Below are positions 1 to 64,000 of a stretch of DNA of 64,000 bases, piece after piece (position 1 is the stretch's first letter; every line of letters begins with the position of its first letter). The stretch is taken from assembly GCA_021732785.1 (NCBI GenBank), contig JAKFUG010000003.1, forward strand, positions 186,001 through 250,000, given 5' to 3'. The DNA comes from Planctomycetaceae bacterium (GTDB lineage Bacteria; Planctomycetota; Planctomycetia; Planctomycetales; Planctomycetaceae). The notes under the pieces are model-generated. The model saw only the letters and a list, made by a program, of their open reading frames with translations, was not told the DNA's origin and ran no database searches. A program made the position numbers and the translations under genes.

Positions 1-109
1 GTCGAGTCAATCCGAGGGGCCATTTTCGCCGGTTGAGGGTGTTGTCCGCGTCCGGCTACAATCCACACGGCTTCCAAAACGACGGGCAATTCCTCTTCGC
101 GAGCATTTC

Positions 110-592
110 ATGACGCACGATGTGGCCGCGCTCTGTCGCTTTCTGCTCGACTATCTGGAAAAAATCACCGCGGAGCTGACCGCGGAAGACATGGTCACAG
201 GAACGGGCGGGGCGAATCCTCCGGGTTGGATTCTTGGGCATGTGGCCATCGTCGCCGACTATGCGGGGCCGTATTTGAAGGTGCCGCGAAAGTGTCCCGC
301 GGCATGGCACAAGGCGTTCGGCCCTGGTTCCATTCCGTCACGCGACATGCCGCAGCAAACCGCCGCCGAGTGGGTGGCGGCGATTCGTGCCGGTTACGAA
401 GGGGTTTTGGCCGCCTTGCCCACGGCTGATGAAACATGGATGGGCGAACCGCACGGTGTGCCTATTCTGGCGGGAAGCAAAATCGAAACCAAAGGGCAAT
501 TGCTGTCGCACATTCTGACCACGCATCTCGCGATCCATGTGGGGCAGCTCTCCGCCTGGCGTCGCACACAGGGGCAGCCGCCGTTGTTTTGA
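110..592 (+). CDS. DinB-superfamily protein
   Basis: This 160-residue protein looks like a DinB/YfiT-type four-helix bundle, a fold that often carries a three-histidine metal site and includes thiol-dependent metalloenzymes as well as proteins of unknown role. His candidates are in the GHVAIVADY segment near residue 45 and in HLAIHVGQLSAWRR near the C-terminus; the latter HxxxHxGQ...R pattern is the most family-like part. There is no signal peptide, so it should be cytoplasmic. The ATG start is preceded by only a weak purine stretch. It stands alone, followed by a long palindrome at 618-688. The family is assigned with fair confidence; the reaction is unknown. Confidence 0.72.
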   Translation: MTHDVAALCRFLLDYLEKITAELTAEDMVTGTGGANPPGWILGHVAIVADYAGPYLKVPRKCPAAWHKAFGPGSIPSRDMPQQTAAEWVAAIRAGYEGVLAALPTADETWMGEPHGVPILAGSKIETKGQLLSHILTTHLAIHVGQLSAWRRTQGQPPLF

Positions 593-617
593 AAAGTACG
601 GTGATTTTAGAATCCGT

Positions 618-688
618 GAGCGGCAAGGCGCTAGCCGCCGGTTCTTTTCATGGTCAGAAATACACCGGCGGCTAGCGCCTTGCCGCTC
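618..688. repeat. 25-bp perfect inverted repeat, family A copy 1
   Basis: Arms 618-642 and 664-688 are exact reverse complements around a 21-bp loop; the core is GGCGCTAGCCGCCGGT. A second copy is at 27738-27804. The repeat lies between the DinB-like gene and the acyltransferase gene, both on the plus strand, so it could end the upstream transcript, but neither arm is followed by a clear T-tract. Confidence 0.9.
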
Positions 689-717
689 ATAGAAATCCAA
701 CCCCATCGAGGCGTGCT

Positions 718-1638
718 ATGGGACTATTATGTTTCGATGATCTGTTCGCGGCGGCGGATGCAACCGTAGCCCCGGTTCCGGTGGTGGCAGCGGGCGGGGC
801 GGATCGCACGGTGTTGGAAGCGCTCGCGGAAGCCGCCCAGCGCGGTTGGGTGCGGCCATTGCTCACCGGATCGCTGGCGGAAATCGCCACGTTGGCGACC
901 GACTTGGCGATCGATCTTTCGCGTTTTGAAATCATCGACACCGATGATCCCGCCGCGGCAGCGGTCGGCGTGGTGAAATCCGGGCGCGCAGCGCTGTTGA
1001 TGAAAGGCCAGATCGCCACGCCGGCACTGATGAAAGCCGTCCTGTCGCGCGAAACCGGTTTGCGGGCTGATCGCGTCATCGGGCAGGTCGTGCTGATGGA
1101 AATCCGCCGCGATCAACGCCGGTTCCTGCTCACCGACACCGGCATCACCATTCAGCCCACGCTACCGCAGAAAATCGATTTGCTACGCAGTCTGGCGGAA
1201 GTCTCCCGCGCGGTGTGGGACGGCCCGGTGACCGACGACAACGTTCCCCACATTGCGGTGATGTCGGCGACCGAAAAACCGACGGAAGCGATGTCCGATA
1301 CGCTCGAAGCCGCGGAATTGCAGACGCATTACGCCGAGTACGGTTTAGGCCCGTGTGCGGTGCAAGGGCCGCTCTCGTTTGATCTGGCCTACGCCGCGGA
1401 TGCGGGGGAAAAGAAACGGATCGCGGGCAGCGTCGTCGGTGCGGCCGATGCGATGTTGTTCCCCAATTTGAATGCGGCGAATCTGACCGTCAAAGCGTTG
1501 ATGTACGCCGCCGATTGCCGTTTCGGCGGACTGCTTGTCGGGACTTCCGCTCCGGTGGTGTTCATGTCGCGGGCGGATACGACCTCGACGCGGTTGCATT
1601 CGCTGGCGTTCACACTGCGCTGGCTGCAAAGCCGTTGA
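718..1638 (+). CDS. phosphate acyltransferase (phosphate butyryl/acetyltransferase family)
   Basis: This 306-residue protein matches the phosphate acetyl/butyryltransferase family, which exchanges CoA and phosphate on short-chain acyl groups. Family-like stretches are VKSGRAALLMKGQ (about residues 82-94), the central VLMEIRRDQRRFLLTDTGI region, AVQGPLSFDLAY (about 218-229), DAMLFPNLNAANLTVKAL and the C-terminal GLLVGTSAPVVFMSRADTT. The length fits Ptb better than the longer multidomain Pta. No acyl kinase gene is adjacent. The DUF485/acetate symporter pair begins about 180 bp downstream, which fits a role in acetate or other short-chain acid use, but acyl specificity cannot be read from the sequence. 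Confidence 0.88.
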   Translation: MGLLCFDDLFAAADATVAPVPVVAAGGADRTVLEALAEAAQRGWVRPLLTGSLAEIATLATDLAIDLSRFEIIDTDDPAAAAVGVVKSGRAALLMKGQIATPALMKAVLSRETGLRADRVIGQVVLMEIRRDQRRFLLTDTGITIQPTLPQKIDLLRSLAEVSRAVWDGPVTDDNVPHIAVMSATEKPTEAMSDTLEAAELQTHYAEYGLGPCAVQGPLSFDLAYAADAGEKKRIAGSVVGAADAMLFPNLNAANLTVKALMYAADCRFGGLLVGTSAPVVFMSRADTTSTRLHSLAFTLRWLQSR

Positions 1639-1651
1639 TCGCGCGTCAACG

Positions 1652-1710
1652 AGCCCGAAGCGCGAGCGCCGGGTTTCCTCGAAGAAGACCCGGCGCTGGC
1701 GCTTCGGGCT
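1652..1710. repeat. AGCCCGAAGCGC palindrome, family B
   Basis: Arms 1652-1677 and 1684-1710 form an almost perfect inverted repeat beginning AGCCCGAAGCGC and ending GCGCTTCGGGCT. A half-copy (AGCCCGAAGCGCGAGC) occurs at 9015-9030. It lies just after the acyltransferase stop. I recall similar sequences scattered through planctomycete genomes, but this was not checked. Confidence 0.85.
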
Positions 1711-1816
1711 GGTAAAGGCGTGGTCGCGTGCAAGCGGTGCGTCCGTGGGTTATCTTGCGGAACTGTTGTGGCGATCGCGACAACACCAAGCGCTCTCTTT
1801 CCCGGAAAGTTCCCGC

Positions 1817-2116
1817 ATGGCTGGGTTTGACCACGTGGCCGCGGAAGCGGAGGCCGCCGACCCGGCCACCGCCGCCCGGAATGCCCGTTACGGGTTGATT
1901 CTGTTTACGCTGTACTTCGCCTTTTATGCGGTGTTTGTCGGACTGAATGCGTTTCAGCCGGACACGATGGCCAGGAATATCGGTGGCGTGAATCTCGCCG
2001 TGGTGTATGGCATGGGTCTGATCGGCGCGGCGTTCGTTCTGGCGCTGATTTACTGCTGGCTCTGTCGGTCACCGGTGACGGGATCTGAAACCCGCAGCGG
2101 GGAGGGAACGCGATGA
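1817..2116 (+). CDS. DUF485 small membrane protein, ActP partner
   Basis: This 99-residue protein has two hydrophobic segments, about residues 26-45 (ILFTLYFAFYAVFVGLNAF) and 58-82. A short N-terminal cytoplasmic part and the RYGLILFTLYFAFYAVF stretch are typical of DUF485 (YjcH family). Family members sit directly upstream of ActP-type symporters, as here, where the stop overlaps the next start as ATGA. I chose the ATG at 1817 because the family starts close to the first membrane segment; an open frame extends further upstream but runs through the palindrome at 1652-1710. Its exact role with the symporter is not established. Confidence 0.85.
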   Translation: MAGFDHVAAEAEAADPATAARNARYGLILFTLYFAFYAVFVGLNAFQPDTMARNIGGVNLAVVYGMGLIGAAFVLALIYCWLCRSPVTGSETRSGEGTR

Positions 2117-3876
2117 TTCCCGATCCTTCACCTCTGGCCATTGTGGTTTTCGTGATCTTTGTGTCGATCACGCTCGCCCTCAGTTTTTATTTCGGTGCGA
2201 AAGCAAAATCGGCGGCCAGCTACTTCTCAGCCGGTGGCCAGATTCACTGGTTCGTCAACGGGGTGGCCTTCGCCGGGGATTACCTCTCCGCGGCATCATT
2301 CCTCGGGATCTGCGGGATGATCTCGCAGTTCGGCTACGACGGCTTTCTCTATTCCATCGGCTTCCTCGCCGGATGGGTGGTGGCGCTGTTCGTGATTGCG
2401 GAACCGCTCAAACGCCTCGGGAAATACACGTTCGCCGACGCTCTGAATAGCAAGTTTCAATCCCGCGGCATTACGTTCGCGGCGGGCATCAGCGCGCTGG
2501 TGGTGAGCGTGTTCTATCTCATTCCGCAGATGGTCGGTGCCGGTTCGCTCATCGTGCCGCTGCTGGGACTGGAACATTGGCAAGGCGTGGTGATTGTCGG
2601 CACGGTGGTGGTCCTCATCGTCTGCACCGCGGGGATGGTGAGCACCACATACGTGCAATTTATCAAAGGGGGGCTGCTGGTCTTCTTCAGTGCCATCCTC
2701 ACCATGATGATTCTCAACCGCGGTTTGAAAGTCGACGAGCGACCGGATGTGTTGGAACCGCAGGTGATCACCACCACTTCGAATGGGACCATCTTGACCG
2801 TGAACGGCTTGCCGCATGGTAAGAAGGAAGGTGAAGCCGACCTGCGACCGGTGGGTCATCTCAGCAAGTTACCCGGCGGCGTGAAAGAGACCGGTCCGCT
2901 CAGCCCGCTGGGTTACCTCTCCACACTGCAGCAAAGCGAAGTGGTGCTGTGGAAGGCCGAAACTACGGCGAGTGAAACCGGCAAAACGGTGACGTATTCC
3001 CCGGTAACCGTATCCGGCGCGGATGTGATGCGTCCCGGCCGCAAGTACAAGAATCTGGGCAGCGGCAACCTCTGGGCGAAACTCGATTTCGTTTCGTTGA
3101 TGCTCGCGCTGTTCTGTGGGACGGCATCGTTGCCGCACGTGCTGATCCGTTATTACACCGTGAAGGATCAGGCCGCGGCGCGACTCAGCACGGTCGTCGG
3201 CATCGGCACCATCGGCGCGTTCTATGTGCTGACGTTGTTCATGGGACTCGGCGCAATGACCAGCGGCACGATCGATCTCAGTGACAGCAACATGGCCGCC
3301 CCGTTGCTCGCCAAGAACTACGGCGACCTGCTCTTCGCGATTATTTCCGCGATTGCGTTCACCACCGTGCTGGGGACCGTCAGCGGTCTCATCGTCGCGG
3401 CGTCGGGAGCCGTGGTGCATGACCTCGTTGTGGGCGTGATGGGTGTGCCATTGAAAGACCATCACAAAGTTCGTGTGGGGAAAATCGCCGCGGCCATTGT
3501 CGGCATCATTGCCATCGGTCTGGGCATCTGGTTCAAAGGGTTCAATGCCGGGTTCCTCGTGGGTTGGGCGTTCAGCGTCGCGGCGTCGGCGAATCTCCCC
3601 GCCCTCGTCATGATTCTCTTCTGGAACCGCACCACAAAGCAGGGGGTGACCGCGGCGATTCTCGTGGGCATGCTCAGTTCGCTCGGCTGGATTCTCGTCA
3701 GCGCGGAGACTTTTGAAAATGTGTACGGTTACACCAAAGCGCAGTCAGCGGAACTCGCATGGGTCCCGTTCAGTCAACCGGGGTTGGTGACGATTCCGCT
3801 CGGCTTTTTGACGCTGGTGGTCGTGTCGTTGTTGACACGGCGACGAGAAAGCGTGCGTCAAAGCAGTGTAAAGTGA
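2113..3876 (+). CDS. actP: cation/acetate symporter ActP (SSS family)
   Basis: This 587-residue polytopic membrane protein belongs to the sodium:solute symporter family and would import acetate or similar short-chain acids. Family hallmarks are the N-terminal SYFSAGGQIHWFVNG region, GVAFAGDYLSAASFLGI (residues 50-66) and FCGTASLPHVLIRYYTV (334-350), which is ActP-like. Residues about 203-322 form an unusually long hydrophilic loop between membrane segments, longer than the matching loop of E. coli ActP as I recall it. The gene overlaps the DUF485 gene by 4 bp, so the two are probably translationally coupled. The last codons and the stop lie inside the left arm of a GTGCAAAGTG-type palindrome, so the repeat supplies the C-terminus. 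Confidence 0.9.
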   Translation: MIPDPSPLAIVVFVIFVSITLALSFYFGAKAKSAASYFSAGGQIHWFVNGVAFAGDYLSAASFLGICGMISQFGYDGFLYSIGFLAGWVVALFVIAEPLKRLGKYTFADALNSKFQSRGITFAAGISALVVSVFYLIPQMVGAGSLIVPLLGLEHWQGVVIVGTVVVLIVCTAGMVSTTYVQFIKGGLLVFFSAILTMMILNRGLKVDERPDVLEPQVITTTSNGTILTVNGLPHGKKEGEADLRPVGHLSKLPGGVKETGPLSPLGYLSTLQQSEVVLWKAETTASETGKTVTYSPVTVSGADVMRPGRKYKNLGSGNLWAKLDFVSLMLALFCGTASLPHVLIRYYTVKDQAAARLSTVVGIGTIGAFYVLTLFMGLGAMTSGTIDLSDSNMAAPLLAKNYGDLLFAIISAIAFTTVLGTVSGLIVAASGAVVHDLVVGVMGVPLKDHHKVRVGKIAAAIVGIIAIGLGIWFKGFNAGFLVGWAFSVAASANLPALVMILFWNRTTKQGVTAAILVGMLSSLGWILVSAETFENVYGYTKAQSAELAWVPFSQPGLVTIPLGFLTLVVVSLLTRRRESVRQSSVK

Positions 3877-4004
3877 CCAGTGAAAAGCGCAATGTGGAGG
3901 AAAGGCATACGAACCACGCTTGCCGCTTAGCGGACCCACCAGCGCCGACCATAAATCTTCCTCACTTTACACTTTGCATTTTTCACTCTTCACTTTGCAC
4001 TGCC
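3861..4004. repeat. GTGCAAAGTG-type imperfect palindrome, family C copy 1
   Basis: The left arm, about 3864-3900, and the right arm, about 3957-4003, are imperfect reverse complements built from short words such as GTGAAAAGTG, AGTGCAAAGTG and CACTTTGCA. The left arm includes the end of actP. Other copies are at 8014-8122 and 10835-10918. Confidence 0.8.
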
Positions 4005-4077
4005 TTTGACGAATTGACGAAGAAATGAAAGCGTTTCCCCCGGTCATTGCCCGGGGCTAAGACGGGGTGATTGTGGC

Positions 4078-4815
4078 ATGCGAATCCGGATGCTCGGAAC
4101 CGGGGGCTATCATCCCAACGCGCGGCGGCATACGGCATGTGTGCTGCTGCCGGAGATCGGGCTGGCATTCGATTGCGGCAGCAGTGCGTTCCGGTTACAG
4201 CACGAAGTCATCACGCCGGAACTGGACATCGTGTTGACCCACGCGCATCTCGACCATATTTGTGGTCTCACTTACCTCCTGGTGCCGATGCTCACAAAGC
4301 AGTGGCAAGCGGTTCGTGTGCATGCCGATCCCGACACGCTTGCCGCGGTGAAGACGCATTTGTTCTCCCAGCCGGTGTTCCCGGTGCTGCCGGCGTTCGA
4401 GTTTCACGAACTACAGGAGTTCCTGCCGGTGCGCGGGGGGACGATCCATCACATTCCGCTCCACCATCCCGGGGGCAGCCGGGGCTATCGGCTCAATTTT
4501 GACGACGGCCGGTCATTGGCGTACATCACCGATACGACCGTCGATGGCAGCTATACGAACTTCATCCGCGGTGTCGAGGTCCTGATCCACGAATGCAACT
4601 TCCCGGACGATCTCGCCGAATGGTGTCCACAGACCGGACACAGTCACACGTCGCAGGTGGCCCAACTGGCGAAAGACGCCGGTGTGGGACGGCTGTATCT
4701 GACCCACATCGATCCGCAACGCCCCGGTGATGACCCCCTGGGGATGGATATCGCGCGGGCGATCTTCCCGGAGACGTTTCTCGCGGAAGATGAAATGATC
4801 ATCGACATCGTTTAG
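4078..4815 (+). CDS. MBL-fold metal-dependent hydrolase, RNase Z-like
   Basis: This 245-residue protein has the metallo-beta-lactamase fold of the RNase Z/ElaC-like branch. It starts MRIRMLGTGG, a typical first strand and loop. The metal motif HAHLDH lies at about residues 57-62, and further ligands are likely at HHPGGSRGYRL, YITDT, HECNF and near the C-terminus in LTHIDPQ. Without the RNase Z flexible arm it is more likely one of the general MBL hydrolases found in planctomycetes than a tRNA 3' processing enzyme. It appears monocistronic, and the next gene is convergent. Confidence 0.82.
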   Translation: MRIRMLGTGGYHPNARRHTACVLLPEIGLAFDCGSSAFRLQHEVITPELDIVLTHAHLDHICGLTYLLVPMLTKQWQAVRVHADPDTLAAVKTHLFSQPVFPVLPAFEFHELQEFLPVRGGTIHHIPLHHPGGSRGYRLNFDDGRSLAYITDTTVDGSYTNFIRGVEVLIHECNFPDDLAEWCPQTGHSHTSQVAQLAKDAGVGRLYLTHIDPQRPGDDPLGMDIARAIFPETFLAEDEMIIDIV

Positions 4816-5338
4816 CCGCGACCCGGTAGGAGAGCGCTGCATGGAGCGCTCCATACGCGCGGCGTGTTCCACGCAGCGCTCCCCTCCGCGGACTACGGGT
4901 CGCAACTAAACGGTGTACGTGCTTTTGGGAAATTGACCGTGCGAAAGCTTTCGGAGTGCGCACCGACAGACGGGAGAGAAGTGGCGTCCCTGCCCACAGA
5001 CCGTCCCTGTTCGAGCAAATGCGTGGGAAATCGAACGGAACACTGAGTGAGTCTGTTACTTCCCTCCCGCGAGTCGGCGCGGCGGCAATTCGGGGTGAGA
5101 ATTGCTGCCGCACTCGCAGTCTTCGTGTGGGGTTGGCCGATGGAATCGGACCAGCGCGCGTGAAACCGATCGCGGAAAAATGCTCATCCCTGAGCCCCCG
5201 CGGTCGTCAATGACGCCCGCTTCGTCCGTCCGTGGTGTCTTCTTTTGTAGCCCTGTCGCTCCGCGACAGGATCTGCCGAACCAGTGAACGCTTCTGTTCG
5301 ATGGCTTTCCTGTCGCGGAGCGACTGGGCGACTTTCAA
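4816..5338. repeat. Convergent intergenic region with two inverted repeats
   Basis: This 523-bp gap between convergent genes holds no gene I can support. It contains an imperfect inverted repeat at about 4818-4840 / 4875-4905 (GCGACCCGGTAG against its complement) and a perfect 16-bp inverted repeat, arms 5255-5270 and 5309-5324 (GTCGCTCCGCGACAGG). The second is a plausible bidirectional transcript end but has no strong T-tract. Confidence 0.7.
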
Positions 5339-5821
5339 TCAACCGCTTAACTCTTTGAACAGCGGCCCAAATTCCGGCATGTCCTGACGCAGCGTTTCCT
5401 GCCAGGCTTTTGGATTCCAGATCTCGACGCAGATCACGGCGCCGACCACCACCACTTCCTGATTGATCGGGACATCGAGGAAGTCGCGAAAGCCTTCCGG
5501 AATCAGCAGCCGTGCCCGGTTGGCAAGCTGCACGGTTTGAAACCGAGTGGAGAGCAAGCGGCCAAGTCGCTGCACTTCATCCCACCGTTGTTCCATCCGA
5601 CCGGCTTGGATCTTCTGGCGGATGAGCGCGGTTCCCGCGTCGATCCGGTGTTGCCACTCCGCCGCTCGCCACAGACTCAAACAACCATAGCGCTCCTTGG
5701 CCACGATGGTCGACCCGGCGTCATCGGTCACCGCTTTCGCCATTTCCGACGGAAGGGACAGCCGGAAGCGCTCATCGAGCGTCCGCCATTCTTCGCCGCA
5801 GAGGAAATCGGTGACCGCCAC
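5339..5821 (-). CDS. mraZ: MraZ transcriptional regulator
   Basis: This 160-residue protein is MraZ, a DNA-binding protein with two AbrB/SpoVT-like half-domains that assembles into rings and, where studied, represses the division/cell-wall cluster that it heads. The halves are visible as [10 protein letters not shown] near residue 16 and [17 protein letters not shown] near residue 100. The start is a GTG in a weak ribosome-binding context. No rsmH, ftsL, mur or ftsZ gene follows; the downstream neighbour is convergent, so this is a solitary mraZ. Two 18-bp repeats lie 64-125 bp upstream of the start and are candidate self-regulatory sites. Confidence 0.88.
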
Positions 5822-5884
5822 AATCCGCTTTCAGCAAGTATCCGGGCGAAATCCTTTTCCGCCGTGAAATCAGACATGAGCGTA

Positions 5885-5944
5885 TTGGGCGTAAACCCCA
5901 CAGTCAAATGATTTTTCAAAGATCGTTTGGGCGTGAAACCCACA
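5885..5944 (-). promoter_or_regulatory. Paired 18-bp repeats upstream of mraZ
   Basis: Two near-identical 18-bp elements, 5885-5902 and 5927-5944, read TTGGGCGTRAAMCCCACA on the plus strand. They start exactly 42 bp apart, close to four helical turns. Each contains TGGG and CCCA as an imperfect dyad. Known MraZ boxes are TGGG-containing direct repeats upstream of mraZ, so an operator role is plausible. The spacing differs from the classical tandem 10-bp arrangement, so this is inference. Confidence 0.55.
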
Positions 5945-6063
5945 ACAGGTGCATACCCTACCGGTGCCGGTGAGGCATCGCAATCGTGTTGTATCGATTT
6001 TTCCGTTTTTTTCGGATGATTTACAGACGCGATGATGTAAATCATTGATGGGAAAAGAGTTGC

Positions 6064-6115
6064 CAAATGTCGCTTGCGCTTAGCAGAACATTCTGCTAAG
6101 CGCAAGCGACATTTG
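6064..6115. repeat. 25-bp perfect palindrome
   Basis: Arms 6064-6088 and 6091-6115 are exact complements with a 2-bp loop; the core is CGCTTGCGCTTAGCAG. It lies between the divergently placed mraZ promoter side and the end of the helicase gene. The rest of 5945-6148 shows nothing coding. Confidence 0.85.
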
Positions 6116-6148
6116 CCCCTCTTCCACACCATTGGGTAACAATCCCGC

Positions 6149-6189
6149 AAAACGAAAACACCCCGCGCATCACAGGGATGCGCGGGGTG
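6149..6189 (-). terminator. Rho-independent terminator of the helicase gene
   Basis: On the minus strand a GC-rich stem (plus-strand arms 6159-6170 CACCCCGCGCAT and 6178-6189) is followed by the tract TTTTCGTTTT (complement of 6149-6158). It begins 30 bp beyond the helicase stop, so it fits as that gene's terminator. Confidence 0.8.
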
Positions 6190-6218
6190 CGAAATTCAAT
6201 GATCAATCGCGTCTGCGA

Positions 6219-7568
6219 TTACATCGCCCCGGCGGGACGGCGACGCGGACGGCGGATCGGGCCGCCGCCAGTTCCGCCATGACCACCGGCGGCACCGCGC
6301 GGTGCGGGCGGACGGCGACGGTCGCCCCCTTGCTGCGAGTTCGAGCCTTGAGGCGGACGCGGCGGGCGACGGTTGAATTCTTCCCGTTGCGGTTCGACCG
6401 GCAGCGGTTCAGCCCGACGAATACGGACCGGCTTTTCCAGCGAGGTCATCACGCGGTCGACCGGCAGCGGCTTCCGCAGCAACCGTTCAATCCCTCGGAG
6501 CAACCCGCGTTCGGTTTCATCGCAGAAGGATAACGCAATGCCCGTCGCCCCGGCCCGACCCGTACGGCCGATGCGATGGACGTAGGTTTCCGATTCAATC
6601 GGCAAGTCGTAGTTGATGACGTGCGACACGCTGTCGACATCGATCCCGCGAGCAGCAAGGTCGGTCGCGACCAGCACCGGTGTCCGGCCCGACTTGAAGC
6701 CGGCGAGCGTCCGTTGCCGGGCTCCCTGGCTCTTGTTGCCATGAATCGCTTCGGCGTAGATGCCGTATTCATCGAGTTGCCGGACCACGCGGTCGGCCCC
6801 GTGCTTCGTCTTGGTGAAGACGATCACGCTCTTGATCGGCTGCGAGGTGAGGATCGCGGCGAGCAGCGTCGTCTTCTGGCTGCGATCGCAGAAACAGACG
6901 GCCTGTTCGATGAGCTCCGTGGTGGCTTTCACCGGGGCGAGTTGAATTCGCACCGGATCACGCAGAATCTGGTCGGCGAGCGCGGCGATGGGGCCGGGCA
7001 TCGTGGCGGAGAAGAACAACGTCTGCTTGTTTTCAGGCAGCTTGCTGGAAATCCGCTTCAAATCCGGGAGAAAACCCATATCGAGCATGCGGTCGGCTTC
7101 ATCAAGGACGAAGATTTCGACCTGCGTGAGATCGATCCAGCCTTGATCCATCAGATCGCACAAGCGACCGGGCGTGGCGACGAGGATATCGACACCCCGT
7201 TGCAAAGCCTGTGTTTGCGGACGTTGGCTGACGCCGCCGACGACGACGGAGTACCGCAGTCCGGTTTGATGGCCGTAAGCATGGAAGCTATCGGCGATCT
7301 GCACGGCGAGTTCCCGCGTGGGGGACAGCACCAATGCACGGATCGGCCGCTTGCGTCCTTGCGGAATCGGTTGGGCCGACAGGCGATGCAGCACCGGCAG
7401 CGCGAACGCCGCGGTCTTTCCGGTTCCCGTTTGAGCACAACCGAGGAGGTCGCGCCCTTCGATCGCCGGGGGGATCGACTGGGCCTGAATGGGGGTGGGG
7501 GTCGTGTAACCTTCGGCGGTCACAGCGCGGACGAGGGACTCAGCGAGCCCCAATTGAGCAAACGACAT
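6219..7568 (-). CDS. rhlE: DEAD-box RNA helicase, RhlE type
   Basis: This 449-residue ATP-dependent RNA helicase would remodel RNA in ribosome assembly or decay, often under cold or stress. The Q-motif region FAQLGL...PTPIQ (residues 3-28), Walker A AQTGTGKT (45-52), PTREL (83-87), TPGR (132-135), DEAD (156-159), SAT (187-189) and HRIGRTGR (331-338) are all intact. The last 60 or so residues are an Arg/Pro/Gly-rich basic tail of the sort that binds RNA non-specifically. The ATG start sits directly before the Q motif. The 640 bp upstream hold no convincing gene but several stem-loops, which leaves room for a long leader. Confidence 0.93.
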   Translation of the reverse strand: MSFAQLGLAESLVRAVTAEGYTTPTPIQAQSIPPAIEGRDLLGCAQTGTGKTAAFALPVLHRLSAQPIPQGRKRPIRALVLSPTRELAVQIADSFHAYGHQTGLRYSVVVGGVSQRPQTQALQRGVDILVATPGRLCDLMDQGWIDLTQVEIFVLDEADRMLDMGFLPDLKRISSKLPENKQTLFFSATMPGPIAALADQILRDPVRIQLAPVKATTELIEQAVCFCDRSQKTTLLAAILTSQPIKSVIVFTKTKHGADRVVRQLDEYGIYAEAIHGNKSQGARQRTLAGFKSGRTPVLVATDLAARGIDVDSVSHVINYDLPIESETYVHRIGRTGRAGATGIALSFCDETERGLLRGIERLLRKPLPVDRVMTSLEKPVRIRRAEPLPVEPQREEFNRRPPRPPQGSNSQQGGDRRRPPAPRGAAGGHGGTGGGPIRRPRRRPAGAM

Positions 7569-8210
7569 GCAGATTCTCGACTAGTCGCCTTCGACTCCGC
7601 GACGCGCCCGTCATGACCCAAGGTCGGGACGGACTTGCAGCGCGAACCGGGAGGAAAGGCAAATTCCCAGGGTCAAAACCCAGGACCGAATGAGAGGGAC
7701 GCAACATCGCGTCCGCAAAAAGCCATTGGACCTGGCACAAATCCAATGGCTGAGCAAGTCGCACACAGGATCGAGTTGGCGGAAGTATATCAACCGCGAC
7801 GGGAAAGTCTACCCGGATTGCTGGGAATTCACGAAACACTCATCGGACCCCGTTTCACAAGCCGTTTCACGGTCGGTGATTACGGCTGTGACGAAATTAC
7901 GGAGGCCAGTCGCCTCCCGGCTGCTTCCTCGCAGCCGGGAGGCTCGTCGGTACCGTCAGTGAGCAACCCGTGCCACCACTGGATGAGTTTCTTCTGTCGG
8001 AGAAGGAGAAATACAGTGCAAAGTGAAAAGTGACCAATGCAAAGTGCAAAATGGACGAGAAGAGGCGTTCGTCCCGCATTTCATTTTGCACTTTTCACTT
8101 TGCATTGGTCACTTTGCACTGCATTGAAACCGCTGTAGGACGCGGTCCCGTCTCCGGATAGAATCCCCGCTATATTGCACCCATTGATGCTCAGTCAGGG
8201 AGGACTGCTC
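7569..8210. other. Intergenic region with hairpins and a family C palindrome
   Basis: No gene is supported here. Stem-loops are visible at 7721-7751 (AGCCATTGGA against TCCAATGGCT) and 7912-7943 (a perfect 13-bp stem, GCCTCCCGGCTGC). The family C palindrome follows at 8014-8122. The helicase and the ABC ATPase are divergently transcribed from this gap, so it must hold both promoters. Confidence 0.7.
8014..8122. repeat. GTGCAAAGTG-type palindrome, family C copy 2
   Basis: Arms 8014-8053 and 8083-8122 are each 40 bp. They consist of the same four words (CAGTGCAAAGTG, AAAAGTG, ACCAATGCAAAGTG, CAAAATG), but the middle two are in swapped order between the left arm and the complement of the right arm. 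Confidence 0.85.
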
Positions 8211-8999
8211 ATGCCGCTGCTCGAATGTCTTGGTCTCGTGAAGCAATACCCGAGACGGGCGAAGAAGGCCGTCGATGGCGTCAGTTTTCATGTCGACACC
8301 GGCGAGATCGTCGGCTTGCTCGGTCCCAACGGAGCGGGGAAAACCACCAGCTTCCGGATGACCTGCGGGCTCGTCGCCCCGACCGCCGGGAAGGTGCTGT
8401 TCAACGGCGTCGACGTTTCCCGCTGGCCGTTGTACCGCCGGGCTCAGCAGGGAATGGGCTATCTCCCGCAGGACGAAAGCATCTTCGTCAAACTGTCGGT
8501 CGAGCAGAACATCATCGCCGTCCTCGAATTCATGCCGCTCAGTTACCGCGACCGCATGGCCCGCGTGAATGATCTGCTCGGCCAGTTCGGGCTGACCGAC
8601 AAACGCCGACAGGTGGCGTCCACGCTCTCCGGGGGGGAACGTCGCCGGCTGGAAATCGCCCGGTGTCTTGCCACCAAGCCGAAGCTCATCCTGCTCGACG
8701 AACCGTTCACCGGCATCGATCCCGTCACGATTCACAGCATTCAGGACATCATCTTCGAGCTGCGCAACCAGGGCATTTCGATCCTGCTGACCGATCACCG
8801 CGAGCGTGAAACGCTGACGATCACCGACCGCAGCTACATCGTTTTCGCCGGCAAAATCCTCTGCAGCGGCGACGCGGAAACCGTCCTCTCCGACGAACTC
8901 GCCCAGCAATACTACTTCGGCAAACGCTTCGACGCCGGGTCGATCATCGAAAGCAAAGGCGCGTTTCACTCCCAAAGCGCCCTCAACCGCGCCGCGTGA
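8211..8999 (+). CDS. lptB: LptB-like ABC transporter ATP-binding protein
   Basis: This 262-residue ATPase resembles LptB, which powers LPS extraction from the inner membrane through LptFG. Motifs are Walker A GPNGAGKT (residues 38-45), the Q-loop GYLPQDESIF (83-92), signature LSGGERRR (139-146), Walker B LILLDEP (159-165) with FTGIDP after it, and the switch His in LLTDHRERETL. QDESIFVKLSV is close to LptB proteins. The start at 8211 is preceded by AGGGAGGA at 7-bp spacing; an ATG at 8175 lacks such a site. No lptA, lptC or lptFG gene is adjacent, so the partner transporter must lie elsewhere and the Lpt assignment rests on sequence only. Confidence 0.82.
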   Translation: MPLLECLGLVKQYPRRAKKAVDGVSFHVDTGEIVGLLGPNGAGKTTSFRMTCGLVAPTAGKVLFNGVDVSRWPLYRRAQQGMGYLPQDESIFVKLSVEQNIIAVLEFMPLSYRDRMARVNDLLGQFGLTDKRRQVASTLSGGERRRLEIARCLATKPKLILLDEPFTGIDPVTIHSIQDIIFELRNQGISILLTDHRERETLTITDRSYIVFAGKILCSGDAETVLSDELAQQYYFGKRFDAGSIIESKGAFHSQSALNRAA

Positions 9000-9058
9000 C
9001 AATCGACGCTTTACCAGCCCGAAGCGCGAGCAAGGGCGAGTCCTTTACCGGTCAAACC

Positions 9059-9454
9059 ATGAAGGTTGATGAATCAAACGAGGGCTGGCGGGTTACGTTT
9101 GATGACGCTCAGATTACGCAAATCAAAATTGACTTTCGGGTGACGCTGATCGTCGCTGAACTCAGCGCATCGGGCTCACTGACGATCGAGCAACCGTTCG
9201 AGATTATCGAGGGAAATCGAAGAACTACGGTTCATCCCGGTGAGATGTTAAGCATTCCGCCAGTCTTGGATCTGTTTAATGCGGATGTCGAATCGGTCAC
9301 CATAGAACGAATGGGACGATTACAGATGAAGCTGGCGACAGGGGCGGCAATCGAAGTTGTGCCCTCTCGACCCTACGAGGCCTGGCAGTTTGGATGGCTC
9401 GGTGAATTCCTGTTCGTCAGCGCTCCCGGCGGCGAGGTTATGGAATTTCGCTAA
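9059..9454 (+). CDS. hypothetical protein, DUF6188-like
   Basis: This 131-residue protein has no membrane segment or signal peptide. The alternating pattern (ITQIKIDFRVTLIV, GSLTIEQPFEIIEG, VTIERMGRLQMKL, EAWQFGWLGEFLFVSAPGG) suggests a small beta-sandwich and resembles DUF6188-type proteins as I recall them. The frame opens further upstream, but that segment is a half-copy of the AGCCCGAAGCGCGAGC repeat, so the ATG at 9059 is preferred. The stop is 30 bp from the end of the convergent next gene. Its function is unknown. Confidence 0.62.
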   Translation: MKVDESNEGWRVTFDDAQITQIKIDFRVTLIVAELSASGSLTIEQPFEIIEGNRRTTVHPGEMLSIPPVLDLFNADVESVTIERMGRLQMKLATGAAIEVVPSRPYEAWQFGWLGEFLFVSAPGGEVMEFR

Positions 9455-9484
9455 CCAAAATGAAAATGGTCTCGGCTCATCACC

Positions 9485-10237
9485 CTACACCAGAACATCC
9501 CGATTCTTCTGTTCGCCTTTGATCTCAAGACGGTGAACGTGTGCCGAGCCGCTGATGACGGATTGGCTTTTCGCAACCTTCATGAAGTTGGCGGCGGGCC
9601 GTGGTGACTCACGCCAGCCGAAGAACTTCGCGGGCTGTGGTCCGGTGATTTGTAAATAGAGCGCGTGATCGTACTCCGCGACATCATGGACTTGCCCATC
9701 GTGAATGTGGACCGTCGGGAAAAATAGCTGATCGGGCTTTCGCCGCGGAAACTCGAACGCCATCGGATGCACATGGCGGCTGTTCGCTTTCAACTTGAAA
9801 ACGGCGAAGCCCCAATCCCGATACTGCGGCAACTCTTTCAACCAGACATCGCTGGGCAGTTTGAAGCGTTCGTCCAGCCGATCAAAATCACGAACCGTCG
9901 GCACGAATGACGCTTCAAACTCACCGACATCGACGACAGCGAGCTTCGGTTGACCGCCGCCGAAACCACCACCGCCGAAGTTCCCGCTTTCTTTGGCCCG
10001 CGGTTGAGGAAAGCCCGACTCCAGATCTCTAAAGAAGTCCTTGTACTCAGCAAGGTTGATGAACCGGACATCGCCTTCCATCGACTTGAGTGGAATCGGC
10101 AGCGGCAGGATCATCGCGACATCGGCCGTAGACTCGAACTCCATTTCATAGACAAGATATTGCCGCCCGCGCCCGGCGTTCCTCGCGAAGATCTTTGTGT
10201 CCGCGACGTGTTCGACTTTCCCTGAAAAGCAGCACAT
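9485..10237 (-). CDS. conserved hypothetical protein
   Basis: This 250-residue protein begins MCCFSGKVEHVADTKIFAR and has no obvious signal peptide. A glycine-rich spacer (GNFGGGGFGGGQ, about residues 84-95) separates an N-terminal part from a C-terminal part ending in SAHVHRLEIKGEQKN. A HPMAFEFPRR motif and several His residues (HIHDGQVHDVAEYDH) could bind metal, but no family is certain. I recall similar MCCFS-starting proteins in other planctomycetes. The mogA-like gene lies 27 bp beyond its upstream side on the same strand, so the two could be cotranscribed. Confidence 0.68.
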   Translation of the reverse strand: MCCFSGKVEHVADTKIFARNAGRGRQYLVYEMEFESTADVAMILPLPIPLKSMEGDVRFINLAEYKDFFRDLESGFPQPRAKESGNFGGGGFGGGQPKLAVVDVGEFEASFVPTVRDFDRLDERFKLPSDVWLKELPQYRDWGFAVFKLKANSRHVHPMAFEFPRRKPDQLFFPTVHIHDGQVHDVAEYDHALYLQITGPQPAKFFGWRESPRPAANFMKVAKSQSVISGSAHVHRLEIKGEQKNRDVLV

Positions 10238-10263
10238 GGAGGTCTCCTGTTGTGATTGTGGAA

Positions 10264-10815
10264 CTATTTCTTCGGCCGAAACGCTTTGATCTTCGTTTCA
10301 TCGGTTGTGAGATACGGCCCTTCAATCAGATCAATACAATACGGAATCGCCGGGAAGACGGCGTCCAGGCATTCACGGATGGCTTTGGGTTGGCCGGGAA
10401 GATTGACGATCAGGCTGCGGCCACGGATGCCGGCGGTTTGGCGGGAGAGAATCGCGGTGGGGACTTTTTGCAGCGACACCTGCCGCATCAATTCACCAAA
10501 GCCAGGCATCATTTTCTGACAGACGGCTTCCGTGGCTTCTGGTGTGACATCGCGCAACGCCGGGCCGGTGCCGCCGGTGGTGATGATCAGGCAGCAACCT
10601 TCCGTATCGCAAAGTTCTTTCAACGTTGATTCGATGAGCGATTGCTCGTCGGCAATGATGCGTGAGACCGCTTCAAACGGCGATGTCAGAATCTCCGCGA
10701 GATACTCCCGAATCGCCGGGCCACCCCGGTCTTCGTAGACGCCTTGGCTCGCGCGGTCGGACACCGTGACGACACCAATGCGGGCGCGGGCAATGTCAGT
10801 CGTGTGTTCGCTCAA
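10264..10815 (-). CDS. molybdopterin adenylyltransferase-like protein (MogA/MoaB)
   Basis: This protein of about 183 residues has the MoCF-binding fold used to adenylylate or bind molybdopterin in molybdenum cofactor synthesis. Motifs are ARIGVVTVSDRASQGVYEDRGG near the N-terminus, TTGGTGPALRDVTPEAT in the centre, and SLIVNLPGQPKAIRECL near the C-terminus. The frame is open to 10881, but its first codons (GTG at 10881, ATG at 10869) lie in or beside a family C palindrome. I prefer the TTG at 10815, which begins near the conserved ARIGVV strand. The start is therefore uncertain while the family is not. Confidence 0.85.
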   Translation of the reverse strand: MSEHTTDIARARIGVVTVSDRASQGVYEDRGGPAIREYLAEILTSPFEAVSRIIADEQSLIESTLKELCDTEGCCLIITTGGTGPALRDVTPEATEAVCQKMMPGFGELMRQVSLQKVPTAILSRQTAGIRGRSLIVNLPGQPKAIRECLDAVFPAIPYCIDLIEGPYLTTDETKIKAFRPKK

Positions 10816-10834
10816 AGTCTGTCTCTTGAAAACT

Positions 10835-10918
10835 AGTGCAAAGTGACGAGAGAAGCTGTCTGTCTGCATAACACTTTGCACTTTTCACTTTGCATTGACC
10901 ACTTTGCACTGCATTTTC
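10835..10918. repeat. GTGCAAAGTG-type palindrome, family C copy 3
   Basis: The short left arm at 10835-10850 (AGTGCAAAGTGACGAG) pairs with part of a longer right arm at 10872-10918 made of CACTTTGCA and TTTTCACTTTGCATT words. It separates the mogA-like gene from the FAD protein, both on the minus strand. Confidence 0.78.
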
Positions 10919-10930
10919 CACCAACCAAAA

Positions 10931-12535
10931 CTAACGCAACGGCGCGAACCGCCGCACGATCTCCCGCGCGCTGCGGAGACCATCCACCGCGGCGCTGACG
11001 ATGCCCCCGGCGTAACCGGCCCCTTCACCCACCGGATACAACCCTGCAATGTTCGGACATTGGCGGGATTGCAGATCGCGTTCAATCCGCACCGGCGCGC
11101 TGCCGCGCATCTCCGGGCCGACGAGAATCGCGCTCTTCAGAAAATCGCCACGCAGCTTGCGGTCCAGCAACGGCAGCCCGTTCTTGATCGCGGCCACCAC
11201 GACCGGCGGCAGCACGCTATCGAGGCTCGCGGGCTTCGCGCCGCGCTCATAACTGCATGAATAATGCGTTTCCGATGATGGCCGTTGTCCCGACAGAAAC
11301 TCGCGGGCGGATTGAATCGGTGTGTGATACTCGCCGCCGGTCAATCGGAAAGCGGCCGCTTCGTATTGTCGCTGCAGAAACATTCCGGCGAGTGGGTGAT
11401 CGCCACCGAACTCGTGCGGTTCCAACGTGACCATCACGCCGCTGTTGGCGAACGGCGTGTCGTGCCGTGAGTTGCTCATGCCGTTCGTGCAGAAGCAATC
11501 CGGCTCGGAAATGCTGGGGATAATCACGCCGCCGGCACACATGCAGAACGTGAACACATCCTTCGTGCCGCGGGCCTGCAACGTGTAATCGGCGGCTCCG
11601 AGCAGTTCCAGATACTCCGGCTTGCCGTACTTATGCTTGTTGATCTGCTCCTGCGGTTGCTCGATCCGCAAGCCGAGTTGAAACGCCTTCTGCACGAACG
11701 GCACGCCCTGGGCATGCAGCGTTTCATAGGTGTCGCGGGCACTGTGACCGATGCCGAGAATCACCTGCGAACCGGCAATGTATCCCGATGACGTGAACAC
11801 GCCCTGCATGCGGCCATCGCGAATGTCGAGCCGTTCGACGCAGCAGCCGAAGCGATATTCCCCGCCGAGGGCTTCAATCTTGCGACGAAAGTTCCGGCAC
11901 AACATCGGCAGCCGGTTGCTGCCGAGATGCGGCCGATTTTCATAGATGATCGACGGCCGCCCGCCGCAATCGACGAAGGCCTGCAGCGACCATTCGACAT
12001 CGGGCCCTTCGAGCCGGCACGTCAGCTTGCCATCGCTGAAACACCCCGCGCCCCCTTCGCCGAAGAGGTAATTATCCTCGCGATCAAACGCCCCGCCGCG
12101 ATCAAACGCCCGCACCGTCGGCACGCGTTCTTTCACCGGGCGACCCCGTTCCAGAATGATCGGCCGATACCCCTTCAGCGCGAGATAATACCCCGCGAGC
12201 AACCCCGCCGGTCCGGACCCGATGACAATCGGCCGCTCAGCCAACGGTTCGTCGCCGCCGCGCGGATCATCAAACGGCGGAGGTTCGTAAAGCACGGCGT
12301 CATCACGCAACCGGCTCTGCACCGCGGGCGATTTCAACGCCGCGTCGGGGAGATCGATCAGCGTGGTGTAGACGTATTGCAGATTCGCGGCCGACCGGGC
12401 ATCGAGGCTCTTCTTCAGAATCCGCCAGCGCTGCAAATCGCCGGCCGAAACCCCCAGCCGCTTCGCCAGCAGACCGGGCAACACATCCTCGGGAGTCCCC
12501 AGGGGCAGACGTAAATTGGAAATGCGAATGGGCAT
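10931..12535 (-). CDS. FAD-dependent oxidoreductase of the large conserved FAD/NAD(P)-binding family
   Basis: This 534-residue flavoprotein has an N-terminal alpha/beta region (residues 1-75, RISNLRLPLGTPED...) typical of this uncharacterised family. The dinucleotide-binding motif VIGSGPAGLLAGYYLALKG starts at about residue 104. Further family-like stretches are FGEGGAGCFSDGKLT, LGIGHSARDTYE, CMCAGGVIIP and, near the C-terminus, GLYPVGEGAGYAGGIVSAAVDG, which closes the FAD site. The physiological substrate is not known. The start directly precedes the conserved N-terminal strand. Confidence 0.85.
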   Translation of the reverse strand: MPIRISNLRLPLGTPEDVLPGLLAKRLGVSAGDLQRWRILKKSLDARSAANLQYVYTTLIDLPDAALKSPAVQSRLRDDAVLYEPPPFDDPRGGDEPLAERPIVIGSGPAGLLAGYYLALKGYRPIILERGRPVKERVPTVRAFDRGGAFDREDNYLFGEGGAGCFSDGKLTCRLEGPDVEWSLQAFVDCGGRPSIIYENRPHLGSNRLPMLCRNFRRKIEALGGEYRFGCCVERLDIRDGRMQGVFTSSGYIAGSQVILGIGHSARDTYETLHAQGVPFVQKAFQLGLRIEQPQEQINKHKYGKPEYLELLGAADYTLQARGTKDVFTFCMCAGGVIIPSISEPDCFCTNGMSNSRHDTPFANSGVMVTLEPHEFGGDHPLAGMFLQRQYEAAAFRLTGGEYHTPIQSAREFLSGQRPSSETHYSCSYERGAKPASLDSVLPPVVVAAIKNGLPLLDRKLRGDFLKSAILVGPEMRGSAPVRIERDLQSRQCPNIAGLYPVGEGAGYAGGIVSAAVDGLRSAREIVRRFAPLR

Positions 12536-12644
12536 AAAAACTCAACCGGCAGCGCGTTAGTTGCACGCGAAACCTTGGGGGATTGTCAGTGGTTCGTGGT
12601 CAGTTGTCAGTGGGAAAGACGATGAGCCGCGACCGATGATTTAA

Positions 12645-12664
12645 CCCCGGCATTCATGCCGGGG
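12645..12664. terminator. Short GC-rich hairpin between the TIR gene and the FAD gene
   Basis: The arms CCCCGGCAT (12645-12653) and ATGCCGGGG (12656-12664) form a tight stem with a 2-bp loop. It lies 85 bp beyond the TIR stop on the minus strand and could end that transcript, but no T-tract follows. Confidence 0.4.
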
Positions 12665-12749
12665 TGGATGACACACGATACCATTTTTTCGAGCCTGGAT
12701 CACGGGCATTTCCACAGGTGGCTTAGACTGGGAAGTTCCGAGCCATCAA

Positions 12750-13631
12750 TCAATTTGAGGCACTTCGGGGAACCCTTGCTCGCTGTTCAATAAAAAACGC
12801 GATTTGATCCGGGGAGTACTGTCGGCAGTCTATCCAACCATCAGATTCAAACACTCCAGTGACATCACCGTCTCCGGTCCGAATGAACATGATTCGGTTG
12901 TGTTGTCGATTAGCAATGATCTCACGGATTGCTCGAAATTCGATTCCGCTACACCAGCGTTTACGCTCATAGTTTTCTGAAAGAAACACAACATTCAGAT
13001 CTGCGTTTCGATAGATTGTTTGGAGCAAAGTGTCCAGTGAGGGGCGTGCAAGAAACGCTTGATAATGAAAGTCATAAAAGCATGAGTTAGGGCCGAGTCG
13101 CTGTTCAAGCCGCGAAGCAATATCTTGAGCGAGATCCCGATCTTCACCGGGGAATGACAATGCTACTGGAAAGGCATATTGCTCAAGGTCAACATATGGT
13201 CTTGGTGGAAATGCAGACGAGGAAGCTGCAATTCCACGGTTTGAAAGAATGTCTAGCAAGTCGACATTCTTTATTGCCCAATGCGTACGGCTATATTCAA
13301 ACCCATCAATATCCAGCTCAAAAGAAAGGGCCGCAAGCTGATTGTATGAAAGTGGTTGGGTATTGACCGGATCAAATTTCGCTCTCACTACGTCTCTGCG
13401 TTTTAGGATTTCAGTTAAGCGCACGAGATGGACTTGAGGGTTAGTTACGCACTCTTCATGGGCGAGTAAAGCAGGGAAAGCAAGCAATTCGTCAATACGT
13501 GTTTCGCCAAATCGAAAAAAATAGTCTCGGAGACCGGGGTCTGAATACTCAAGACAACGGCCGATTGGCATCGTGAAGCTATTGTCCGCGTATGCTTCAG
13601 AATCAATTGAAACGACAAGATGGTATGGCAT
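12750..13631 (-). CDS. TIR-domain protein with a conserved N-terminal module
   Basis: This 293-residue protein has a C-terminal TIR domain at about residues 153-285. The first strand is FPVALSFPGEDRD, followed by CFYDF near 184-188 (the box 2 position), LNVVFLSENYERKRWC (212-227) and the putative catalytic Glu231 in WCSGIEF. TIR domains with this Glu usually cleave NAD+ or make cyclic ADP-ribose-type signals, and many bacterial ones act in phage defence. Residues 1-140 form a separate module ending RTHWAIKNVDLLDIL that I recall from other bacterial TIR proteins. No sensor, SIR2, Thoeris or STAND partner is adjacent. The coding DNA is visibly richer in A+T than the neighbours, suggesting transfer. 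Confidence 0.85.
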   Translation of the reverse strand: MPYHLVVSIDSEAYADNSFTMPIGRCLEYSDPGLRDYFFRFGETRIDELLAFPALLAHEECVTNPQVHLVRLTEILKRRDVVRAKFDPVNTQPLSYNQLAALSFELDIDGFEYSRTHWAIKNVDLLDILSNRGIAASSSAFPPRPYVDLEQYAFPVALSFPGEDRDLAQDIASRLEQRLGPNSCFYDFHYQAFLARPSLDTLLQTIYRNADLNVVFLSENYERKRWCSGIEFRAIREIIANRQHNRIMFIRTGDGDVTGVFESDGWIDCRQYSPDQIAFFIEQRARVPRSASN

Positions 13632-13823
13632 TCAATATCAACCCATGATCGCTGGTTTACTCACAAGGAATCGGCTTTGGACCTTGGATGACCGCATTCG
13701 ACCGTCACTGACTTAGATTCTAACCAGAAGCAACTCGTAAGACATCAGTTGAATCGTCAAAACGCTTGCGAAGAAAAACTTCGCTAATGACACCCCTGCT
13801 CACCGTGGACGGGTGTAAAGCCG

Positions 13824-14219
13824 CTACCACGCAGGCGACCCCGTCAGCATGCGGGTGAAGATGTCGCCGTCGTAGCCGCGGGTGCGTTGGGGGTGCAGCG
13901 TGATGTAGTGGGGGGCGGTGCCGGTCCAGCGTTCGCCTTTTACCTTGTGCTCGGCGAAACCCTTGTCGGTGAGGGCCCAGATGGTGCCGGACTCGAAGGC
14001 CAGGTCGAACGTCACGAGGGAGTCCAGCGACTGGCTCAGTTCAAACGCGGCCGGACGGTATTTCGGATCCCAATCGGTGCCGTCGACCCGCTGGGCGTGA
14101 ATGCCGCCGCTCAGGACGAGCAGTTTGGCGTCCGGATATTTTTTAGCGACGGGTGGCTGGGGCGAAGTCCTCGCCGCCCCAGAGTTCGTTTCGGCACGAT
14201 GGCGATTTCGTGATTCCAC
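13824..14219 (-). pseudogene. C-terminal remnant of a gene fused to a repeat
   Basis: The open frame encodes 131 residues, but its first 25 or so (ESRNRHRAETNSGAART...) are a translation of the MITE-like unit at 14147-14263. The remaining 105 residues (from KKYPDAKLLVLSGGIHAQR to TGSPAW) read like real protein. The VLSGGIHAQR...WDPKYRP segment recalls the end of Tiki/ChaN- or erythromycin-esterase-like proteins, though this is a weak resemblance. The simplest reading is that repeat insertion removed the 5' part of a longer gene. It could be a short functional gene if a start inside the repeat is used. Confidence 0.55.
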
Positions 14220-14263
14220 ACGGCAATCTGGGTCGTCGCAGACTCCGACCCAGCCACCCGTCG
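14147..14263. mobile_element. 117-bp MITE-like unit, copy 1
   Basis: The unit has perfect 15-bp terminal inverted repeats, CGACGGGTGGCTGGG at 14147 and its complement ending at 14263. Its interior, from GCGAAGTCCTCGCC to ATCTGGGTCGTCGCAG, is shared with copies at 14375-14491 and 15562-15678. No transposase and no clear target-site duplication are seen. This copy has replaced the 5' end of the adjacent gene. Confidence 0.75.
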
Positions 14264-14320
14264 AGTGCTGTTCGCACGGGGTGGCTCAGAGGACGTCCAG
14301 CCCTCTGGGGCGGCACAGCC

Positions 14321-14546
14321 GTAAAGAGGCTTTGTAACAACGGGGCCAAGGCTGGAACCGCGTGGTGATTTGAGCGGCGGGTGGCTGGGGCGAAGTCCTC
14401 GCCGCCCCAGAGTTCGTTTCGGCACGATGGCGATTTCGTGATTCCACACGGCAATCTGGGTCGTCGCAGACTCCGACCCAGCCACCCGTCGTAAAGAGGC
14501 TTTGTAACAACGGGGCCAAGGCTGGAGCCGCGTGGTTATTTGAACG
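14321..14546. repeat. 170-bp-period direct repeat with MITE-like unit copy 2
   Basis: A segment beginning GTAAAGAGGCTTTGTAAC occurs at 14321-14374 and again at 14491-14546. The second 117-bp unit (14375-14491) sits between the two, so the array repeats with a 170-bp period. Only a few substitutions separate the copies, so the duplication is recent. Confidence 0.8.
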
Positions 14547-14612
14547 ATTCCCTGGATGGCCTCTCTGTGGCTCCGCCACCCCAGATTGCCAAAGGCAATC
14601 GGAGCCACCCAT
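14547..14612. repeat. Short inverted repeat before the orphan gene
   Basis: TGGCTCCG and its complement CGGAGCCA flank a segment with ATTGCC and GGCAAT arms. It looks like another degenerate member of the local repeat cluster. Confidence 0.5.
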
Positions 14613-14635
14613 CAATCAGGGGCACCCGGGTGTTG

Positions 14636-15352
14636 TTATTCCAAGTGGTCTACAGCGAGTTCACGTATTGACGTCAGCAGCATGTCTTCTGATTTCTTGA
14701 AGTCATCGTAGTCTAACTTAAAATCTTTCCGTGGCGAACCGGCATCAGTCCAGGCAAACTGACGCCAGAGTCCCAGAATCGACGGCCCATCTGTCACGCC
14801 CTTTGTGCGTTGGATCAACCAATATCCGTAGGTTGAGTAGGCCGCAGCGATTTTGTATTCGGGATTGGCAATCAACGCCTCTGCGTCACTGGTCTTCAGT
14901 TTGAGATCATGTTCCCGTGCAAGTTCAATGATCCGGTCGAGCATGAGTGCCAAGGAACGTCTCTTGTCTGAAGATGTGAGTTTCTTTGCCTTCAGGTGAG
15001 AACCGTTTACAAGCCGAGCACAGATCGAGCAGGAGCATGTACCGCCATATTGATTTCTCAGTACGACGCCGAAATCGTTCGTTATGTCGAAAGAACTGGT
15101 TAGGTACGTCCCGAAGAACGCCGCAAATTGACGCAGTTTATCTTCGTCCGGCCGCATGTCCGCGGGAAACGTCACATGAAACGGTTCGATCCAATCCAGA
15201 GTCGCGGCGGTAACATCGTCGGCATGGCGCGGTGACACGACGCGAGGTAACGGAATTTCACCGGTATCAATGGCGCGACCGAGCCAACGAAGCAATTTGT
15301 AGCTTCTGGAGTGGATATCAAGCGCTAATTTTAGTTCTTCTGGCGGCAGCAT
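14636..15352 (-). CDS. hypothetical protein with a CxCxxC motif
   Basis: This 238-residue, largely helical soluble protein is not recognised. A CSCSIC cluster near residue 110 could bind metal, and the middle is charged and helix-rich (DKRRSLALMLDRIIELAREHD). The segment WIEPFHVTFPADMRPDED near residue 55 and the acidic C-terminus are otherwise unremarkable. It has moderate A+T content compared with the housekeeping neighbours and is enclosed by repeat units at 14147-14612 and 15415-15678, so it looks like accessory DNA. No link to the TIR gene, 1 kb away on the same strand, can be shown. Confidence 0.6.
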   Translation of the reverse strand: MLPPEELKLALDIHSRSYKLLRWLGRAIDTGEIPLPRVVSPRHADDVTAATLDWIEPFHVTFPADMRPDEDKLRQFAAFFGTYLTSSFDITNDFGVVLRNQYGGTCSCSICARLVNGSHLKAKKLTSSDKRRSLALMLDRIIELAREHDLKLKTSDAEALIANPEYKIAAAYSTYGYWLIQRTKGVTDGPSILGLWRQFAWTDAGSPRKDFKLDYDDFKKSEDMLLTSIRELAVDHLE

Positions 15353-15414
15353 TTTGGTTCAGCAACATTCCAACCAAGGCTGGGTGGCATTACCATACAC
15401 GAATTTTCGTCGGA

Positions 15415-15510
15415 TGTGCCACTGCTTCGGAGTCTTCGGAGAAGCAGTGCGAACGCATCGGTCAGCGCCCGAAGACACTGCTTCTGCGAAGACTTCGAAG
15501 CAGTGGCACA
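15415..15510. repeat. TGTGCCACTGC palindrome, variant of family D
   Basis: Arms 15415-15449 and 15476-15510 are near-perfect complements beginning TGTGCCACTGCTTCGGAG. They share the TGTGCCACTG/CAGTGGCACA ends with the family D repeats at 19820, 45915 and 62809 but have a different interior. Confidence 0.8.
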
Positions 15511-15561
15511 GCGCACCTCTTCGGTCAAGCAGGGCCACCCCGCTGCACCGGTTGAGACAAC

Positions 15562-15678
15562 CGGTGGGTGGCTGGGGCGAAGTCTTCGCCGCCCCAGAGA
15601 TCGTTTCGGCACGATGGCGATTTCATGATTCCACACGGCAATCTGGGTCGTCGCTGACTCCGACCCCGCCACCCGTCG
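15562..15678. mobile_element. 117-bp MITE-like unit, copy 3
   Basis: This copy is in the same orientation as the two at 14147 and 14375 and matches them across the interior with scattered substitutions. Its left end (CGGTGGGTGGCTGGG) and right end (GACCCCGCCACCCGTCG) have diverged, so the terminal repeats are no longer perfect. It directly follows a CACCGGTTGAG-type palindromic word. Confidence 0.72.
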
Positions 15679-15867
15679 CCAGGGGCACCCCGTGTGCTCG
15701 TCCAGCGACCTAAGTTCTCAAACATTCTCACACCCGAGACGGGCGTTCGCAAACATTCTCACACCCGGAAATTCCGCGATTCGCGCGCAACCCCCTCCGT
15801 AGGGTTGAGGGGAGCGATGCGATGACTCCCTCACTGGCGACCGAGGGTGGTCGAGGGAGAGCGGGTG

Positions 15868-16436
15868 ATGGCGCGGCCGACGCGGGAATCGTTGCTCGAA
15901 GAGTTGCGGACGCTGGCCGCTCAACACGGGCCGGATGTGACGGTCTTCACGTTCCGGAAAGAAACCGGCATTGCTCCGTATTACATCTATGACCGCTGGG
16001 GGAACTGGACCAATCTGCGACGGGCCGCCGGGTTGCCCGTACGCCCCCATCCCGGCCCGGTTTACTCCAATGACGAGTTGCTGGCCGAATACCACCGTGC
16101 AGCGGTGAACGTTGACGATTATCCGACCCACGCCGAGTTCAATCGGCTCTCCGACCGCTGTTTCCAAACGCTCGAAACCCGGTTTGGCACCACTCAGGAC
16201 GTGCAGCATCAATATCGGGACTGGCTCGCGGCCCAGTGTCCGGGGGAGTCGCCGAAGTTTCTGGAAGGATGCCCGCCGGGCTACGAGCCGACCGCCGTGC
16301 CGGGATTGAACATCATCAATGGGGACTGGCTCCGCAGCGTGATCATGGGGGTGGGACTGGGGTTGGTGATGGTGTTTGCGGAGGCGATGACGGCCGCGGT
16401 GCGGGGTCGGGAAATCCGTGGTCAACCACGGGCTGA
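15868..16436 (+). CDS. protein with homing-endonuclease-associated helical repeats and a membrane segment; stop codon lost
   Basis: About 190 residues read as genuine protein. Two copies of a roughly 60-residue helical repeat begin RESLLEELRTLAAQHG and YSNDELLAEYHRAA; the first ends in WGNWTNLRRAAGLP, the second in QTLETRFGT. This pattern fits the HNH/homing-endonuclease-associated repeat, a DNA-binding module found widely in planctomycetes. A membrane segment, SVIMGVGLGLVMVFAEAM, follows. The ATG at 15868 has a GAGGGAGAG site upstream. The frame does not stop here: it continues to 18453, antisense to aspS. Sequence after about 16414 looks like intergenic repeat, so the true end is lost and the end given is approximate. 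Confidence 0.5.
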
Positions 16437-16593
16437 GTGGTTCGCGCAAGCGGCACCCAGTGCCACCGGCGAATGGACTTGTTCGCCAGTGTCTTTGCGT
16501 CGACAGCAGTCTGCCCAAATCACTGGCGGTCCCGATCAACCGCCAATGGCACCCTTGCGCTCCCCTCTCGGGTCGCGGCGAAACGATATGCGT

Positions 16594-18366
16594 TTACGTC
16601 TTCGGGGCATCAATCTTGATGTGCAAATCGCGCAGTTGTTTGCTGTCTACGTCGGCGGGGGCGCCGGTGAGGAGGTCGGAGGCTTTTTGGGTTTTCGGGA
16701 AGGCGATCACGTCGCGGATGTTGTCGATGTTGCCGAACATCATCACCCAGCGGTCGAGGCCGAGGGCGATACCGGCGTGCGGCGGGGCACCGAAGCGGAG
16801 CGATTCCAGCAGGAAGCCGAAGCGTTCTTCCGCGTGTTCCGGGGTGATGCCGATGAAATTGAAGACCCGTTGCTGCACCGCGGGGTCGTGGATGCGGACG
16901 GACCCCGACGCCGCTTCGTAACCGTTGCAGATCAGGTCGTACGACTGGGCGCGAATCTTGCCGGGGTCGGTGTCGAAGAGGGGGATGTCCTCTTCCACCG
17001 GCTGGCAGAACGGATGGTGCTCGGCTTCCCAGCGCTGCTCTTCTTCGTTCCAGGCGTACATGGGGAAATCGAGCACCCACGCGACGTTGATCTCGGTGGG
17101 GTCGTACAGATTCAACTCTTTGCCAAGACGGCTGCGGAGCGCGGCGAGGGCGGCGTTTGTCACCTTCGGCGTATCGGCGACGAAGAACAACAGGTCGCCG
17201 GTGGTCGCGCCGAGCCTGGTGATGATCTTCGCCTGATCTTCCGCACTGAAGAACTTGGCGATCGGGGAATCGAGTTCAGTTGCCGACTTCACCCGGAAGA
17301 AGGCGAGGCCCATCGCCCCGTAGTTCTTGACGAATTCGGTCAGTTCATCGATCTGCTTGCGGCTGTACTTCTCCGCGGCCCCGACGACACGCATCCCCCG
17401 GACGCGGCCCCCTTTTTCGATGGTGCTTTTGAAGACGCCGAAGCCGCAGGTGGTTGCGATCTCCTTGATGTCGACGAGTTCCATGCCGAACCGCAGGTCG
17501 GGCTTGTCGCTGCCGTAGCGTTCCATCACCTCGGCGTGCGAGTACCGCGGCAACGGCAACTTGATCTGCTTGCCTTGCAACGTGGTCACGAGGCGTCCGA
17601 TGAGACCGTCGATCATCTGCAGAATGTCTTCGCGTTTGACGAAGGCCATTTCGACATCGATCTGCGTGAATTCCGGCTGACGGTCGGCGCGCAGGTCTTC
17701 GTCGCGGAAACAGCGGGCGATCTGCATGTACCGGTCGAACCCGGCGATCATCAGAATCTGCTTGTACAACTGCGGCGACTGCGGCAGCGCGTAGAAACAG
17801 CCGGGATGCACACGGCTCGGCACGAGATAATCCCGCGCCCCTTCCGGCGTGCTGCGGCCGAGAATCGGCGTTTCGATTTCGAGGAATTGGTGCTCGTCGA
17901 AGTAGTCGCGGACCGCTTTGGTAAGCTGGTGCCGCATGATGATCGTCTTCTGCAGATCGGGCCGACGGAGATCGAGGAAGCGGTGCTTGAGCCGCAATTC
18001 TTCGTTGGGAAGCGCAGACGTGTCCGGCTCGAACGGCGGCGTCTTGCTTTTGTTGAGGACGACAAGTTCCCGCGCAAGGACTTCGATTTCGCCGGTGGCG
18101 AGTTTCGGGTTGGCGAGTCCTTCCGGACGGGGTTCGACCATCCCGGTGACCTGGATCACGTCTTCATACCGCAGACCGCGGGCCAGGGCCTGCACGTCGC
18201 TGCTGTCGGACAGGTCGAACTTGATCTGCGTCTTGCCGTAGCGGTCGCGGACATCGACGAACACGATCCCTGCATGGTCGCGATACTTGTCGACCCACCC
18301 GGCGACCGTCACCGTTTGTCCGTTGTGACCGGCCCGCAATTCCCCGCAAGTATGAGTCCGCAGCAC
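16594..18366 (-). CDS. aspS: aspartyl-tRNA synthetase (bacterial type, non-discriminating pattern)
   Basis: This 590-residue class II synthetase charges tRNA with aspartate. Visible are the N-terminal OB-fold anticodon domain ([19 protein letters not shown]), class II motif 2 ([19 protein letters not shown]), the GAD insertion of bacterial AspRS, and motif 3 near the end ([12 protein letters not shown]). Residue 31 is His and residue 83 is Gly. These are the residues associated with non-discriminating AspRS, which also charges tRNA-Asn, whereas E. coli has Leu and Lys at the equivalent places. That fits the gatCAB genes 2-7 kb away. The start is an ATG right before the conserved RTHTCGELR. 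Confidence 0.96.
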
Positions 18367-18502
18367 GACAATCCGCCTTGTTCGATTCGATTAGTCACTC
18401 GGTGGAGACGCACTCCCTGCGCACCCCGACCTGAAAGCAAGCCCGCATTATAGGGACGCCACGGACGAACCGAAAGTTAGGAATCGCATGATCGTCGCCT
18501 AC

Positions 18503-18542
18503 GAAAACACCCCGACGACGAAATCGCAGCCGGGGTGTTTTC
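18503..18542 (-). terminator. Stem-loop terminator of the DUF/secretin-like gene
   Basis: Perfect 12-bp arms, GAAAACACCCCG (18503-18514) and CGGGGTGTTTTC (18531-18542), start 22 bp beyond the stop at 18565. On both strands the stem ends in TTTTC, so it could work in either direction. Confidence 0.7.
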
Positions 18543-18564
18543 ACGAAACTGTGATGGAGAAAAC

Positions 18565-19734
18565 CTAGTTTTTCATTTCGGCCTTCTTAGCGGCCCGCAG
18601 TTTTTTCAACAGGTCGGCGACGCGCTCGTGGACTTGCTGGGTATGGCCAATGGTGATCAGGCCGTCGAATTCCGTAATCGTGCCGCCGCTGCCATCGCTA
18701 TCCATCCACTCTGTTGGCCGGGTGGCTTCCTGGATGACGTGCATCAGCACGGCTCCGGCATCGGTTGTCGCAGAATGGTCTTGCCCCCCGGTCCCTAAGT
18801 CACCGCCAACGCCGCCCCCTGCGAATTGACCGAGGGCGACCCCGGTCATGCCACTCATCAGGCCTTCCGGCGGGATTTGGAACATGCCGCCACCGCCACC
18901 GACTCCCCCACCTCCACCACCCATCACGCCGCCTCCGATTCCCCCATGCGGAGTCCGTTGGACGACCACGCCTTCGAGTAAGTCGCGACAATTGTAGACT
19001 TGAACTTCCTGCGAACGATCGATCGATGTCAGATCGATGAAGCCGTCACGAATCACCACCGCGGCACTGTCCTGCATTCCAATTTGCCGCAGCATCAGTC
19101 GCAGCGCGGTCTTCGCCGACACATTCCCCTGGCGGATTTTCAGGTTCACCGGGCTGGCCAGATCAATGCCGTTCTCCTCAAAAACGGGACGGTCCAGAAC
19201 GATGTCGAGATCCAATGCCGTGGCGATGAAATCCACGGCGTCCGAAAATGGCGTGTCGGTGAATGCCACTTCAAGCGATCGTTGTGCGAGCTTGGCTTCG
19301 ATCTCCGCACGTTGCGCGTCCGCCTCATCAATGTCGCTCAGGCTGGCTTTCGCAACGGCGTCGAACAGTCCGGGCGTCTGCTGAGCCCCAATTTGGCCGA
19401 ACGGTTCCGGCCGTTGGACGGGCCAGTAGAACGACGCCATAACGAATGTGGTGACCACGATGGTCACGGAACTGAGCGTGTAGCGCACGGCTTGTCTCCG
19501 CTGACGGCGTTGATGGGGAAGGGTAAAATCGTGGGCGAGAACCGTCGCATCGCCGAACTCGGCGAGGGCTTGTTGACAGGCCGTTTCGCGCGGCACACCT
19601 TGTTGGGTGAGTTCTTCGAGCCGCTGTTCGAGATGGTCGCGCAGTTCCGCAGCGACGGATTGTTTCTGTGCGTAGTTCAGGCCGATCGAGGTGGCCAATT
19701 GACGGAGAAAGGCTTCAAATTCCGGTTCCGACAT
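18565..19734 (-). CDS. membrane-anchored protein with HAAS-like N-terminus and glycine-rich C-terminal region
   Basis: This 389-residue protein starts MSEPEFEAFLRQLA after a strong GGGGGG-type ribosome-binding site. Residues 1-70 are helical, with ELRDHLEQRLEELTQQG and ACQQALAEFGD, like the HAAS/permease-prefix domains that accompany PadR regulators. One membrane segment follows at about residues 90-108. Beyond it are a secretin/STN-like fold (VAFTDTPFSDAVDFIATALDLDIVLD), a glycine stretch (about 260-285) and a second small domain. It lies behind padR on the same strand, a pairing typical of PadR-regulated membrane proteins. Its role is unknown, and the extracytoplasmic part may sense or bind something. 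Confidence 0.7.
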   Translation of the reverse strand: MSEPEFEAFLRQLATSIGLNYAQKQSVAAELRDHLEQRLEELTQQGVPRETACQQALAEFGDATVLAHDFTLPHQRRQRRQAVRYTLSSVTIVVTTFVMASFYWPVQRPEPFGQIGAQQTPGLFDAVAKASLSDIDEADAQRAEIEAKLAQRSLEVAFTDTPFSDAVDFIATALDLDIVLDRPVFEENGIDLASPVNLKIRQGNVSAKTALRLMLRQIGMQDSAAVVIRDGFIDLTSIDRSQEVQVYNCRDLLEGVVVQRTPHGGIGGGVMGGGGGGVGGGGGMFQIPPEGLMSGMTGVALGQFAGGGVGGDLGTGGQDHSATTDAGAVLMHVIQEATRPTEWMDSDGSGGTITEFDGLITIGHTQQVHERVADLLKKLRAAKKAEMKN

Positions 19735-19819
19735 GATTCCCCCTGGTGAAGTGATGGGTTGGGGACACGAACGAATAAGACGTGATTGCCAACGATCAAT
19801 CAGCATCATGCTGGCTTAT

Positions 19820-19890
19820 GTGCTACTGGCTCCGCCAGTGTTTTGCTCTGATGTGTTCCTCTCGACAGGCACTGGCAGAGCCAGTGGCAC
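19820..19890. repeat. TGTGCCACTGGC palindrome, family D
   Basis: Arms 19820-19840 (GTGCTACTGGCTCCGCCAGTG) and 19870-19890 pair with few mismatches. It sits in the gap between padR and the gene downstream of it. Other copies are at 45915-45982 and 62809-62893. Confidence 0.85.
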
Positions 19891-19909
19891 ACCTTACCGA
19901 AATCGAACA

Positions 19910-20266
19910 TTACACCGGATGTGGTGCTGCGGAACGAATCGGTGCCAACATCGATTCAATGCAGGCGACGTAGCGGTCCCACTCCGCCGTCTGCGTGGAC
20001 AACCGCTGCTTCCCGGCCGCGGTGATTTCGTACCACTTCCGCTTGCGGCCGGTCGAGGCTTCCCACCGGCTGCGAATCAGCTTGTCGGCCTCCAACCGAT
20101 GCAGCAGCGGATACAACGTCCCCGCTTGCAACTGGACCAGTTCGTTGCTGGCCGCGAGCAATTTCTGCTGCAAGTCATACCCGTAGGTGCTGCCCCCGGC
20201 GAGGACGGAGAGGACCATCAGATCGAGACTGCCCCGGAGCAAATCCGGTCCGAAACGGTTCGACAT
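19910..20266 (-). CDS. PadR-family transcriptional regulator
   Basis: This 118-residue winged-helix regulator has the PadR signature: LDLMVLSVLAGGSTYGYDLQQ (helices 1-2), LQAGTLYPLLHRLEADKLI (recognition helix region) and the wing GRKRKWYEITAAGKQRL. PadR proteins typically repress nearby membrane or efflux genes and respond to small molecules. The start at 20266 has an AAGGAG site about 9 bp upstream; an upstream in-frame start lacks one. The membrane-anchored protein gene follows on the same strand after a 175-bp gap filled by a family D palindrome, so the regulator may control that gene. Confidence 0.9.
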   Translation of the reverse strand: MSNRFGPDLLRGSLDLMVLSVLAGGSTYGYDLQQKLLAASNELVQLQAGTLYPLLHRLEADKLIRSRWEASTGRKRKWYEITAAGKQRLSTQTAEWDRYVACIESMLAPIRSAAPHPV

Positions 20267-20404
20267 GGAAGCAACTCCTTCAGCGACACAATCGATGGCC
20301 TGCCAATATATTGCCACGCGATAGGTGGGGGCGTCAAGAGGGCTGTTGTCGGAATTCCGTCCGTGGCAAGTGGCACGGCGTTAACCCGACGTGGGGATGC
20401 TGGA

Positions 20405-20525
20405 AGATCCAAATTTCAATGACCAAGTTCCAAACAAATTTCAAGTTCCAAATTCCAAACCAAGAGAGTGACACGATTGAGTAATTTTCTTCGTTTGAAG
20501 CTTGGAATTTGTAACTTGGAGTTTT
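20405..20525. repeat. Low-complexity inverted repeat, CAAATTTCAA/AAGTTCCAAA words
   Basis: About 20410-20462 is built from CCAAATTTCAAT, AAGTTCCAAA and AAATTCCAAACC words. The segment 20496-20524 (TTTGAAGCTTGGAATTTGTAACTTGGAG) is largely its complement. The stretch is much richer in A+T than its surroundings. The rest of 20267-20573 holds the padR promoter side and no gene. Confidence 0.7.
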
Positions 20526-20539
20526 CGGGGAGAAATGCA

Positions 20540-20571
20540 GAAGCCCGGCATCTCGGAAGATCCCGGGCTTC
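20540..20571 (-). terminator. Hairpin at the end of gatB
   Basis: Arms GAAGCCCGG (20540-20548) and CCGGGCTTC (20563-20571) lie immediately beyond the gatB stop at 20574. A short pyrimidine stretch follows on the minus strand. This is a candidate terminator of the rpmB-gatCAB run. Confidence 0.55.
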
Positions 20572-20573
20572 GA

Positions 20574-22055
<1,482 letters not shown>

Positions 22056-22077
22056 GGGAGATGCTTGTTAGTGAGCC

Positions 22078-22157
22078 GTAGGGTTTGCCGAGTCTTCGAG
22101 GCGAACCATGATTGCTTCAACCAGAGTGGTTCGCCTCGAAGACTCGGCAAACCCTAC
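22078..22157. repeat. 31-bp perfect inverted repeat between gatA and gatB
   Basis: Arms 22078-22108 and 22127-22157 are exact complements beginning GTAGGGTTTGCCGAGTCTTC, with an 18-bp loop. It fills most of the gap between two genes that should be coexpressed. Confidence 0.92.
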
Positions 22158-22161
22158 CCAG

Positions 22162-23622
22162 TTATCCATTCGGTCGCCGAGTGTGCCAGTCGGTTGTCGC
22201 TTCGTACATTCGTGCGGCTCGTAATACTCGGTCTTCGTCGAACGGGCGACCTTGCAGTTGCAGGCCGATCGGTAACCCGCCGGTGGTGAAACCGCAGGGC
22301 AACGAAATCGCGGGCAATCCGGCGAGGTTCGCGCTGATTGTGTAAATGTCGCTGAGGTACATCGCCAGCGGATCGTTCGCCTTCTCACCAATCGCAAATG
22401 CGGCCGTCGGAGTAACCGGCCCGGCAATGACATCGACCTGCTGGAACGCGGCGTCAAAGTCCTGACGAATGAGCCGGCGGACCTTCAAGGCTTTGACGTA
22501 ATACTGATCGTAATAGCCGGTGCTGAGGGCATACGTCCCGAGCATGATCCGGCGTTTAACTTCCGCCCCGAAACCTTCGCCGCGGCTGGCGGCGTACATC
22601 TCGTTGAGATTCTTGAACGATGTCGCGCGGTGTCCGTAATGGATACCGTCGTAGCGGGAGAGATTGCTCGACGCTTCCGAACAGGCGATGAGATAGTACG
22701 TCGCGATGCAGTACTTCGCGTGGGGTAAAGCGACCTCGCGGACTTCAGCGCCGAGGCTGCGATAGACATCGATTGCCGACTTCACCGCGGCCGCGATTTC
22801 GGTGTCGAGACCTGCGGAGAAATGTTCCGGGACGATGCCGATCTTCAATCCCGTAAGCGGTTGGTCGACGCTCTTGGAATACTCCGGAACCGGTTGGTTG
22901 ACCGAGGTGGAATCGCGCGGATCGTGACCGGAAATCGCTTCGAGAACAGTGGCCACGCTGCGAACATCGGTGCCGAACGGGCCGATTTGATCGAGCGAAC
23001 TGGCGTAGGCGATGAGGCCGTACCGCGAAATGCGGCCGTAAGTCGGCTTCATCCCAACAATGCCGCACAATCCCGCGGGTTGCCGGATCGAACCGCCGGT
23101 GTCGCTGCCGAGCGAGACGGGTGTCATTCGTGCGGCCACCGCGGCGGCGGAACCGCTGCTCGAACCGCCGGGGATGCGCGACAAATCCCACGGGTTGCGG
23201 GTGACACCGAACGCCGAGTTTTCACTCGACGAGCCCATCGCGAACTCGTCCATATTCGTGCGGCCGAGCAGTACGGCATCGGCTTGTTTCAGCTTCGTCA
23301 CCACATGGGCGTCATACGGCGGAATGAAGCCGCTCAACATCTTGCTGGCACACGTCGCCGGTTGGCCCTGCTGACAGAGCACATCCTTCAGCGCGACCGG
23401 CAATCCGGCGAGCAAGCCGAGCGATTCACCCCGCACTCGCCGCTCATCAATCGCTGCGGCTTGTTGCAGGGCGTCGGCAGCGTCAACATGCAGAAACGCA
23501 TGGACCGCGGTGTCTTGAACCGTGATCGCAGCGAGACACGCTTGCGTCACTTCACGGCTGGAAACCGCGCCGGATTGCAGTTGGTCGAGCAATTCGCTCG
23601 CGGAAAGATCGGACAGGCCCAT
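22162..23622 (-). CDS. gatA: Asp-tRNA(Asn)/Glu-tRNA(Gln) amidotransferase subunit A
   Basis: This 486-residue amidase subunit releases ammonia from glutamine. The Ser-cisSer-Lys catalytic triad is complete at Lys79 (PVALKD), Ser154 (PGGSSSGSA) and Ser178 (DTGGSIRQP), at the same numbers as classical GatA. The amidase signature extends from about residue 150 to 185. Length is normal. It starts 3 bp after the gatC stop and forms the GatCAB complex with its neighbours. With the non-discriminating AspRS pattern nearby, Asn-tRNA formation is a likely job alongside Gln-tRNA. Confidence 0.97.
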   Translation of the reverse strand: MGLSDLSASELLDQLQSGAVSSREVTQACLAAITVQDTAVHAFLHVDAADALQQAAAIDERRVRGESLGLLAGLPVALKDVLCQQGQPATCASKMLSGFIPPYDAHVVTKLKQADAVLLGRTNMDEFAMGSSSENSAFGVTRNPWDLSRIPGGSSSGSAAAVAARMTPVSLGSDTGGSIRQPAGLCGIVGMKPTYGRISRYGLIAYASSLDQIGPFGTDVRSVATVLEAISGHDPRDSTSVNQPVPEYSKSVDQPLTGLKIGIVPEHFSAGLDTEIAAAVKSAIDVYRSLGAEVREVALPHAKYCIATYYLIACSEASSNLSRYDGIHYGHRATSFKNLNEMYAASRGEGFGAEVKRRIMLGTYALSTGYYDQYYVKALKVRRLIRQDFDAAFQQVDVIAGPVTPTAAFAIGEKANDPLAMYLSDIYTISANLAGLPAISLPCGFTTGGLPIGLQLQGRPFDEDRVLRAARMYEATTDWHTRRPNG

Positions 23623-23625
23623 CGG

Positions 23626-23916
23626 TCAACCTTCCAGGATGGCCGGGACCAGAAAATAGCGACCGTCCTGCTTGGGAGCGTTCTGCAAGGCATCGGCCCG
23701 CGGCAATGACGGCGCGAGGACATCGTCGCGCAGCACGTTGGTCAGCTCGATCGCGTGGACCATCGGCTCGACGGCGGACGTGTCCAACTCGTCGAGCATC
23801 GCCACATAATCGAGAATGCCCCCGAGTTGTTGGGAGAACATCTCGATTTCCGTGTCGGTCAACTGCAGGCGTGCGAGCCCCGCGACTTTTTTCACCGTGT
23901 CGAGCGGCAAGGCCAT
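23626..23916 (-). CDS. gatC: Asp-tRNA(Asn)/Glu-tRNA(Gln) amidotransferase subunit C
   Basis: This 96-residue subunit acts as a belt holding GatA and GatB together. The family pattern is clear: VKKVAGLARLQLTDTEIEMFSQQLGGILDYVAMLDELDTSAVEPM, followed by LRDDVLAPSLPRADALQNAP and a C-terminal FLVPAILE. It sits between rpmB (24 bp upstream) and gatA (3 bp downstream). Confidence 0.95.
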   Translation of the reverse strand: MALPLDTVKKVAGLARLQLTDTEIEMFSQQLGGILDYVAMLDELDTSAVEPMVHAIELTNVLRDDVLAPSLPRADALQNAPKQDGRYFLVPAILEG

Positions 23917-23940
23917 GACAGCGGTCTCGGCAAGCGGGAG

Positions 23941-24207
23941 TTACTTCGTCGCTTCGGGCAGCGTGAACGGAGCCCGGACAACCTTCTTCACAATCAGCCC
24001 GGACCGAATGCAGTTCACGCAAACGCGGACCTTGAGAGCCTGCTCACCTTCCTGAATGCGGATCGACTGCAGGTTCGGCTTGAACGTGCGCCGGGAAATG
24101 CCGGTGGTCTTGCGACCGTTGCCGCCCAAATACTTCGGTTTGCCCCGTTCGCACTTTTGGTTGCCGAACTTGGTTCCGGTCTGACAAACGTAACACTGGG
24201 CGCCCAT
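23941..24207 (-). CDS. rpmB: 50S ribosomal protein L28
   Basis: This 88-residue large-subunit protein has L28 hallmarks in [19 protein letters not shown] and the C-terminal [15 protein letters not shown]. It is a cysteine-containing form: Cys5/Cys8 (CYVC) and Cys63/Cys66 (CVNC) can make a zinc ribbon, with an extra Cys19. I start at the ATG at 24207; a longer frame adds ten residues not typical of L28. It heads the gatCAB run. An unpaired (zinc-free) L28 copy elsewhere would suggest zinc-dependent switching, but none is seen here. Confidence 0.94.
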
Positions 24208-24349
24208 GGCACTTCCGTCCGTTTCAATTGGCTGCATCGACTAACGTGCGACACGATATTCGCCCGGTGGAGAACCCGGCCGCAACATTGAGGAATCGAG
24301 CAGTATAGCGATTTCCACCGAGGCTGCAAGGACGCCTGCTCAACAGGTT

Positions 24350-25069
24350 TCACGCGGCGCGGCGGATGCGGGTGGCTTCGGGGAGGCTCGCCGCGGCGGC
24401 GGCGCAGCAGGTGCGCTGGCTGGTGAGGAGGCCGTGGCGGGCGTAGTCGTGCCAGTCGCTCGCGGTCAGCGGTTCCGCGGGAATGCGGATGGAAATCAGA
24501 TGTGTGGTCGGCCGGTGTTCGCGCGGGCCAAAGAGTTCCCAGCGGGACCAGTCGAATAACGAATCCCACTTTTCGTCGCGTTCAATGCGGCCGGGAAAGC
24601 AGGCGAGATGTCGGACCCAGCAATCGGGTTGATGGCCGAAGCGGTCGTCTTCACGATGCAGAAATACGAGCCGCGAACCCGGTTTCAGCAGCGACAGCAA
24701 CTCCGCAGTCTGCTGACGAATCGAGGCGTTGAACAAGTTGGACTCGAATACCGGCAAATCGCGCAGAATGATGAGGTCGGCCGAGCGTTCGGGGATCCGG
24801 CGTTCCACTTGTGACAGCGGGTAGATTTCGCAGTTGGGCAAATCCTGACGCCCGGCGAAGGTCTCGCGGACATCGGCACAGAGGACGCAGACATCCAGCG
24901 GCAAGGCGGCCAGTGTTTTCGCATCGCCGAGCGGATGCGCGGCGGCGAAGACCACGCGGCTGGAGGTCGGCAGCGGCGGCGTCAGCAGCAGTTTGCGCCA
25001 GACCGCCCGCGGTACCAGCGAAGGGGAGTTCGCAGCATGCGTCGGTTGCGGAGATGAGACGCGCAGCAT
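24350..25069 (-). CDS. hypothetical protein, methyltransferase-like
   Basis: This protein of about 239 residues shows a Rossmann-type pattern: RVVFAAAHPLGDAKTLAALP, then VCVLCADVRETFAGR, then DLIILRDLPVFESNLFN and LLSLLKPGSRLVFLHR. That order resembles the SAM-binding strands of a class I methyltransferase, though the glycine-rich motif I is poor. The C-terminal third (RHGLLTSQRTCCAAAAASLPEA) has no recognised features. An upstream start (25117) would add 16 residues. It is a single gene on the minus strand, function unknown. Confidence 0.6.
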   Translation of the reverse strand: MLRVSSPQPTHAANSPSLVPRAVWRKLLLTPPLPTSSRVVFAAAHPLGDAKTLAALPLDVCVLCADVRETFAGRQDLPNCEIYPLSQVERRIPERSADLIILRDLPVFESNLFNASIRQQTAELLSLLKPGSRLVFLHREDDRFGHQPDCWVRHLACFPGRIERDEKWDSLFDWSRWELFGPREHRPTTHLISIRIPAEPLTASDWHDYARHGLLTSQRTCCAAAAASLPEATRIRRAA

Positions 25070-25117
25070 GAAACCGGTCCGAAGGGATCGCCAAGTCGGC
25101 GGGGTTGTATGTCTCAC

Positions 25118-25675
25118 CCGGCGACCGCGTCAATCCCAACGTCTCCACTTCCCGCTTGCGGTTTCGCGTCCCGCTGGAATTTCGCTCGGGCGCTAACCGC
25201 TGTCTGTCGGAAAGCCTCCAGCGAAAAGCGGAGAGCCAGAGAAAGACCGCTCTTCCACCTGTCTGGCTTTTTGCTTTGAGCCATCCGCTTTCCGCGCAAG
25301 TCGCGCTCGGAAAACACGATCGCCGTCGCCGGCCCGAGGGGGGTGGGCCGACGACGGCGACTGATTTCGGGAAAACGCGAATCACGCCCGTGGAGCGGTC
25401 GGCACGCGACGAGCGCGTGACGGACAGGCACCCACGAGGATTTCTTCAGTGATGCGGACCAGAACGGGCGTGAGTTCGGACTTCCCGGAGCGGCGTGGTC
25501 TTTCCCGGGGGAGAGGAAGATCACTCGCCATGTTTCTGCATCGACGCTTTCGGTTGGTAGAATTCAAGACTTCCGTCCCGGTTCGTGTTCTGAGCAAAAT
25601 GCCCGGTACGATGAAAATCGGTGACGTGGCGGCTGTGACGATTGTGCGGCGGGCAAATCGAGGAATGAACAACGG
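25118..25675. other. Intergenic region without a supported gene
   Basis: This stretch of about 560 bp has several open frames but none with recognisable protein character. It contains a GC-rich stem-loop, CGCCGTCGCCGGCCC (25321-25335) against 25344-25358, and a weaker AGCCAGA/TCTGGCT pair (25234-25240 / 25262-25268) followed by a T-rich tract. It is flanked by divergent genes, so promoters are expected. Confidence 0.5.
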
Positions 25676-26266
25676 ATGACGGAACAAGAATCGTGGGGAT
25701 CACGCGAATTTCTGAACATGGCGGGAGCCTTTCAGGCAACAATGGTGATCGTTTCGCTCATTGCCGCAGCATGGATGGGAATCGATGTGTGGGATCGCGT
25801 GGCGTTCACCCCCGCGGCATTGCTGTGGGGCGTGATCGGAACGGTCCCTTTGTGTGTGATGTCGTGGGCGCTGGATCGCGTCCCGTGGGAACCGTTCACG
25901 CGGATGAGTGCAGCGTTGACGAACGTTCTCGGTCCCGCCGTACGGGATTGCACGTGGGCTGAACTGGTAACGTTATCGCTGCTGGTGGGTGTCTCGGAAG
26001 AGCTGCTGTTCCGCGGCGTGTTGCAGGTCGGGCTGTTGCCGTGGGGATGGTGGCCGGCGATGATCGCCACGAGTATTGCGTTCGGCCTGGCCCATGCGAT
26101 CACTCCCACGTACGCGGTCTGTGCGGCATTGGTGGGGGCATACCTGTCGCTGGTGATGGAAGCGACGTCGCCGCCGAATTTGCTGATTCCGATCCTGTGC
26201 CACGCCGGGTGCGATTTGTACGCGTTCGTGCAACTCAAGCGTGAACAACTGCAAGCTGCGGAGTGA
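25676..26266 (+). CDS. CPBP-family intramembrane glutamic endopeptidase
   Basis: This 196-residue polytopic membrane protein has several hydrophobic segments (starting at about residues 21, 44, 97, 124 and 145) and the Abi/CPBP motifs: EELLFRG with Glu108, Glu109 and Arg113, FGLAH with His140, and CHAGCD with His176 and Asp180. The family includes CAAX prenyl protease Rce1 and bacteriocin self-immunity proteins, but most planctomycete members are of unknown role. No bacteriocin-like gene is adjacent. It is followed by a 130-bp repeat and a convergent gene. Confidence 0.9.
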   Translation: MTEQESWGSREFLNMAGAFQATMVIVSLIAAAWMGIDVWDRVAFTPAALLWGVIGTVPLCVMSWALDRVPWEPFTRMSAALTNVLGPAVRDCTWAELVTLSLLVGVSEELLFRGVLQVGLLPWGWWPAMIATSIAFGLAHAITPTYAVCAALVGAYLSLVMEATSPPNLLIPILCHAGCDLYAFVQLKREQLQAAE

Positions 26267-26280
26267 GGACTCCGACGAAC

Positions 26281-26413
26281 GAACTCATTCCCACGCTCCG
26301 CGTGGGAATGCCGGTCCGCGACGCTCTGCGTCGCACGAGCGCTTTCACCAGCTACGAAGACGACGCGGAGCGTCTCGGCCGTGCGTTCCCACGTGGAACG
26401 TGGGAACGAGTTC
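26281..26413. repeat. 130-bp CGTTCCCACGC palindromic repeat, family E copy 1
   Basis: Arms about 26281-26334 and 26360-26413 are imperfect complements rich in CCCACGC and CGTGGGAA, with CGACGCTCTGCGTCG-type inner stems. It fills the gap between the convergent CPBP and avtA genes. A second copy in the opposite orientation is at 54301-54432. Confidence 0.88.
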
Positions 26414-27708
26414 TACTTCGTCGCGTTGGCGGCTTCTTCCGCGATGATCTGCAATGCTTCACGCATCACGTGCTCCGGCTGGGCGAAGTTGAGCCGCAGG
26501 CATTCGCGGCTGTGCGGCCATTCGTCCGGCAATCCGAAAAAGAAGTATTCCCCCGGAACCACCAGCACCTTGCGGGCTTTCAAACGTTCATACAGTTCGA
26601 TTGTGGAAATCGACATTCCGCGCAGCCACAGCCAGTGGAAGAAGGCTCCTTCGCTGACGTGTAATGCCCAATCGACTCCCGCGGCGGTGAAAATCTCGCG
26701 GGTCATGGTCTCCGCCGCTTGCCGCTTTTCCGCATAGAACGGCCGCAACCAGCGCGGCCCGATGTCCAGGATTTCCCCGCTTTCCACCAGCGGCAACACG
26801 ATCTGCTGACCGATGGTGCCGTTGGCGAGTCCGGCAATCGCGGTCATGGCGGAAATCGCGGACGCAATCGGTTCGGCGGCAATCACGATCCCCGTTCTTG
26901 TGCCGGGCAATCCCAGTTTGGACAGGCTCAACGTCAAGATGACGTGCGGGGCATAATGCGGCGTTGCGGACGTGTAAATCACATTCGGAAACGGGGCCCC
27001 GTAGGCATTGTCGAGAATGAGCGGGACGCCAGATTGTGACGCGAGCAGCGACAACTTCTGCACTTCATCGTCCGTAAGGACATTGCCTGTGGGATTGGTC
27101 GGACGTGAGACAGCAATTGCCGCAATCGGCTCGGTTCTCAACGTCTGTTCGACCGCGGCGAAATCAATCGCGTACTTGAACCGCCGCCGGGCTTCCCCTT
27201 CGGGCCACGTGATGGTTGGCCGGCATGCGACAAAGAGATCGGCCTCCAAACCCTGATCGGCATAACCGATGTACTCGGGCGATAATGGCAGCAGAATCTT
27301 CTTGTGACGGCCGTCGCTGGTGGGGCCGCCGAGCAGATTGAAAAGGAAGAAAAACGCACTCTGCCCGCCGTTGGTGATCGCGAGGTTCTCTTCGCGGATA
27401 TTCCAACCAAACGTGCGTTGCAGGAGGGATGCCAGCGCGCGAATGAAGTGCGGATTTCCTTGCGGCGGATCGTAATTGACCAGCATGCGGTCGAACGCCT
27501 TGCCATCGGCGAGCAGCGTTTGCATCCGTTCCCGCCACAACTGCTGCACTTCCGGAACCGCCGCGGGGTTGCCGCCGCCGAGCATGCGCATATCGGGCTG
27601 CAACGTCAGAGCGCGGCCAAGGTCATCCATCAGCGCGAGAATGCCACTGCGGGCGGTCAGTTTCTGGCCGAATTGCGAAAACGGAACATGCGGCATGATT
27701 GAGGACAA
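26413..27708 (-). CDS. avtA: valine-pyruvate aminotransferase
   Basis: This 431-residue fold-type I PLP enzyme transfers the amino group between valine (or alanine) and the matching 2-oxo acid. Diagnostic stretches are RMLGGGNPAAVPEVQ near residue 41, YDPPQGNP (79-86), ITNGGQSAFFFLFNLL (111-126), SRPTNPTGN (201-209), LDNAYGAPFPN (232-242) and the Schiff-base lysine Lys264 in LSLSKLGLPGTRTG. The length and the FGQKLTARSGI start fit AvtA. It is convergent with the CPBP gene, and its stop codon lies at the edge of a family E repeat. Confidence 0.93.
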   Translation of the reverse strand: MSSIMPHVPFSQFGQKLTARSGILALMDDLGRALTLQPDMRMLGGGNPAAVPEVQQLWRERMQTLLADGKAFDRMLVNYDPPQGNPHFIRALASLLQRTFGWNIREENLAITNGGQSAFFFLFNLLGGPTSDGRHKKILLPLSPEYIGYADQGLEADLFVACRPTITWPEGEARRRFKYAIDFAAVEQTLRTEPIAAIAVSRPTNPTGNVLTDDEVQKLSLLASQSGVPLILDNAYGAPFPNVIYTSATPHYAPHVILTLSLSKLGLPGTRTGIVIAAEPIASAISAMTAIAGLANGTIGQQIVLPLVESGEILDIGPRWLRPFYAEKRQAAETMTREIFTAAGVDWALHVSEGAFFHWLWLRGMSISTIELYERLKARKVLVVPGEYFFFGLPDEWPHSRECLRLNFAQPEHVMREALQIIAEEAANATK

Positions 27709-27737
27709 TCAGGGTCTGGGGTGGATTATGAATTGAT

Positions 27738-27804
27738 GAGCGGCACGGCGCTAGCCGCCGGTTCCTCAGTTTGGACGACACCGGCGGCTAGCGCCGTGCC
27801 GCTC
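27738..27804. repeat. 25-bp perfect inverted repeat, family A copy 2
   Basis: Arms 27738-27762 and 27780-27804 are exact complements. They differ from copy 1 (618-688) at one position per arm, and the two changes keep the base pair. The rest of 27709-28050 shows no gene and should hold the promoters of avtA and the TPR gene. Confidence 0.92.
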
Positions 27805-28050
27805 AGGGATTACACAATAGGATTGTTGTCGATCTTCCGACACCGATGCCACCGTTGCGGGTTCGGTCGTTGTGGTAAGTTCCGTTCCTCGGGCATCGTT
27901 ACGGGCATATCCCGGCACTTTCCGCGAGAAAACCGCGGCAGGTTATCGTCCGTACCGTCCCTTTGGATCTGATATCGGGGTATGCTGATGCAAGGCGTCG
28001 ATCAAACTTTGTGGACCGATGCTGGAACGGTGAGGATCAAGGGATAAGAC

Positions 28051-30387
28051 ATGAGCCGATTCAAGACGGCGACATTGTTCGCTGTGGTGAGCCTCGCGGG
28101 ACTCCTTTCGTCCGCGTGGGCCGAAGACGCCGCCAAATCGGAACCGGCTCCGGGGCATTCCGCCCACGGCGAAACCTTCAACGAAGGTCCCCGCCAGCAA
28201 GCCCGTTTGATGGGCGGCACCGGCAAGGTCTCGCTGAAGATTTCGTCCACCGTCGAAAATGCCCAGGCCTTCTTTGATCAGGGATTAGGCCAAGTCCACG
28301 GCTTCTGGTATTTCGAAGCCGAACGGTCCTTCCGTCAGGTCGCCGCACTCGATCCGAACTGCGCGATGGCGTACTGGGGCATGGCTCTCGCGAACATCAA
28401 CAACGAAGGCCGCGCGAAATCGTTTATTGCCGAAGCGCTCAAACGAAAAGACAAAGCCACGCCGCGGGAACTGAAATATATCGAAGCGCTGCATGCCTTC
28501 TATCACGCCGATGCGAAGAAAACGAAAAAGGACCGGGCCGAAAAGTACATTCGCGATCTCGAACGCTTGCTGTATGACTTCCCGGAAGAAATCGAAGCTC
28601 GTTCGTTCCTGGCGCTGTCTCTGTGGAGTGGCCGCGAAGCCGGTGTGCCGATCACGAGTTATCTCGCGCTCAATGCCGTGCTCGGGGAAATCTTCGCGGC
28701 GGAACCGATGCACCCGTCGCATCATTACCGCATTCATCTGTGGGACAAAGAGCGTTCCCAACAGGCGCTCACGTCGGCCGCACGCTGTGGACAATCTGCG
28801 CCGGCGATCGCCCACATGTGGCACATGCCCGGCCACATTTATTCCGATCTGGACCGCTTCGACGATGCCGTCTGGCAGCAGGAAGCCGCCGTGCGGGTCG
28901 ATCACGCGTACATGATGCGCGACCAGATTCTCCCCGATCAGATTCACAACTTCGCCCACAACACCGAATGGATGATCCGCAATCTCGATCACCTCGGTCG
29001 CGCCGGTGATGCCGCGGCGTTTGCGGTAAATCTCATCGAAATGCCGCGGCATCCGAAGTACAACGCCCGTGATAAAAAGACCGGTACCGGTGGCTACGGC
29101 AAACAACGGCTGTTTGAAATCCTCGAACGTTACGAGCTTTGGGCAGACGTCGCCAAGTATTGCGAACCGCCGTTCCTCGATGCGCCGAACGACCGCAGTT
29201 CGCGCCTGGAACGAAGCCGCTGGGTGGCATTGGCCGCGTTGCATCAACAGCAGGGCGACAAGGCCCGCGAAGTGATGGACGCTCTCGACAAAGAACGCCG
29301 CGGTTTGCAGCGCGAGGTCGATGAACTGAAGTTCGAAGTCGAGCCCGAAAACATGCCCGCCAGTGCTTTGCGGGCCGAAAACATTCCCGCATCTCCCGTG
29401 ACGGCCTCCCGTCCGATGAACGTCGGCGAGTTCACGCCGGAGAAACGCAAGGAACAACTCAAACGCCTTGACGGTGAACTCCAGCGCTTCGTCAAAACGC
29501 TGGCGGAACTTCACGGCATTGAGGCGTACAAACGGGGGGATTTCGCGGAAGCGTTGCGCGAACTCAAAGCCGCCGATGCCACGAAAGTTGATCCGCTGTT
29601 CCAGGCCCGCGTCCAGTTTCTCGCCGGAGATACAGACGGCGCACTGAAGAAGCTGCGCGACTCAGTCAACGGTAAGAAGCAACAGGTGCGACCGCGCGCG
29701 GTGCTTGTCGAAATGCTGTTCCAGGCCGACAAGAAGGACGACGCAAAAACGCACTTTGAAACCCTGCGCACGATTGCCGGTCGCGCCGATTTAAGCACGC
29801 CGCTGTTGGCGCGACTTGCTCCCATCGCTTCCGAGTTCGGCTATCCAACCGATTGGCGAACCCCCGCACCGGCCGCGACCGATGTCGGCGAACGTCCGGC
29901 ACACGACACGCTGGGGCCGCAGTTGTGGTCGCCCCCGACGGCCCCGAGTTGGATCGCGCGCGACGGGAATGACGCCGAGCGTTCTTCGCAGGAATTCGCG
30001 GACAAACCAACCGTGTATCTCTTCTTCCTCGGCAGCGGCTGTTTGCACTGCACCGAGCAATTGCAGAAGTTCACCGCGAAGTACAACGAATGGCAACAGT
30101 TGGGTGTGAACGTGGTCGGTGTCAGTACCGACGATGTGACTAAGCTGCAAACCGCGGTGAAAAACTTCCAGCCGCAACAGATCCCATTCCCGCTCGTTTC
30201 GGATTCATCGCTCGCCGCGTTCAAAACGTGGCGCTGTCACGACGACTTCGAGAACACTCCGCTGCACGGCACCTACCTGGTCGACGCCACCGGCCGCCTG
30301 CGGTGGTGGGACATCAGCCACGAACCGTTCATGGATGTCGATTTCCTGCTGCAGGAAACGCCCCGGTTGTTGCAGTTGTCGAAATAA
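28051..30387 (+). CDS. secreted TPR protein with a C-terminal thioredoxin-like domain
   Basis: This 778-residue protein starts with a signal peptide, TATLFAVVSLAGLLSSAWA, cleaved near residue 25. The long middle has helical TPR-like repeats (for example FWYFEAERSFRQVAALDPNCAMAYWG and YEAL-type helices to about residue 600). The C-terminal domain (about 655-778) is thioredoxin/peroxiredoxin-like, with the active-site pair Cys664-Leu-His-Cys667 in FFLGSGCLHC and VVGVSTDD, LVSDSS, TYLVDATGRLRWWD typical of AhpC/TlpA folds. It would act outside the cytoplasmic membrane as a thiol oxidoreductase or peroxidase with a protein-binding scaffold. It appears to be a single gene. Confidence 0.85.
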   Translation: MSRFKTATLFAVVSLAGLLSSAWAEDAAKSEPAPGHSAHGETFNEGPRQQARLMGGTGKVSLKISSTVENAQAFFDQGLGQVHGFWYFEAERSFRQVAALDPNCAMAYWGMALANINNEGRAKSFIAEALKRKDKATPRELKYIEALHAFYHADAKKTKKDRAEKYIRDLERLLYDFPEEIEARSFLALSLWSGREAGVPITSYLALNAVLGEIFAAEPMHPSHHYRIHLWDKERSQQALTSAARCGQSAPAIAHMWHMPGHIYSDLDRFDDAVWQQEAAVRVDHAYMMRDQILPDQIHNFAHNTEWMIRNLDHLGRAGDAAAFAVNLIEMPRHPKYNARDKKTGTGGYGKQRLFEILERYELWADVAKYCEPPFLDAPNDRSSRLERSRWVALAALHQQQGDKAREVMDALDKERRGLQREVDELKFEVEPENMPASALRAENIPASPVTASRPMNVGEFTPEKRKEQLKRLDGELQRFVKTLAELHGIEAYKRGDFAEALRELKAADATKVDPLFQARVQFLAGDTDGALKKLRDSVNGKKQQVRPRAVLVEMLFQADKKDDAKTHFETLRTIAGRADLSTPLLARLAPIASEFGYPTDWRTPAPAATDVGERPAHDTLGPQLWSPPTAPSWIARDGNDAERSSQEFADKPTVYLFFLGSGCLHCTEQLQKFTAKYNEWQQLGVNVVGVSTDDVTKLQTAVKNFQPQQIPFPLVSDSSLAAFKTWRCHDDFENTPLHGTYLVDATGRLRWWDISHEPFMDVDFLLQETPRLLQLSK

Positions 30388-30470
30388 GTTGAGGGTTAAT
30401 GGTCGATGGTTGAGGGTCAGAGAAAGCCTCGCTTGCGCTTTGCCGAATCCCAGGACTCGCGTCCAATTCC

Positions 30471-30848
30471 TCACGCCTTGATGGTCGGTACAGAATACAT
30501 CTCCATCAACGGATCGCGCGTGATTAACGTGGCTCCCTCCATCACTGCCTGTGCGATCAGCAATCGATCGAACGGATCGCGATGGAGTGGCGGAAGCGGT
30601 TCGGTCGCTAAAGCATGTGCCAATGTGATCGGGAGGCGGCGAAACCCGCACGTGATGATCGCCCCTTCAAGATCGGTGGGTGCCTGCAGTTTCCCCAAGC
30701 TCCGTTTGATAGCGATTTCCCAAGCCGTCGCCGCGCTCACCAGAACTTCGTTTGCTGGTTCCGCGATGGCCTTACGGGCGGTGTCGGTGAGCTGCAGAGG
30801 ATTGTCCAGCCACCACAGAACGACATGGGTGTCCAGCAGCAGGATCAT
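30471..30848 (-). CDS. PIN-domain toxin (VapC-like)
   Basis: This 125-residue PIN-domain RNase has the expected acidic residues: Asp6 (LLLDTHVVLWWL), Glu44 (AWEIAIK), Asp91 and Asp94 in HRDPFDRLLIAQA, and Asp112 in LITRDPL. This is the DTHVLLW subfamily of VapC-like toxins. It overlaps the upstream antitoxin by ATGA, as expected for a coupled toxin-antitoxin pair. Its RNA target is not predictable from sequence. Confidence 0.93.
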   Translation of the reverse strand: MILLLDTHVVLWWLDNPLQLTDTARKAIAEPANEVLVSAATAWEIAIKRSLGKLQAPTDLEGAIITCGFRRLPITLAHALATEPLPPLHRDPFDRLLIAQAVMEGATLITRDPLMEMYSVPTIKA

Positions 30849-31066
30849 CGCACTGTGATTCCCAACGCGGCCGCAATGTCTTCGGGCAGTTCGTCAAAAT
30901 CCGGAGCGATATGCACTTGCCCATGCCAAAGTCCGCCAACACGCTGTGGGATATTTTTGTTGGTCTCCGTTGAATCCAACTCAATCCGAACGGCGGCCCC
31001 TTCCGCCCAAGGAACGGGTTCATCGAGCACGACCACACCGTTATGAATTCGACCGCGAAAAGTCAT
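30845..31066 (-). CDS. antitoxin of the PIN toxin (DUF104-like)
   Basis: This 73-residue protein begins FRGRIHNGVVVLDEPVPWAEGAAVRIE, the beta-hairpin pattern of DUF104/AbrB-like antitoxins, and ends in an acidic DFDELPEDIAAALG tail that would wrap the PIN toxin. It has a strong AAGGAA ribosome-binding site. Its stop overlaps the toxin start. Such antitoxins usually bind their own promoter together with the toxin. Confidence 0.85.
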   Translation of the reverse strand: MTFRGRIHNGVVVLDEPVPWAEGAAVRIELDSTETNKNIPQRVGGLWHGQVHIAPDFDELPEDIAAALGITVR

Positions 31067-31198
31067 TGGGGCTTCCTTGTGTGATGCACGACATGATACG
31101 AGACTGGAGCAGCAGCGCGGAGATCAAAATCTTTATCTTTGTCGGGAATACTTGCCTGCACGCGGTGTTCTTGCAGACGTTGAGTGGAGAAGCAAATT

Positions 31199-32680
31199 AT
31201 GCCGCGGATCGGAATCATCGCGTGGATTCAGGAATCCAACACCTTCCTGCCCGAGCCGACCACGCTTGCGCACTTTGAACAGGATGTGCTGCTGACCGGT
31301 GCGGCAATGCGCGATCATTTCATCGACGCGCAACATGAAGTCGGCGGCATGTTGCGGATGTTGGCGAAGACCGATGTCGAAACCGTGCCAATTTTCGCGG
31401 CCCGCGCGATTCCCTTCGGAGCGATGACGACGGATACGCATGCCACGCTGCGGTCACGCTTGCTGGATGCCCTGCGGGCCGCCGGACCGTTGGATGGTGT
31501 GCTCGTCGCGCCGCATGGGGCGACCGTGAGTGAAGCCGTCCCCGATGTCGACGGGAACTGGTTGCAGGCCGTGCGGAACATTGTCGGGCCCGCCGTTCCG
31601 ATCATCGGAACACTCGATCCGCATGGGAACCTTTCCCCGGCGATGGTCGCGGCGACCGATGCGTTGTTCGCCTACCGCACGAATCCGCACATTGATCAAG
31701 CCGCACGAGGGACGGAAGCTGCGGAACTGATGCTGGCCACGCTGGCCGGTCGCGTGCGGCCTGTGCAGGCGGCGGTCTTTCCCCCGATGGCGATGAACAT
31801 CGAACGGCAATGCACCAGCGAAGAACCGCTGGCCGGAATTTGCCGCTATGCCGACGGCGTGCGCGAACGGTCCGGGATTCTCGGCGTGAGTTTGTTTATG
31901 GGCTTTCCGTATGCCGATGTTGCCGAGATGGGTTCCGCGGCCCTCGTCATCGCCGACGGGGACCACACCTTGGCACAAAGCACGGCCGACGAACTCGGCC
32001 GACGGTTATGGGAGCATCGCGAAGGCTTGGCAGGCACGTTTCTCTCGGTGGCGGAGGCGGTGACTCAAGCGGCGTCGGTGCCCTCACCGGCTTGCCTGCT
32101 CGACATGGGGGACAACGTCGGCGGTGGTTCCCCGGCCGATGCCACATGGCTGTTGCACGAACTCGCGCGGCAGCACGTCACGCCGAGTCTGGTGATCCTG
32201 TTCGATCCCGACAGCGTGGCAAAAGCCGAAGCAGCGGGTATCGGGCAGCGGGTGACATTGGCGGTCGGTGGCCGCAGCGGCGATCTCCACGGCCCGCCGT
32301 TTTCTGCGGACTTCGCGGTGCAATTCCTCGGCGATGGCCAATTCTCCGAACCCGAAGCGCGTCACGGCGGCTTCACCCATTTCGATCAGGGCCGCACGGC
32401 CATTGTTCGCACGGACGATGGTCTGACGGTGATGCTCACCTCGCGCCGCGTGCCCCCGTTCAGTCTGCGACAACTCACTTCGTTCGGGCTCGATCCATCC
32501 ACCTTTCGCGTGCTGGTGGCCAAAGGGGTCAACGCCCCGCTCGCCGCGTATGCCCCGGTCTGCCGCACCATCCTGCGTGTGAACACACCCGGTGTCACGA
32601 CGGCAGACATGACCACGTTGCCTTATCACCACCGCCGTCAACCGATGTATCCCTTTGAACGCGACGCGATGTTCTCGTAG
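31199..32680 (+). CDS. M81-family metallopeptidase (MlrC-like)
   Basis: This protein of about 493 residues resembles MlrC/microcystinase C, the last enzyme of microcystin breakdown; most family members act on unknown peptides. It starts MPRIGIIAWIQESNTF, and has the family blocks VLVAPHGATVSEAVPDVDGN, TLDPHGNLSPAM, FAYRTNPHIDQAARG and LLDMGDNVGGGSPADAT. The C-terminal part, about residues 300-480, is the second MlrC domain. The start at 31199 follows GGAGAAG at 6 bp; a frame extends 15 bp upstream. It is a lone gene in its own direction next to the toxin-antitoxin pair. Confidence 0.9.
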   Translation: MPRIGIIAWIQESNTFLPEPTTLAHFEQDVLLTGAAMRDHFIDAQHEVGGMLRMLAKTDVETVPIFAARAIPFGAMTTDTHATLRSRLLDALRAAGPLDGVLVAPHGATVSEAVPDVDGNWLQAVRNIVGPAVPIIGTLDPHGNLSPAMVAATDALFAYRTNPHIDQAARGTEAAELMLATLAGRVRPVQAAVFPPMAMNIERQCTSEEPLAGICRYADGVRERSGILGVSLFMGFPYADVAEMGSAALVIADGDHTLAQSTADELGRRLWEHREGLAGTFLSVAEAVTQAASVPSPACLLDMGDNVGGGSPADATWLLHELARQHVTPSLVILFDPDSVAKAEAAGIGQRVTLAVGGRSGDLHGPPFSADFAVQFLGDGQFSEPEARHGGFTHFDQGRTAIVRTDDGLTVMLTSRRVPPFSLRQLTSFGLDPSTFRVLVAKGVNAPLAAYAPVCRTILRVNTPGVTTADMTTLPYHHRRQPMYPFERDAMFS

Positions 32681-32701
32681 GGCAAATCGCAGGAGGCCAC
32701 G

Positions 32702-32977
32702 ATGAAATCAAGCGAACTAAAAATTGGGGACCGGATTCGAATCACTGAGGTTCCGGGCAAAGGAATTCCCAACTACACGATCTTTCCCGAAACCGTTCGT
32801 GTCTACAAAAAACTGGTGAAACGGAAACGATCTGTCCGCATAAGCGAATTCGACGAATTTGGTTCCCCTTGGTATCACTGTCGGTTCCGGAAACGGAACG
32901 GACAGATGGAATATCACTCCCTCATCGTGATGAGCTCCGATACCAACTGGGTTCTCGTCAAAAAGCGAAAGAGTTAG
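32702..32977 (+). CDS. small basic hypothetical protein
   Basis: This 91-residue basic protein begins MKSSELKIGDRIRITEVPG behind a strong AGGAGG site. The short strands (LKIGDRIRI, RKRSVRISEFD, SPWYHCRFR, MEYHSLIVMSSDTNWVLV) suggest a small beta-barrel of the KOW/SH3 type. No cysteine cluster or membrane segment is seen. It lies 20 bp after the M81 gene and may share its transcript. No family is recognised beyond similar planctomycete proteins as I recall them. Confidence 0.7.
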   Translation: MKSSELKIGDRIRITEVPGKGIPNYTIFPETVRVYKKLVKRKRSVRISEFDEFGSPWYHCRFRKRNGQMEYHSLIVMSSDTNWVLVKKRKS

Positions 32978-33068
32978 CTCCGAATGGTGGGCAAGGTTGC
33001 CCTGTGGCATGGGTTCGTGCAGACTATATCGCATGCAGTCTCAATGTCACTCAGGATGGGTTCGACGC

Positions 33069-34505
33069 ATGCTTCGACACATGTGGCTGGCAAGCGTATT
33101 GGCTGTCGGGACCATGTGGAGTACGCCGGTCAATGCCGCGGATGAGCCGGTCGGTTTGTACGCCGGGGCCTATGCGCAGGACATCACGCCGCCGCGATTT
33201 CCAATCACCGTGAATGGCAACATGGCGGATCATCTCGCCCTAGCCGCGCACGATCCCTTGCACGCCCGCTGTCTCGTGTTGACAAATGGGGACACGCAAC
33301 TGGCCTTGGTCACCTGCGACAGTTGCATGATCCCGCGGGAAATCATGGACTCGGCCAAACGCCGAGCGGCTTATCGTACCGGCATTCCCGCGGCGAACAT
33401 CCTCATCTCGGCGACGCACGCGCATTCGTGCCCGACGGTCGCCGGTGTGTTTCAAAGCGATCCCGATCCGGAGTACGTCGAGTTTCTGTCGGATCGCATT
33501 GTGGACGGCATCACTCAGGCCTGGAAGCAGCGCGAACCGGCACAACTCGGTTGGGCCACTGCGATGGAACCGGGGCAGTTGTTCAATCGCCGCTGGCATT
33601 TGAAAGACGGTGTTCTCGGCGAGAATCCGTTCGGCCAAAAAATGGATCGCGTCCGCATGAACCCGGGCTATCAGAACCCGGACACCGATCGGCAAGCGGG
33701 ATCTGTGGATCCGCAGATTTCGATTCTCAGCGTGCAAAGCCGCGATGGCCGTCCGATTGCCGTCTGGGCAAATTACTCGCTGCATTACGTTGGCGGTGTG
33801 CCGGGAGATTTCGTGTCGGCCGATTATTTCGGTGAATTCGCCGTTCGGCTCACGCGGCGGTTACAGGCGGGAAATGTCCAGCCGCCGTTTGTTGCCACCA
33901 TGACCAATGGGACCAGCGCGGACGTGAACAACGTGAATTTCAGTCAGCCCGCTCCCGGCAAACGCGAGCCGTATGAGCAATTGGGCGTGGTTGCTGAAAC
34001 CATTGCCGAACGCGTTGCGGACGCCTGTCAAACCATCGAATACTCCGCGGATGTTCCCCTCGCAGTACAGGAAACCGAGATTGAACTCGGCGTTCGTCGG
34101 CCCAGCGAAGACGAACTGCAAGCCGCACAGGAACGCTTGGAGGGCAAGTCCTCCCCGTTAAAAGGAGCGCCGGACATTTATGCTCGCGAGTCGGTTCTGC
34201 TGGCGGCCTATCCCCCGACGGTGAAAGTTAAAATTCAAGCGCTAAGGCTGGGCGATCTGGCCATCGTCAGCAGTCCCTGCGAAACGTTCACGGAAACCGG
34301 GCTGTCGATCAAGCAAGGGACGCCGTTCCCACACAGCTTTACCATTTCGTTGGCCAACGGCTACAACGGGTACCTTCCCACCCCGGAGCAACACGAGTGG
34401 GGCGGTTACGAAACGTGGCGGGCGCGGTCCAGTTACCTGGCGGTTGACGCCGAGCCCTTGATTCGTCGAACACAACTGGAACTGTTACGGGCCTTGAGGA
34501 AATAA
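33069..34505 (+). CDS. secreted neutral ceramidase-like protein
   Basis: This protein of about 478 residues starts with a signal peptide (MWLASVLAVGTMWSTPVNA) and then the neutral/alkaline ceramidase N-terminal pattern: AGAYAQDITPPRFPITVNG, ARCLVLTNGDTQLALVTCDSC, and ISATHAHSCPTVAGV with the metal-binding HAH. The family hydrolyses the amide bond of ceramide, but planctomycete members are numerous and mostly uncharacterised. Further support is DVNNVNFSQP and the C-terminal LANGYNGYLPTPEQHEWGGYE. An open frame extends to 32997, but the ATG at 33069 best precedes the signal peptide; the start is uncertain. Confidence 0.83.
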   Translation: MLRHMWLASVLAVGTMWSTPVNAADEPVGLYAGAYAQDITPPRFPITVNGNMADHLALAAHDPLHARCLVLTNGDTQLALVTCDSCMIPREIMDSAKRRAAYRTGIPAANILISATHAHSCPTVAGVFQSDPDPEYVEFLSDRIVDGITQAWKQREPAQLGWATAMEPGQLFNRRWHLKDGVLGENPFGQKMDRVRMNPGYQNPDTDRQAGSVDPQISILSVQSRDGRPIAVWANYSLHYVGGVPGDFVSADYFGEFAVRLTRRLQAGNVQPPFVATMTNGTSADVNNVNFSQPAPGKREPYEQLGVVAETIAERVADACQTIEYSADVPLAVQETEIELGVRRPSEDELQAAQERLEGKSSPLKGAPDIYARESVLLAAYPPTVKVKIQALRLGDLAIVSSPCETFTETGLSIKQGTPFPHSFTISLANGYNGYLPTPEQHEWGGYETWRARSSYLAVDAEPLIRRTQLELLRALRK

Positions 34506-34546
34506 CCGGGACCAACGCTTCCCGACTTGCAGCGAAGGTTTACTCC

Positions 34547-35788
34547 ATGTCACATCGCGTGCTGGCGCTCATTCTCGCGGGTGGAAAAGGGACTCGTCTG
34601 GAACCGCTCACGCGCGACCGTGCCAAGCCCGCGGTCCCATTCGGCGGCGCGTATCGCATCATCGATTTTACGTTGTCGAACTGCCTGAACAGCGGTCTGC
34701 GGAAGATTCTGGTACTGACGCAGTACAAAGCCGCCAGCCTCGATCGCCATATGAACGTCGGCTGGAAGTTTCTCTGCCGTGAGCTGGATGAATACATTGA
34801 TATTCTTCCTCCGCAGCAGCGAATCGATGAAAATTGGTATCAGGGGACGGCAGACGCAGTTTATCAGAATATTTACTCCATCGAGAAAACCCATACGGAT
34901 TATGTTCTGATTCTGTCCGGCGACCACATTTATAAGATGGATTATGCCGACTTGATTCGAGATCATATCGAATCCGGCGCCGATGCGACCGTGGGTTGTA
35001 TTCCGGTGCCGCTGGCCGAGGGGACGCAATTCGGCGTGATGCAGATTGATGCCACCCGGCGAGTGATTCAGTTTCGCGAGAAACCGTCCGATCCCGATGC
35101 CATGCCCGATGACGCCACGCGCTGCCTGGCGTCGATGGGAATCTATGTCTTCAGCACGAACTTTCTCTTCGATCAGTTATGCCGGGATGCGACCGACCCG
35201 CAAAGCCAGCACGACTTTGGCAAGAATATTCTCCCACAATTGCTTGGTAGTCACCTGGTGCGGGCGTATCCCTTCCGTGATAAGAACTCGGGTCAGATGT
35301 CTTATTGGCGCGATGTGGGCACGTTGGACTCTTTCTATGAAGCCAATATGGATTTGATTTCGGTAGCCCCGGAATTGAACCTGTACGATAAAACGTGGAA
35401 TATCCGCACTTATCAACCGCAGGAACCGCCGCCGAAGTTTGTCTTTGCGCAGATGGATGGTCCGTCCCCGCGGATTGGACAGGCCGTCGACAGCCTGGTA
35501 TGCAGCGGTTCGATTATCTCCGGCGGGACAGTCCGACGGTCGGTGCTGGGTTTCAACGTGCGGGTCAACAGTTGGGCGAATGTCGAAGATTCGATTCTCT
35601 TCGACGGCGTCCAGATCGGCCGGCATGCCCAGGTCCGGCGGGCGATCATCGACAAACGTGTGCATGTCCCCGAAGGCATGCAGATTGGCTACGACCTCGA
35701 TCAGGATCGTGCCCGCGGCTTCACGGTCTCGGAAAATGGCATCGTGGTCATCGGCAAAGCGGACGGAAGTCATCCGTTGGAAGACTGA
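34547..35788 (+). CDS. glgC: glucose-1-phosphate adenylyltransferase
   Basis: This 413-residue enzyme makes ADP-glucose from glucose-1-phosphate and ATP, the committed step of bacterial glycogen synthesis. The nucleotidyltransferase domain starts ALILAGGKGTRLEPLTRDRAKPAVPFGG (residues 5-32), with YQGTADAVYQNI, LILSGDHIYKMDY and YWRDVGTLDSFYEAN. The C-terminal left-handed beta-helix begins near residue 320 (VCSGSIISGGTVRRSVL). Length is normal and the start has an AAGG site. The next gene starts 6 bp downstream. Confidence 0.96.
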   Translation: MSHRVLALILAGGKGTRLEPLTRDRAKPAVPFGGAYRIIDFTLSNCLNSGLRKILVLTQYKAASLDRHMNVGWKFLCRELDEYIDILPPQQRIDENWYQGTADAVYQNIYSIEKTHTDYVLILSGDHIYKMDYADLIRDHIESGADATVGCIPVPLAEGTQFGVMQIDATRRVIQFREKPSDPDAMPDDATRCLASMGIYVFSTNFLFDQLCRDATDPQSQHDFGKNILPQLLGSHLVRAYPFRDKNSGQMSYWRDVGTLDSFYEANMDLISVAPELNLYDKTWNIRTYQPQEPPPKFVFAQMDGPSPRIGQAVDSLVCSGSIISGGTVRRSVLGFNVRVNSWANVEDSILFDGVQIGRHAQVRRAIIDKRVHVPEGMQIGYDLDQDRARGFTVSENGIVVIGKADGSHPLED

Positions 35789-35794
35789 ACGATC

Positions 35795-36163
35795 ATGGAC
35801 GAACCGCCGATTGAATTGCCGACGTCTGCTTATCTGATGGCTGCGATTTCCGGGGTGTTCGTTTTCTGTGGTGCCGGTTTCGTTCTCGGTATTCTCGCCG
35901 TGATGGTGGTGCATGGCCTGATGGGATTACCGGAGTGGTCGCTCATATTGGTGGCACCGTTCGTGGTGATGATCTCGGCCTTGCTCGGCTATCTTTCGGC
36001 TTGGGAAACGCTCCAGCAAGCCCGCACGAAAGCCCAATTGGCAAGGCAGGCACAAATTCCGGAAGTCACGTGCGATGGCTGCGGGGAGGATTACTCCGCC
36101 GATGCCCCGCATTGCCCGGTCTGCGGCCGCGAAACCGTGGTACTGACCATTCAGCCGAACTAA
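35795..36163 (+). CDS. small membrane protein with a C-terminal zinc ribbon
   Basis: This 122-residue protein has two membrane segments (about residues 12-40 and 48-68), a helical linker (SAWETLQQARTKAQLARQ) and a zinc ribbon formed by CDGC and CPVC in the last 30 residues. It follows glgC by 6 bp and is probably in the same transcript. The topology would place the ribbon in the cytoplasm. No function is known. Confidence 0.75.
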   Translation: MDEPPIELPTSAYLMAAISGVFVFCGAGFVLGILAVMVVHGLMGLPEWSLILVAPFVVMISALLGYLSAWETLQQARTKAQLARQAQIPEVTCDGCGEDYSADAPHCPVCGRETVVLTIQPN

Positions 36164-36319
36164 TGGTTAACACCGTCGTTCAATGCGATGGGACCACGCA
36201 GTCAATCGCTGTGTCCATCGATTCCGCAAAATCCGGCGGTTGCAGACTGCCCTGGGCCGCGCGCGGGCTTACAATGTTTTTTTGTCGCCCAATGCCATCC
36301 CGAAATGGGGAGCCATCCG

Positions 36320-39300
36320 TTGAAGGTGAACACCGTTTGTGCCGCAGCGATGGCGGTGATCTGTCTGCTGGTGCTGACGGGGCAGACAGTCCGGGCCGAT
36401 GACCAGGCCGACTTCTTCGAAGCCCGGATTCGCCCCGTGCTGGTGGGGACGTGCTTTCGTTGTCACGGTGAGACGAAAACCGGGGGCGGATTGCGCGTGG
36501 ACACACCGTCGCAACTCCTCAAAGGGGGCGAGTCCGGACCAGCGATCATCGCGGGTAAACCCGATGAAAGCTTGCTGATCCGTGCCCTCCGCCGGGAAGC
36601 CGACGTCTCTGCCATGCCCCCGGAAAAGGACAAAACACTACGGGCCGATCAGGTCGCCGACTTCGTGAAGTGGATTCGTGACGGAGCCGTCTGGCCGGAG
36701 ACGACCGCGAAGTTTGAAGCTGTGAAGCATTGGTCGTTCGAACCGGTGCGCGATGTCCCGCCGCCGGTGGTGCAGGACGTCGCGTGGGTGCAGACGAGCG
36801 TTGACCGGTTCATCCGTGCGAAACAGGAACAGGCCGGAGTGAAGCCGATGCTGCCTGCGGACAAGCTCACGCTGATTCGCCGGGCGACGTTCGATCTCAC
36901 GGGGTTGCCGCCGACACCGGAGGAGATCGCGGCATTCTTGCGGGATGTTTCGCCGCGGGCATTTGAAACGGTGATTGATCGCCTGCTGAAATCACCCGCC
37001 TACGGCGAGCGCTGGGGTCGGCACTGGCTCGACGTCGTCCGCTATGCCGATACCGCCGGCGAAACCGCGGACTACCCCGTCCCGCTGGCATGGCGGTATC
37101 GCAATTATGTGATCGAGGCGTTCAACGCCGACAAGCCGTACGACGAGTTCCTCCGCGAACAGATCGCCGGGGACATTCTCGCCCAGGAAGGACCCGCGGA
37201 GAAATACGCCGAGCGCGTCACGGCGACCGGTTCTCTCGCCGTATCGCGCCGGTTCGGGTTCGACTCCGAGAACTACCACCATCTCACGATTCAGGACACG
37301 ATCGACACGCTGGGACAATCGGTGCTGGGTCTCAGTCTCGGGTGTGCCCGGTGTCACGATCACAAGTTCGACGCCGTCACGATGGCCGATTACTACGGTC
37401 TCTACGGCATCTTCGACAGCAGCCGGTATGCGTTTCCCGGTTCCGAGCAGAAGCAGAAGTTCCGCGCGATGACGCCGCTGTTGCCGATGGCGGAATCGTC
37501 ATCCCAATGGCGCGCGTTCGAGTCACGCGTGGCGGCGTTATCGGCGCGGCTCGCGCAGCAGAAGCAACCCGTTCCTGCGGCGGTGTTGCGGTCGCTCAAC
37601 GAAATGGACGGCGACTTCGAGCTGCAAGCCCCGGCTTCGGGGGGCAGCAACGGCGTGCTTGTCCCGCCGTGGTTGTATGCGGGTCCCATCGCCGTCACAA
37701 CCGCGGCTCAAAGTCCGTTCAGGCACGTCTATCCCGCGGGGCGTGTGGGAGCAAGTCTGTCGGCGGGAATGGGACCGTACCGCATCGCGCAGGCGCTGCA
37801 TCCACGTCGGGGACCGGAGACGGATGCGGTCGTGTCGGTCAGCCTCGATTTTCGCGTCGGCCCACCCGATGCCGCGCAGCCGGGTGAACATCGTTTAACG
37901 CTCGGGGAAATGCACGGGGCAGCCGCGGTCGATGTCCGGATCTCTTCCCGTGAGGTCGTGCTGCTCGAGAATGGAAGTCGGCACGTCATGGCGAACGTAT
38001 CTGCCGGTCAGTGGCAGAATCTGCAATTGAAACTCGACCTTATGGCGCGAACGGTTTCCGGTCAGGTTGGCTCACCGGGGGCGATGACAGAATTCGTGGC
38101 GAAGCCCTTCGCGATGGCGGCATCCGGTGCGCTCGAGCTCGTGGTCCTCGAATCGGCGGAACCACAGGATCGACTACGGCCGGGGATCGAGTACGACAAC
38201 CTCGCCGTGCAAACGACGCCCTTCGCGCCGGTGGCAACGGAACCGGCATCACCCGCCAACTTGGCCGATGCCCCGGATGTCGCGGCGATCACGGAAGAAA
38301 TTCGTCAACTTTCGGGAATCGATGGCGACTTCGAATTACAGACGGCGGATTCCGTACCGGCGGCTCCGTGGGGACCGGGCCCCAACAGCGTGGTGAAGAT
38401 TTCTGCCAAATCGCAGAGTCCGTTTGCCAACCTCTTCGCGCCGGGGGAACTCGGCGTCGTCATGCCTAACCGCGGCGAATACGATGGTTTCGGCATGCAG
38501 CTTTCGGTCATCAAGCCGGACAAGGACGGCCGCGTCTTCGCTGGGTTTGATTTCCGGTGTGCGAGTCAGGACGCCGGGGGGAATGGATCGTGGCGATACT
38601 ACCTCGGTCACGGCCCGGGGAACTCCGCCGCGGTGGAACTCTTCTTCAACGGCAACGAGTTCTTCCGCCGGAGTGCCGAGGCGCGGGAAACCGTCGCACC
38701 GCTCATCATCGGCGAATGGTATCAGGTGCAGATCGCACTGAATCTGCCCGCGAAAACGTTCACGGGAACGCTGGCCTCGCGGATGGGAACGAAAGAATTC
38801 AGCGGGCAACTCGCCAGCGGGTGGGATGGCACCATCGATTACACGTTCATCGACAGCTATGGTCACATCGGCGGCGTGCGACCGGCGCTCGATGCCGACA
38901 ATTTTGTCGTCGGCGATCAGCCCCTTGCCGCGTTCGATGCTCCGGCGATCACTGCCGCCAACAATGATCCCCAAGCCAGGCAGCAGCGCGTCCGCATGCT
39001 GCGACAACAACTCGCCACCGCGCAGCAGCAACTCGATCGTGACAAACAGGAATTGGAAACATTGCTGAATGACGGCCCGTTTGCCATGACGTACGGCATG
39101 TCGGAGGGGACGCCGCATGATGTCCGCCTGCAGCAGCGGGGCGAACCCGATCGTCCCGGTGATGTGATTCCCCGCGGGTTCATCAAATCGCTCGGCGGGG
39201 AACCACTGCCTGCGACGACGCTCGGCAGCGGACGGCTGGAACTCGCCCAGTGGCTCACGCGCCCGGAGAATCCGCTCACGGCCCGCGTGATGGTCAACCG

Positions 39301-40081
39301 TATCTGGCAATATCACTTCGGCCGCGGTCTCGTCAAAACACCGAACGATTTCGGCGTGCGCGGATTGCCGCCGACGCATCCGGAACTGCTCGATCACCTG
39401 GCGACCCATTTCATTCGCAGTGGTTGGTCGATCAAGGCGATGCACAAATCGATCATGCTGAGCGTGACCTATCAGCAAGCAACCGGGAAAGATGTTGCGG
39501 TGAACGAACTCTACAGCGGCTTTTCCCGACGAAGATTGAGTGCCGAGGAGATTCGCGACGCAATTTTGATGGTGAGTGGCGAACTCGATTCGTCAGCTGG
39601 TCGCGAGCATCCGTTCCCGCCGCCAACGCGCTGGGGATACACGCAGCACGGCCCGTTCAGCGCGGTTTACGATCACCATCGCCGCAGTGTGTACCTGATG
39701 GCGCAGCGGCTCAAGCGGCACCCCTTCCTCGCGCTGTTCGATGGTCCCGATCCCAATGCCAGCACCGCGGATCGCCTCGGTACCACAGTCCCGACGCAGG
39801 CCTTGTTCTTCCTGAACGATCCGTTCATTCACGACAAAGCCGACCGGTGGGCGGCACAGTTGTGGGCGGCGCACGCCGATGAGACGCAACGGATTGATCA
39901 CGCTTGGGCAACAGCGGTGGGACGAACACCAACCGTCGCCGAACGGACCGAAGCATTGGAATTTATCGCGACTTATCGCACCGAACTTGCGGCAACAGGC
40001 GGGGATCACCTGGAGCACCGGACCCTCGCCGCATACCTGCGAACGCTGATCGGCAGCAACGAGTTTTTGTATGTGGATTGA
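36320..40081 (+). CDS. PSD1-type protein: cytochrome-like, DUF1549 and DUF1553 domains
   Basis: This secreted protein of about 1,253 residues has a signal peptide (AAMAVICLLVLTGQTVRA), then a cytochrome-like PSC region with the CFRCH heme site (Cys45, Cys48, His49), then DUF1549 (SVDRFIRAKQEQAG to RCHDHKFDAVTMADYYGLYGI), two LamG-like insertions, and C-terminal DUF1553 (LAQWLTRPENPLTARVMVNRIWQ to the end). The insertions start at about residues 430 and 670, both with DGDFELQ, so they look like an internal duplication. The TTG at 36320 follows GGGGAG by 7 bp; the ATG at 36305 is the alternative. The partner DUF1501 gene follows, as usual in planctomycetes. The reaction is unknown. Confidence 0.9.
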   Translation: MKVNTVCAAAMAVICLLVLTGQTVRADDQADFFEARIRPVLVGTCFRCHGETKTGGGLRVDTPSQLLKGGESGPAIIAGKPDESLLIRALRREADVSAMPPEKDKTLRADQVADFVKWIRDGAVWPETTAKFEAVKHWSFEPVRDVPPPVVQDVAWVQTSVDRFIRAKQEQAGVKPMLPADKLTLIRRATFDLTGLPPTPEEIAAFLRDVSPRAFETVIDRLLKSPAYGERWGRHWLDVVRYADTAGETADYPVPLAWRYRNYVIEAFNADKPYDEFLREQIAGDILAQEGPAEKYAERVTATGSLAVSRRFGFDSENYHHLTIQDTIDTLGQSVLGLSLGCARCHDHKFDAVTMADYYGLYGIFDSSRYAFPGSEQKQKFRAMTPLLPMAESSSQWRAFESRVAALSARLAQQKQPVPAAVLRSLNEMDGDFELQAPASGGSNGVLVPPWLYAGPIAVTTAAQSPFRHVYPAGRVGASLSAGMGPYRIAQALHPRRGPETDAVVSVSLDFRVGPPDAAQPGEHRLTLGEMHGAAAVDVRISSREVVLLENGSRHVMANVSAGQWQNLQLKLDLMARTVSGQVGSPGAMTEFVAKPFAMAASGALELVVLESAEPQDRLRPGIEYDNLAVQTTPFAPVATEPASPANLADAPDVAAITEEIRQLSGIDGDFELQTADSVPAAPWGPGPNSVVKISAKSQSPFANLFAPGELGVVMPNRGEYDGFGMQLSVIKPDKDGRVFAGFDFRCASQDAGGNGSWRYYLGHGPGNSAAVELFFNGNEFFRRSAEARETVAPLIIGEWYQVQIALNLPAKTFTGTLASRMGTKEFSGQLASGWDGTIDYTFIDSYGHIGGVRPALDADNFVVGDQPLAAFDAPAITAANNDPQARQQRVRMLRQQLATAQQQLDRDKQELETLLNDGPFAMTYGMSEGTPHDVRLQQRGEPDRPGDVIPRGFIKSLGGEPLPATTLGSGRLELAQWLTRPENPLTARVMVNRIWQYHFGRGLVKTPNDFGVRGLPPTHPELLDHLATHFIRSGWSIKAMHKSIMLSVTYQQATGKDVAVNELYSGFSRRRLSAEEIRDAILMVSGELDSSAGREHPFPPPTRWGYTQHGPFSAVYDHHRRSVYLMAQRLKRHPFLALFDGPDPNASTADRLGTTVPTQALFFLNDPFIHDKADRWAAQLWAAHADETQRIDHAWATAVGRTPTVAERTEALEFIATYRTELAATGGDHLEHRTLAAYLRTLIGSNEFLYVD

Positions 40082-40147
40082 CCGCGGAACAGGGTTAGAC
40101 AAATCGGCCTTGTTGTATCATGTTACATAAGACCTGTGTGGACGCGG

Positions 40148-40179
40148 TCCCCTCTCCCCCGCGGACGGGGGAGAGGGGA
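40148..40179. repeat. Inverted repeat between PSD1 and DUF1501 genes
   Basis: Arms TCCCCTCTCCCCC (40148-40160) and its complement (40167-40179) form a perfect 13-bp stem. The stem lies in the gap between the two linked genes. Confidence 0.7.
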
Positions 40180-40248
40180 CCAAAAGCTGGAATGACCGAC
40201 TTCCAACTCACGTTTTGTTTCGATTGCGTTTCCCATGAGACAATCTCC

Positions 40249-41652
40249 ATGAGCAAGGTTCCCACCTTCGACCCCCAACGCCGCGGTGTCTTGCGTTCGC
40301 TCGTTGGCGGTTCGGCATTGCTGCCGGGGCTTGTCTCGCAACTGCTCGCTGATGACGCACCAACCGATCCGTTGCTGCCGCGGGCTTCGCATTTTCCGCC
40401 CAAGGCGAAACGGGTCATCTTCCTTTACATGAGCGGCGGAGTATCACACGTCGAGTCATGGGACCCCAAGCCAAAGCTGTTCGCCGACGCGGGAAAGACC
40501 ATTCCGGTGAACGAATTTCAGGGCCGCAAGGGGGACTTCAAAATGTTCCTCAAACGGCCGCAGTGGGAATTCCGGCCGCACGGACAATCGGGAATTGAAG
40601 TCAGCGATCTCTTCCCGCACATGGCCGAATGTGTGGATGACCTCTGCGTCATCCGTTCGATGAAGTCCGATCACACGAATCACTACGAAGCCACACTCGG
40701 CATCCACACCGGTTCGTTCACGTTCGCCCGGCCGAGCATTGGCTCGTGGGTCAGTTACGGCCTCGGCACGCTGAACCGTAATCTCCCGTCGTTTGTGGTG
40801 ATTGCCCCGCAGTCGCCGTATGCGGGGGGACAGGTGTGGGGGAGTGATTTTCTGCCCGGTTCGCATCAGGGAACCCTTGTGGTGCCGGGACCGGAACCGG
40901 TGGCCAACATTCGTCGCCGGGCGGCCACCAGCCGGTTGCAGGAACTGGAACTCGGCGTCCTGGCGAAGATGAATCAACGGCATCAATCCCCGCGCGACGC
41001 CGATCCGCAACTGGCCGCGCGGATCAAATCGTTCGAGACCGCGTTCGGGATGCAGGCCGAGATGCCCGAGGTGTTTGATCTGTCGAAAGAGACCGACGCC
41101 ACCTTGCAGATGTACGGCCTGGAGCGCGGCAGCACGAAAGGGTTCGCGTGGCAGTGCCTCGTCGCCCGACGGTTGGCCGAGCGCGGTGTGCGGTTCGTGG
41201 AATTGATTGACGTCGGTTCGTCCGGCAACTGGGATGCGCATGGCGACATGCTCACGCACGCGCCGCTGGCGAAGAACATCGATCAACCGATTGCCGGGTT
41301 GCTGCGGGATTTGAAGCAGCGCGGGATGCTCGATGACACACTCGTAGTCTGGACGACCGAGTTCGGCCGCACGCCGTTCAATTCCGCCGCCGATGCGCGG
41401 GGCCGCGAACATCACCACTGGGTCTTTTCGTCGTGGCTTGCGGGAGCGGGGGTGAAGCCGGGAATGACCTATGGCGAATCGGACGAGTATGGGATCGACG
41501 TCGCGAAAGATCCGGTCCACGTCCACGATTTCCACGCCACCATTCTGCACCTGATGGGCCTCGATCACGAACGGCTTACCTACCGCCACACCGGCCGCGA
41601 TTACCGTCTCACCGATGTGCATGGCCGGGTCGTGAAAGAGATCCTTGCATAA
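40249..41652 (+). CDS. DUF1501-domain protein with Tat-type signal
   Basis: This 467-residue protein starts MSKVPTFDPQRRGVLRSLVGG, a twin-arginine-like signal, consistent with export in folded form. The remainder has the DUF1501 pattern: VIFLYMSGGVSHVESWDPKP, DLCVIRSMKSDHTNHYEA, FVELIDVGSSGNWDAHGD, LDDTLVVWTTEFGRTPFN and HHHWVFSSWLAGAGV, related to the alkaline-phosphatase/sulfatase fold with metal-binding Asp and His. It regularly accompanies PSD1 genes in planctomycetes, often presumed to act on polysaccharides, but no substrate is known. A longer frame to 40120 crosses the hairpin and is not preferred. Confidence 0.88.
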   Translation: MSKVPTFDPQRRGVLRSLVGGSALLPGLVSQLLADDAPTDPLLPRASHFPPKAKRVIFLYMSGGVSHVESWDPKPKLFADAGKTIPVNEFQGRKGDFKMFLKRPQWEFRPHGQSGIEVSDLFPHMAECVDDLCVIRSMKSDHTNHYEATLGIHTGSFTFARPSIGSWVSYGLGTLNRNLPSFVVIAPQSPYAGGQVWGSDFLPGSHQGTLVVPGPEPVANIRRRAATSRLQELELGVLAKMNQRHQSPRDADPQLAARIKSFETAFGMQAEMPEVFDLSKETDATLQMYGLERGSTKGFAWQCLVARRLAERGVRFVELIDVGSSGNWDAHGDMLTHAPLAKNIDQPIAGLLRDLKQRGMLDDTLVVWTTEFGRTPFNSAADARGREHHHWVFSSWLAGAGVKPGMTYGESDEYGIDVAKDPVHVHDFHATILHLMGLDHERLTYRHTGRDYRLTDVHGRVVKEILA

Positions 41653-41717
41653 CAATCGGTCCACCCATACGCTTGCCGCTTCGCAGAATCCCAGAAACGT
41701 ATCTCATCACGAACACC

Positions 41718-41749
41718 GCACCCCGGCTACTCAGAAGCAGCCGGGGTGC
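41718..41749. terminator. Hairpin between DUF1501 and zincin genes
   Basis: Arms GCACCCCGGCT (41718-41728) and AGCCGGGGTGC (41739-41749) form a perfect 11-bp stem about 65 bp after the DUF1501 stop. There is no T-tract, so termination is only possible. Confidence 0.4.
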
Positions 41750-41767
41750 CCGTTGGATCAACACCGT

Positions 41768-42493
41768 ATGCCTCCCACACGATTACTCGTCGTCCTGCTG
41801 CTGTTGCTCACCACGCTTGGCTTCGCCGCGGACAAGCCGGACGAATCGCAGCCATCGTCGCGCACCGTACAGCAACTCGAAGGCTGGACGATCCGTGTCG
41901 ATGACCGCCTGCGTGGTGACGCTCCTGATGCGGCATTGGGGCAGCGAGCGCTGAAGTTTCTGGAAGCGAAACTCGTGGAGATCAAAGCCGTGGTGCCGCC
42001 GGGACGATTAAAGGTCCTGCAAGGCGTGACGATTGTGCTCGATCTGAACTGCGGCAAGCTTGGGTCGATGCAGTATCACCCCGGTGCGGGCTGGTTGAAG
42101 GAGAACGGTTATCCGGAAGAGCTCGTCAAATGCGTGCATCTCCCGCGCGCAGCGGATGTGGTCACGAAACGGAACATCAACGAGCAACCGTGGGTGATCC
42201 TGCACGAACTGGCCCATGCCTACCATGATCAGCAGTTGGGGTTCGATCACCCCGAAATCAAAGCCGCCCAGGATGCGTACAAAGCCAGCGGCCACGGTGA
42301 TGCCACGCTGCTCTACAACGGCAAGAAAGTGAAGCACTACGGCCTCACAAACCCGATGGAGTTCTTCGCGGAGATGACCGAAGCGTACTTCGGCAGCAAC
42401 GATTTCTATCCGTTCAACCGCGCGGAGTTGATGGAGTCGGAGCCGGAAATCTTCCAATTGCTGAAAGAAATCTGGTCGGATGAAAAACAGTAG
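41768..42493 (+). CDS. secreted zincin-type metalloprotein
   Basis: This 241-residue protein has an N-terminal signal peptide (LLVVLLLLLTTLGFA) and a zinc-metalloprotease motif HELAH at residues 146-150 in WVILHELAHAYHD. A downstream EFFAEMTEAYFG can supply the third ligand Glu. The pattern fits secreted zincins of the anthrax-lethal-factor-like/DUF4344 type rather than a well-known protease family. It may be a metallopeptidase acting outside the cytoplasm. It ends at a gap with a palindrome and a convergent gene. Confidence 0.78.
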   Translation: MPPTRLLVVLLLLLTTLGFAADKPDESQPSSRTVQQLEGWTIRVDDRLRGDAPDAALGQRALKFLEAKLVEIKAVVPPGRLKVLQGVTIVLDLNCGKLGSMQYHPGAGWLKENGYPEELVKCVHLPRAADVVTKRNINEQPWVILHELAHAYHDQQLGFDHPEIKAAQDAYKASGHGDATLLYNGKKVKHYGLTNPMEFFAEMTEAYFGSNDFYPFNRAELMESEPEIFQLLKEIWSDEKQ

Positions 42494-42510
42494 CGGGTCA
42501 GTTTAACGAG

Positions 42511-42580
42511 TCGGGGCAGGGGCCCCGACCTATGGATGTGAAAATCAACTGGAAATCATAGGTCGGGGCCCCCGCCCCGA
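42511..42580. repeat. GGTCGGGGC palindrome between convergent genes
   Basis: About 42511-42534 (GTCGGGGCAGGGGCCCCGAC) and 42556-42580 are imperfect complements. It fills the gap between the zincin and the YfiR-like gene and could end both transcripts. Confidence 0.78.
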
Positions 42581-42622
42581 CATTCTTATATTCAAACGGA
42601 CTCACGACCCGACAAACCCTGA

Positions 42623-43288
42623 TTACCGTTGTGCGGGCAGCACCGGCGCGGGTTTGTCGTAGAGGATCACGCCGTCGATGGCCAGCAGCTCTTTTTTCGG
42701 CGTCACGCCGATGGTGTCGTGAAGATACTTGTGCCGTAACTGGATGCGAATGCGGTTGGACGCGACGTCTTCCCAGAAGTTCAGCGCCGCGAGATTGCGG
42801 AACTTGGTGTTTTCCTCGGTGACGAAGACCACACCCTGCTTCTGACCGAAGCGGGCATCGAGCTTGTTCAAGTCGTCCAGCACCACCTCTTCGTTCTTCC
42901 GCATGACGAAGATAATGTGCCAGCGCGCGGCGGTGGAAGCCGGCGCGTTGAGCAGGTCCCTGGCGGTGTCGTACAAAACCCAATTCACTTTGCGACCGCC
43001 GGGGGTGACTTTCATTGTCTCGGTCTGAATTTCGTTCCGGAAATCGGTCCGCGCGTCGCCGTGAGTGATCACTGCGATCGACACATCGCTCTTCTGCTTT
43101 TCGAGCACATCCCACGTCATGAAATCGGGGAGTAAAAAGAGAAGCTTGGCTTTGATGCGGTATTGATTGTCGATGGTGATGAGGGCCGGATCTTGCGCCG
43201 TGGCGTGACGGAGGGTCAGCGCGGACCACGATCCCAGACCGCTGAGGGTCGTGAGAATCTGCCGTCGCGACCACTCCGGTCTGCTCAT
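42623..43288 (-). CDS. YfiR-like exported protein
   Basis: This 221-residue protein starts SRRQILTTLSGLGSWSALTLRHATA, a twin-arginine-like or Sec signal. The body matches the YfiR/DUF4154 pattern: IKAKLLFLLPDFMTWDVLEKQK, a hydrophobic SIAVITHGD strand, VNWVLYDTARDLL and a central strand HIIFVMRK. YfiR is a periplasmic repressor of the inner-membrane cyclase YfiN in Pseudomonas, and YfiR-like genes elsewhere sit near TonB receptors and kinases. It ends the minus-strand receptor-kinase-regulator run, 228 bp after the response regulator. The family is likely but not certain. Confidence 0.62.
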   Translation of the reverse strand: MSRPEWSRRQILTTLSGLGSWSALTLRHATAQDPALITIDNQYRIKAKLLFLLPDFMTWDVLEKQKSDVSIAVITHGDARTDFRNEIQTETMKVTPGGRKVNWVLYDTARDLLNAPASTAARWHIIFVMRKNEEVVLDDLNKLDARFGQKQGVVFVTEENTKFRNLAALNFWEDVASNRIRIQLRHKYLHDTIGVTPKKELLAIDGVILYDKPAPVLPAQR

Positions 43289-43516
43289 TACCTCACCATG
43301 AACATCTCATCACCCCTCTCCGATGACTGCAGAATTGAATGTGTTGCGTGCGTCTGTGCAGACGCGATTCGGCCGGGTCCTCTTTGCCATCGTGAACCGC
43401 AGCAGCTTTCCGACAAGAAATCGCCAGGGCAGGGCGGGCTCTGTCGGAAAGCAGGGGATTTTTAACGATTACCGCGATTTTGGCGGCGTAAAATCGCGTC
43501 GCCCGCCGTGTTGTCA

Positions 43517-43972
43517 TCACGGCGCGGGAAGATTGCCATCCGGTAAGACGGCGATCTGAAACCAATACTGTTCGAGTCGCTGGACGGCTTCGAGATAACC
43601 ATCGAACGTCACGGGCTTGCGAATATACGTATTGGCACCCGCCCGATAGCAGGCTTGAATGTCGCGTTCGTCTTCCGACGTCGTGAGCATGACCACGGGA
43701 ATCGACCGAAGTTCCGGGTCCGCCTTCACGATCTCCAGGACTTCATAGCCATCCGTTCCCGGAAGTTTCAGATCGAGCAACACAATGCTCGGTCGCGGGG
43801 CGCTGGCGGGATCGGAGTATTCCCCGCGACGATAGAGAAAGTCGAGCGCATCGTCGCCGTTGACGCACCGAAAAATCGGGTTCGCCATCCGCGAGGCTTG
43901 AAACGCGCGGACCGTTTGATCGAAGTCGTAGTCGTTGTCTTCAACGATAAGAATCGGATGCCGTTCCGTCAT
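43517..43972 (-). CDS. response regulator, single receiver domain (Rcp1-like)
   Basis: This 151-residue receiver domain has no output domain. The acidic pair is in ILIVEDNDYD, the phosphorylated Asp67 in IVLLDLKLPGTDG, the switch Thr in VMLTTSEDERD and the Lys in YIRKPVTFDGYL. The length and the EDNDYDFDQTVRAF start fit the Rcp1 branch, which receives phosphate from phytochrome-like kinases. Its start overlaps the end of the sensor kinase by 32 bp, a strong sign that the two are a pair. Its target is unknown. Confidence 0.93.
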   Translation of the reverse strand: MTERHPILIVEDNDYDFDQTVRAFQASRMANPIFRCVNGDDALDFLYRRGEYSDPASAPRPSIVLLDLKLPGTDGYEVLEIVKADPELRSIPVVMLTTSEDERDIQACYRAGANTYIRKPVTFDGYLEAVQRLEQYWFQIAVLPDGNLPAP

Positions 43973-45830
43973 TCTTGATCACCCCCATGGTGGGTAAGCG
44001 GACGAAAAAACTGGTCCCGACGCCGTAAGCCGAAACCACGCGGATTTTGCCGTGATGGCGTTCCACAATCCGCTTGGTGATGGCCATGCCGGCACCGATG
44101 GTTTCGGAGAACTTGCGCTTGTCGTGCAACGGTGTAAAGAGGTGGAACACCTTCTTCAAATGTTGCGGCCGAATGCCGATGCCGTTGTCCTCGACCGCGA
44201 TCAATGTGGTGCCGTGCCAGCGGAATTCCCGGGCATGAATGCACACGCGGCGCTCGGGCTTGTCGTTGTATTTCGCCGCATTTGAGACCAGATTCCGCAG
44301 CACTTCGCCGAGCAGAATCGCGTCCCCTTGCACGACGCCGAGCGGCCGCGCTTCCACACTTACCCCGCGGTCTTCCAGCGTGGTTCGCATGCTGTCGAGA
44401 ATCTGTGTCAGCGTGTGGTCCAGATCGACGGGTTGCTGTTGAATCACGCCGCGGCCCAGCTTGGAAATGAACAGGATCCGTTGGACCATTTTCATTTCCC
44501 GGTCGCATTGCTGATCGAGGGCGTCAACCTGCTTCAGCACATCGGGAGGAAGCTGTGCTCCCCAATCGCTGCGCAGTCGTTGCAAAATGTTCGCTACATT
44601 GCGTAGCGGCTCCTGCAGGTCGTGTGAGACCGTATAGGCAAAGCGATCGAGATCGAGATTGGAACGCTGGAGTTCGCGGTTGGCACGGTCCAGTTCGTGC
44701 GTCCGTTCGGTCACGCGCGCTTCCAGCCCGGCGGTCAACTCTTCGACGCGGGTAATCATGCGATTGAAGCCGGTCTGCAATTGTCCCAATTCATCGCGTC
44801 GGGTCTCGGGGACACGCATCGAATAGTCGCCGGTGAGGGCGACTTTTCCCATCGTTACGGAGAGCGATTGCACGGGCATCACCACCACGCGCTGGAGCAC
44901 AATCCCCAAAAAAATCGCGGCCGTGAGCGCGACAAAAACGGTAATCGTCGCGGGAATCATGACGGAGCGGTAACTCGCGGACGACGTCATGGCGTCCGGT
45001 TCCGCAATCAGCCAGCCGTGTCCCAGCAGTCCGATTTCGTCATCGGACCGCGGGGCATTGTCGAGCGGAATTCCCACCAGCCGCCGCGGTATTAGCGACG
45101 CATCCGTGATCGGGAATCCACCAGAAACGGCGAATTGCGCGATTCCATACCGTTCCGCAGCGGAAGGCGTTGACGAAGTGCGCGACGCAGTGGAATCGGC
45201 GCGGTGATCCAGGTCCCAGACGCGAACGGACTTTTCCGTGCCATGAACTTGCACGACCAGCGGCACGCCGGCTTCCACGGTAGAGACGGTCGCTTTGGTC
45301 GGACTCTGCAACACTTCCAGCAACGCCGAGGGAGCGATTGCCGAAGGCGTCGTTGAACCCCCGGCTTCCGGAAGGACGACGTACAACTGCTGAAAGTTTT
45401 TCGGCTGTTCGCCCTGGGCTGTTTGCCCGGCTTGAGAGCGTTGAATCGAACCGAATAACTGCGCGACGACTTCCGCTTGCTCGGTGGCGGTGCGGGCCGA
45501 CTGCAGCTTGCTGAGCCACCCGTAAGAAACGGACGTCAGGAATTGTTTGGTTTGCTGTTCGACAATGGCCGAGTCGCGCTGCTCGAACCAGGTGGCCGCA
45601 CGAAAGGCCCAATAGACGCCCGGGGCACTGGCCACCAGCAGCGCGGTAAGGAGCAGCACGAATTGCTTTACGCGGAGCGGCAGCGCGGCCCAACTTCGCC
45701 GCAGCGCTGTCAGGTGACCGATCGGCTCGCCGCGCCGCGCCGTTCCCACGCCGTGTCTCCGCGATTGCCAGTCAACATCTTCCCGCGAGTCTATCGATTG
45801 GTCAAACCGCATACGAGTGTCATTGCCCAT
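43941..45830 (-). CDS. HAMP-domain sensor histidine kinase
   Basis: This membrane kinase of about 629 residues has a first membrane segment (LRVKQFVLLLTALLVASAPG), an extracytoplasmic sensor domain of about 210 residues, a second membrane segment (ATITVFVALTAAIFLG), a HAMP linker (VQSLSVTMGKVAL), a coiled coil, HisKA with the phosphorylated His in YTVSHDLQEPLRNV, and HATPase motifs NAAKYNDK, VEDNGIGI and SETIGAGMAITKR. The ATG at 45830 is preferred; a GTG at 45893 would add 21 residues. The gene overlaps the response regulator by 32 bp and lies downstream of the TonB receptor, suggesting joint sensing and transport. The sensor domain family is unrecognised. Confidence 0.9.
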   Translation of the reverse strand: MGNDTRMRFDQSIDSREDVDWQSRRHGVGTARRGEPIGHLTALRRSWAALPLRVKQFVLLLTALLVASAPGVYWAFRAATWFEQRDSAIVEQQTKQFLTSVSYGWLSKLQSARTATEQAEVVAQLFGSIQRSQAGQTAQGEQPKNFQQLYVVLPEAGGSTTPSAIAPSALLEVLQSPTKATVSTVEAGVPLVVQVHGTEKSVRVWDLDHRADSTASRTSSTPSAAERYGIAQFAVSGGFPITDASLIPRRLVGIPLDNAPRSDDEIGLLGHGWLIAEPDAMTSSASYRSVMIPATITVFVALTAAIFLGIVLQRVVVMPVQSLSVTMGKVALTGDYSMRVPETRRDELGQLQTGFNRMITRVEELTAGLEARVTERTHELDRANRELQRSNLDLDRFAYTVSHDLQEPLRNVANILQRLRSDWGAQLPPDVLKQVDALDQQCDREMKMVQRILFISKLGRGVIQQQPVDLDHTLTQILDSMRTTLEDRGVSVEARPLGVVQGDAILLGEVLRNLVSNAAKYNDKPERRVCIHAREFRWHGTTLIAVEDNGIGIRPQHLKKVFHLFTPLHDKRKFSETIGAGMAITKRIVERHHGKIRVVSAYGVGTSFFVRLPTMGVIKNDGTASDSYR

Positions 45831-45914
45831 CAGCCGCGGGGCGATCGTCCACGGTTTCTGCCGCCGCAGCCGGACGCCCGTGTCGTGCTTCACGCCGATG
45901 AGAGCGGACTTCTG

Positions 45915-45982
45915 TGTGCCACTGGCTTTGCCAGTGCTGCCTTTTCTTCCATCGGAAAGACACTGGCCGAGCCAGTGGCACA
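45915..45982. repeat. TGTGCCACTGGC palindrome, family D
   Basis: Arms 45915-45936 (TGTGCCACTGGCTTTGCCAGTG) and 45961-45982 pair almost perfectly. It lies in the gap between the TonB receptor and the kinase gene of the same run. Confidence 0.9.
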
Positions 45983-45995
45983 GCGTGTTTAAGGA

Positions 45996-48194
45996 TCAGT
46001 ACTGGTATGTGACCGACGCGTACACGCTGCGCTGCACTTCCGTCGAAGCGCGGACAAATGGCAGAAACGTCGATGCGCTGGCCGGAATGGCATACTCGGG
46101 ATGCGAATTGTCCAGCAGATTCATCCCCATCAGCGCGATTTCCAAACCGGTCCGCGGCCGCCAGGCCAGTCGCAGGTCGATGTCGCCATAGCCGGGATTC
46201 TCTCGCGCGGTGATGGCCGACACGTCCCGAAAGATCAGGTCGATGTCCCAGAACTTCGTCGGCGACCACGAATTTCGCACGTAAACGATGTGTTGCGGCG
46301 TCCCATTCTCCAAATCATTTTCGCTGCCGGTATATACCACCGGTAAAACGGGCGGTTGATTGTTGTGCGCCCAGATGGAGAGATACGAATAGGAACCACT
46401 CACCTTCCAGGCGTCGGTGATCTCGACGGTCCCGGTGAATTCCGCGCCGACGCTTTCGGCACTCATGCCATTGGTCGTTCCCCACTCAAAGAATTGCGGG
46501 TTCGGTTGCGTCAGCGTGAGATTCTGCAGCGGGAGATGGTCGTAAACGTTGTAAAACGTCGCGACATCCCACGAGAACCATTCGACCGGCTGGGCACGAT
46601 AGCCCGCTTCATATGCGACCAGGGCATCCGACTTCAGACGCGTGCTCGGCTTCACAACTGAATTGAAGCCGGACACGGGAACCACGATCGTCGTTGCCGC
46701 CGCATCGTAGATCCGATTGGGACGTCGAATCGCGCGCGACACCGCGGCCCAGGTCACTCGTTCATCGTCGATCGTGTGCAGCAATCGGCCCGATGGCTGA
46801 ATCTCGAATCCCGTGAACGCATTCACTTCCATCTTGGTCCCGGCGAGGAACGAAAGACGATCGGGAACGAGTTCGATTTCATCCTGCAAAAGCACGCTGG
46901 AGACCGTGTATGCTTTGGTCGGCGGATCGTACGGCGTCGTCACGTTCGGGTATTGCAGCGTGGTGATGGCATCCGCATCGGTCCGGACCTGCCCGCCGAT
47001 CAACCATTTGTGCCGCTCGCCCCAGGTGCCGTTGTACGCGGCATCGAAAATGTACGAATCGCGACCGAACTCGATCCCCTGATTCGCAAAATTGAGTCGG
47101 TCATAAATCCCCATCACGCGTAACTGCGTGTCGTCCTCGAAAGTATGCGTCCATGTGGATTGCACATTGCCGCCGAACCATTCGTATGCCGGTTGCTGGG
47201 CCAGAATGTTCGGCATGCCGGGGACATAACTGTTCGGACCGCGCGGGGCATTGAACAGATTTCCCTGGAAGGTGACTTTGTCGCCATCCTTGTCGTCGTA
47301 ATCCCAGCGAAAGCCGCCGCGGAAATCGTGGAATCCGTCGTTCGCACGGGGGCGATCCGGCGTGGAATACCCATCATCAAAATCGCGGTACTTGCCGAAG
47401 ATCCGCATATGGCTGTGGTCGCTCGTTTGCGAGCCGACACGCGCCGTAGTGATGGTTTTGTATTCGGTCCCGCCGACCGCCTGCAACAATGTCCCCTGCG
47501 TATCGGCGGCCGACTTGGTGATGATATTGATGACGCCGTTGACCGCGTTCGCGCCCCAGATCGTGGCCCCCGGTCCGCGGATGACTTCGATCCGTTCGAT
47601 GTCCTGCAGGACGACATCGTTGGCCGACCAGATCACGCCGCCGACGACCGGATCGTAAATGCTGCGGCCGTCAATCAACACGAGAATGCGGGAACTGTAC
47701 GGAAAGAACACATTGCCGGTTCCCAGCCCGCGAATACTGACATTGGGCTCGCCGACATTGCCGATACCGACATGCACGCCGGGGACCATCCGCAGGGCCT
47801 CCGGCAGCGTTTGCGCTCCGCTGCGGCGAATCATTTCCTGATCGATGACAAAGACCGCCGCGGGGGACTTGCCGACGGTGCTCGGCGACAAGGTGAGCGA
47901 CGTCACCGGCGCTTCGAGTGACGGCGCGGTGGTCACGCGCGTCGGTGTCTGCAATGCCGCACTGAATTCGGAGAGCGCGGGCGTTTCTCCCGGCTGCGGA
48001 GTGACCGGCTTCGCCCCCCCTTCATCGGGCGGTTGCGCGACGGCCAGTGCCGGCAGAATGGACGGCAGCTCGTCGGTGAACAGCCCCGGCGGCAACGAGT
48101 CCTGGGCCGCAACAGACCGGGCGAACCAAAGCACCAACCCGATCCCGAAGGCGTAAGACCATCGCCTTGATCGGAGGGCGGTCGATCGATCCAT
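45996..48194 (-). CDS. TonB-dependent outer-membrane receptor
   Basis: This 732-residue protein starts MDRSTALRSRRWSYAFGIG, a signal peptide ending near VAAQD. The TonB-dependent plug is clear: VFVIDQEMIRRSGAQTLPEAL, PGVHVGIGNVGEPNVSIRGLG, ILVLIDGRSIYDPVVGG, IERIEVIRGPGATIWG and NAVNGVINIITKSA. The barrel follows and ends SVYASVTYQY, a typical terminal strand with a C-terminal aromatic. It would import a scarce ligand such as a siderophore, vitamin or saccharide, but specificity is not visible. It heads the run with the kinase, response regulator and YfiR-like genes. Longer frames upstream of 48194 lack a signal peptide. Confidence 0.9.
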   Translation of the reverse strand: MDRSTALRSRRWSYAFGIGLVLWFARSVAAQDSLPPGLFTDELPSILPALAVAQPPDEGGAKPVTPQPGETPALSEFSAALQTPTRVTTAPSLEAPVTSLTLSPSTVGKSPAAVFVIDQEMIRRSGAQTLPEALRMVPGVHVGIGNVGEPNVSIRGLGTGNVFFPYSSRILVLIDGRSIYDPVVGGVIWSANDVVLQDIERIEVIRGPGATIWGANAVNGVINIITKSAADTQGTLLQAVGGTEYKTITTARVGSQTSDHSHMRIFGKYRDFDDGYSTPDRPRANDGFHDFRGGFRWDYDDKDGDKVTFQGNLFNAPRGPNSYVPGMPNILAQQPAYEWFGGNVQSTWTHTFEDDTQLRVMGIYDRLNFANQGIEFGRDSYIFDAAYNGTWGERHKWLIGGQVRTDADAITTLQYPNVTTPYDPPTKAYTVSSVLLQDEIELVPDRLSFLAGTKMEVNAFTGFEIQPSGRLLHTIDDERVTWAAVSRAIRRPNRIYDAAATTIVVPVSGFNSVVKPSTRLKSDALVAYEAGYRAQPVEWFSWDVATFYNVYDHLPLQNLTLTQPNPQFFEWGTTNGMSAESVGAEFTGTVEITDAWKVSGSYSYLSIWAHNNQPPVLPVVYTGSENDLENGTPQHIVYVRNSWSPTKFWDIDLIFRDVSAITARENPGYGDIDLRLAWRPRTGLEIALMGMNLLDNSHPEYAIPASASTFLPFVRASTEVQRSVYASVTYQY

Positions 48195-48568
48195 CGCGCT
48201 ATTGCCTTGCCGCGTCCGAGCGGTGCCTTTCTTGCGGAGAGGGGAAGAGAAACCTCCCCTTGTGCAATTCGACCATGTGGTGCCCGCTCTTGAGGTCTCC
48301 CCAGGCGGTGGATACACACCGGGGGGAGTTTTTCCAACCGCGTAGTTGAGGTAAGCTTTTCCGGAAAATTGGAGTCTGTGTAACAAGGCTTCGGAAGCCG
48401 CGCTCCGGCAGCGGTTTACCGCTCGCAATCGACTCCGTGAATTCTCGATGAAAAAGCAATTCGGCTGGTAGGGAAGTGACCTCGCGCGGTACGATCAGTC
48501 ATGAATATTGCGTGATGCCGTTTCGTTGCCGCTTGCATCACCCCTGTTCCTTCCACAAGGATGTGGCG
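48195..48568. other. Divergent promoter region, receptor and glycosyltransferase
   Basis: This gap of about 370 bp lies between divergently transcribed genes and must hold both promoters. I saw no known riboswitch consensus, including no B12 box, and no strong repeat. Open frames here lack protein character. Confidence 0.45.
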
Positions 48569-49690
48569 ATGGCAAGAATTTTTCTCAGCATGGCGGGTGA
48601 AGGGCGCGGGCATGCGGCGCGGGTCCGCACGCTGGTGGAACACCTCCGCCACGAACACGAATTGTGGCTCTTCGCCCCCGACGATGCCTACAATTTTCTG
48701 GCCCGCTGTTACGCCCCGGCGATGCGCGTCCCCAATGTCCGGCTGCATCGCATTCCCGGCTTGCGGTTCCACTACACCAACGGCAAGCTCGATCTGTGGA
48801 AATCGATCACCAGCGGGCTGGCTTATGCTTTTCGTAAGTTGCCGCGGCTGGTGGGAGCCTTTCGCCGCCGGATTGATGCTGTCGGCCCGGATTTAATCAT
48901 CACCGATTTTGAACCCGCGCTCGGTTGGGCCGCGTGGGGACGGCGGGTGCCGCACCTCAGCCTCGATCATCAGCACGTCTTGATGACCTACGATCTGTCG
49001 AGCTTGCCCCGCCGGTTGCAATGGCATGCGTGGTCGATGAGTTGGGCCGTGCGGTTGCACACGCCGCGGCCGACGAAGCGGGTGGTCTCCTCGTTCTATT
49101 CGCCGCCGCCGAAAGCAGGTTGGGAATCAGTGCGACAAATCGGCCCGCTCATTCGCCCGGAAGTGGCCGCCGCGGAACCCACCATCGGTGATTACGTCCT
49201 TTCCTACCTGCGGGCGAACACCCCGGATCGCGTGCTGGACATCATTGCCACCGCAGGCGTGCCGGTGAAAGTTTATGGGCTCGGTGAACGCCCCGCGCGT
49301 GGTCCGCTCACGTTCTGTCCGATCCACGAACAGCGATTCGTGGACGATCTCGCCGGTTGCCGGGCCGTGATTTGCGCGGCGGGCAATCAACTCCTCGGCG
49401 AGTCGCTCTACCTCGGCAAGCCGGTGCTGGCACTCCCCGAGGAAATCCATCACGAACAGATGATCAATGCTCATTTCATCGAACAGTTAGGTGTCGGCCA
49501 GTGGACGACCCTCGAAAACCTCACACCGGGGATGATTGCCGAGTTTCTGGAATGCGATGGAATGTACCGGCAAGCGGCGCAATCGATGCAGGGCCGTCTG
49601 GACGGAACCGCGGAGGCCCTCGACGAGATTGCACGCATGCTGGAAAAGCGCCGTTCGACCAGCGTGGTGGGCTTCGAGGATGCACGCTGA
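48569..49690 (+). CDS. GT-B fold glycosyltransferase
   Basis: This 373-residue protein resembles GT28/MGT-type glycosyltransferases and predicted UDP-sugar transferases. It starts MARIFLSMAGEGRGHAARVR, which gives the N-terminal domain's first strand and the GxGH-type loop, and the C-terminal domain holds AVICAAGNQLLGESLYLGKPVLALPEE followed by HEQMINAHFIEQLGVG, the usual donor-binding region. An AAGGA site precedes the ATG at 48569. No membrane segment is evident. The sugar donor and acceptor are not predictable. It precedes carB by 186 bp. Confidence 0.82.
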   Translation: MARIFLSMAGEGRGHAARVRTLVEHLRHEHELWLFAPDDAYNFLARCYAPAMRVPNVRLHRIPGLRFHYTNGKLDLWKSITSGLAYAFRKLPRLVGAFRRRIDAVGPDLIITDFEPALGWAAWGRRVPHLSLDHQHVLMTYDLSSLPRRLQWHAWSMSWAVRLHTPRPTKRVVSSFYSPPPKAGWESVRQIGPLIRPEVAAAEPTIGDYVLSYLRANTPDRVLDIIATAGVPVKVYGLGERPARGPLTFCPIHEQRFVDDLAGCRAVICAAGNQLLGESLYLGKPVLALPEEIHHEQMINAHFIEQLGVGQWTTLENLTPGMIAEFLECDGMYRQAAQSMQGRLDGTAEALDEIARMLEKRRSTSVVGFEDAR

Positions 49691-49875
49691 AGATTGCACA
49701 ATCGTCATGAAAATGGCAGAGGGTGCGTGGTTCCTTGAATCTCGCGCCGAGCTTGTTACGCTTGGCTAGTTTCGCGCGGTTCCCACCTGAACCCCCGTTG
49801 CACGCGCAACGTCTTACAATGAAAGACGTTGACGCAGCGCAACCGACCGCGCAGCCCGCCTGACGAGTCCCCGAC

Positions 49876-52800
49876 GTGCCCAAACGTACCGACATCCACA
49901 AGATCCTGATCATCGGCTCCGGTCCCATTGTCATCGGCCAGGCCTGCGAATTCGACTATTCCGGCACGCAGGCCTGCAAAGCCCTGCGGGAAGAGGGGTA
50001 CGAGGTGATCCTCGTCAACTCGAATCCCGCGACAATTATGACCGATCCGCATACCGCCGACCGGACGTATATCGAACCGATCACCTGGGAATACGTCGCC
50101 CGCATCATCGAAGTCGAACGGCCCGACGCCGTGCTCCCCACCCTCGGCGGCCAAACCGGCCTGAACACCGCGATGGATCTGTATCGCCGCGGGATTCTCG
50201 AAAAATTCGGCTGCGAACTGATTGGGGCCAAAGCGGACGTTATCAAGAAGGCCGAAGAGCGCGATACATTCAAACAGGCGATGATCAAGATCGGCCTCGA
50301 TGTCTGCAAGAGCCAGATCGTCCGCAACATGGACGAAGCGTATCAGGCGCTCGAAAACATCGGCCTGCCGATGATTATCCGCGCCAGCTTTACGCTCGGC
50401 GGAGCGGGCGGCGGCGTGGCGTACAACCGCGCGGAATTCGAGGACAAAGTCCGCAAGGGTCTGTCGCTTTCGCCGGTGAACGAAGTGCTGCTGGAAGAGA
50501 GCATCATCGGCTGGAAAGAGTACGAGATGGAAGTGATGCGCGACGTTGCCGACAACGTCGTGATCATCTGCGCCATCGAGAACTTCGACGCGATGGGCGT
50601 GCATACGGGTGATTCGATCACCGTGGCCCCGGCCCAGACGCTGACCGACAAGGAATATCAGCGGATGCGCGATGCCACGATCGCGGTCATGCGGGAAATT
50701 GGCGTCGAAACCGGCGGGTCAAACGTGCAGTTCGCCATCAACCCGGCGGATGGCCGCATGGTCGTCGTCGAGATGAACCCGCGCGTGAGCCGCTCGTCCG
50801 CATTGGCATCCAAAGCGACCGGCTTCCCCATCGCCAAGATCGCGGCGAAGCTGGCCGTCGGTTACCGGCTCGATGAAATTCCCAACGATATCACGCGGGA
50901 AACGCTGGCCTGTTTCGAACCGACGATCGATTATGTCGTCACCAAAATTCCGCGGTGGACGTTCGAGAAATTCCCGGAAGCCGATCCCGAACTGACGGTG
51001 CAAATGAAGTCGGTCGGCGAGACGATGGCCATCGGGCGAACCTTCAAAGAATCGTTCCAGAAGGCGGTTCGCGGGCTGGAAATTGGGCACTTCGGACTCG
51101 GTGGCGGCAAGAAAGATCTGTGGGGCACCCCGAAGCAACCGAGCATCGACGACATTGAAGCGAAGCTCGCGCGTCCCAATGAAGAGCGGATTTTCTACAT
51201 CCGTTACGCGTACAAAGCGGGGCTGTCGGTCCAGCAGATCTTCGATCTCACGCATATCGACCCGTGGTTCCTCGAACACATCCGCGAGTTGGTGGCGCAC
51301 GAAGAGCAGATCCGGTTGGTCGACCGGTTGGAAGATGCCCCGGTATCGCTCATCCGTGACGCCAAGCGGGCCGGGTTTTCGGATCGCCAGTTGGGCTACT
51401 GGTGGGATGCGACGGAAATGGACGTCCGCGCCCGCCGCAAGGCGTTGGGCGTGATTGCCACATTCAAGCAGGTGGATACGTGTGCTGCGGAGTTCGAAGC
51501 GTATACCCCCTACTATTATTCCTGTTATGAGTCTGAAGACGAAGCACCCTTGCCGCGGACGGACGGCCGCAAGCGCGTGGTGATCCTCGGCGGTGGTCCG
51601 AATCGCATCGGCCAGGGGATCGAATTCGATTACTGCTGCTGCCAGGCGTCGTTCGCGCTGCGGGAACTGGGCATCGAAAGCGTGATGGTCAACTCGAATC
51701 CGGAAACGGTGTCGACGGATTATGACACATCCGATCTCTTGTTCTTTGAACCGCTGACGACGGAAGATGTGCTCAACATCTGCGATCGATTGAAACCGGA
51801 CGGCGTGATCGTGCAGTTCGGCGGGCAGACGCCGCTCAACCTCGCGCGCGGGCTGGAAGCCGCCGGCGTGACGATTATCGGGACCAGTCCCGACATGATC
51901 GACGCGGCGGAAGACCGCGAGCGCTTTCAACAAATCCTCGAGAAAATCGGCCTGCGTCAGCCGCCGAACGGCATGGCCACCGATGCCGAAGGGGCCCGTC
52001 GAGTCGCGGAGCAGATTGGTTTCCCCGTGCTCGTTCGTCCGAGTTATGTCCTCGGCGGCCGCGCGATGGAAATCTGTTACGACATCGACCAGATTCAGCG
52101 GTACATGATCGAAGCCGTCAACGTCTCGCCCGATCGGCCGGTCCTCGTCGACAAGTTCCTCGAAGATGCGATCGAAGTCGATGTGGACGCGATCTCCGAC
52201 GGACAACTGACGCTCGTCGGTGGCGTGATGGAACACATCGAAGAGGCGGGGGTGCATTCCGGCGATTCGGCGTGTGTTCTTCCACCCTATTCGTTACCAC
52301 AAAGTGTCATCGATGAAATCAAGCAGGCCACTTATGCGTTAGCCACCGCACTCCAAGTTCGCGGACTGATGAATATTCAGTTTGCAGTGAAGCAAGAGGG
52401 GGCTGAAACACAAGTTTATATCCTCGAAGTGAATCCGCGGGCCAGCCGGACGTCGCCGTTTGTGTCCAAAGCGACGAATGTGCCGCTGGCCAAGATTGCG
52501 GCCAAGATCATGGTCGGCCAGACGCTCGCCGAGCAGGGATATACGACGGAAGTCGTTCCGCCGCATACCTCGGTGAAAGAAAGCGTCTTCCCGTTCAACC
52601 GCTTCACCGGCGTCGACATCATCCTCGGACCGGAGATGAAATCGACCGGCGAAGTGATGGGAATTCACGCCGAGTTCCCGCTGGCGTTCGCGAAGAGCCA
52701 GATTGCCGCCGGAAACCAGATGCCGAGCGGTGGGACGGTCTTCATCAGTCTCGCGGGGCGGCACAAGCAAACGATGATTCCCACAGCGAAACAATTGAAA

Positions 52801-53139
52801 TCGCTGGGGTTCAACATCGTCTGCACGTCCGGCACCGCCCGGGTCTTCCGCGACGCCGGGATTGAAGTCGACACCGTTCGCAAGCTGCAGGAAGGGCGGC
52901 CGAATCTGCTCGATCTGATGGCGAACAAGGGGATTCAGTTGATTTTCAACACCCCCAGCGGCAAGGGGGCCCGGACCGACGAAGGCAAGATTCGGGCGGC
53001 CTCGGTGATGAACGGCATTTCCTGCGTCACCACAATTCCCGGTTGCATCGCCGTGGTGCAAGCGCTGGAGGCCCTCGCGAAGAGCCCCGCACCGCATGTG
53101 CGCACCATTCAGAGTTGGGCGGCGGACATGCCGAAGTGA
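49876..53139 (+). CDS. carB: carbamoyl-phosphate synthase large subunit
   Basis: This 1,087-residue enzyme makes carbamoyl phosphate from ammonia, bicarbonate and two ATP for arginine and pyrimidine synthesis. The two homologous synthetase halves begin with [22 protein letters not shown] and, near residue 565, [24 protein letters not shown]-grasp stretches such as [12 protein letters not shown] and [14 protein letters not shown], and the C-terminal MGS-like allosteric domain (from about residue 945, [13 protein letters not shown]), are present. It starts at a GTG. The glutaminase subunit carA is not adjacent, which is common when carA and carB are unlinked. Confidence 0.97.
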
Positions 53140-53322
53140 AGATTTCTGAAGAGCTAAAACAAGGAGTGAGGCCCGCACGGGTCGCGAAACCGCAAGCGGA
53201 GTTAGGGGATCGTTTGTCGGTACTCTGGATGTTCCGATTCACGAGTGTCGGGTAAACTGGCGCTTTGGTCTTCGGAATGGCGGTTGCGCCTTGGCGGTCG
53301 CCTCGTTTGAAAGCGAAGTCGC

Positions 53323-54276
53323 ATGCCCATCATTACGCTGACCGATCCGCGAACGGGGGCATCGGCGCGGATTCTGTCGGACCTGGGGTTCAACTGTTTC
53401 TCCTTCACCGCGGTGGTGAATGGCCGCCCGGTGGAAGTGCTCGATGCTGTCCCCGGATTCGAGTCCGGCGGACAAAAGCCCAGCGGCAGCGGCATCCCCA
53501 TTCTGTTCCCATTTCCCAACCGCATTCGCGCGGGCAAATTCTCGTGGGCGGGGAAAGACTACCAACTCCCCGTGACGGACAAGTTCGGCAACGCCATCCA
53601 CGGGTTCTGTCACGATCGTCCGTGGCGGATCATCAATCAGGGGGCGAACTTTGTCACCGGTCAATTCAAACTGAGTGTGGATGCTCCCGAACGCCGCGCG
53701 TTGTGGCCCGCGGATTTCGTCATCGAAGTCGATTACGAACTGCTGCACAATCGGCTGCGGACAAACTTCCGCATCACCAACAGCAGCAACGTGGTGATGC
53801 CGTGGGGCTTGGGGACGCATGCCTATTTCAGGCTGCCGCTGTCGGCCGAGAGTCGCGTCGAGGATTGCCTCGTGGAAGTCCCCGCCGCGAAGTATTGGGA
53901 ACTGATGGATTGCCTGCCGACGGGCCAACGCCTGCCCGTGGACGAAGGCCGGGATCTGCGTGACGGAGAATACGTTTCCGTCGTGAAGCTGGATGATGTC
54001 CTCACCGACATCGACTGCGATGGACCGCAGTTCGATTGCATCGTCTACGATGAACGCGCGGGATTGCAGATCACGCAAACCTGTCCCCCCATCTTCCGCG
54101 AAGTCGTGGTCTTCACTCCGCCGAATCGGAACGCAGTCTGTCTGGAACCCTACACTTGCGCGACAGACGCGATCAATCTCGAACAACAAGGCATCGACGC
54201 CGGCCTGCGCCGCCTTGGACCGGGAGCCGAGTTCCACACGTGGATTGATCTCTCGGCGAGTCTGGTATTAGCGTGA
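53323..54276 (+). CDS. aldose 1-epimerase family protein
   Basis: This 317-residue protein matches the galactose mutarotase-like fold. Family blocks are IPILFPFPNRIRAGKF near residue 58, FGNAIHGFCHDRPWRI near residue 87, GLGTHAYFRLPLS near 160 and the late VVVFTPPNRNAVCLEPYTCATDAINL. The HGFCHDRPW segment supplies a likely catalytic His. Such enzymes interconvert alpha and beta sugars; the exact sugar (glucose, galactose or glucose-6-phosphate-type) is unclear. It is flanked by a 130-bp repeat and a convergent gene. Confidence 0.88.
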   Translation: MPIITLTDPRTGASARILSDLGFNCFSFTAVVNGRPVEVLDAVPGFESGGQKPSGSGIPILFPFPNRIRAGKFSWAGKDYQLPVTDKFGNAIHGFCHDRPWRIINQGANFVTGQFKLSVDAPERRALWPADFVIEVDYELLHNRLRTNFRITNSSNVVMPWGLGTHAYFRLPLSAESRVEDCLVEVPAAKYWELMDCLPTGQRLPVDEGRDLRDGEYVSVVKLDDVLTDIDCDGPQFDCIVYDERAGLQITQTCPPIFREVVVFTPPNRNAVCLEPYTCATDAINLEQQGIDAGLRRLGPGAEFHTWIDLSASLVLA

Positions 54277-54300
54277 TGGGAGAGACCCAGGGATCGGAAT

Positions 54301-54432
54301 CAACTCGTTCCCACGCTCTGCGTGGGAACGCACGGCCCGAGACGCTCCGCGTCGTCTTCGTTGCTCGTGTGAAGCGCCCGTGCGACGCAGAGCGTCGTGG
54401 ACAGGCATTCCCACGCAGAGCGTGGGAACGAG
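54301..54432. repeat. 130-bp CGTTCCCACGC palindromic repeat, family E copy 2
   Basis: This copy matches the complement of the one at 26281-26413, including the central spacer, and so lies in the opposite orientation. It separates the convergent epimerase and rlmI-like genes, just as the other copy separates convergent genes. Confidence 0.88.
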
Positions 54433-54436
54433 ATTC

Positions 54437-55738
54437 TTATTCCACGCGGAGCAACAGTGTTTTGAGGTACTCCGATTCCGGGCATTGGCCGCCGATGGGG
54501 TGATCGGGGGCGGCACCGCTGCGGACGAGGAGTTGCACGCTGCGGCCAACATCGTGCGCCGCCGTGAAGACCATCTGCGTGAACTCGTCCGCAGTCAACA
54601 TCCCTGAGCAACTGCACGTCAGCAGCACGGCTTCGGGAGCGGCGAGTTGCAATGCCAGCCGGTTCAAATCGAAGTATTTTCGTTTCGCTTCCGAAGTTTC
54701 TTCGCGCGTGCGGATCAGCTTCGGCGGATCGAGCACGATCGCGTCGTACTTCTTGTCGTTGCGATACATATCCCGCAGGTAGGCGAACGCATCGGCCTGC
54801 ACGAACTGGGCTTTCACGTTGTTGAGTCGGGCGTTTTCGCGGGCCATCTGCATCGCCGCTTCGTCGAGTTCGACGCCAGTGACTTCGCCCGCGTCACCGA
54901 GTCGTTTGGCCTGAATCGCAAACCCGCCGGTGTAGCAACAGGCATCGAGCACCGACCGGCCTTTGCAGAGTGACGCAAATCGTTGGCGGTTCTCGCGCTG
55001 ATCGCAATAGAAGCCGGTTTTGTGACCGCCGGTGAAGTCGATTTTGAACTGTGTGCCGAACTCCTGCACGGTCACTTTGACCGGGGCGGCGTCTGATCCT
55101 GTGGTGTCCGCCGTGAAGCCTTCGTGCAGATCGGTTGCCGGGGCGCAACGCAGGATGACGTGTTGCGTGTCGGTCAGCGGTGCGAGAATATCCGCCAAGG
55201 CTTCGGCGCGCTGATACATGCCGATGGTGTAGGCTTCGATCACGAGACAATCACCGAGCTTGTCGACGACCAACCCCGAAAGGCCATCCGCTTCGGCGTG
55301 AATCACGCGGTAGGCGTTCGTCACTTTATCGAGCTGCAGCAAATCCCGTCGCAACGAGACGGCGGCCCGGCACTTGGCCGCCCACCAGTCGTCGTTGGGT
55401 TGTTTCAGCCCCGGTTGCAACATCCGCACGGCGATCTCGGCATGCGGGTTGAACAGTCCCCAGCCGAAAATATCGCGGCCGACCATGAGTTGCACCCAAT
55501 CGCCCGGTGCCGCTGAGTTGGGGAACTGCCCCAACCGCTTGCGATACAGAAACGGGTGCATGATCGGGGCCCGCACTTCCACGACCGGCAATTTTTCCCC
55601 CGGCAATGGCGACAACGGCCGCTGCAACAGCAGTTCCGCCATCGGCTTCTTGGGCACACGGGGGGCGGAATCCCGACGCGGCGGCGGACCGGACGGGCGG
55701 TGAAAATCACGTTCGGGTGGGCGACGGTTCATAGTCAT
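54437..55738 (-). CDS. class I rRNA methyltransferase (RlmI-like, PUA plus SAM domain)
   Basis: This 433-residue protein has a basic, disordered N-terminus (about 40 residues), a PUA-like domain (EVRAPIMHPFLYRKRLG...PGDWVQLMVGRDIFGWGLFNP) and a class I SAM methyltransferase with GHKTGFYCDQRENR, LDACCYTGGFAIQAKRLG (motif I), GVELDEAAMQMAREN (motif II), VLDPPKLIRTREE (motif IV) and LLTCSCSG. The layout matches RlmI/RlmK-like rRNA cytosine methyltransferases. The exact methylated base is not established. It is the last gene of the long minus-strand ffh-to-rlmI run, with 43 bp between it and the mfnF-like gene. Confidence 0.88.
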   Translation of the reverse strand: MTMNRRPPERDFHRPSGPPPRRDSAPRVPKKPMAELLLQRPLSPLPGEKLPVVEVRAPIMHPFLYRKRLGQFPNSAAPGDWVQLMVGRDIFGWGLFNPHAEIAVRMLQPGLKQPNDDWWAAKCRAAVSLRRDLLQLDKVTNAYRVIHAEADGLSGLVVDKLGDCLVIEAYTIGMYQRAEALADILAPLTDTQHVILRCAPATDLHEGFTADTTGSDAAPVKVTVQEFGTQFKIDFTGGHKTGFYCDQRENRQRFASLCKGRSVLDACCYTGGFAIQAKRLGDAGEVTGVELDEAAMQMARENARLNNVKAQFVQADAFAYLRDMYRNDKKYDAIVLDPPKLIRTREETSEAKRKYFDLNRLALQLAAPEAVLLTCSCSGMLTADEFTQMVFTAAHDVGRSVQLLVRSGAAPDHPIGGQCPESEYLKTLLLRVE

Positions 55739-55781
55739 ATGATGTTAGTCACGATGGAGAGCAGAAGATAGCGGCGAAGGT

Positions 55782-56789
55782 TCAAGTCGGCGGCAGACAC
55801 GCCACGGCATAAGCACAAGCCGCCTCAGCAATCGCGGGAGTGAAGACATCCGTTAACGAGACGATGCGGGCGGATTTCAGTTCATCTATCGGATGCACCG
55901 CGCGACGGGCCAGGAATTCACCGGACCCCGACACAAACACCGTGTCACATTGTGCGTCGAGTACTCGCAAGACCTGCTGGACCGATAGTTGGATGTACCC
56001 CAGTTGCTGGCCTGCCCATTGATCGGCCATTTGGATGACTTCCGCTTCTGTGATCTCCGTACGGTCGGCACACAGCATCCGGACAATTCGATCAATCGCC
56101 GCGGCGCGCGTGGCGGCGCGGCCGTTCGCCGTGTCGGTGTCGCACGGATCTTCGGGCATGTCACCAAGCATCAGATAGACGTCCAGCATCGTCGCGAACG
56201 CTTCCGATGAAGTTGGGACCCTTTGATCACGGAACAGGACTGTTGCCATCACCGCGGCGAGCGGCGTTCTTCGCACACCGGTGTAGAACAATTCGCCGGA
56301 TTGAAGGCGTGAGAGATCGGTCTTGCCAAGAGGACACGGGATTCCATTCCTCAACGGAATAATATCTGTCGTCGTGGAACCAATGTCGACGAGCAACCCG
56401 CTTTGACAGGGAAAGCGTTGTCCCACCCAGGTCGCGAGCGCATGCCAGTTCGCGGCGGCGACGGCGAATGGATGTTGATTCGCTTCCATCGGCATGACGA
56501 ACCGCCCATAGGTGGACCACACGCTCACAGGACGGTCACCAGCCGCTGTTTGCACCGCGGCGAGAATCTGACTTACGCCCTCAGCCTTGGTCGCAAAGCA
56601 GTCCGCGAGTTCGCCAGTCATCGTCACTGCGAGCGCATCGACACGGTCATGCAACGCGATCAGTGATTGCAGCACGGCGGGTAATTCATCCGGTGTTTTC
56701 CACAGCGGAAAGGGCAGCGACTTCGCCCACCCGGCTGCCGTCGCTGCCTTGATGTTCGCCCCGCCGATGTCCAGTCCCAACACCGTCAT
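55782..56789 (-). CDS. hydantoinase/oxoprolinase-family protein, MfnF-like (C1 cofactor pathway)
   Basis: This 335-residue actin-fold protein starts VLGLDIGGANIKAATAAGW and has a second phosphate-binding motif LLVDIGSTTTDIIPLRNG near residue 130, followed by YTGVRRTPLAAV. It resembles the H4MPT-linked C1-transfer protein of methylotrophs and MfnF of methanogens, which joins furan and tyramine-glutamate units in methanofuran synthesis. Its start overlaps the MfnD-like ATP-grasp gene by 4 bp, and the two together fit a methanofuran-type pathway. Catalytic identity is inferred from family and context only. Confidence 0.78.
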   Translation of the reverse strand: MTVLGLDIGGANIKAATAAGWAKSLPFPLWKTPDELPAVLQSLIALHDRVDALAVTMTGELADCFATKAEGVSQILAAVQTAAGDRPVSVWSTYGRFVMPMEANQHPFAVAAANWHALATWVGQRFPCQSGLLVDIGSTTTDIIPLRNGIPCPLGKTDLSRLQSGELFYTGVRRTPLAAVMATVLFRDQRVPTSSEAFATMLDVYLMLGDMPEDPCDTDTANGRAATRAAAIDRIVRMLCADRTEITEAEVIQMADQWAGQQLGYIQLSVQQVLRVLDAQCDTVFVSGSGEFLARRAVHPIDELKSARIVSLTDVFTPAIAEAACAYAVACLPPT

Positions 56790-57820
56790 GGCAGCCGCTC
56801 CTCACGCACATCGCCGGTCGCCGTGAAGTGAATGCGGCGATCCGTGTGCCATCGCAGCGGAGAAGTGGGATCGGTCAGTAAACTGGCGATCCAATTGTCT
56901 GCACACAATCGGCGGATGCCAATCGAACTCGTGGTCAACCGCGGATTGATTTCCACCAGCACCGGCTGCGCGGGCGATGATTCCGGCAGGAGCACATCTA
57001 TGCCGATGTAACCGCGCAATCCGGGAATCGTGGCTGCCGCATCGGCTGCCAGTGTCTGAACGGCGGCTTGTGTGATGACATCAATGTCGGCGGGAATCGT
57101 CCCGCCCTGATAGGTGAAACAACCGTCCGACGACAGATGCTGTTCCGCCACCGGGAACCATGTCACCCCTTGCGGATGGAACCAGCCCGCAATCGACAGT
57201 GCTCGTCCCGGAATGAACGGCTGGCGGATTGCGTTGAAGAGCTGATCGCTTGCGAGATACTCGATTCGAGCCGCACGCCAATCCGTCCGATTATGGATTC
57301 GCCGCACGAGTTGTGACCCGACCCCATCCCGAGGCTTCACGACAGAAGGGCCGTCCGCAAAGGACGGGGGCGATCCCCAGACGACTTGATCGGTGGGAAT
57401 CGCAGGGATGTTGTGCCGCAATAAGTGCTGCGCGAGCGTGTATTTATCGGCACACAAACGGATGGCGCTGGGATCGGCATTACACGATTTGATCGTCGGG
57501 GGAACTGCCGAAACGAATCGTTCCAGCATGTGGTCACTTTCCGGAGCGATGATCCACGCGGCGTCCGCATGGCTCAGACATTCATTCCACCCCAGTTGAG
57601 CGACCAGCGAATTTTCGACGTGCCAGCAGTCAAACCGGAGCGCCGGTGGGGCAAGATGCTGACAGCGGACATCGATGAGTGTTGCGACGGTGACTTCAGA
57701 ATGCGCGAGAAGATCGTCGACCACCGCCCGCCACATCGCGAGACCTTCGGCCAGCAGCGAAGGCGGCGGATCGGTGTCGTCCATTCCCGCACAGACCGCT
57801 TCGAGGACCGCCATGCGCAT
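56786..57820 (-). CDS. ATP-grasp ligase, MfnD-like (tyramine-glutamate ligase type)
   Basis: This 344-residue protein shows ATP-grasp character: CADKYTLAQHLLRHNIPAIPTD near residue 133, VVKPRDGVGSQLVRRI, PFIPGRALSIAGWF and the metal-binding end LRGYIGIDVLLPE...VLVEINPRLTTSS. It resembles MfnD, which joins tyramine and glutamate in methanofuran synthesis, and the similar ligases in C1 gene sets of methylotrophs and planctomycetes. It overlaps the mfnF-like gene by ATGA and lies 14 bp behind yraN. The substrate is not provable from the sequence. Confidence 0.76.
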   Translation of the reverse strand: MRMAVLEAVCAGMDDTDPPPSLLAEGLAMWRAVVDDLLAHSEVTVATLIDVRCQHLAPPALRFDCWHVENSLVAQLGWNECLSHADAAWIIAPESDHMLERFVSAVPPTIKSCNADPSAIRLCADKYTLAQHLLRHNIPAIPTDQVVWGSPPSFADGPSVVKPRDGVGSQLVRRIHNRTDWRAARIEYLASDQLFNAIRQPFIPGRALSIAGWFHPQGVTWFPVAEQHLSSDGCFTYQGGTIPADIDVITQAAVQTLAADAAATIPGLRGYIGIDVLLPESSPAQPVLVEINPRLTTSSIGIRRLCADNWIASLLTDPTSPLRWHTDRRIHFTATGDVREERLP

Positions 57821-57834
57821 GATTCATTCCGCTA

Positions 57835-58260
57835 TCACGCGAACATCTGGCCGTTGCCGGTGGCTTCAAACGCGTGCCGGTAGTGCGTGATCTGCGGTTC
57901 GGCTTGCTCGGGAGGCCACACGACCGCGATGACATCAAACTGGCTGCGGCGGTTCAGCCAACCTTCCCGTTTGAGGAACACCAGCGCCGCCCGCGTCATC
58001 CGCCGCCGTTTGTTGCTATCGATGGCATCGACCGGCAAACCGTGATCGACCCCGCGGCGGGTCTTCACTTCGACGAAGACGACCGTGTCACCCTCCAACG
58101 CGATCAGATCGAGTTCCCCGCCGGAATTGCGATGCTGCCGACGAAGCACGCGGTAGCCAAGATCGACGAGATACCGTTCAGCGGCCTGTTCACCGCGCGT
58201 GCCGAATGACGACGCGCGGGGCGTCCATCGTTGCCACAACGCGCGGAACCATGTCCACAT
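57835..58260 (-). CDS. YraN-family (UPF0102) nuclease-like protein
   Basis: This 141-residue protein has the UPF0102/YraN pattern: RGEQAAERYLVDLGYRVLRR, GGELDLIALEGDTVVFVEVKTR and the later RRRMTRAALVFLKR. ExxDLI...VFVEVK resembles a PD-(D/E)XK nuclease core. The family is often beside rplS or rnhB in operons, as here, but its function is not settled. I start at the ATG at 58260; the frame upstream is inside a palindrome and is not preferred. Confidence 0.88.
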   Translation of the reverse strand: MWTWFRALWQRWTPRASSFGTRGEQAAERYLVDLGYRVLRRQHRNSGGELDLIALEGDTVVFVEVKTRRGVDHGLPVDAIDSNKRRRMTRAALVFLKREGWLNRRSQFDVIAVVWPPEQAEPQITHYRHAFEATGNGQMFA

Positions 58261-58261
58261 G

Positions 58262-58346
58262 AGGAGTGATGATTGCTGAAGGATGAGTGATGAGTCGGAA
58301 CAAGGCACATTCCGCCGCATCATCACTCATCACTTCTCACTCATCA
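58262..58346. repeat. GATGAGTGATGA low-complexity palindrome
   Basis: GAGTGATGATTGCTG words at about 58263-58292 pair with ATCACTCATCAC words at 58320-58346. The structure fills the gap between rplS and yraN, and its last base is two positions from the rplS stop codon (58349-58351). Related words occur at 59624-59658. Confidence 0.75.
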
Positions 58347-58348
58347 AT

Positions 58349-58720
58349 CTACTTCGCGGCCTTTTCGACCTTGTCCGTTCGTTCGACGAGGCGGGTCGAT
58401 TTGCCGGTGCGGTCGCGGAGGTAGTAGAGCTTCGCGCGGCGGACTTTGCCGTGGCGCTTCACTTCCACCTTGGCGAGCTTCGGCGAATTGACCGGGAACG
58501 TTCGCTCGACCCCTTCGCTGGAGACGATCCGGCGAACGGTGAAGTTCTCGTTCATGCCGGTGCCGCGACGGGCGATGACGATCCCGTTGAAAATCTGGAT
58601 GCGCTCTTTGTCGCCTTCCAGAATTCGCTGGTGGACGTCGACGGTGTCGCCGATTTCAAAAGTGATCGGCTCTTTGCGGAGGCTCGATTCTTCTGCGGCG
58701 AGGATGAGTTTGTTACGCAT
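58349..58720 (-). CDS. rplS: 50S ribosomal protein L19
   Basis: This 123-residue large-subunit protein matches L19: [58 protein letters not shown] and [17 protein letters not shown]. It follows trmD in the usual order and is separated from it by a GC-rich palindrome. The start was placed at 58720; a longer frame upstream is not L19-like. Confidence 0.97.
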
Positions 58721-58766
58721 GGGGTTGGGTTCCGTTAAAGCAGCGCCGTAGTTTATGGGGCGGTCG

Positions 58767-58844
58767 ATGGCAGGTGGTCGGTGGCAGGAAGAGAAGATTC
58801 GGAAATCCTCAGCCTGCCACCTGCCACCAATCACCCACCACCTG
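58767..58844. repeat. GGCAGGTGGTCGG palindrome between trmD and rplS
   Basis: ATGGCAGGTGGTCGGTGG words at 58767-58788 pair with CCTGCCACCTGCCACC words at 58813-58844. The structure fills the gap up to the trmD stop at 58846. Confidence 0.75.
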
Positions 58845-58845
58845 T

Positions 58846-59577
58846 TCAATCCGTCGGCCAGTCCTCTTGCCAGGGGACTTTCGCGGCCGGGGGTTTCTTG
58901 GTCAATTCGTCGGCCCGCCGTTGCTGCGTGCGGGCCACACTTTGCTCGTGACGCCACTGGGCAATCGCCTGATGGTTGCCGTTGAGCAGCACCTCGGGAA
59001 CGGTCATCCCACGGAACTCTCGGGGCTTGGTGTATTGGGGATATTCCAGCAGGCCCGACTCGGCGAACGAATCGTACTTATGACTGGTTTCATCCCCGAG
59101 CACACCGGGTATCAGGCGCATCACACAATCGATCACGAGCATTGCCGGGACTTCGCCGCCGTTGCAGACAAAGTCGCCGGCCGAAACTTCCAGAGGGTTC
59201 AGCCCCTGAACGATTCGCTGGTCAAAACCTTCATAACGACCACAGAGAAGCAGCAGCCGGTCGTGCTCTGCCAACTCGCGGACCAGCGACTGATCGAGTC
59301 GCCGGCCTGTGGGCGTCATCATCACCAATTGCCCGGGGGCGTTCCCCTGCTGCTGGACATGCTCGACACAGTCGTAGACCGGAGGGCACATCATCAACAT
59401 TCCGGGACCGCCGCCGTAGGGCGTGTCATCCACCGATTTATGTCGATCCGTCGCCCACTCGCGGAAGTTCCAGAGATGCACCGATAACAACTCCTTGTCG
59501 AGGGCCTGCTTGAGCAGACTCTGTTGCAAGTAGCTGTGAAAGAGCTCCGGAAACAGCGAGAGAACATCGAAACGCAT
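58846..59577 (-). CDS. trmD: tRNA (guanine37-N1)-methyltransferase
   Basis: This 243-residue SPOUT-family enzyme methylates G37 of tRNAs that have G36, which prevents frameshifting. Family blocks are [41 protein letters not shown] (knot region) and [18 protein letters not shown]. It sits between rpsP and rplS in the usual order, but rimM, which normally lies between rpsP and trmD, is absent: only 82 bp separate those two genes. Confidence 0.97.
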
Positions 59578-59623
59578 GATCAGTCAGCGGGAAATGTCGT
59601 GGTCACAATCGACGATCGGAATG

Positions 59624-59658
59624 ACTCATCACTCCGCATTCATCCATCATCACTCGAC
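59624..59658. repeat. Short GACTCATCACT word cluster between rpsP and trmD
   Basis: ACTCATCACTCC and ATCATCACTCG words cluster just before the rpsP stop, with no strong complementary arm. They are related to the palindrome at 58262-58346. Confidence 0.5.
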
Positions 59659-59659
59659 A

Positions 59660-60034
59660 TCAACCCGCTTCTCCCCCTTCGGCAGCCGGTGCGGCTTCCG
59701 CTTCGGCAGGAGCGGCTCCTTCCTCAGCGGGAACCGGCAGTTCCTTCGGCTTGATGAGCGCCGGAGGCGGCGCCGCCACACCGAAGCGGTTGGTCTTCAC
59801 CTTCTTCACCAGGGTGGCGACGCGGTCCGACATGCTCGCACCGACCGACACCCAGTATTCCACGCGGTCGAGCTTCACGCTCACGCGCTTCGACTTGTCC
59901 GCCACCGAAGTGTCGTACCAGCCGACTTCTTCGATCGCCTTGCCTTCACGATGGACGCGTGAGTCCATCACACAGATGCGGTAAAACGGCCGGTGATGCC
60001 GACCAATCCGCTTCATACGAATCCGAACTGCCAC
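59660..60034 (-). CDS. rpsP: 30S ribosomal protein S16
   Basis: This 124-residue small-subunit protein begins MAVRIRMKRIGRHHRPFYRI, with the usual MDSRVHREGKAIEEVGWYD and DRVEYWVSVGAS blocks. It has an extended Ala/Glu/Pro-rich tail of about 35 residues (EEGAAPAEAEAAPAAEGGEAG) beyond the S16 core. It is the gene between ffh and trmD. The tail probably projects from the ribosome and has no evident function. Confidence 0.96.
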   Translation of the reverse strand: MAVRIRMKRIGRHHRPFYRICVMDSRVHREGKAIEEVGWYDTSVADKSKRVSVKLDRVEYWVSVGASMSDRVATLVKKVKTNRFGVAAPPPALIKPKELPVPAEEGAAPAEAEAAPAAEGGEAG

Positions 60035-60050
60035 TGAATGCTCCAGAGGG

Positions 60051-60151
60051 CTAAGGGTTTGTTTTGGCTAAGGGTTTAGGGCTAAGGGCTGAGGGACAGA
60101 AAATGCGAGGAGTTTCTCTGTCCCTTAGCCCTTAGCTCTTAGCCCTCAGCC
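60051..60151. repeat. GGGCTAAGGGTTTAG palindrome between ffh and rpsP
   Basis: GGCTAAGGGTTTAGGGC words at 60051-60098 pair with CCCTTAGCCCTTAGC words at 60113-60151, forming a long imperfect stem. The right arm touches the ffh stop codon. Confidence 0.8.
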
Positions 60152-61635
60152 TACCTGTTCTTTTTCTTCTGTTTCTTCGCGTCTTTCCGGGCTTTTTTCT
60201 TCTTTTCGGCGGCGGCTTTGGCGTCGATGGGGCCGCTTTTGGTCGAACCTTTCACCGCCTTCAAACTCGCATTCGGGTCGAGCATGCCTGCCTGACCCAT
60301 CTGCGACATGGCCTTCATGCGGTCCATCATCCCCATGCCGGCCATCTTCTGCATCATCCCCGACATCGACTCAAAGTCTTTGAGCAGGCGATTGATGTCG
60401 GCGGGTTCCGTCCCACTGCCGCGGGCGATCCGGTTGCGGCGGCTGCGGTCGATCTTGTCCGGGTTGGCCCGCTCTTCGGTTGTCATCGAACCGATGATTG
60501 CCTCAATGCGGCCCATGTCGGCGTCGGGGTCCATGTCATCCGGCAGATCGCCCATCATCGAGCCGAGACCGGGGATCATTTTCATGATGTCCCGCAACGG
60601 CCCCATCCGCCGGATCTGCTTCATCTGGTTGCGGAAGTCCTCAAGGGTGAATTTCCCCTTGAGCATCTTTTCCTGCTGCTTCTGAATCTCGTCCGCGTCG
60701 AAGTTCTGTTGGGCCTTCTCGAACAGGGTGACCACGTCGCCCATGCCGAGGATGCGGCCGGCCATCCGGTCGGGATGAAACGGTTCCAGCTTGTCGAGTT
60801 GCTCACCGATGCCGATGTATTTGATCGGGACGCCGGTGACTTCCTTGACGCTGAGCGCCGCCCCGCCGCGGCTGTCACCGTCGAGCTTGGTGAGGATCAC
60901 GCCATCCAGTTCGAGCGCGTCGTTGAACGCCTTCGCGCTGTTGACCGCGTCCTGGCCGGTCATCGCATCGCAGACGAGCAGAATCTGATCGGGCTGCAAC
61001 CGCCGGTCGATGAGTTCGAGTTCGCCCATCAACTCCGCATCGACGTGCAATCGCCCGGCGGTGTCGAGGATGAGGACGCGAATGTCGCCCGCTTTTTGCG
61101 CGGCTTTCAACGCATTCTGGCAGACCTGCAACGGCGTGCTTTTGGCCGGGTCTTCACTGTAGACCGCGACGCCAAGCTGCTGGCCGATGACTTTGAGCTG
61201 TTCGATAGCGGCGGGGCGCTGCAAGTCCGCGGCGACGAGCATCGGCGTAAAGCCTTGCTCCTTCACCATCCGGGCGAGCTTGCCGCAGGTGGTGGTCTTC
61301 CCCGACCCCTGCAGCCCGCACATCATGATTTTGTTGACGCCATCCCGCCGCAGGTGCAGCGAGTGGTCCGTCGGCCCCATCAGGTTGACGAGTTCCTGGT
61401 GGACGATCCCGATGAATTGCTGGTCGGGACGAAGAGACTTAAGGACTTTCTCACCAAGAGCTTCGGCTGTCACCCGTTTAATGAACGTGGTGGCGACATC
61501 GTAATTGACGTCTGCTTCCAGCAAAGCCTTTTTGACCAGCGCCAGCCCGTCGCGAACGTTGGCTTCCGTGAGCTTTCCGCCCCGGGACAACGACGACAGA
61601 GCCGACCGCAAGCCGGTAGTGATGCCTTCGAACAT
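60151..61635 (-). CDS. ffh: signal recognition particle protein Ffh
   Basis: This 494-residue GTPase delivers nascent membrane proteins to FtsY and the translocon. The N domain (residues 1-90), G1 motif GLQGSGKTT (107-115), [14 protein letters not shown], the DTAGRLHVD motif and [14 protein letters not shown] are intact. The M domain is methionine-rich with the RNA-binding [11 protein letters not shown] at about 400-410, and the C-terminus is basic ([12 protein letters not shown]). It heads the minus-strand run that continues with rpsP. Confidence 0.97.
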
Positions 61636-62155
61636 GAATTCACACAGCGGGTTCTTAAGTCCGGAACGCGAAACGACTTACAATCGTTCCGACGGCGTCG
61701 CCTCAACGACGTTCCAAGCCACCCCAGGGCCATGGAACCGGGTTCGGAACCGGAGAGTGTAAGAAATCCGCGGAGGAAACTCAACGGTTGCCGAGGTGAA
61801 TTTGCACAGGTGTATTACCTTTGACACGAGGGTACCATCGGTTGCCTCAACCGATGCCGCGCAGCGGCCAGAAGCATCTCGAGCCGCGACCGAGTGATCA
61901 AAATCGTGTCTCAACTCCAAAATCAACCTACGCAAGGTTGATTCGACGACGAAGAATATCGACGATCAGTGCCGCCTTACTGTCCGAACCGTCGGCGAGT
62001 CGATTGCGTGAATAGACAGTGATAAGCGCAAGCGTATCCTGAGGCTTCCAGCCGCTGCCGCGGCACCGGTTGAGGCAACCGGTGGTACTCATGTAAGCTA
62101 TCCCGTTTGACTTAGACTGCGGCGAAGCGGGTTGGTTGGATGCACCGGAGTTGTC
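61636..62155. other. Intergenic region with a long imperfect inverted repeat
   Basis: No gene is supported between the divergent ffh and SMI1-like genes. GGTTGCCTCAACCGATGCC at about 61838-61856 and its complement GGCACCGGTTGAGGCAACC at about 62063-62081 form an inverted repeat around roughly 200 bp. Similar words occur at 15553-15566. Both promoters should lie here. Confidence 0.6.
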
Positions 62156-62743
62156 ATGTATTGCGGGCCGCCGGTCGATGACGAAGAACTGCTGGCGAGG
62201 CTGCCGGGCGAGTATCGGCGATTGCTTGAATCGGTAAACGGCTACATCGCTTATCGCGGCGGTTTTCATGTGCGCGGCGCGTGCGGTTCCCCCGCCTGGC
62301 ATTCGTTGCGGGAGGCGTGGTGGGGCGTCGACGGCATCCATCGGCTGTTCCCCGCCGTCACGGCCGACGACATCCCGTTTGGGCAGGATGCGCTGGGGGA
62401 TCAATATGTCTTGCGGAACGGAGAGGTGTGGAAACTGGATTCCGAGGTGGGAGAGCTCCAGCCTTTGCCGATGACGCTGCCGGATTTTGATGCCGCCGTC
62501 CGGGCCGATCCGGACGAGTTTCTCGCCCTGGGACCGCTGCGTGAGTTTCAAGCCGACGGAGGGAATCTTGAACCTGGCCAGCTCCTGAGCGTCATGCCGC
62601 CGTTCGTGTTCAAGGAGTCGGCTGCCGGTGTCACTTACCGGGCGGTCGCGGTTCTGGATCGGCTCAAGTTTCTTTCCGACCTCGCTCGCAATCTCCGCGA
62701 TGTCCCCGACGGCGGAACCGTTCATCTGCCCACTGATGAGTGA
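62156..62743 (+). CDS. SMI1/KNR4-like protein
   Basis: This 195-residue protein resembles the SMI1/KNR4 (SUKH) fold: LLARLPGEYRRLLESVNGYIAYRGGFHVRG at the N-terminus, WHSLREAWWGVDGIHRLFP, PFGQDALGDQYVLRNGEVWKLDSEVG (the central GDxY strand) and FDAAVRADPDEFLAL. In bacteria SUKH proteins often act as immunity proteins against secreted toxins, but many planctomycete copies stand alone, as here. No toxin gene is adjacent. The start at 62156 is preferred; a short upstream extension has a valine-rich tail unlike the family. Confidence 0.8.
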   Translation: MYCGPPVDDEELLARLPGEYRRLLESVNGYIAYRGGFHVRGACGSPAWHSLREAWWGVDGIHRLFPAVTADDIPFGQDALGDQYVLRNGEVWKLDSEVGELQPLPMTLPDFDAAVRADPDEFLALGPLREFQADGGNLEPGQLLSVMPPFVFKESAAGVTYRAVAVLDRLKFLSDLARNLRDVPDGGTVHLPTDE

Positions 62744-62808
62744 GGTGCGTCCAATCGATGCGTGGTCAGACGGCGGGGTGGCACTGTCAAAACGGTCGCT
62801 TGCTTCGG

Positions 62809-62893
62809 TGTGCCACTGGCTCTGCCAGTGTCCTTCTTGCATGCTCATACCCAATCCACAATCGACAAGAACACTGGCGGAGCCAGTGGCACA
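62809..62893. repeat. TGTGCCACTGGC palindrome, family D
   Basis: Arms 62809-62831 (TGTGCCACTGGCTCTGCCAG) and 62871-62893 pair with a single mismatch. It is the clearest member of family D in the window. Confidence 0.92.
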
Positions 62894-63044
62894 CAATGCG
62901 ACTCGCGGCTGTAGTGACGTCTTCGCCGCACCGGAGAGTATTGGGAGCGTTGTTGATCGCAGGCATCCCTGCCAGCGCTCTGGGTCGTCGCGGACTCCGA
63001 CGCCAGCCACCCGGTGCATCTCTCCCCCCTCGTTGCCAAGCAAC

Positions 63045-63175
63045 TCTCTGAGGTGGCGGGTGGCCCAGACGCTGCTTTGAGCGTCTGGGTTCACAAGAGG
63101 AAAAGTGGATCGCGCTTTCGGTAGAGTGCCCTCTTGTAAACCCAGACATCGAGGACGATGTCTGGGCCACTCCTC
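63045..63175. repeat. GGCCCAGACG inverted repeat pair
   Basis: TGGCCCAGACGCTGC near 63062 and GATGTCTGGGCCAC near 63157 are the outer arms, and GGGTTCACAAG and CTTGTAAACCC lie inside them. The region 62744-63261 otherwise shows no gene. Confidence 0.65.
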
Positions 63176-63261
63176 AATCCCGATCACGGGTCATCCAGTC
63201 GCTCTGACACTCTGATGACCGCGTCCTCATCCTGTTGGGCTGTTTGCGACGGAGGCTGCAG

Positions 63262-63669
63262 ATGGGAGCTTGTGAACGAGAAATCCGCACGGTGCATGCC
63301 ACCTGGATTGAAGCCGTCAACGCGGGCGATCTGGTCCGTTTGCTGGCCTTGATGGCGGACGATGCCGTGTTTTTCAGTCCGGGCCAGGCGCCGTCCGGCC
63401 GGGAGGAATTCTCTGCCAACTTCTCGGCCGCGCACCAGCAGTTTCGGATCCGTTGCCTCAGCGAGTTGGAAGAGGTTGTAGTCGTCGGCGCAGTCGCCTT
63501 CACGCGGAGCCGTGACGCGTTGTTTGTGACCCCGCGCGGCGGCGGGGAAGCGACGCAGTTCGCCGGGCATCGGCTCACGGTCTACCGCCAACAGCCCGAA
63601 AGCCGCTGGCTGTTGGCCCGCGATGCCCACACGTTGTCCTCTGTGGAAAAGAGCGATCGCCAAATGTAA
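63262..63669 (+). CDS. NTF2-like (SgcJ/EcaC/DUF4440-type) protein
   Basis: This 135-residue protein has the NTF2-like pattern: VHATWIEAVNAGDLVRLLALMADDAVFFSPGQAPSGRE, then the strands [38 protein letters not shown]. Members are small cone-shaped proteins, some enzymatic, mostly of unknown role. The ATG at 63262 follows a GGAGG site; a frame extends 27 bp upstream. It is a single gene. Confidence 0.83.
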   Translation: MGACEREIRTVHATWIEAVNAGDLVRLLALMADDAVFFSPGQAPSGREEFSANFSAAHQQFRIRCLSELEEVVVVGAVAFTRSRDALFVTPRGGGEATQFAGHRLTVYRQQPESRWLLARDAHTLSSVEKSDRQM

Positions 63670-63763
63670 GACTCGCGATGTTGTTTGCAGTGGTGCTACG
63701 ATACCGAGACAGTCTCACGGGAGAACAGAACCGTCAGGGATGCCTGGCGTGCAGGAGACGACA

Positions 63764-64000
63764 ATGGCCCGCCAGCGACTCGGCAAGCAACCCGCCAGAT
63801 ATGCGTTCCTGCTCAATCCACATGCCGGCATCCGGCTGAGCAAGTGCCCGACGTGTGATCGGCCGACTCATCCGCGAAAGTTCGCGTTACTGATCCATGC
63901 GGATGGATGGGGGCCTTTGGCGATGGGAAAAACGGGCAAGTATTGCGCCCGCTGCGAACTGATTATCGTCCACAAGAACGAGTTGGACGCGGAGTTGGCC
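63764..64000 (+). CDS. zinc-ribbon protein, truncated by the window end
   Basis: The 5' end of a gene starts with ATG at 63764 behind a GGAG site and runs off the window, giving 79 residues so far. It reads MARQRLGKQPARYAFLLNP, then CPTC and later CARC, a four-cysteine zinc-ribbon pattern, with PRKFALLIHADGWGPLAM between. It is not recognised beyond that and is incomplete. Confidence 0.65.
   Translation, partial: MARQRLGKQPARYAFLLNPHAGIRLSKCPTCDRPTHPRKFALLIHADGWGPLAMGKTGKYCARCELIIVHKNELDAELA

Follow-up and report, generated by a model that had tools for sequence, protein, structure and literature searches.

The window, the whole 64,000-nucleotide stretch of Planctomycetaceae DNA analyzed here, contains an intact gene for a protein in which a C-terminal TIR domain follows a separate N-terminal module (Table 1). 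The TIR assignment agrees with the preliminary description, made from the letters alone, which had recognized such a domain with a putative catalytic glutamate in the motif WCSGIE: residues 156 to 272 match Pfam TIR_2 (PF13676) over profile positions 1 to 111 of 122, with E=1.2e-10 and 42.4 bits (cut-off 28). The glutamate, E231, is the same in 9/9 aligned full-length homologues, its catalytic role being assigned by analogy with TIR NADases, and F154, S159, F160, P161, E163, D187 and W226 are among the further positions invariant in these nine proteins. No model of any named TIR defence system in PADLOC or NCBIfam matches the 293-residue protein at E values up to 1, no recognized defence gene lies beside the TIR gene within the window, and a promoter and terminator scan gave chance-level results.

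Table 1. Features in and around the module-TIR gene (window coordinates)
Feature	Position	Strand	Basis
Module-TIR protein gene	12750-13631	minus	Intact ORF, ATG to stop, 293 aa; GC 0.460
TIR domain, residues 156-272	12816-13166	minus	Pfam TIR_2; VIA-align Z 15.0 to AbTir over residues 153-286
Codon of putative catalytic glutamate E231	12939-12941	minus	Invariant in 9 full-length homologues; role by analogy
N-terminal module, residues ~1-134, sensor-like, no Pfam family	13230-13631	minus	Profile matches, conservation, confident AlphaFold2 model
Segment missing in sister genome G002	12603-13823		blastn of the window versus contig L167
3' remnant of ChaN-like gene (context only)	13824-14149	minus	Intact 267-aa homologue in G002, 92% nucleotide identity
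123-nt repeat, three local copies	14141-14263, 14369-14491, 15556-15678		Internal inverted repeats
Orphan ORF	14636-15352

The gene is markedly AT-richer than its housekeeping neighbours, as had been claimed. Its GC content compares with 0.597 for the window, of which it is the lowest dip, and its GC3 is 0.391 versus 0.73 to 0.82 in the housekeeping neighbours measured. Stretches of 882 nt across the window have a mean GC of 0.597 (sd 0.026), with 0.33% as low as the TIR gene, and those with a GC of 0.50 or less all start within 12433-13084 and overlap the gene. The adjoining features are also as first described, namely repeats, a truncated gene and an orphan. The truncated ORF (13824-14219) is homologous over part of its length to an intact gene of G002 (L167, 8605-9408), whose protein is ChaN-like by our own reading, and this homology stops where the first 123-nt repeat starts. 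The repeat was dropped as the mark of a dedicated element because it is dispersed through the genome, with 22 matches. The orphan has no match in Pfam, NCBIfam or PADLOC, and none in the eight relatives searched. Near the TIR slot, an ORF at 15847-16539 has two matches to the homing-endonuclease-associated HNH_repeat (E=3e-14).

In the G002 assembly, which is 64% complete, the corresponding flanks lie on one contig and have 92% nucleotide identity with those of the window. There, the oxidoreductase and ChaN-like genes are about 560 bp apart and the DNA between them is unrelated to the window segment, which places the TIR gene in a variable slot; it was either gained here or, in the sister genome, lost or replaced. 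An ORF with zinc-ribbon-type cysteine pairs (L167, 9445-9915) occupies the G002 slot instead. The TIR protein is encoded once in its own genome. Of 58 relatives, none has a full-length match and 5 have TIR-only matches; the module is matched in 3 of the phylum's 391 other genomes, the two that were read carrying NDT-like and CAP12-like effectors instead. Vertical inheritance was rejected on the single copy, the 0/58 relatives with a full-length match and the 3/391 phylum genomes with the module.

Full-length or near full-length homologues, with 38 to 47% identity, occur in a Saprospiraceae MAG, an alphaproteobacterial MAG, IMG/VR contigs (L025, L027, L028 and L050) and Pseudomonas plasmids, and a Rhizobium relative has 35% identity. 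The P. aeruginosa homologue, which looks like mobile-element cargo, shares its segment with genes for a recombinase, an integrase, a reverse transcriptase and an inovirus-type Gp2, and chromosome-type housekeeping genes flank the segment. A SEFIR-bearing E. coli relative has matches in 46 of 5426 complete genomes (at least 80% of the gene in 23) and is plasmid-borne every time, a module-NDT relative lies immediately downstream of a type II restriction-modification set, and further module homologues are found on plasmids, prophages, IMG/VR contigs and in scattered bacteria of several phyla. The homologues' neighbourhoods, whose listing the preliminary description had proposed as a check, are therefore not always of a housekeeping kind, with mobile-element, plasmid, IMG/VR and restriction-modification settings among them. 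On an Agrobacterium plasmid (L020, 1316-12423), two further TIR genes and a pair of caspase-family genes lie close to a module-NDT gene, and the group may be a defence cluster.

The comparison of residues 1 to 140 with profile databases, likewise suggested at the outset, returned no Pfam, NCBIfam, PADLOC or PHROG match for the window's module. Pfam, NCBIfam and PADLOC have no model covering the module in homologues either, and the sole model holding it is PHROG 4962, a phage family annotated as "unknown function" in which the N-terminal part is the window protein's module and the effector is FRG, not TIR. PDB sequences gave chance-level matches to designed TPR proteins with the module profile and none with the full-length profile, and a search of the non-subscription literature and a minority of preprints returned no paper that connects TIR or FRG with a module of this sort. 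Searches with residues 1 to 141 alone retrieved proteins with very different C termini. Dozens of proteins have the same unit of about 135 residues but not this TIR, which identifies the N-terminal part as a domain in its own right and bears out the separateness first ascribed to it.

The module survey comprises 86 distinct sequences (72 clusters at 80% identity), gathered by directed searches, so that the following proportions are biased: the module has no partner in frame in 32, and is joined to FRG in 16, TIR in 10, CAP12-type TIR in 4, SEFIR in 4 and TM in 1, with a broken frame in 1 and a weakly supported NDT-like class (Nuc_deoxyrib_tr E values of 0.003 to 0.06, under the cut-off) in 18. 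The FRG, SEFIR, TIR_2 and CAP12-PCTIR_TIR partners pass Pfam cut-offs, and the FRG, CAP12-type and SEFIR partners match PADLOC models of defence candidates; the full-length Cap12 (CBASS) models of NCBIfam fall far short, with 27.9 to 30.6 bits versus 450. FRG belongs to the ART superfamily and may, by prediction, be an NADase (PMC9503650). The effector domains of bSEFIR and CAP12/Pycsar TIR effectors stand behind the same module in relatives, whereas the window protein carries a TIR_2-type TIR. The module is portable, one unit joined to TIR, SEFIR, CAP12-TIR, FRG and NDT-like effectors, and it represents a sensor-like domain, apparently uncatalogued, that many predicted effectors share.

Several entries of the survey merit comment. 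In a prophage (L038, 4998-5911), the module and a CAP12-type TIR are encoded separately, by overlapping genes with phage tail-type genes around them, so this "no partner" entry is really a split pair. Another such entry (L075) appears cut or broken, its near-identical tree neighbour being an FRG fusion. On a plasmid of Rhizobium sp. CB3060 (L021, 5998-6830), the module of a module-NDT gene extends across two frames, which reflects a broken gene or a sequencing error.

In the module tree, the window protein belongs to a well-supported set that comprises nine TIR proteins and the Magasanikbacteria TM protein (SH-aLRT 99). The module of the Pseudomonas BYT-1 TIR protein groups instead with FRG and CAP12 proteins, away from the TIR set, an apparent effector swap. 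The tree, which has few columns and many open forks, requires 12 partner-class changes, the minimum possible being 6. Conservation across all modules reaches 99% for H117 and W118, 98% for P53, 96% for K121, and 94% for R25 and E59, and a signature E-x-x-R-T-H-W-A-[VI]-K is evident. The window's module has V70 where the others have a conserved Gly. It sits on a long branch (1.26), so its function may have changed or been lost. A decaying acquired gene, functionless in the present lineage, would account for this branch, for V70, and for the adjoining truncated gene and dispersed repeats; we consider it quite improbable, however, as the 293-codon frame is intact, the residues invariant in full-length homologues are kept, and both domains are confidently modelled.

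AlphaFold2 gave a pLDDT of 36 from the single sequence, and a mean pLDDT of 87 with a pTM of 0.69 from a 63-row alignment. The TIR half is closest to AbTir (VIA-align Z 15.0, 2.1 Å over 128 residues), followed by TIR-STING (14.2) and the TIR-APAZ of SPARTA (13.7). These three proteins share with the window protein the TIR fold and, in the catalytic position, a conserved glutamate; they lack its N-terminal module, and it has no Argonaute, APAZ or STING part. The earlier suggestion of a TIR NADase of phage-defence type is supported, as a prediction, by the domain, the conserved E231, the AbTir-like modelled fold and the homologue contexts.

The modelled module is beta-rich, with strands at residues 3-8, 18-22, 53-58, 66-78, 81-88 and 117-121 plus short helices. 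For the full model, VIA-align listed TIR structures only and nothing on the module. Foldseek returned dozens of TIRs plus the YTH domains of YTHDF3 and YTHDF1 (prob 0.82 to 0.98, E values of 0.007 to 0.034), and since it gives no aligned ranges, these YTH matches may lie outside the module; a viral ASCH protein was also found in the fold search. Comparison of the module profile with small EVE and ASCH sets by hhalign gave probabilities below 1%, not significant and in the same range as NDT, FRG and TIR controls (0.08 to 1.0%). We treat a PUA-like fold of the YTH/EVE/ASCH superfamily as a lead, with odds slightly in its favour. The layout may then resemble that of EVE-HNH modification-dependent restriction enzymes such as VcaM4I (PMC7897488), which carry PUA-superfamily readers, in that a reader is joined to a killing or cutting domain; those enzymes have a nuclease where the window protein has TIR, and the kinship between module and EVE is not significant.

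Drawing on the domain architecture, the conservation of E231, the effector swapping, the mobile and phage contexts, the deviant composition and the absence of the gene at the sister's site, we infer, with a confidence for the whole that is about evenly balanced, that the gene was horizontally acquired and would encode a single-gene abortive-infection NADase, in which the module would sense a cue from the invader. The C-terminal TIR, with E231 as its putative catalytic residue, would be kept inactive until the N-terminal module binds a cue of infection. The module, possibly a PUA/YTH-like barrel with its conserved H117-W118 pair, would bind that cue, likeliest a modified or non-self nucleic acid or nucleotide; a PUA-like fold, if right, would favour a modified base or nucleotide as the ligand. 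Binding would release the TIR or draw TIR domains together, switching on NAD+ cleavage, and the loss of NAD+ would halt the cell before phage release. Because most of the partners identified come from families with a known or predicted action on NAD+, which the NDT-like partners may have as well, the shared logic of the fusions would be that the module senses and an NAD+ consumer kills. The sensor role that had been floated for the N-terminal part gains support, since several effector classes carry the same module; the sensing itself we infer.

Alternatively, the module could bind a second-messenger nucleotide made elsewhere, as in CBASS, Pycsar and Thoeris effectors, with the protein acting as the effector of a two-part system whose halves are encoded apart. 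TIR, SEFIR and CAP12-type TIR effectors are regulated by nucleotide signals in known systems, and the CAP12/Pycsar TIR is itself among the partner classes. Among the annotated neighbours of the homologues read, however, there is no cyclase or other signal-making gene, and we regard such an arrangement as unlikely.

The TIR protein itself is a known kind of protein; the N-terminal module is the interesting, previously neglected half. Phages, plasmids and bacteria from several phyla have it in front of at least five classes of effector, which makes it a natural place to seek the trigger of single-gene TIR effectors, and its occurrence with several predicted NAD-consuming effectors hints at a general on-switch in suicide-type defence against viruses. 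Should the PUA-like reading be true, modified-base recognition, known from restriction enzymes, would be linked to NAD+ depletion. The module has relatives in Pseudomonas and on plasmids of E. coli, which makes it accessible to work with laboratory strains.

One clade of the tree (30 rows, SH-aLRT 98) consists of stand-alone modules from IMG/VR contigs, which have an N-terminal tail with a short motif, for instance FTQTGDKNTQIAHANSVN. In 26 cases, the protein encoded directly upstream ends in a C-terminal match to the module's motif, for example FNQNGNNNIQIGSIGTLTIN; this partner often has RLCGGTFFTLLLQARKPR near its start and has no Pfam family match, and its motif is amyloid-like, resembling RHIM/BASS3. 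The pairs comprise L046 (3839-5438) and some 25 others (L030, L034, L041, L044, L048, L070, L081-L101 and L104), and the motifs co-vary between pairs. Motif similarity within pairs has a mean local score of 51.9 versus 31.4 (sd 2.0) when permuted, with 0/5000 permutations as high, a result somewhat inflated by related pairs; a control stretch farther upstream scores 19.5 within pairs and 18.9 overall.

BASS pairs have matching motifs at the C and N termini of neighbouring Bell and NLR proteins, one class being RHIM-like, with the N-terminal motif on the receptor (PMC8086366). The prophage pairs likewise carry matched short motifs at the facing termini of neighbours, but have no NLR, and the window protein has no BASS-type terminal motif, its module beginning at residue 1-3 without an N-terminal tail. 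By analogy, the prophage module seems to touch its partner protein through the matched amyloid-like motifs, and would take the receptor's place, as the N-terminal motif in BASS sits on the receptor. An assembly or adaptor domain that multimerizes or docks on a separate receptor, its effector firing on clustering, would suit both these shared motifs and the presence of one module before several effectors. We find this rather unlikely, since the window protein, like most fusions, is encoded by a single gene and the neighbourhoods read show no obvious receptor as partner, and the conserved polar and aromatic residues R25, E59, H117, W118 and K121 look more like a putative binding site than an interface. 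We tentatively propose that the module may found a class of infection sensor that is undescribed, portable and perhaps PUA-like, gating NAD+-consuming effectors by fusion or, in prophages, by amyloid-like partner contact. Four contigs (L030, L031, L081 and L082, at about 4809-6090) each carry two tandem stand-alone modules, which come from different branches of the tree.
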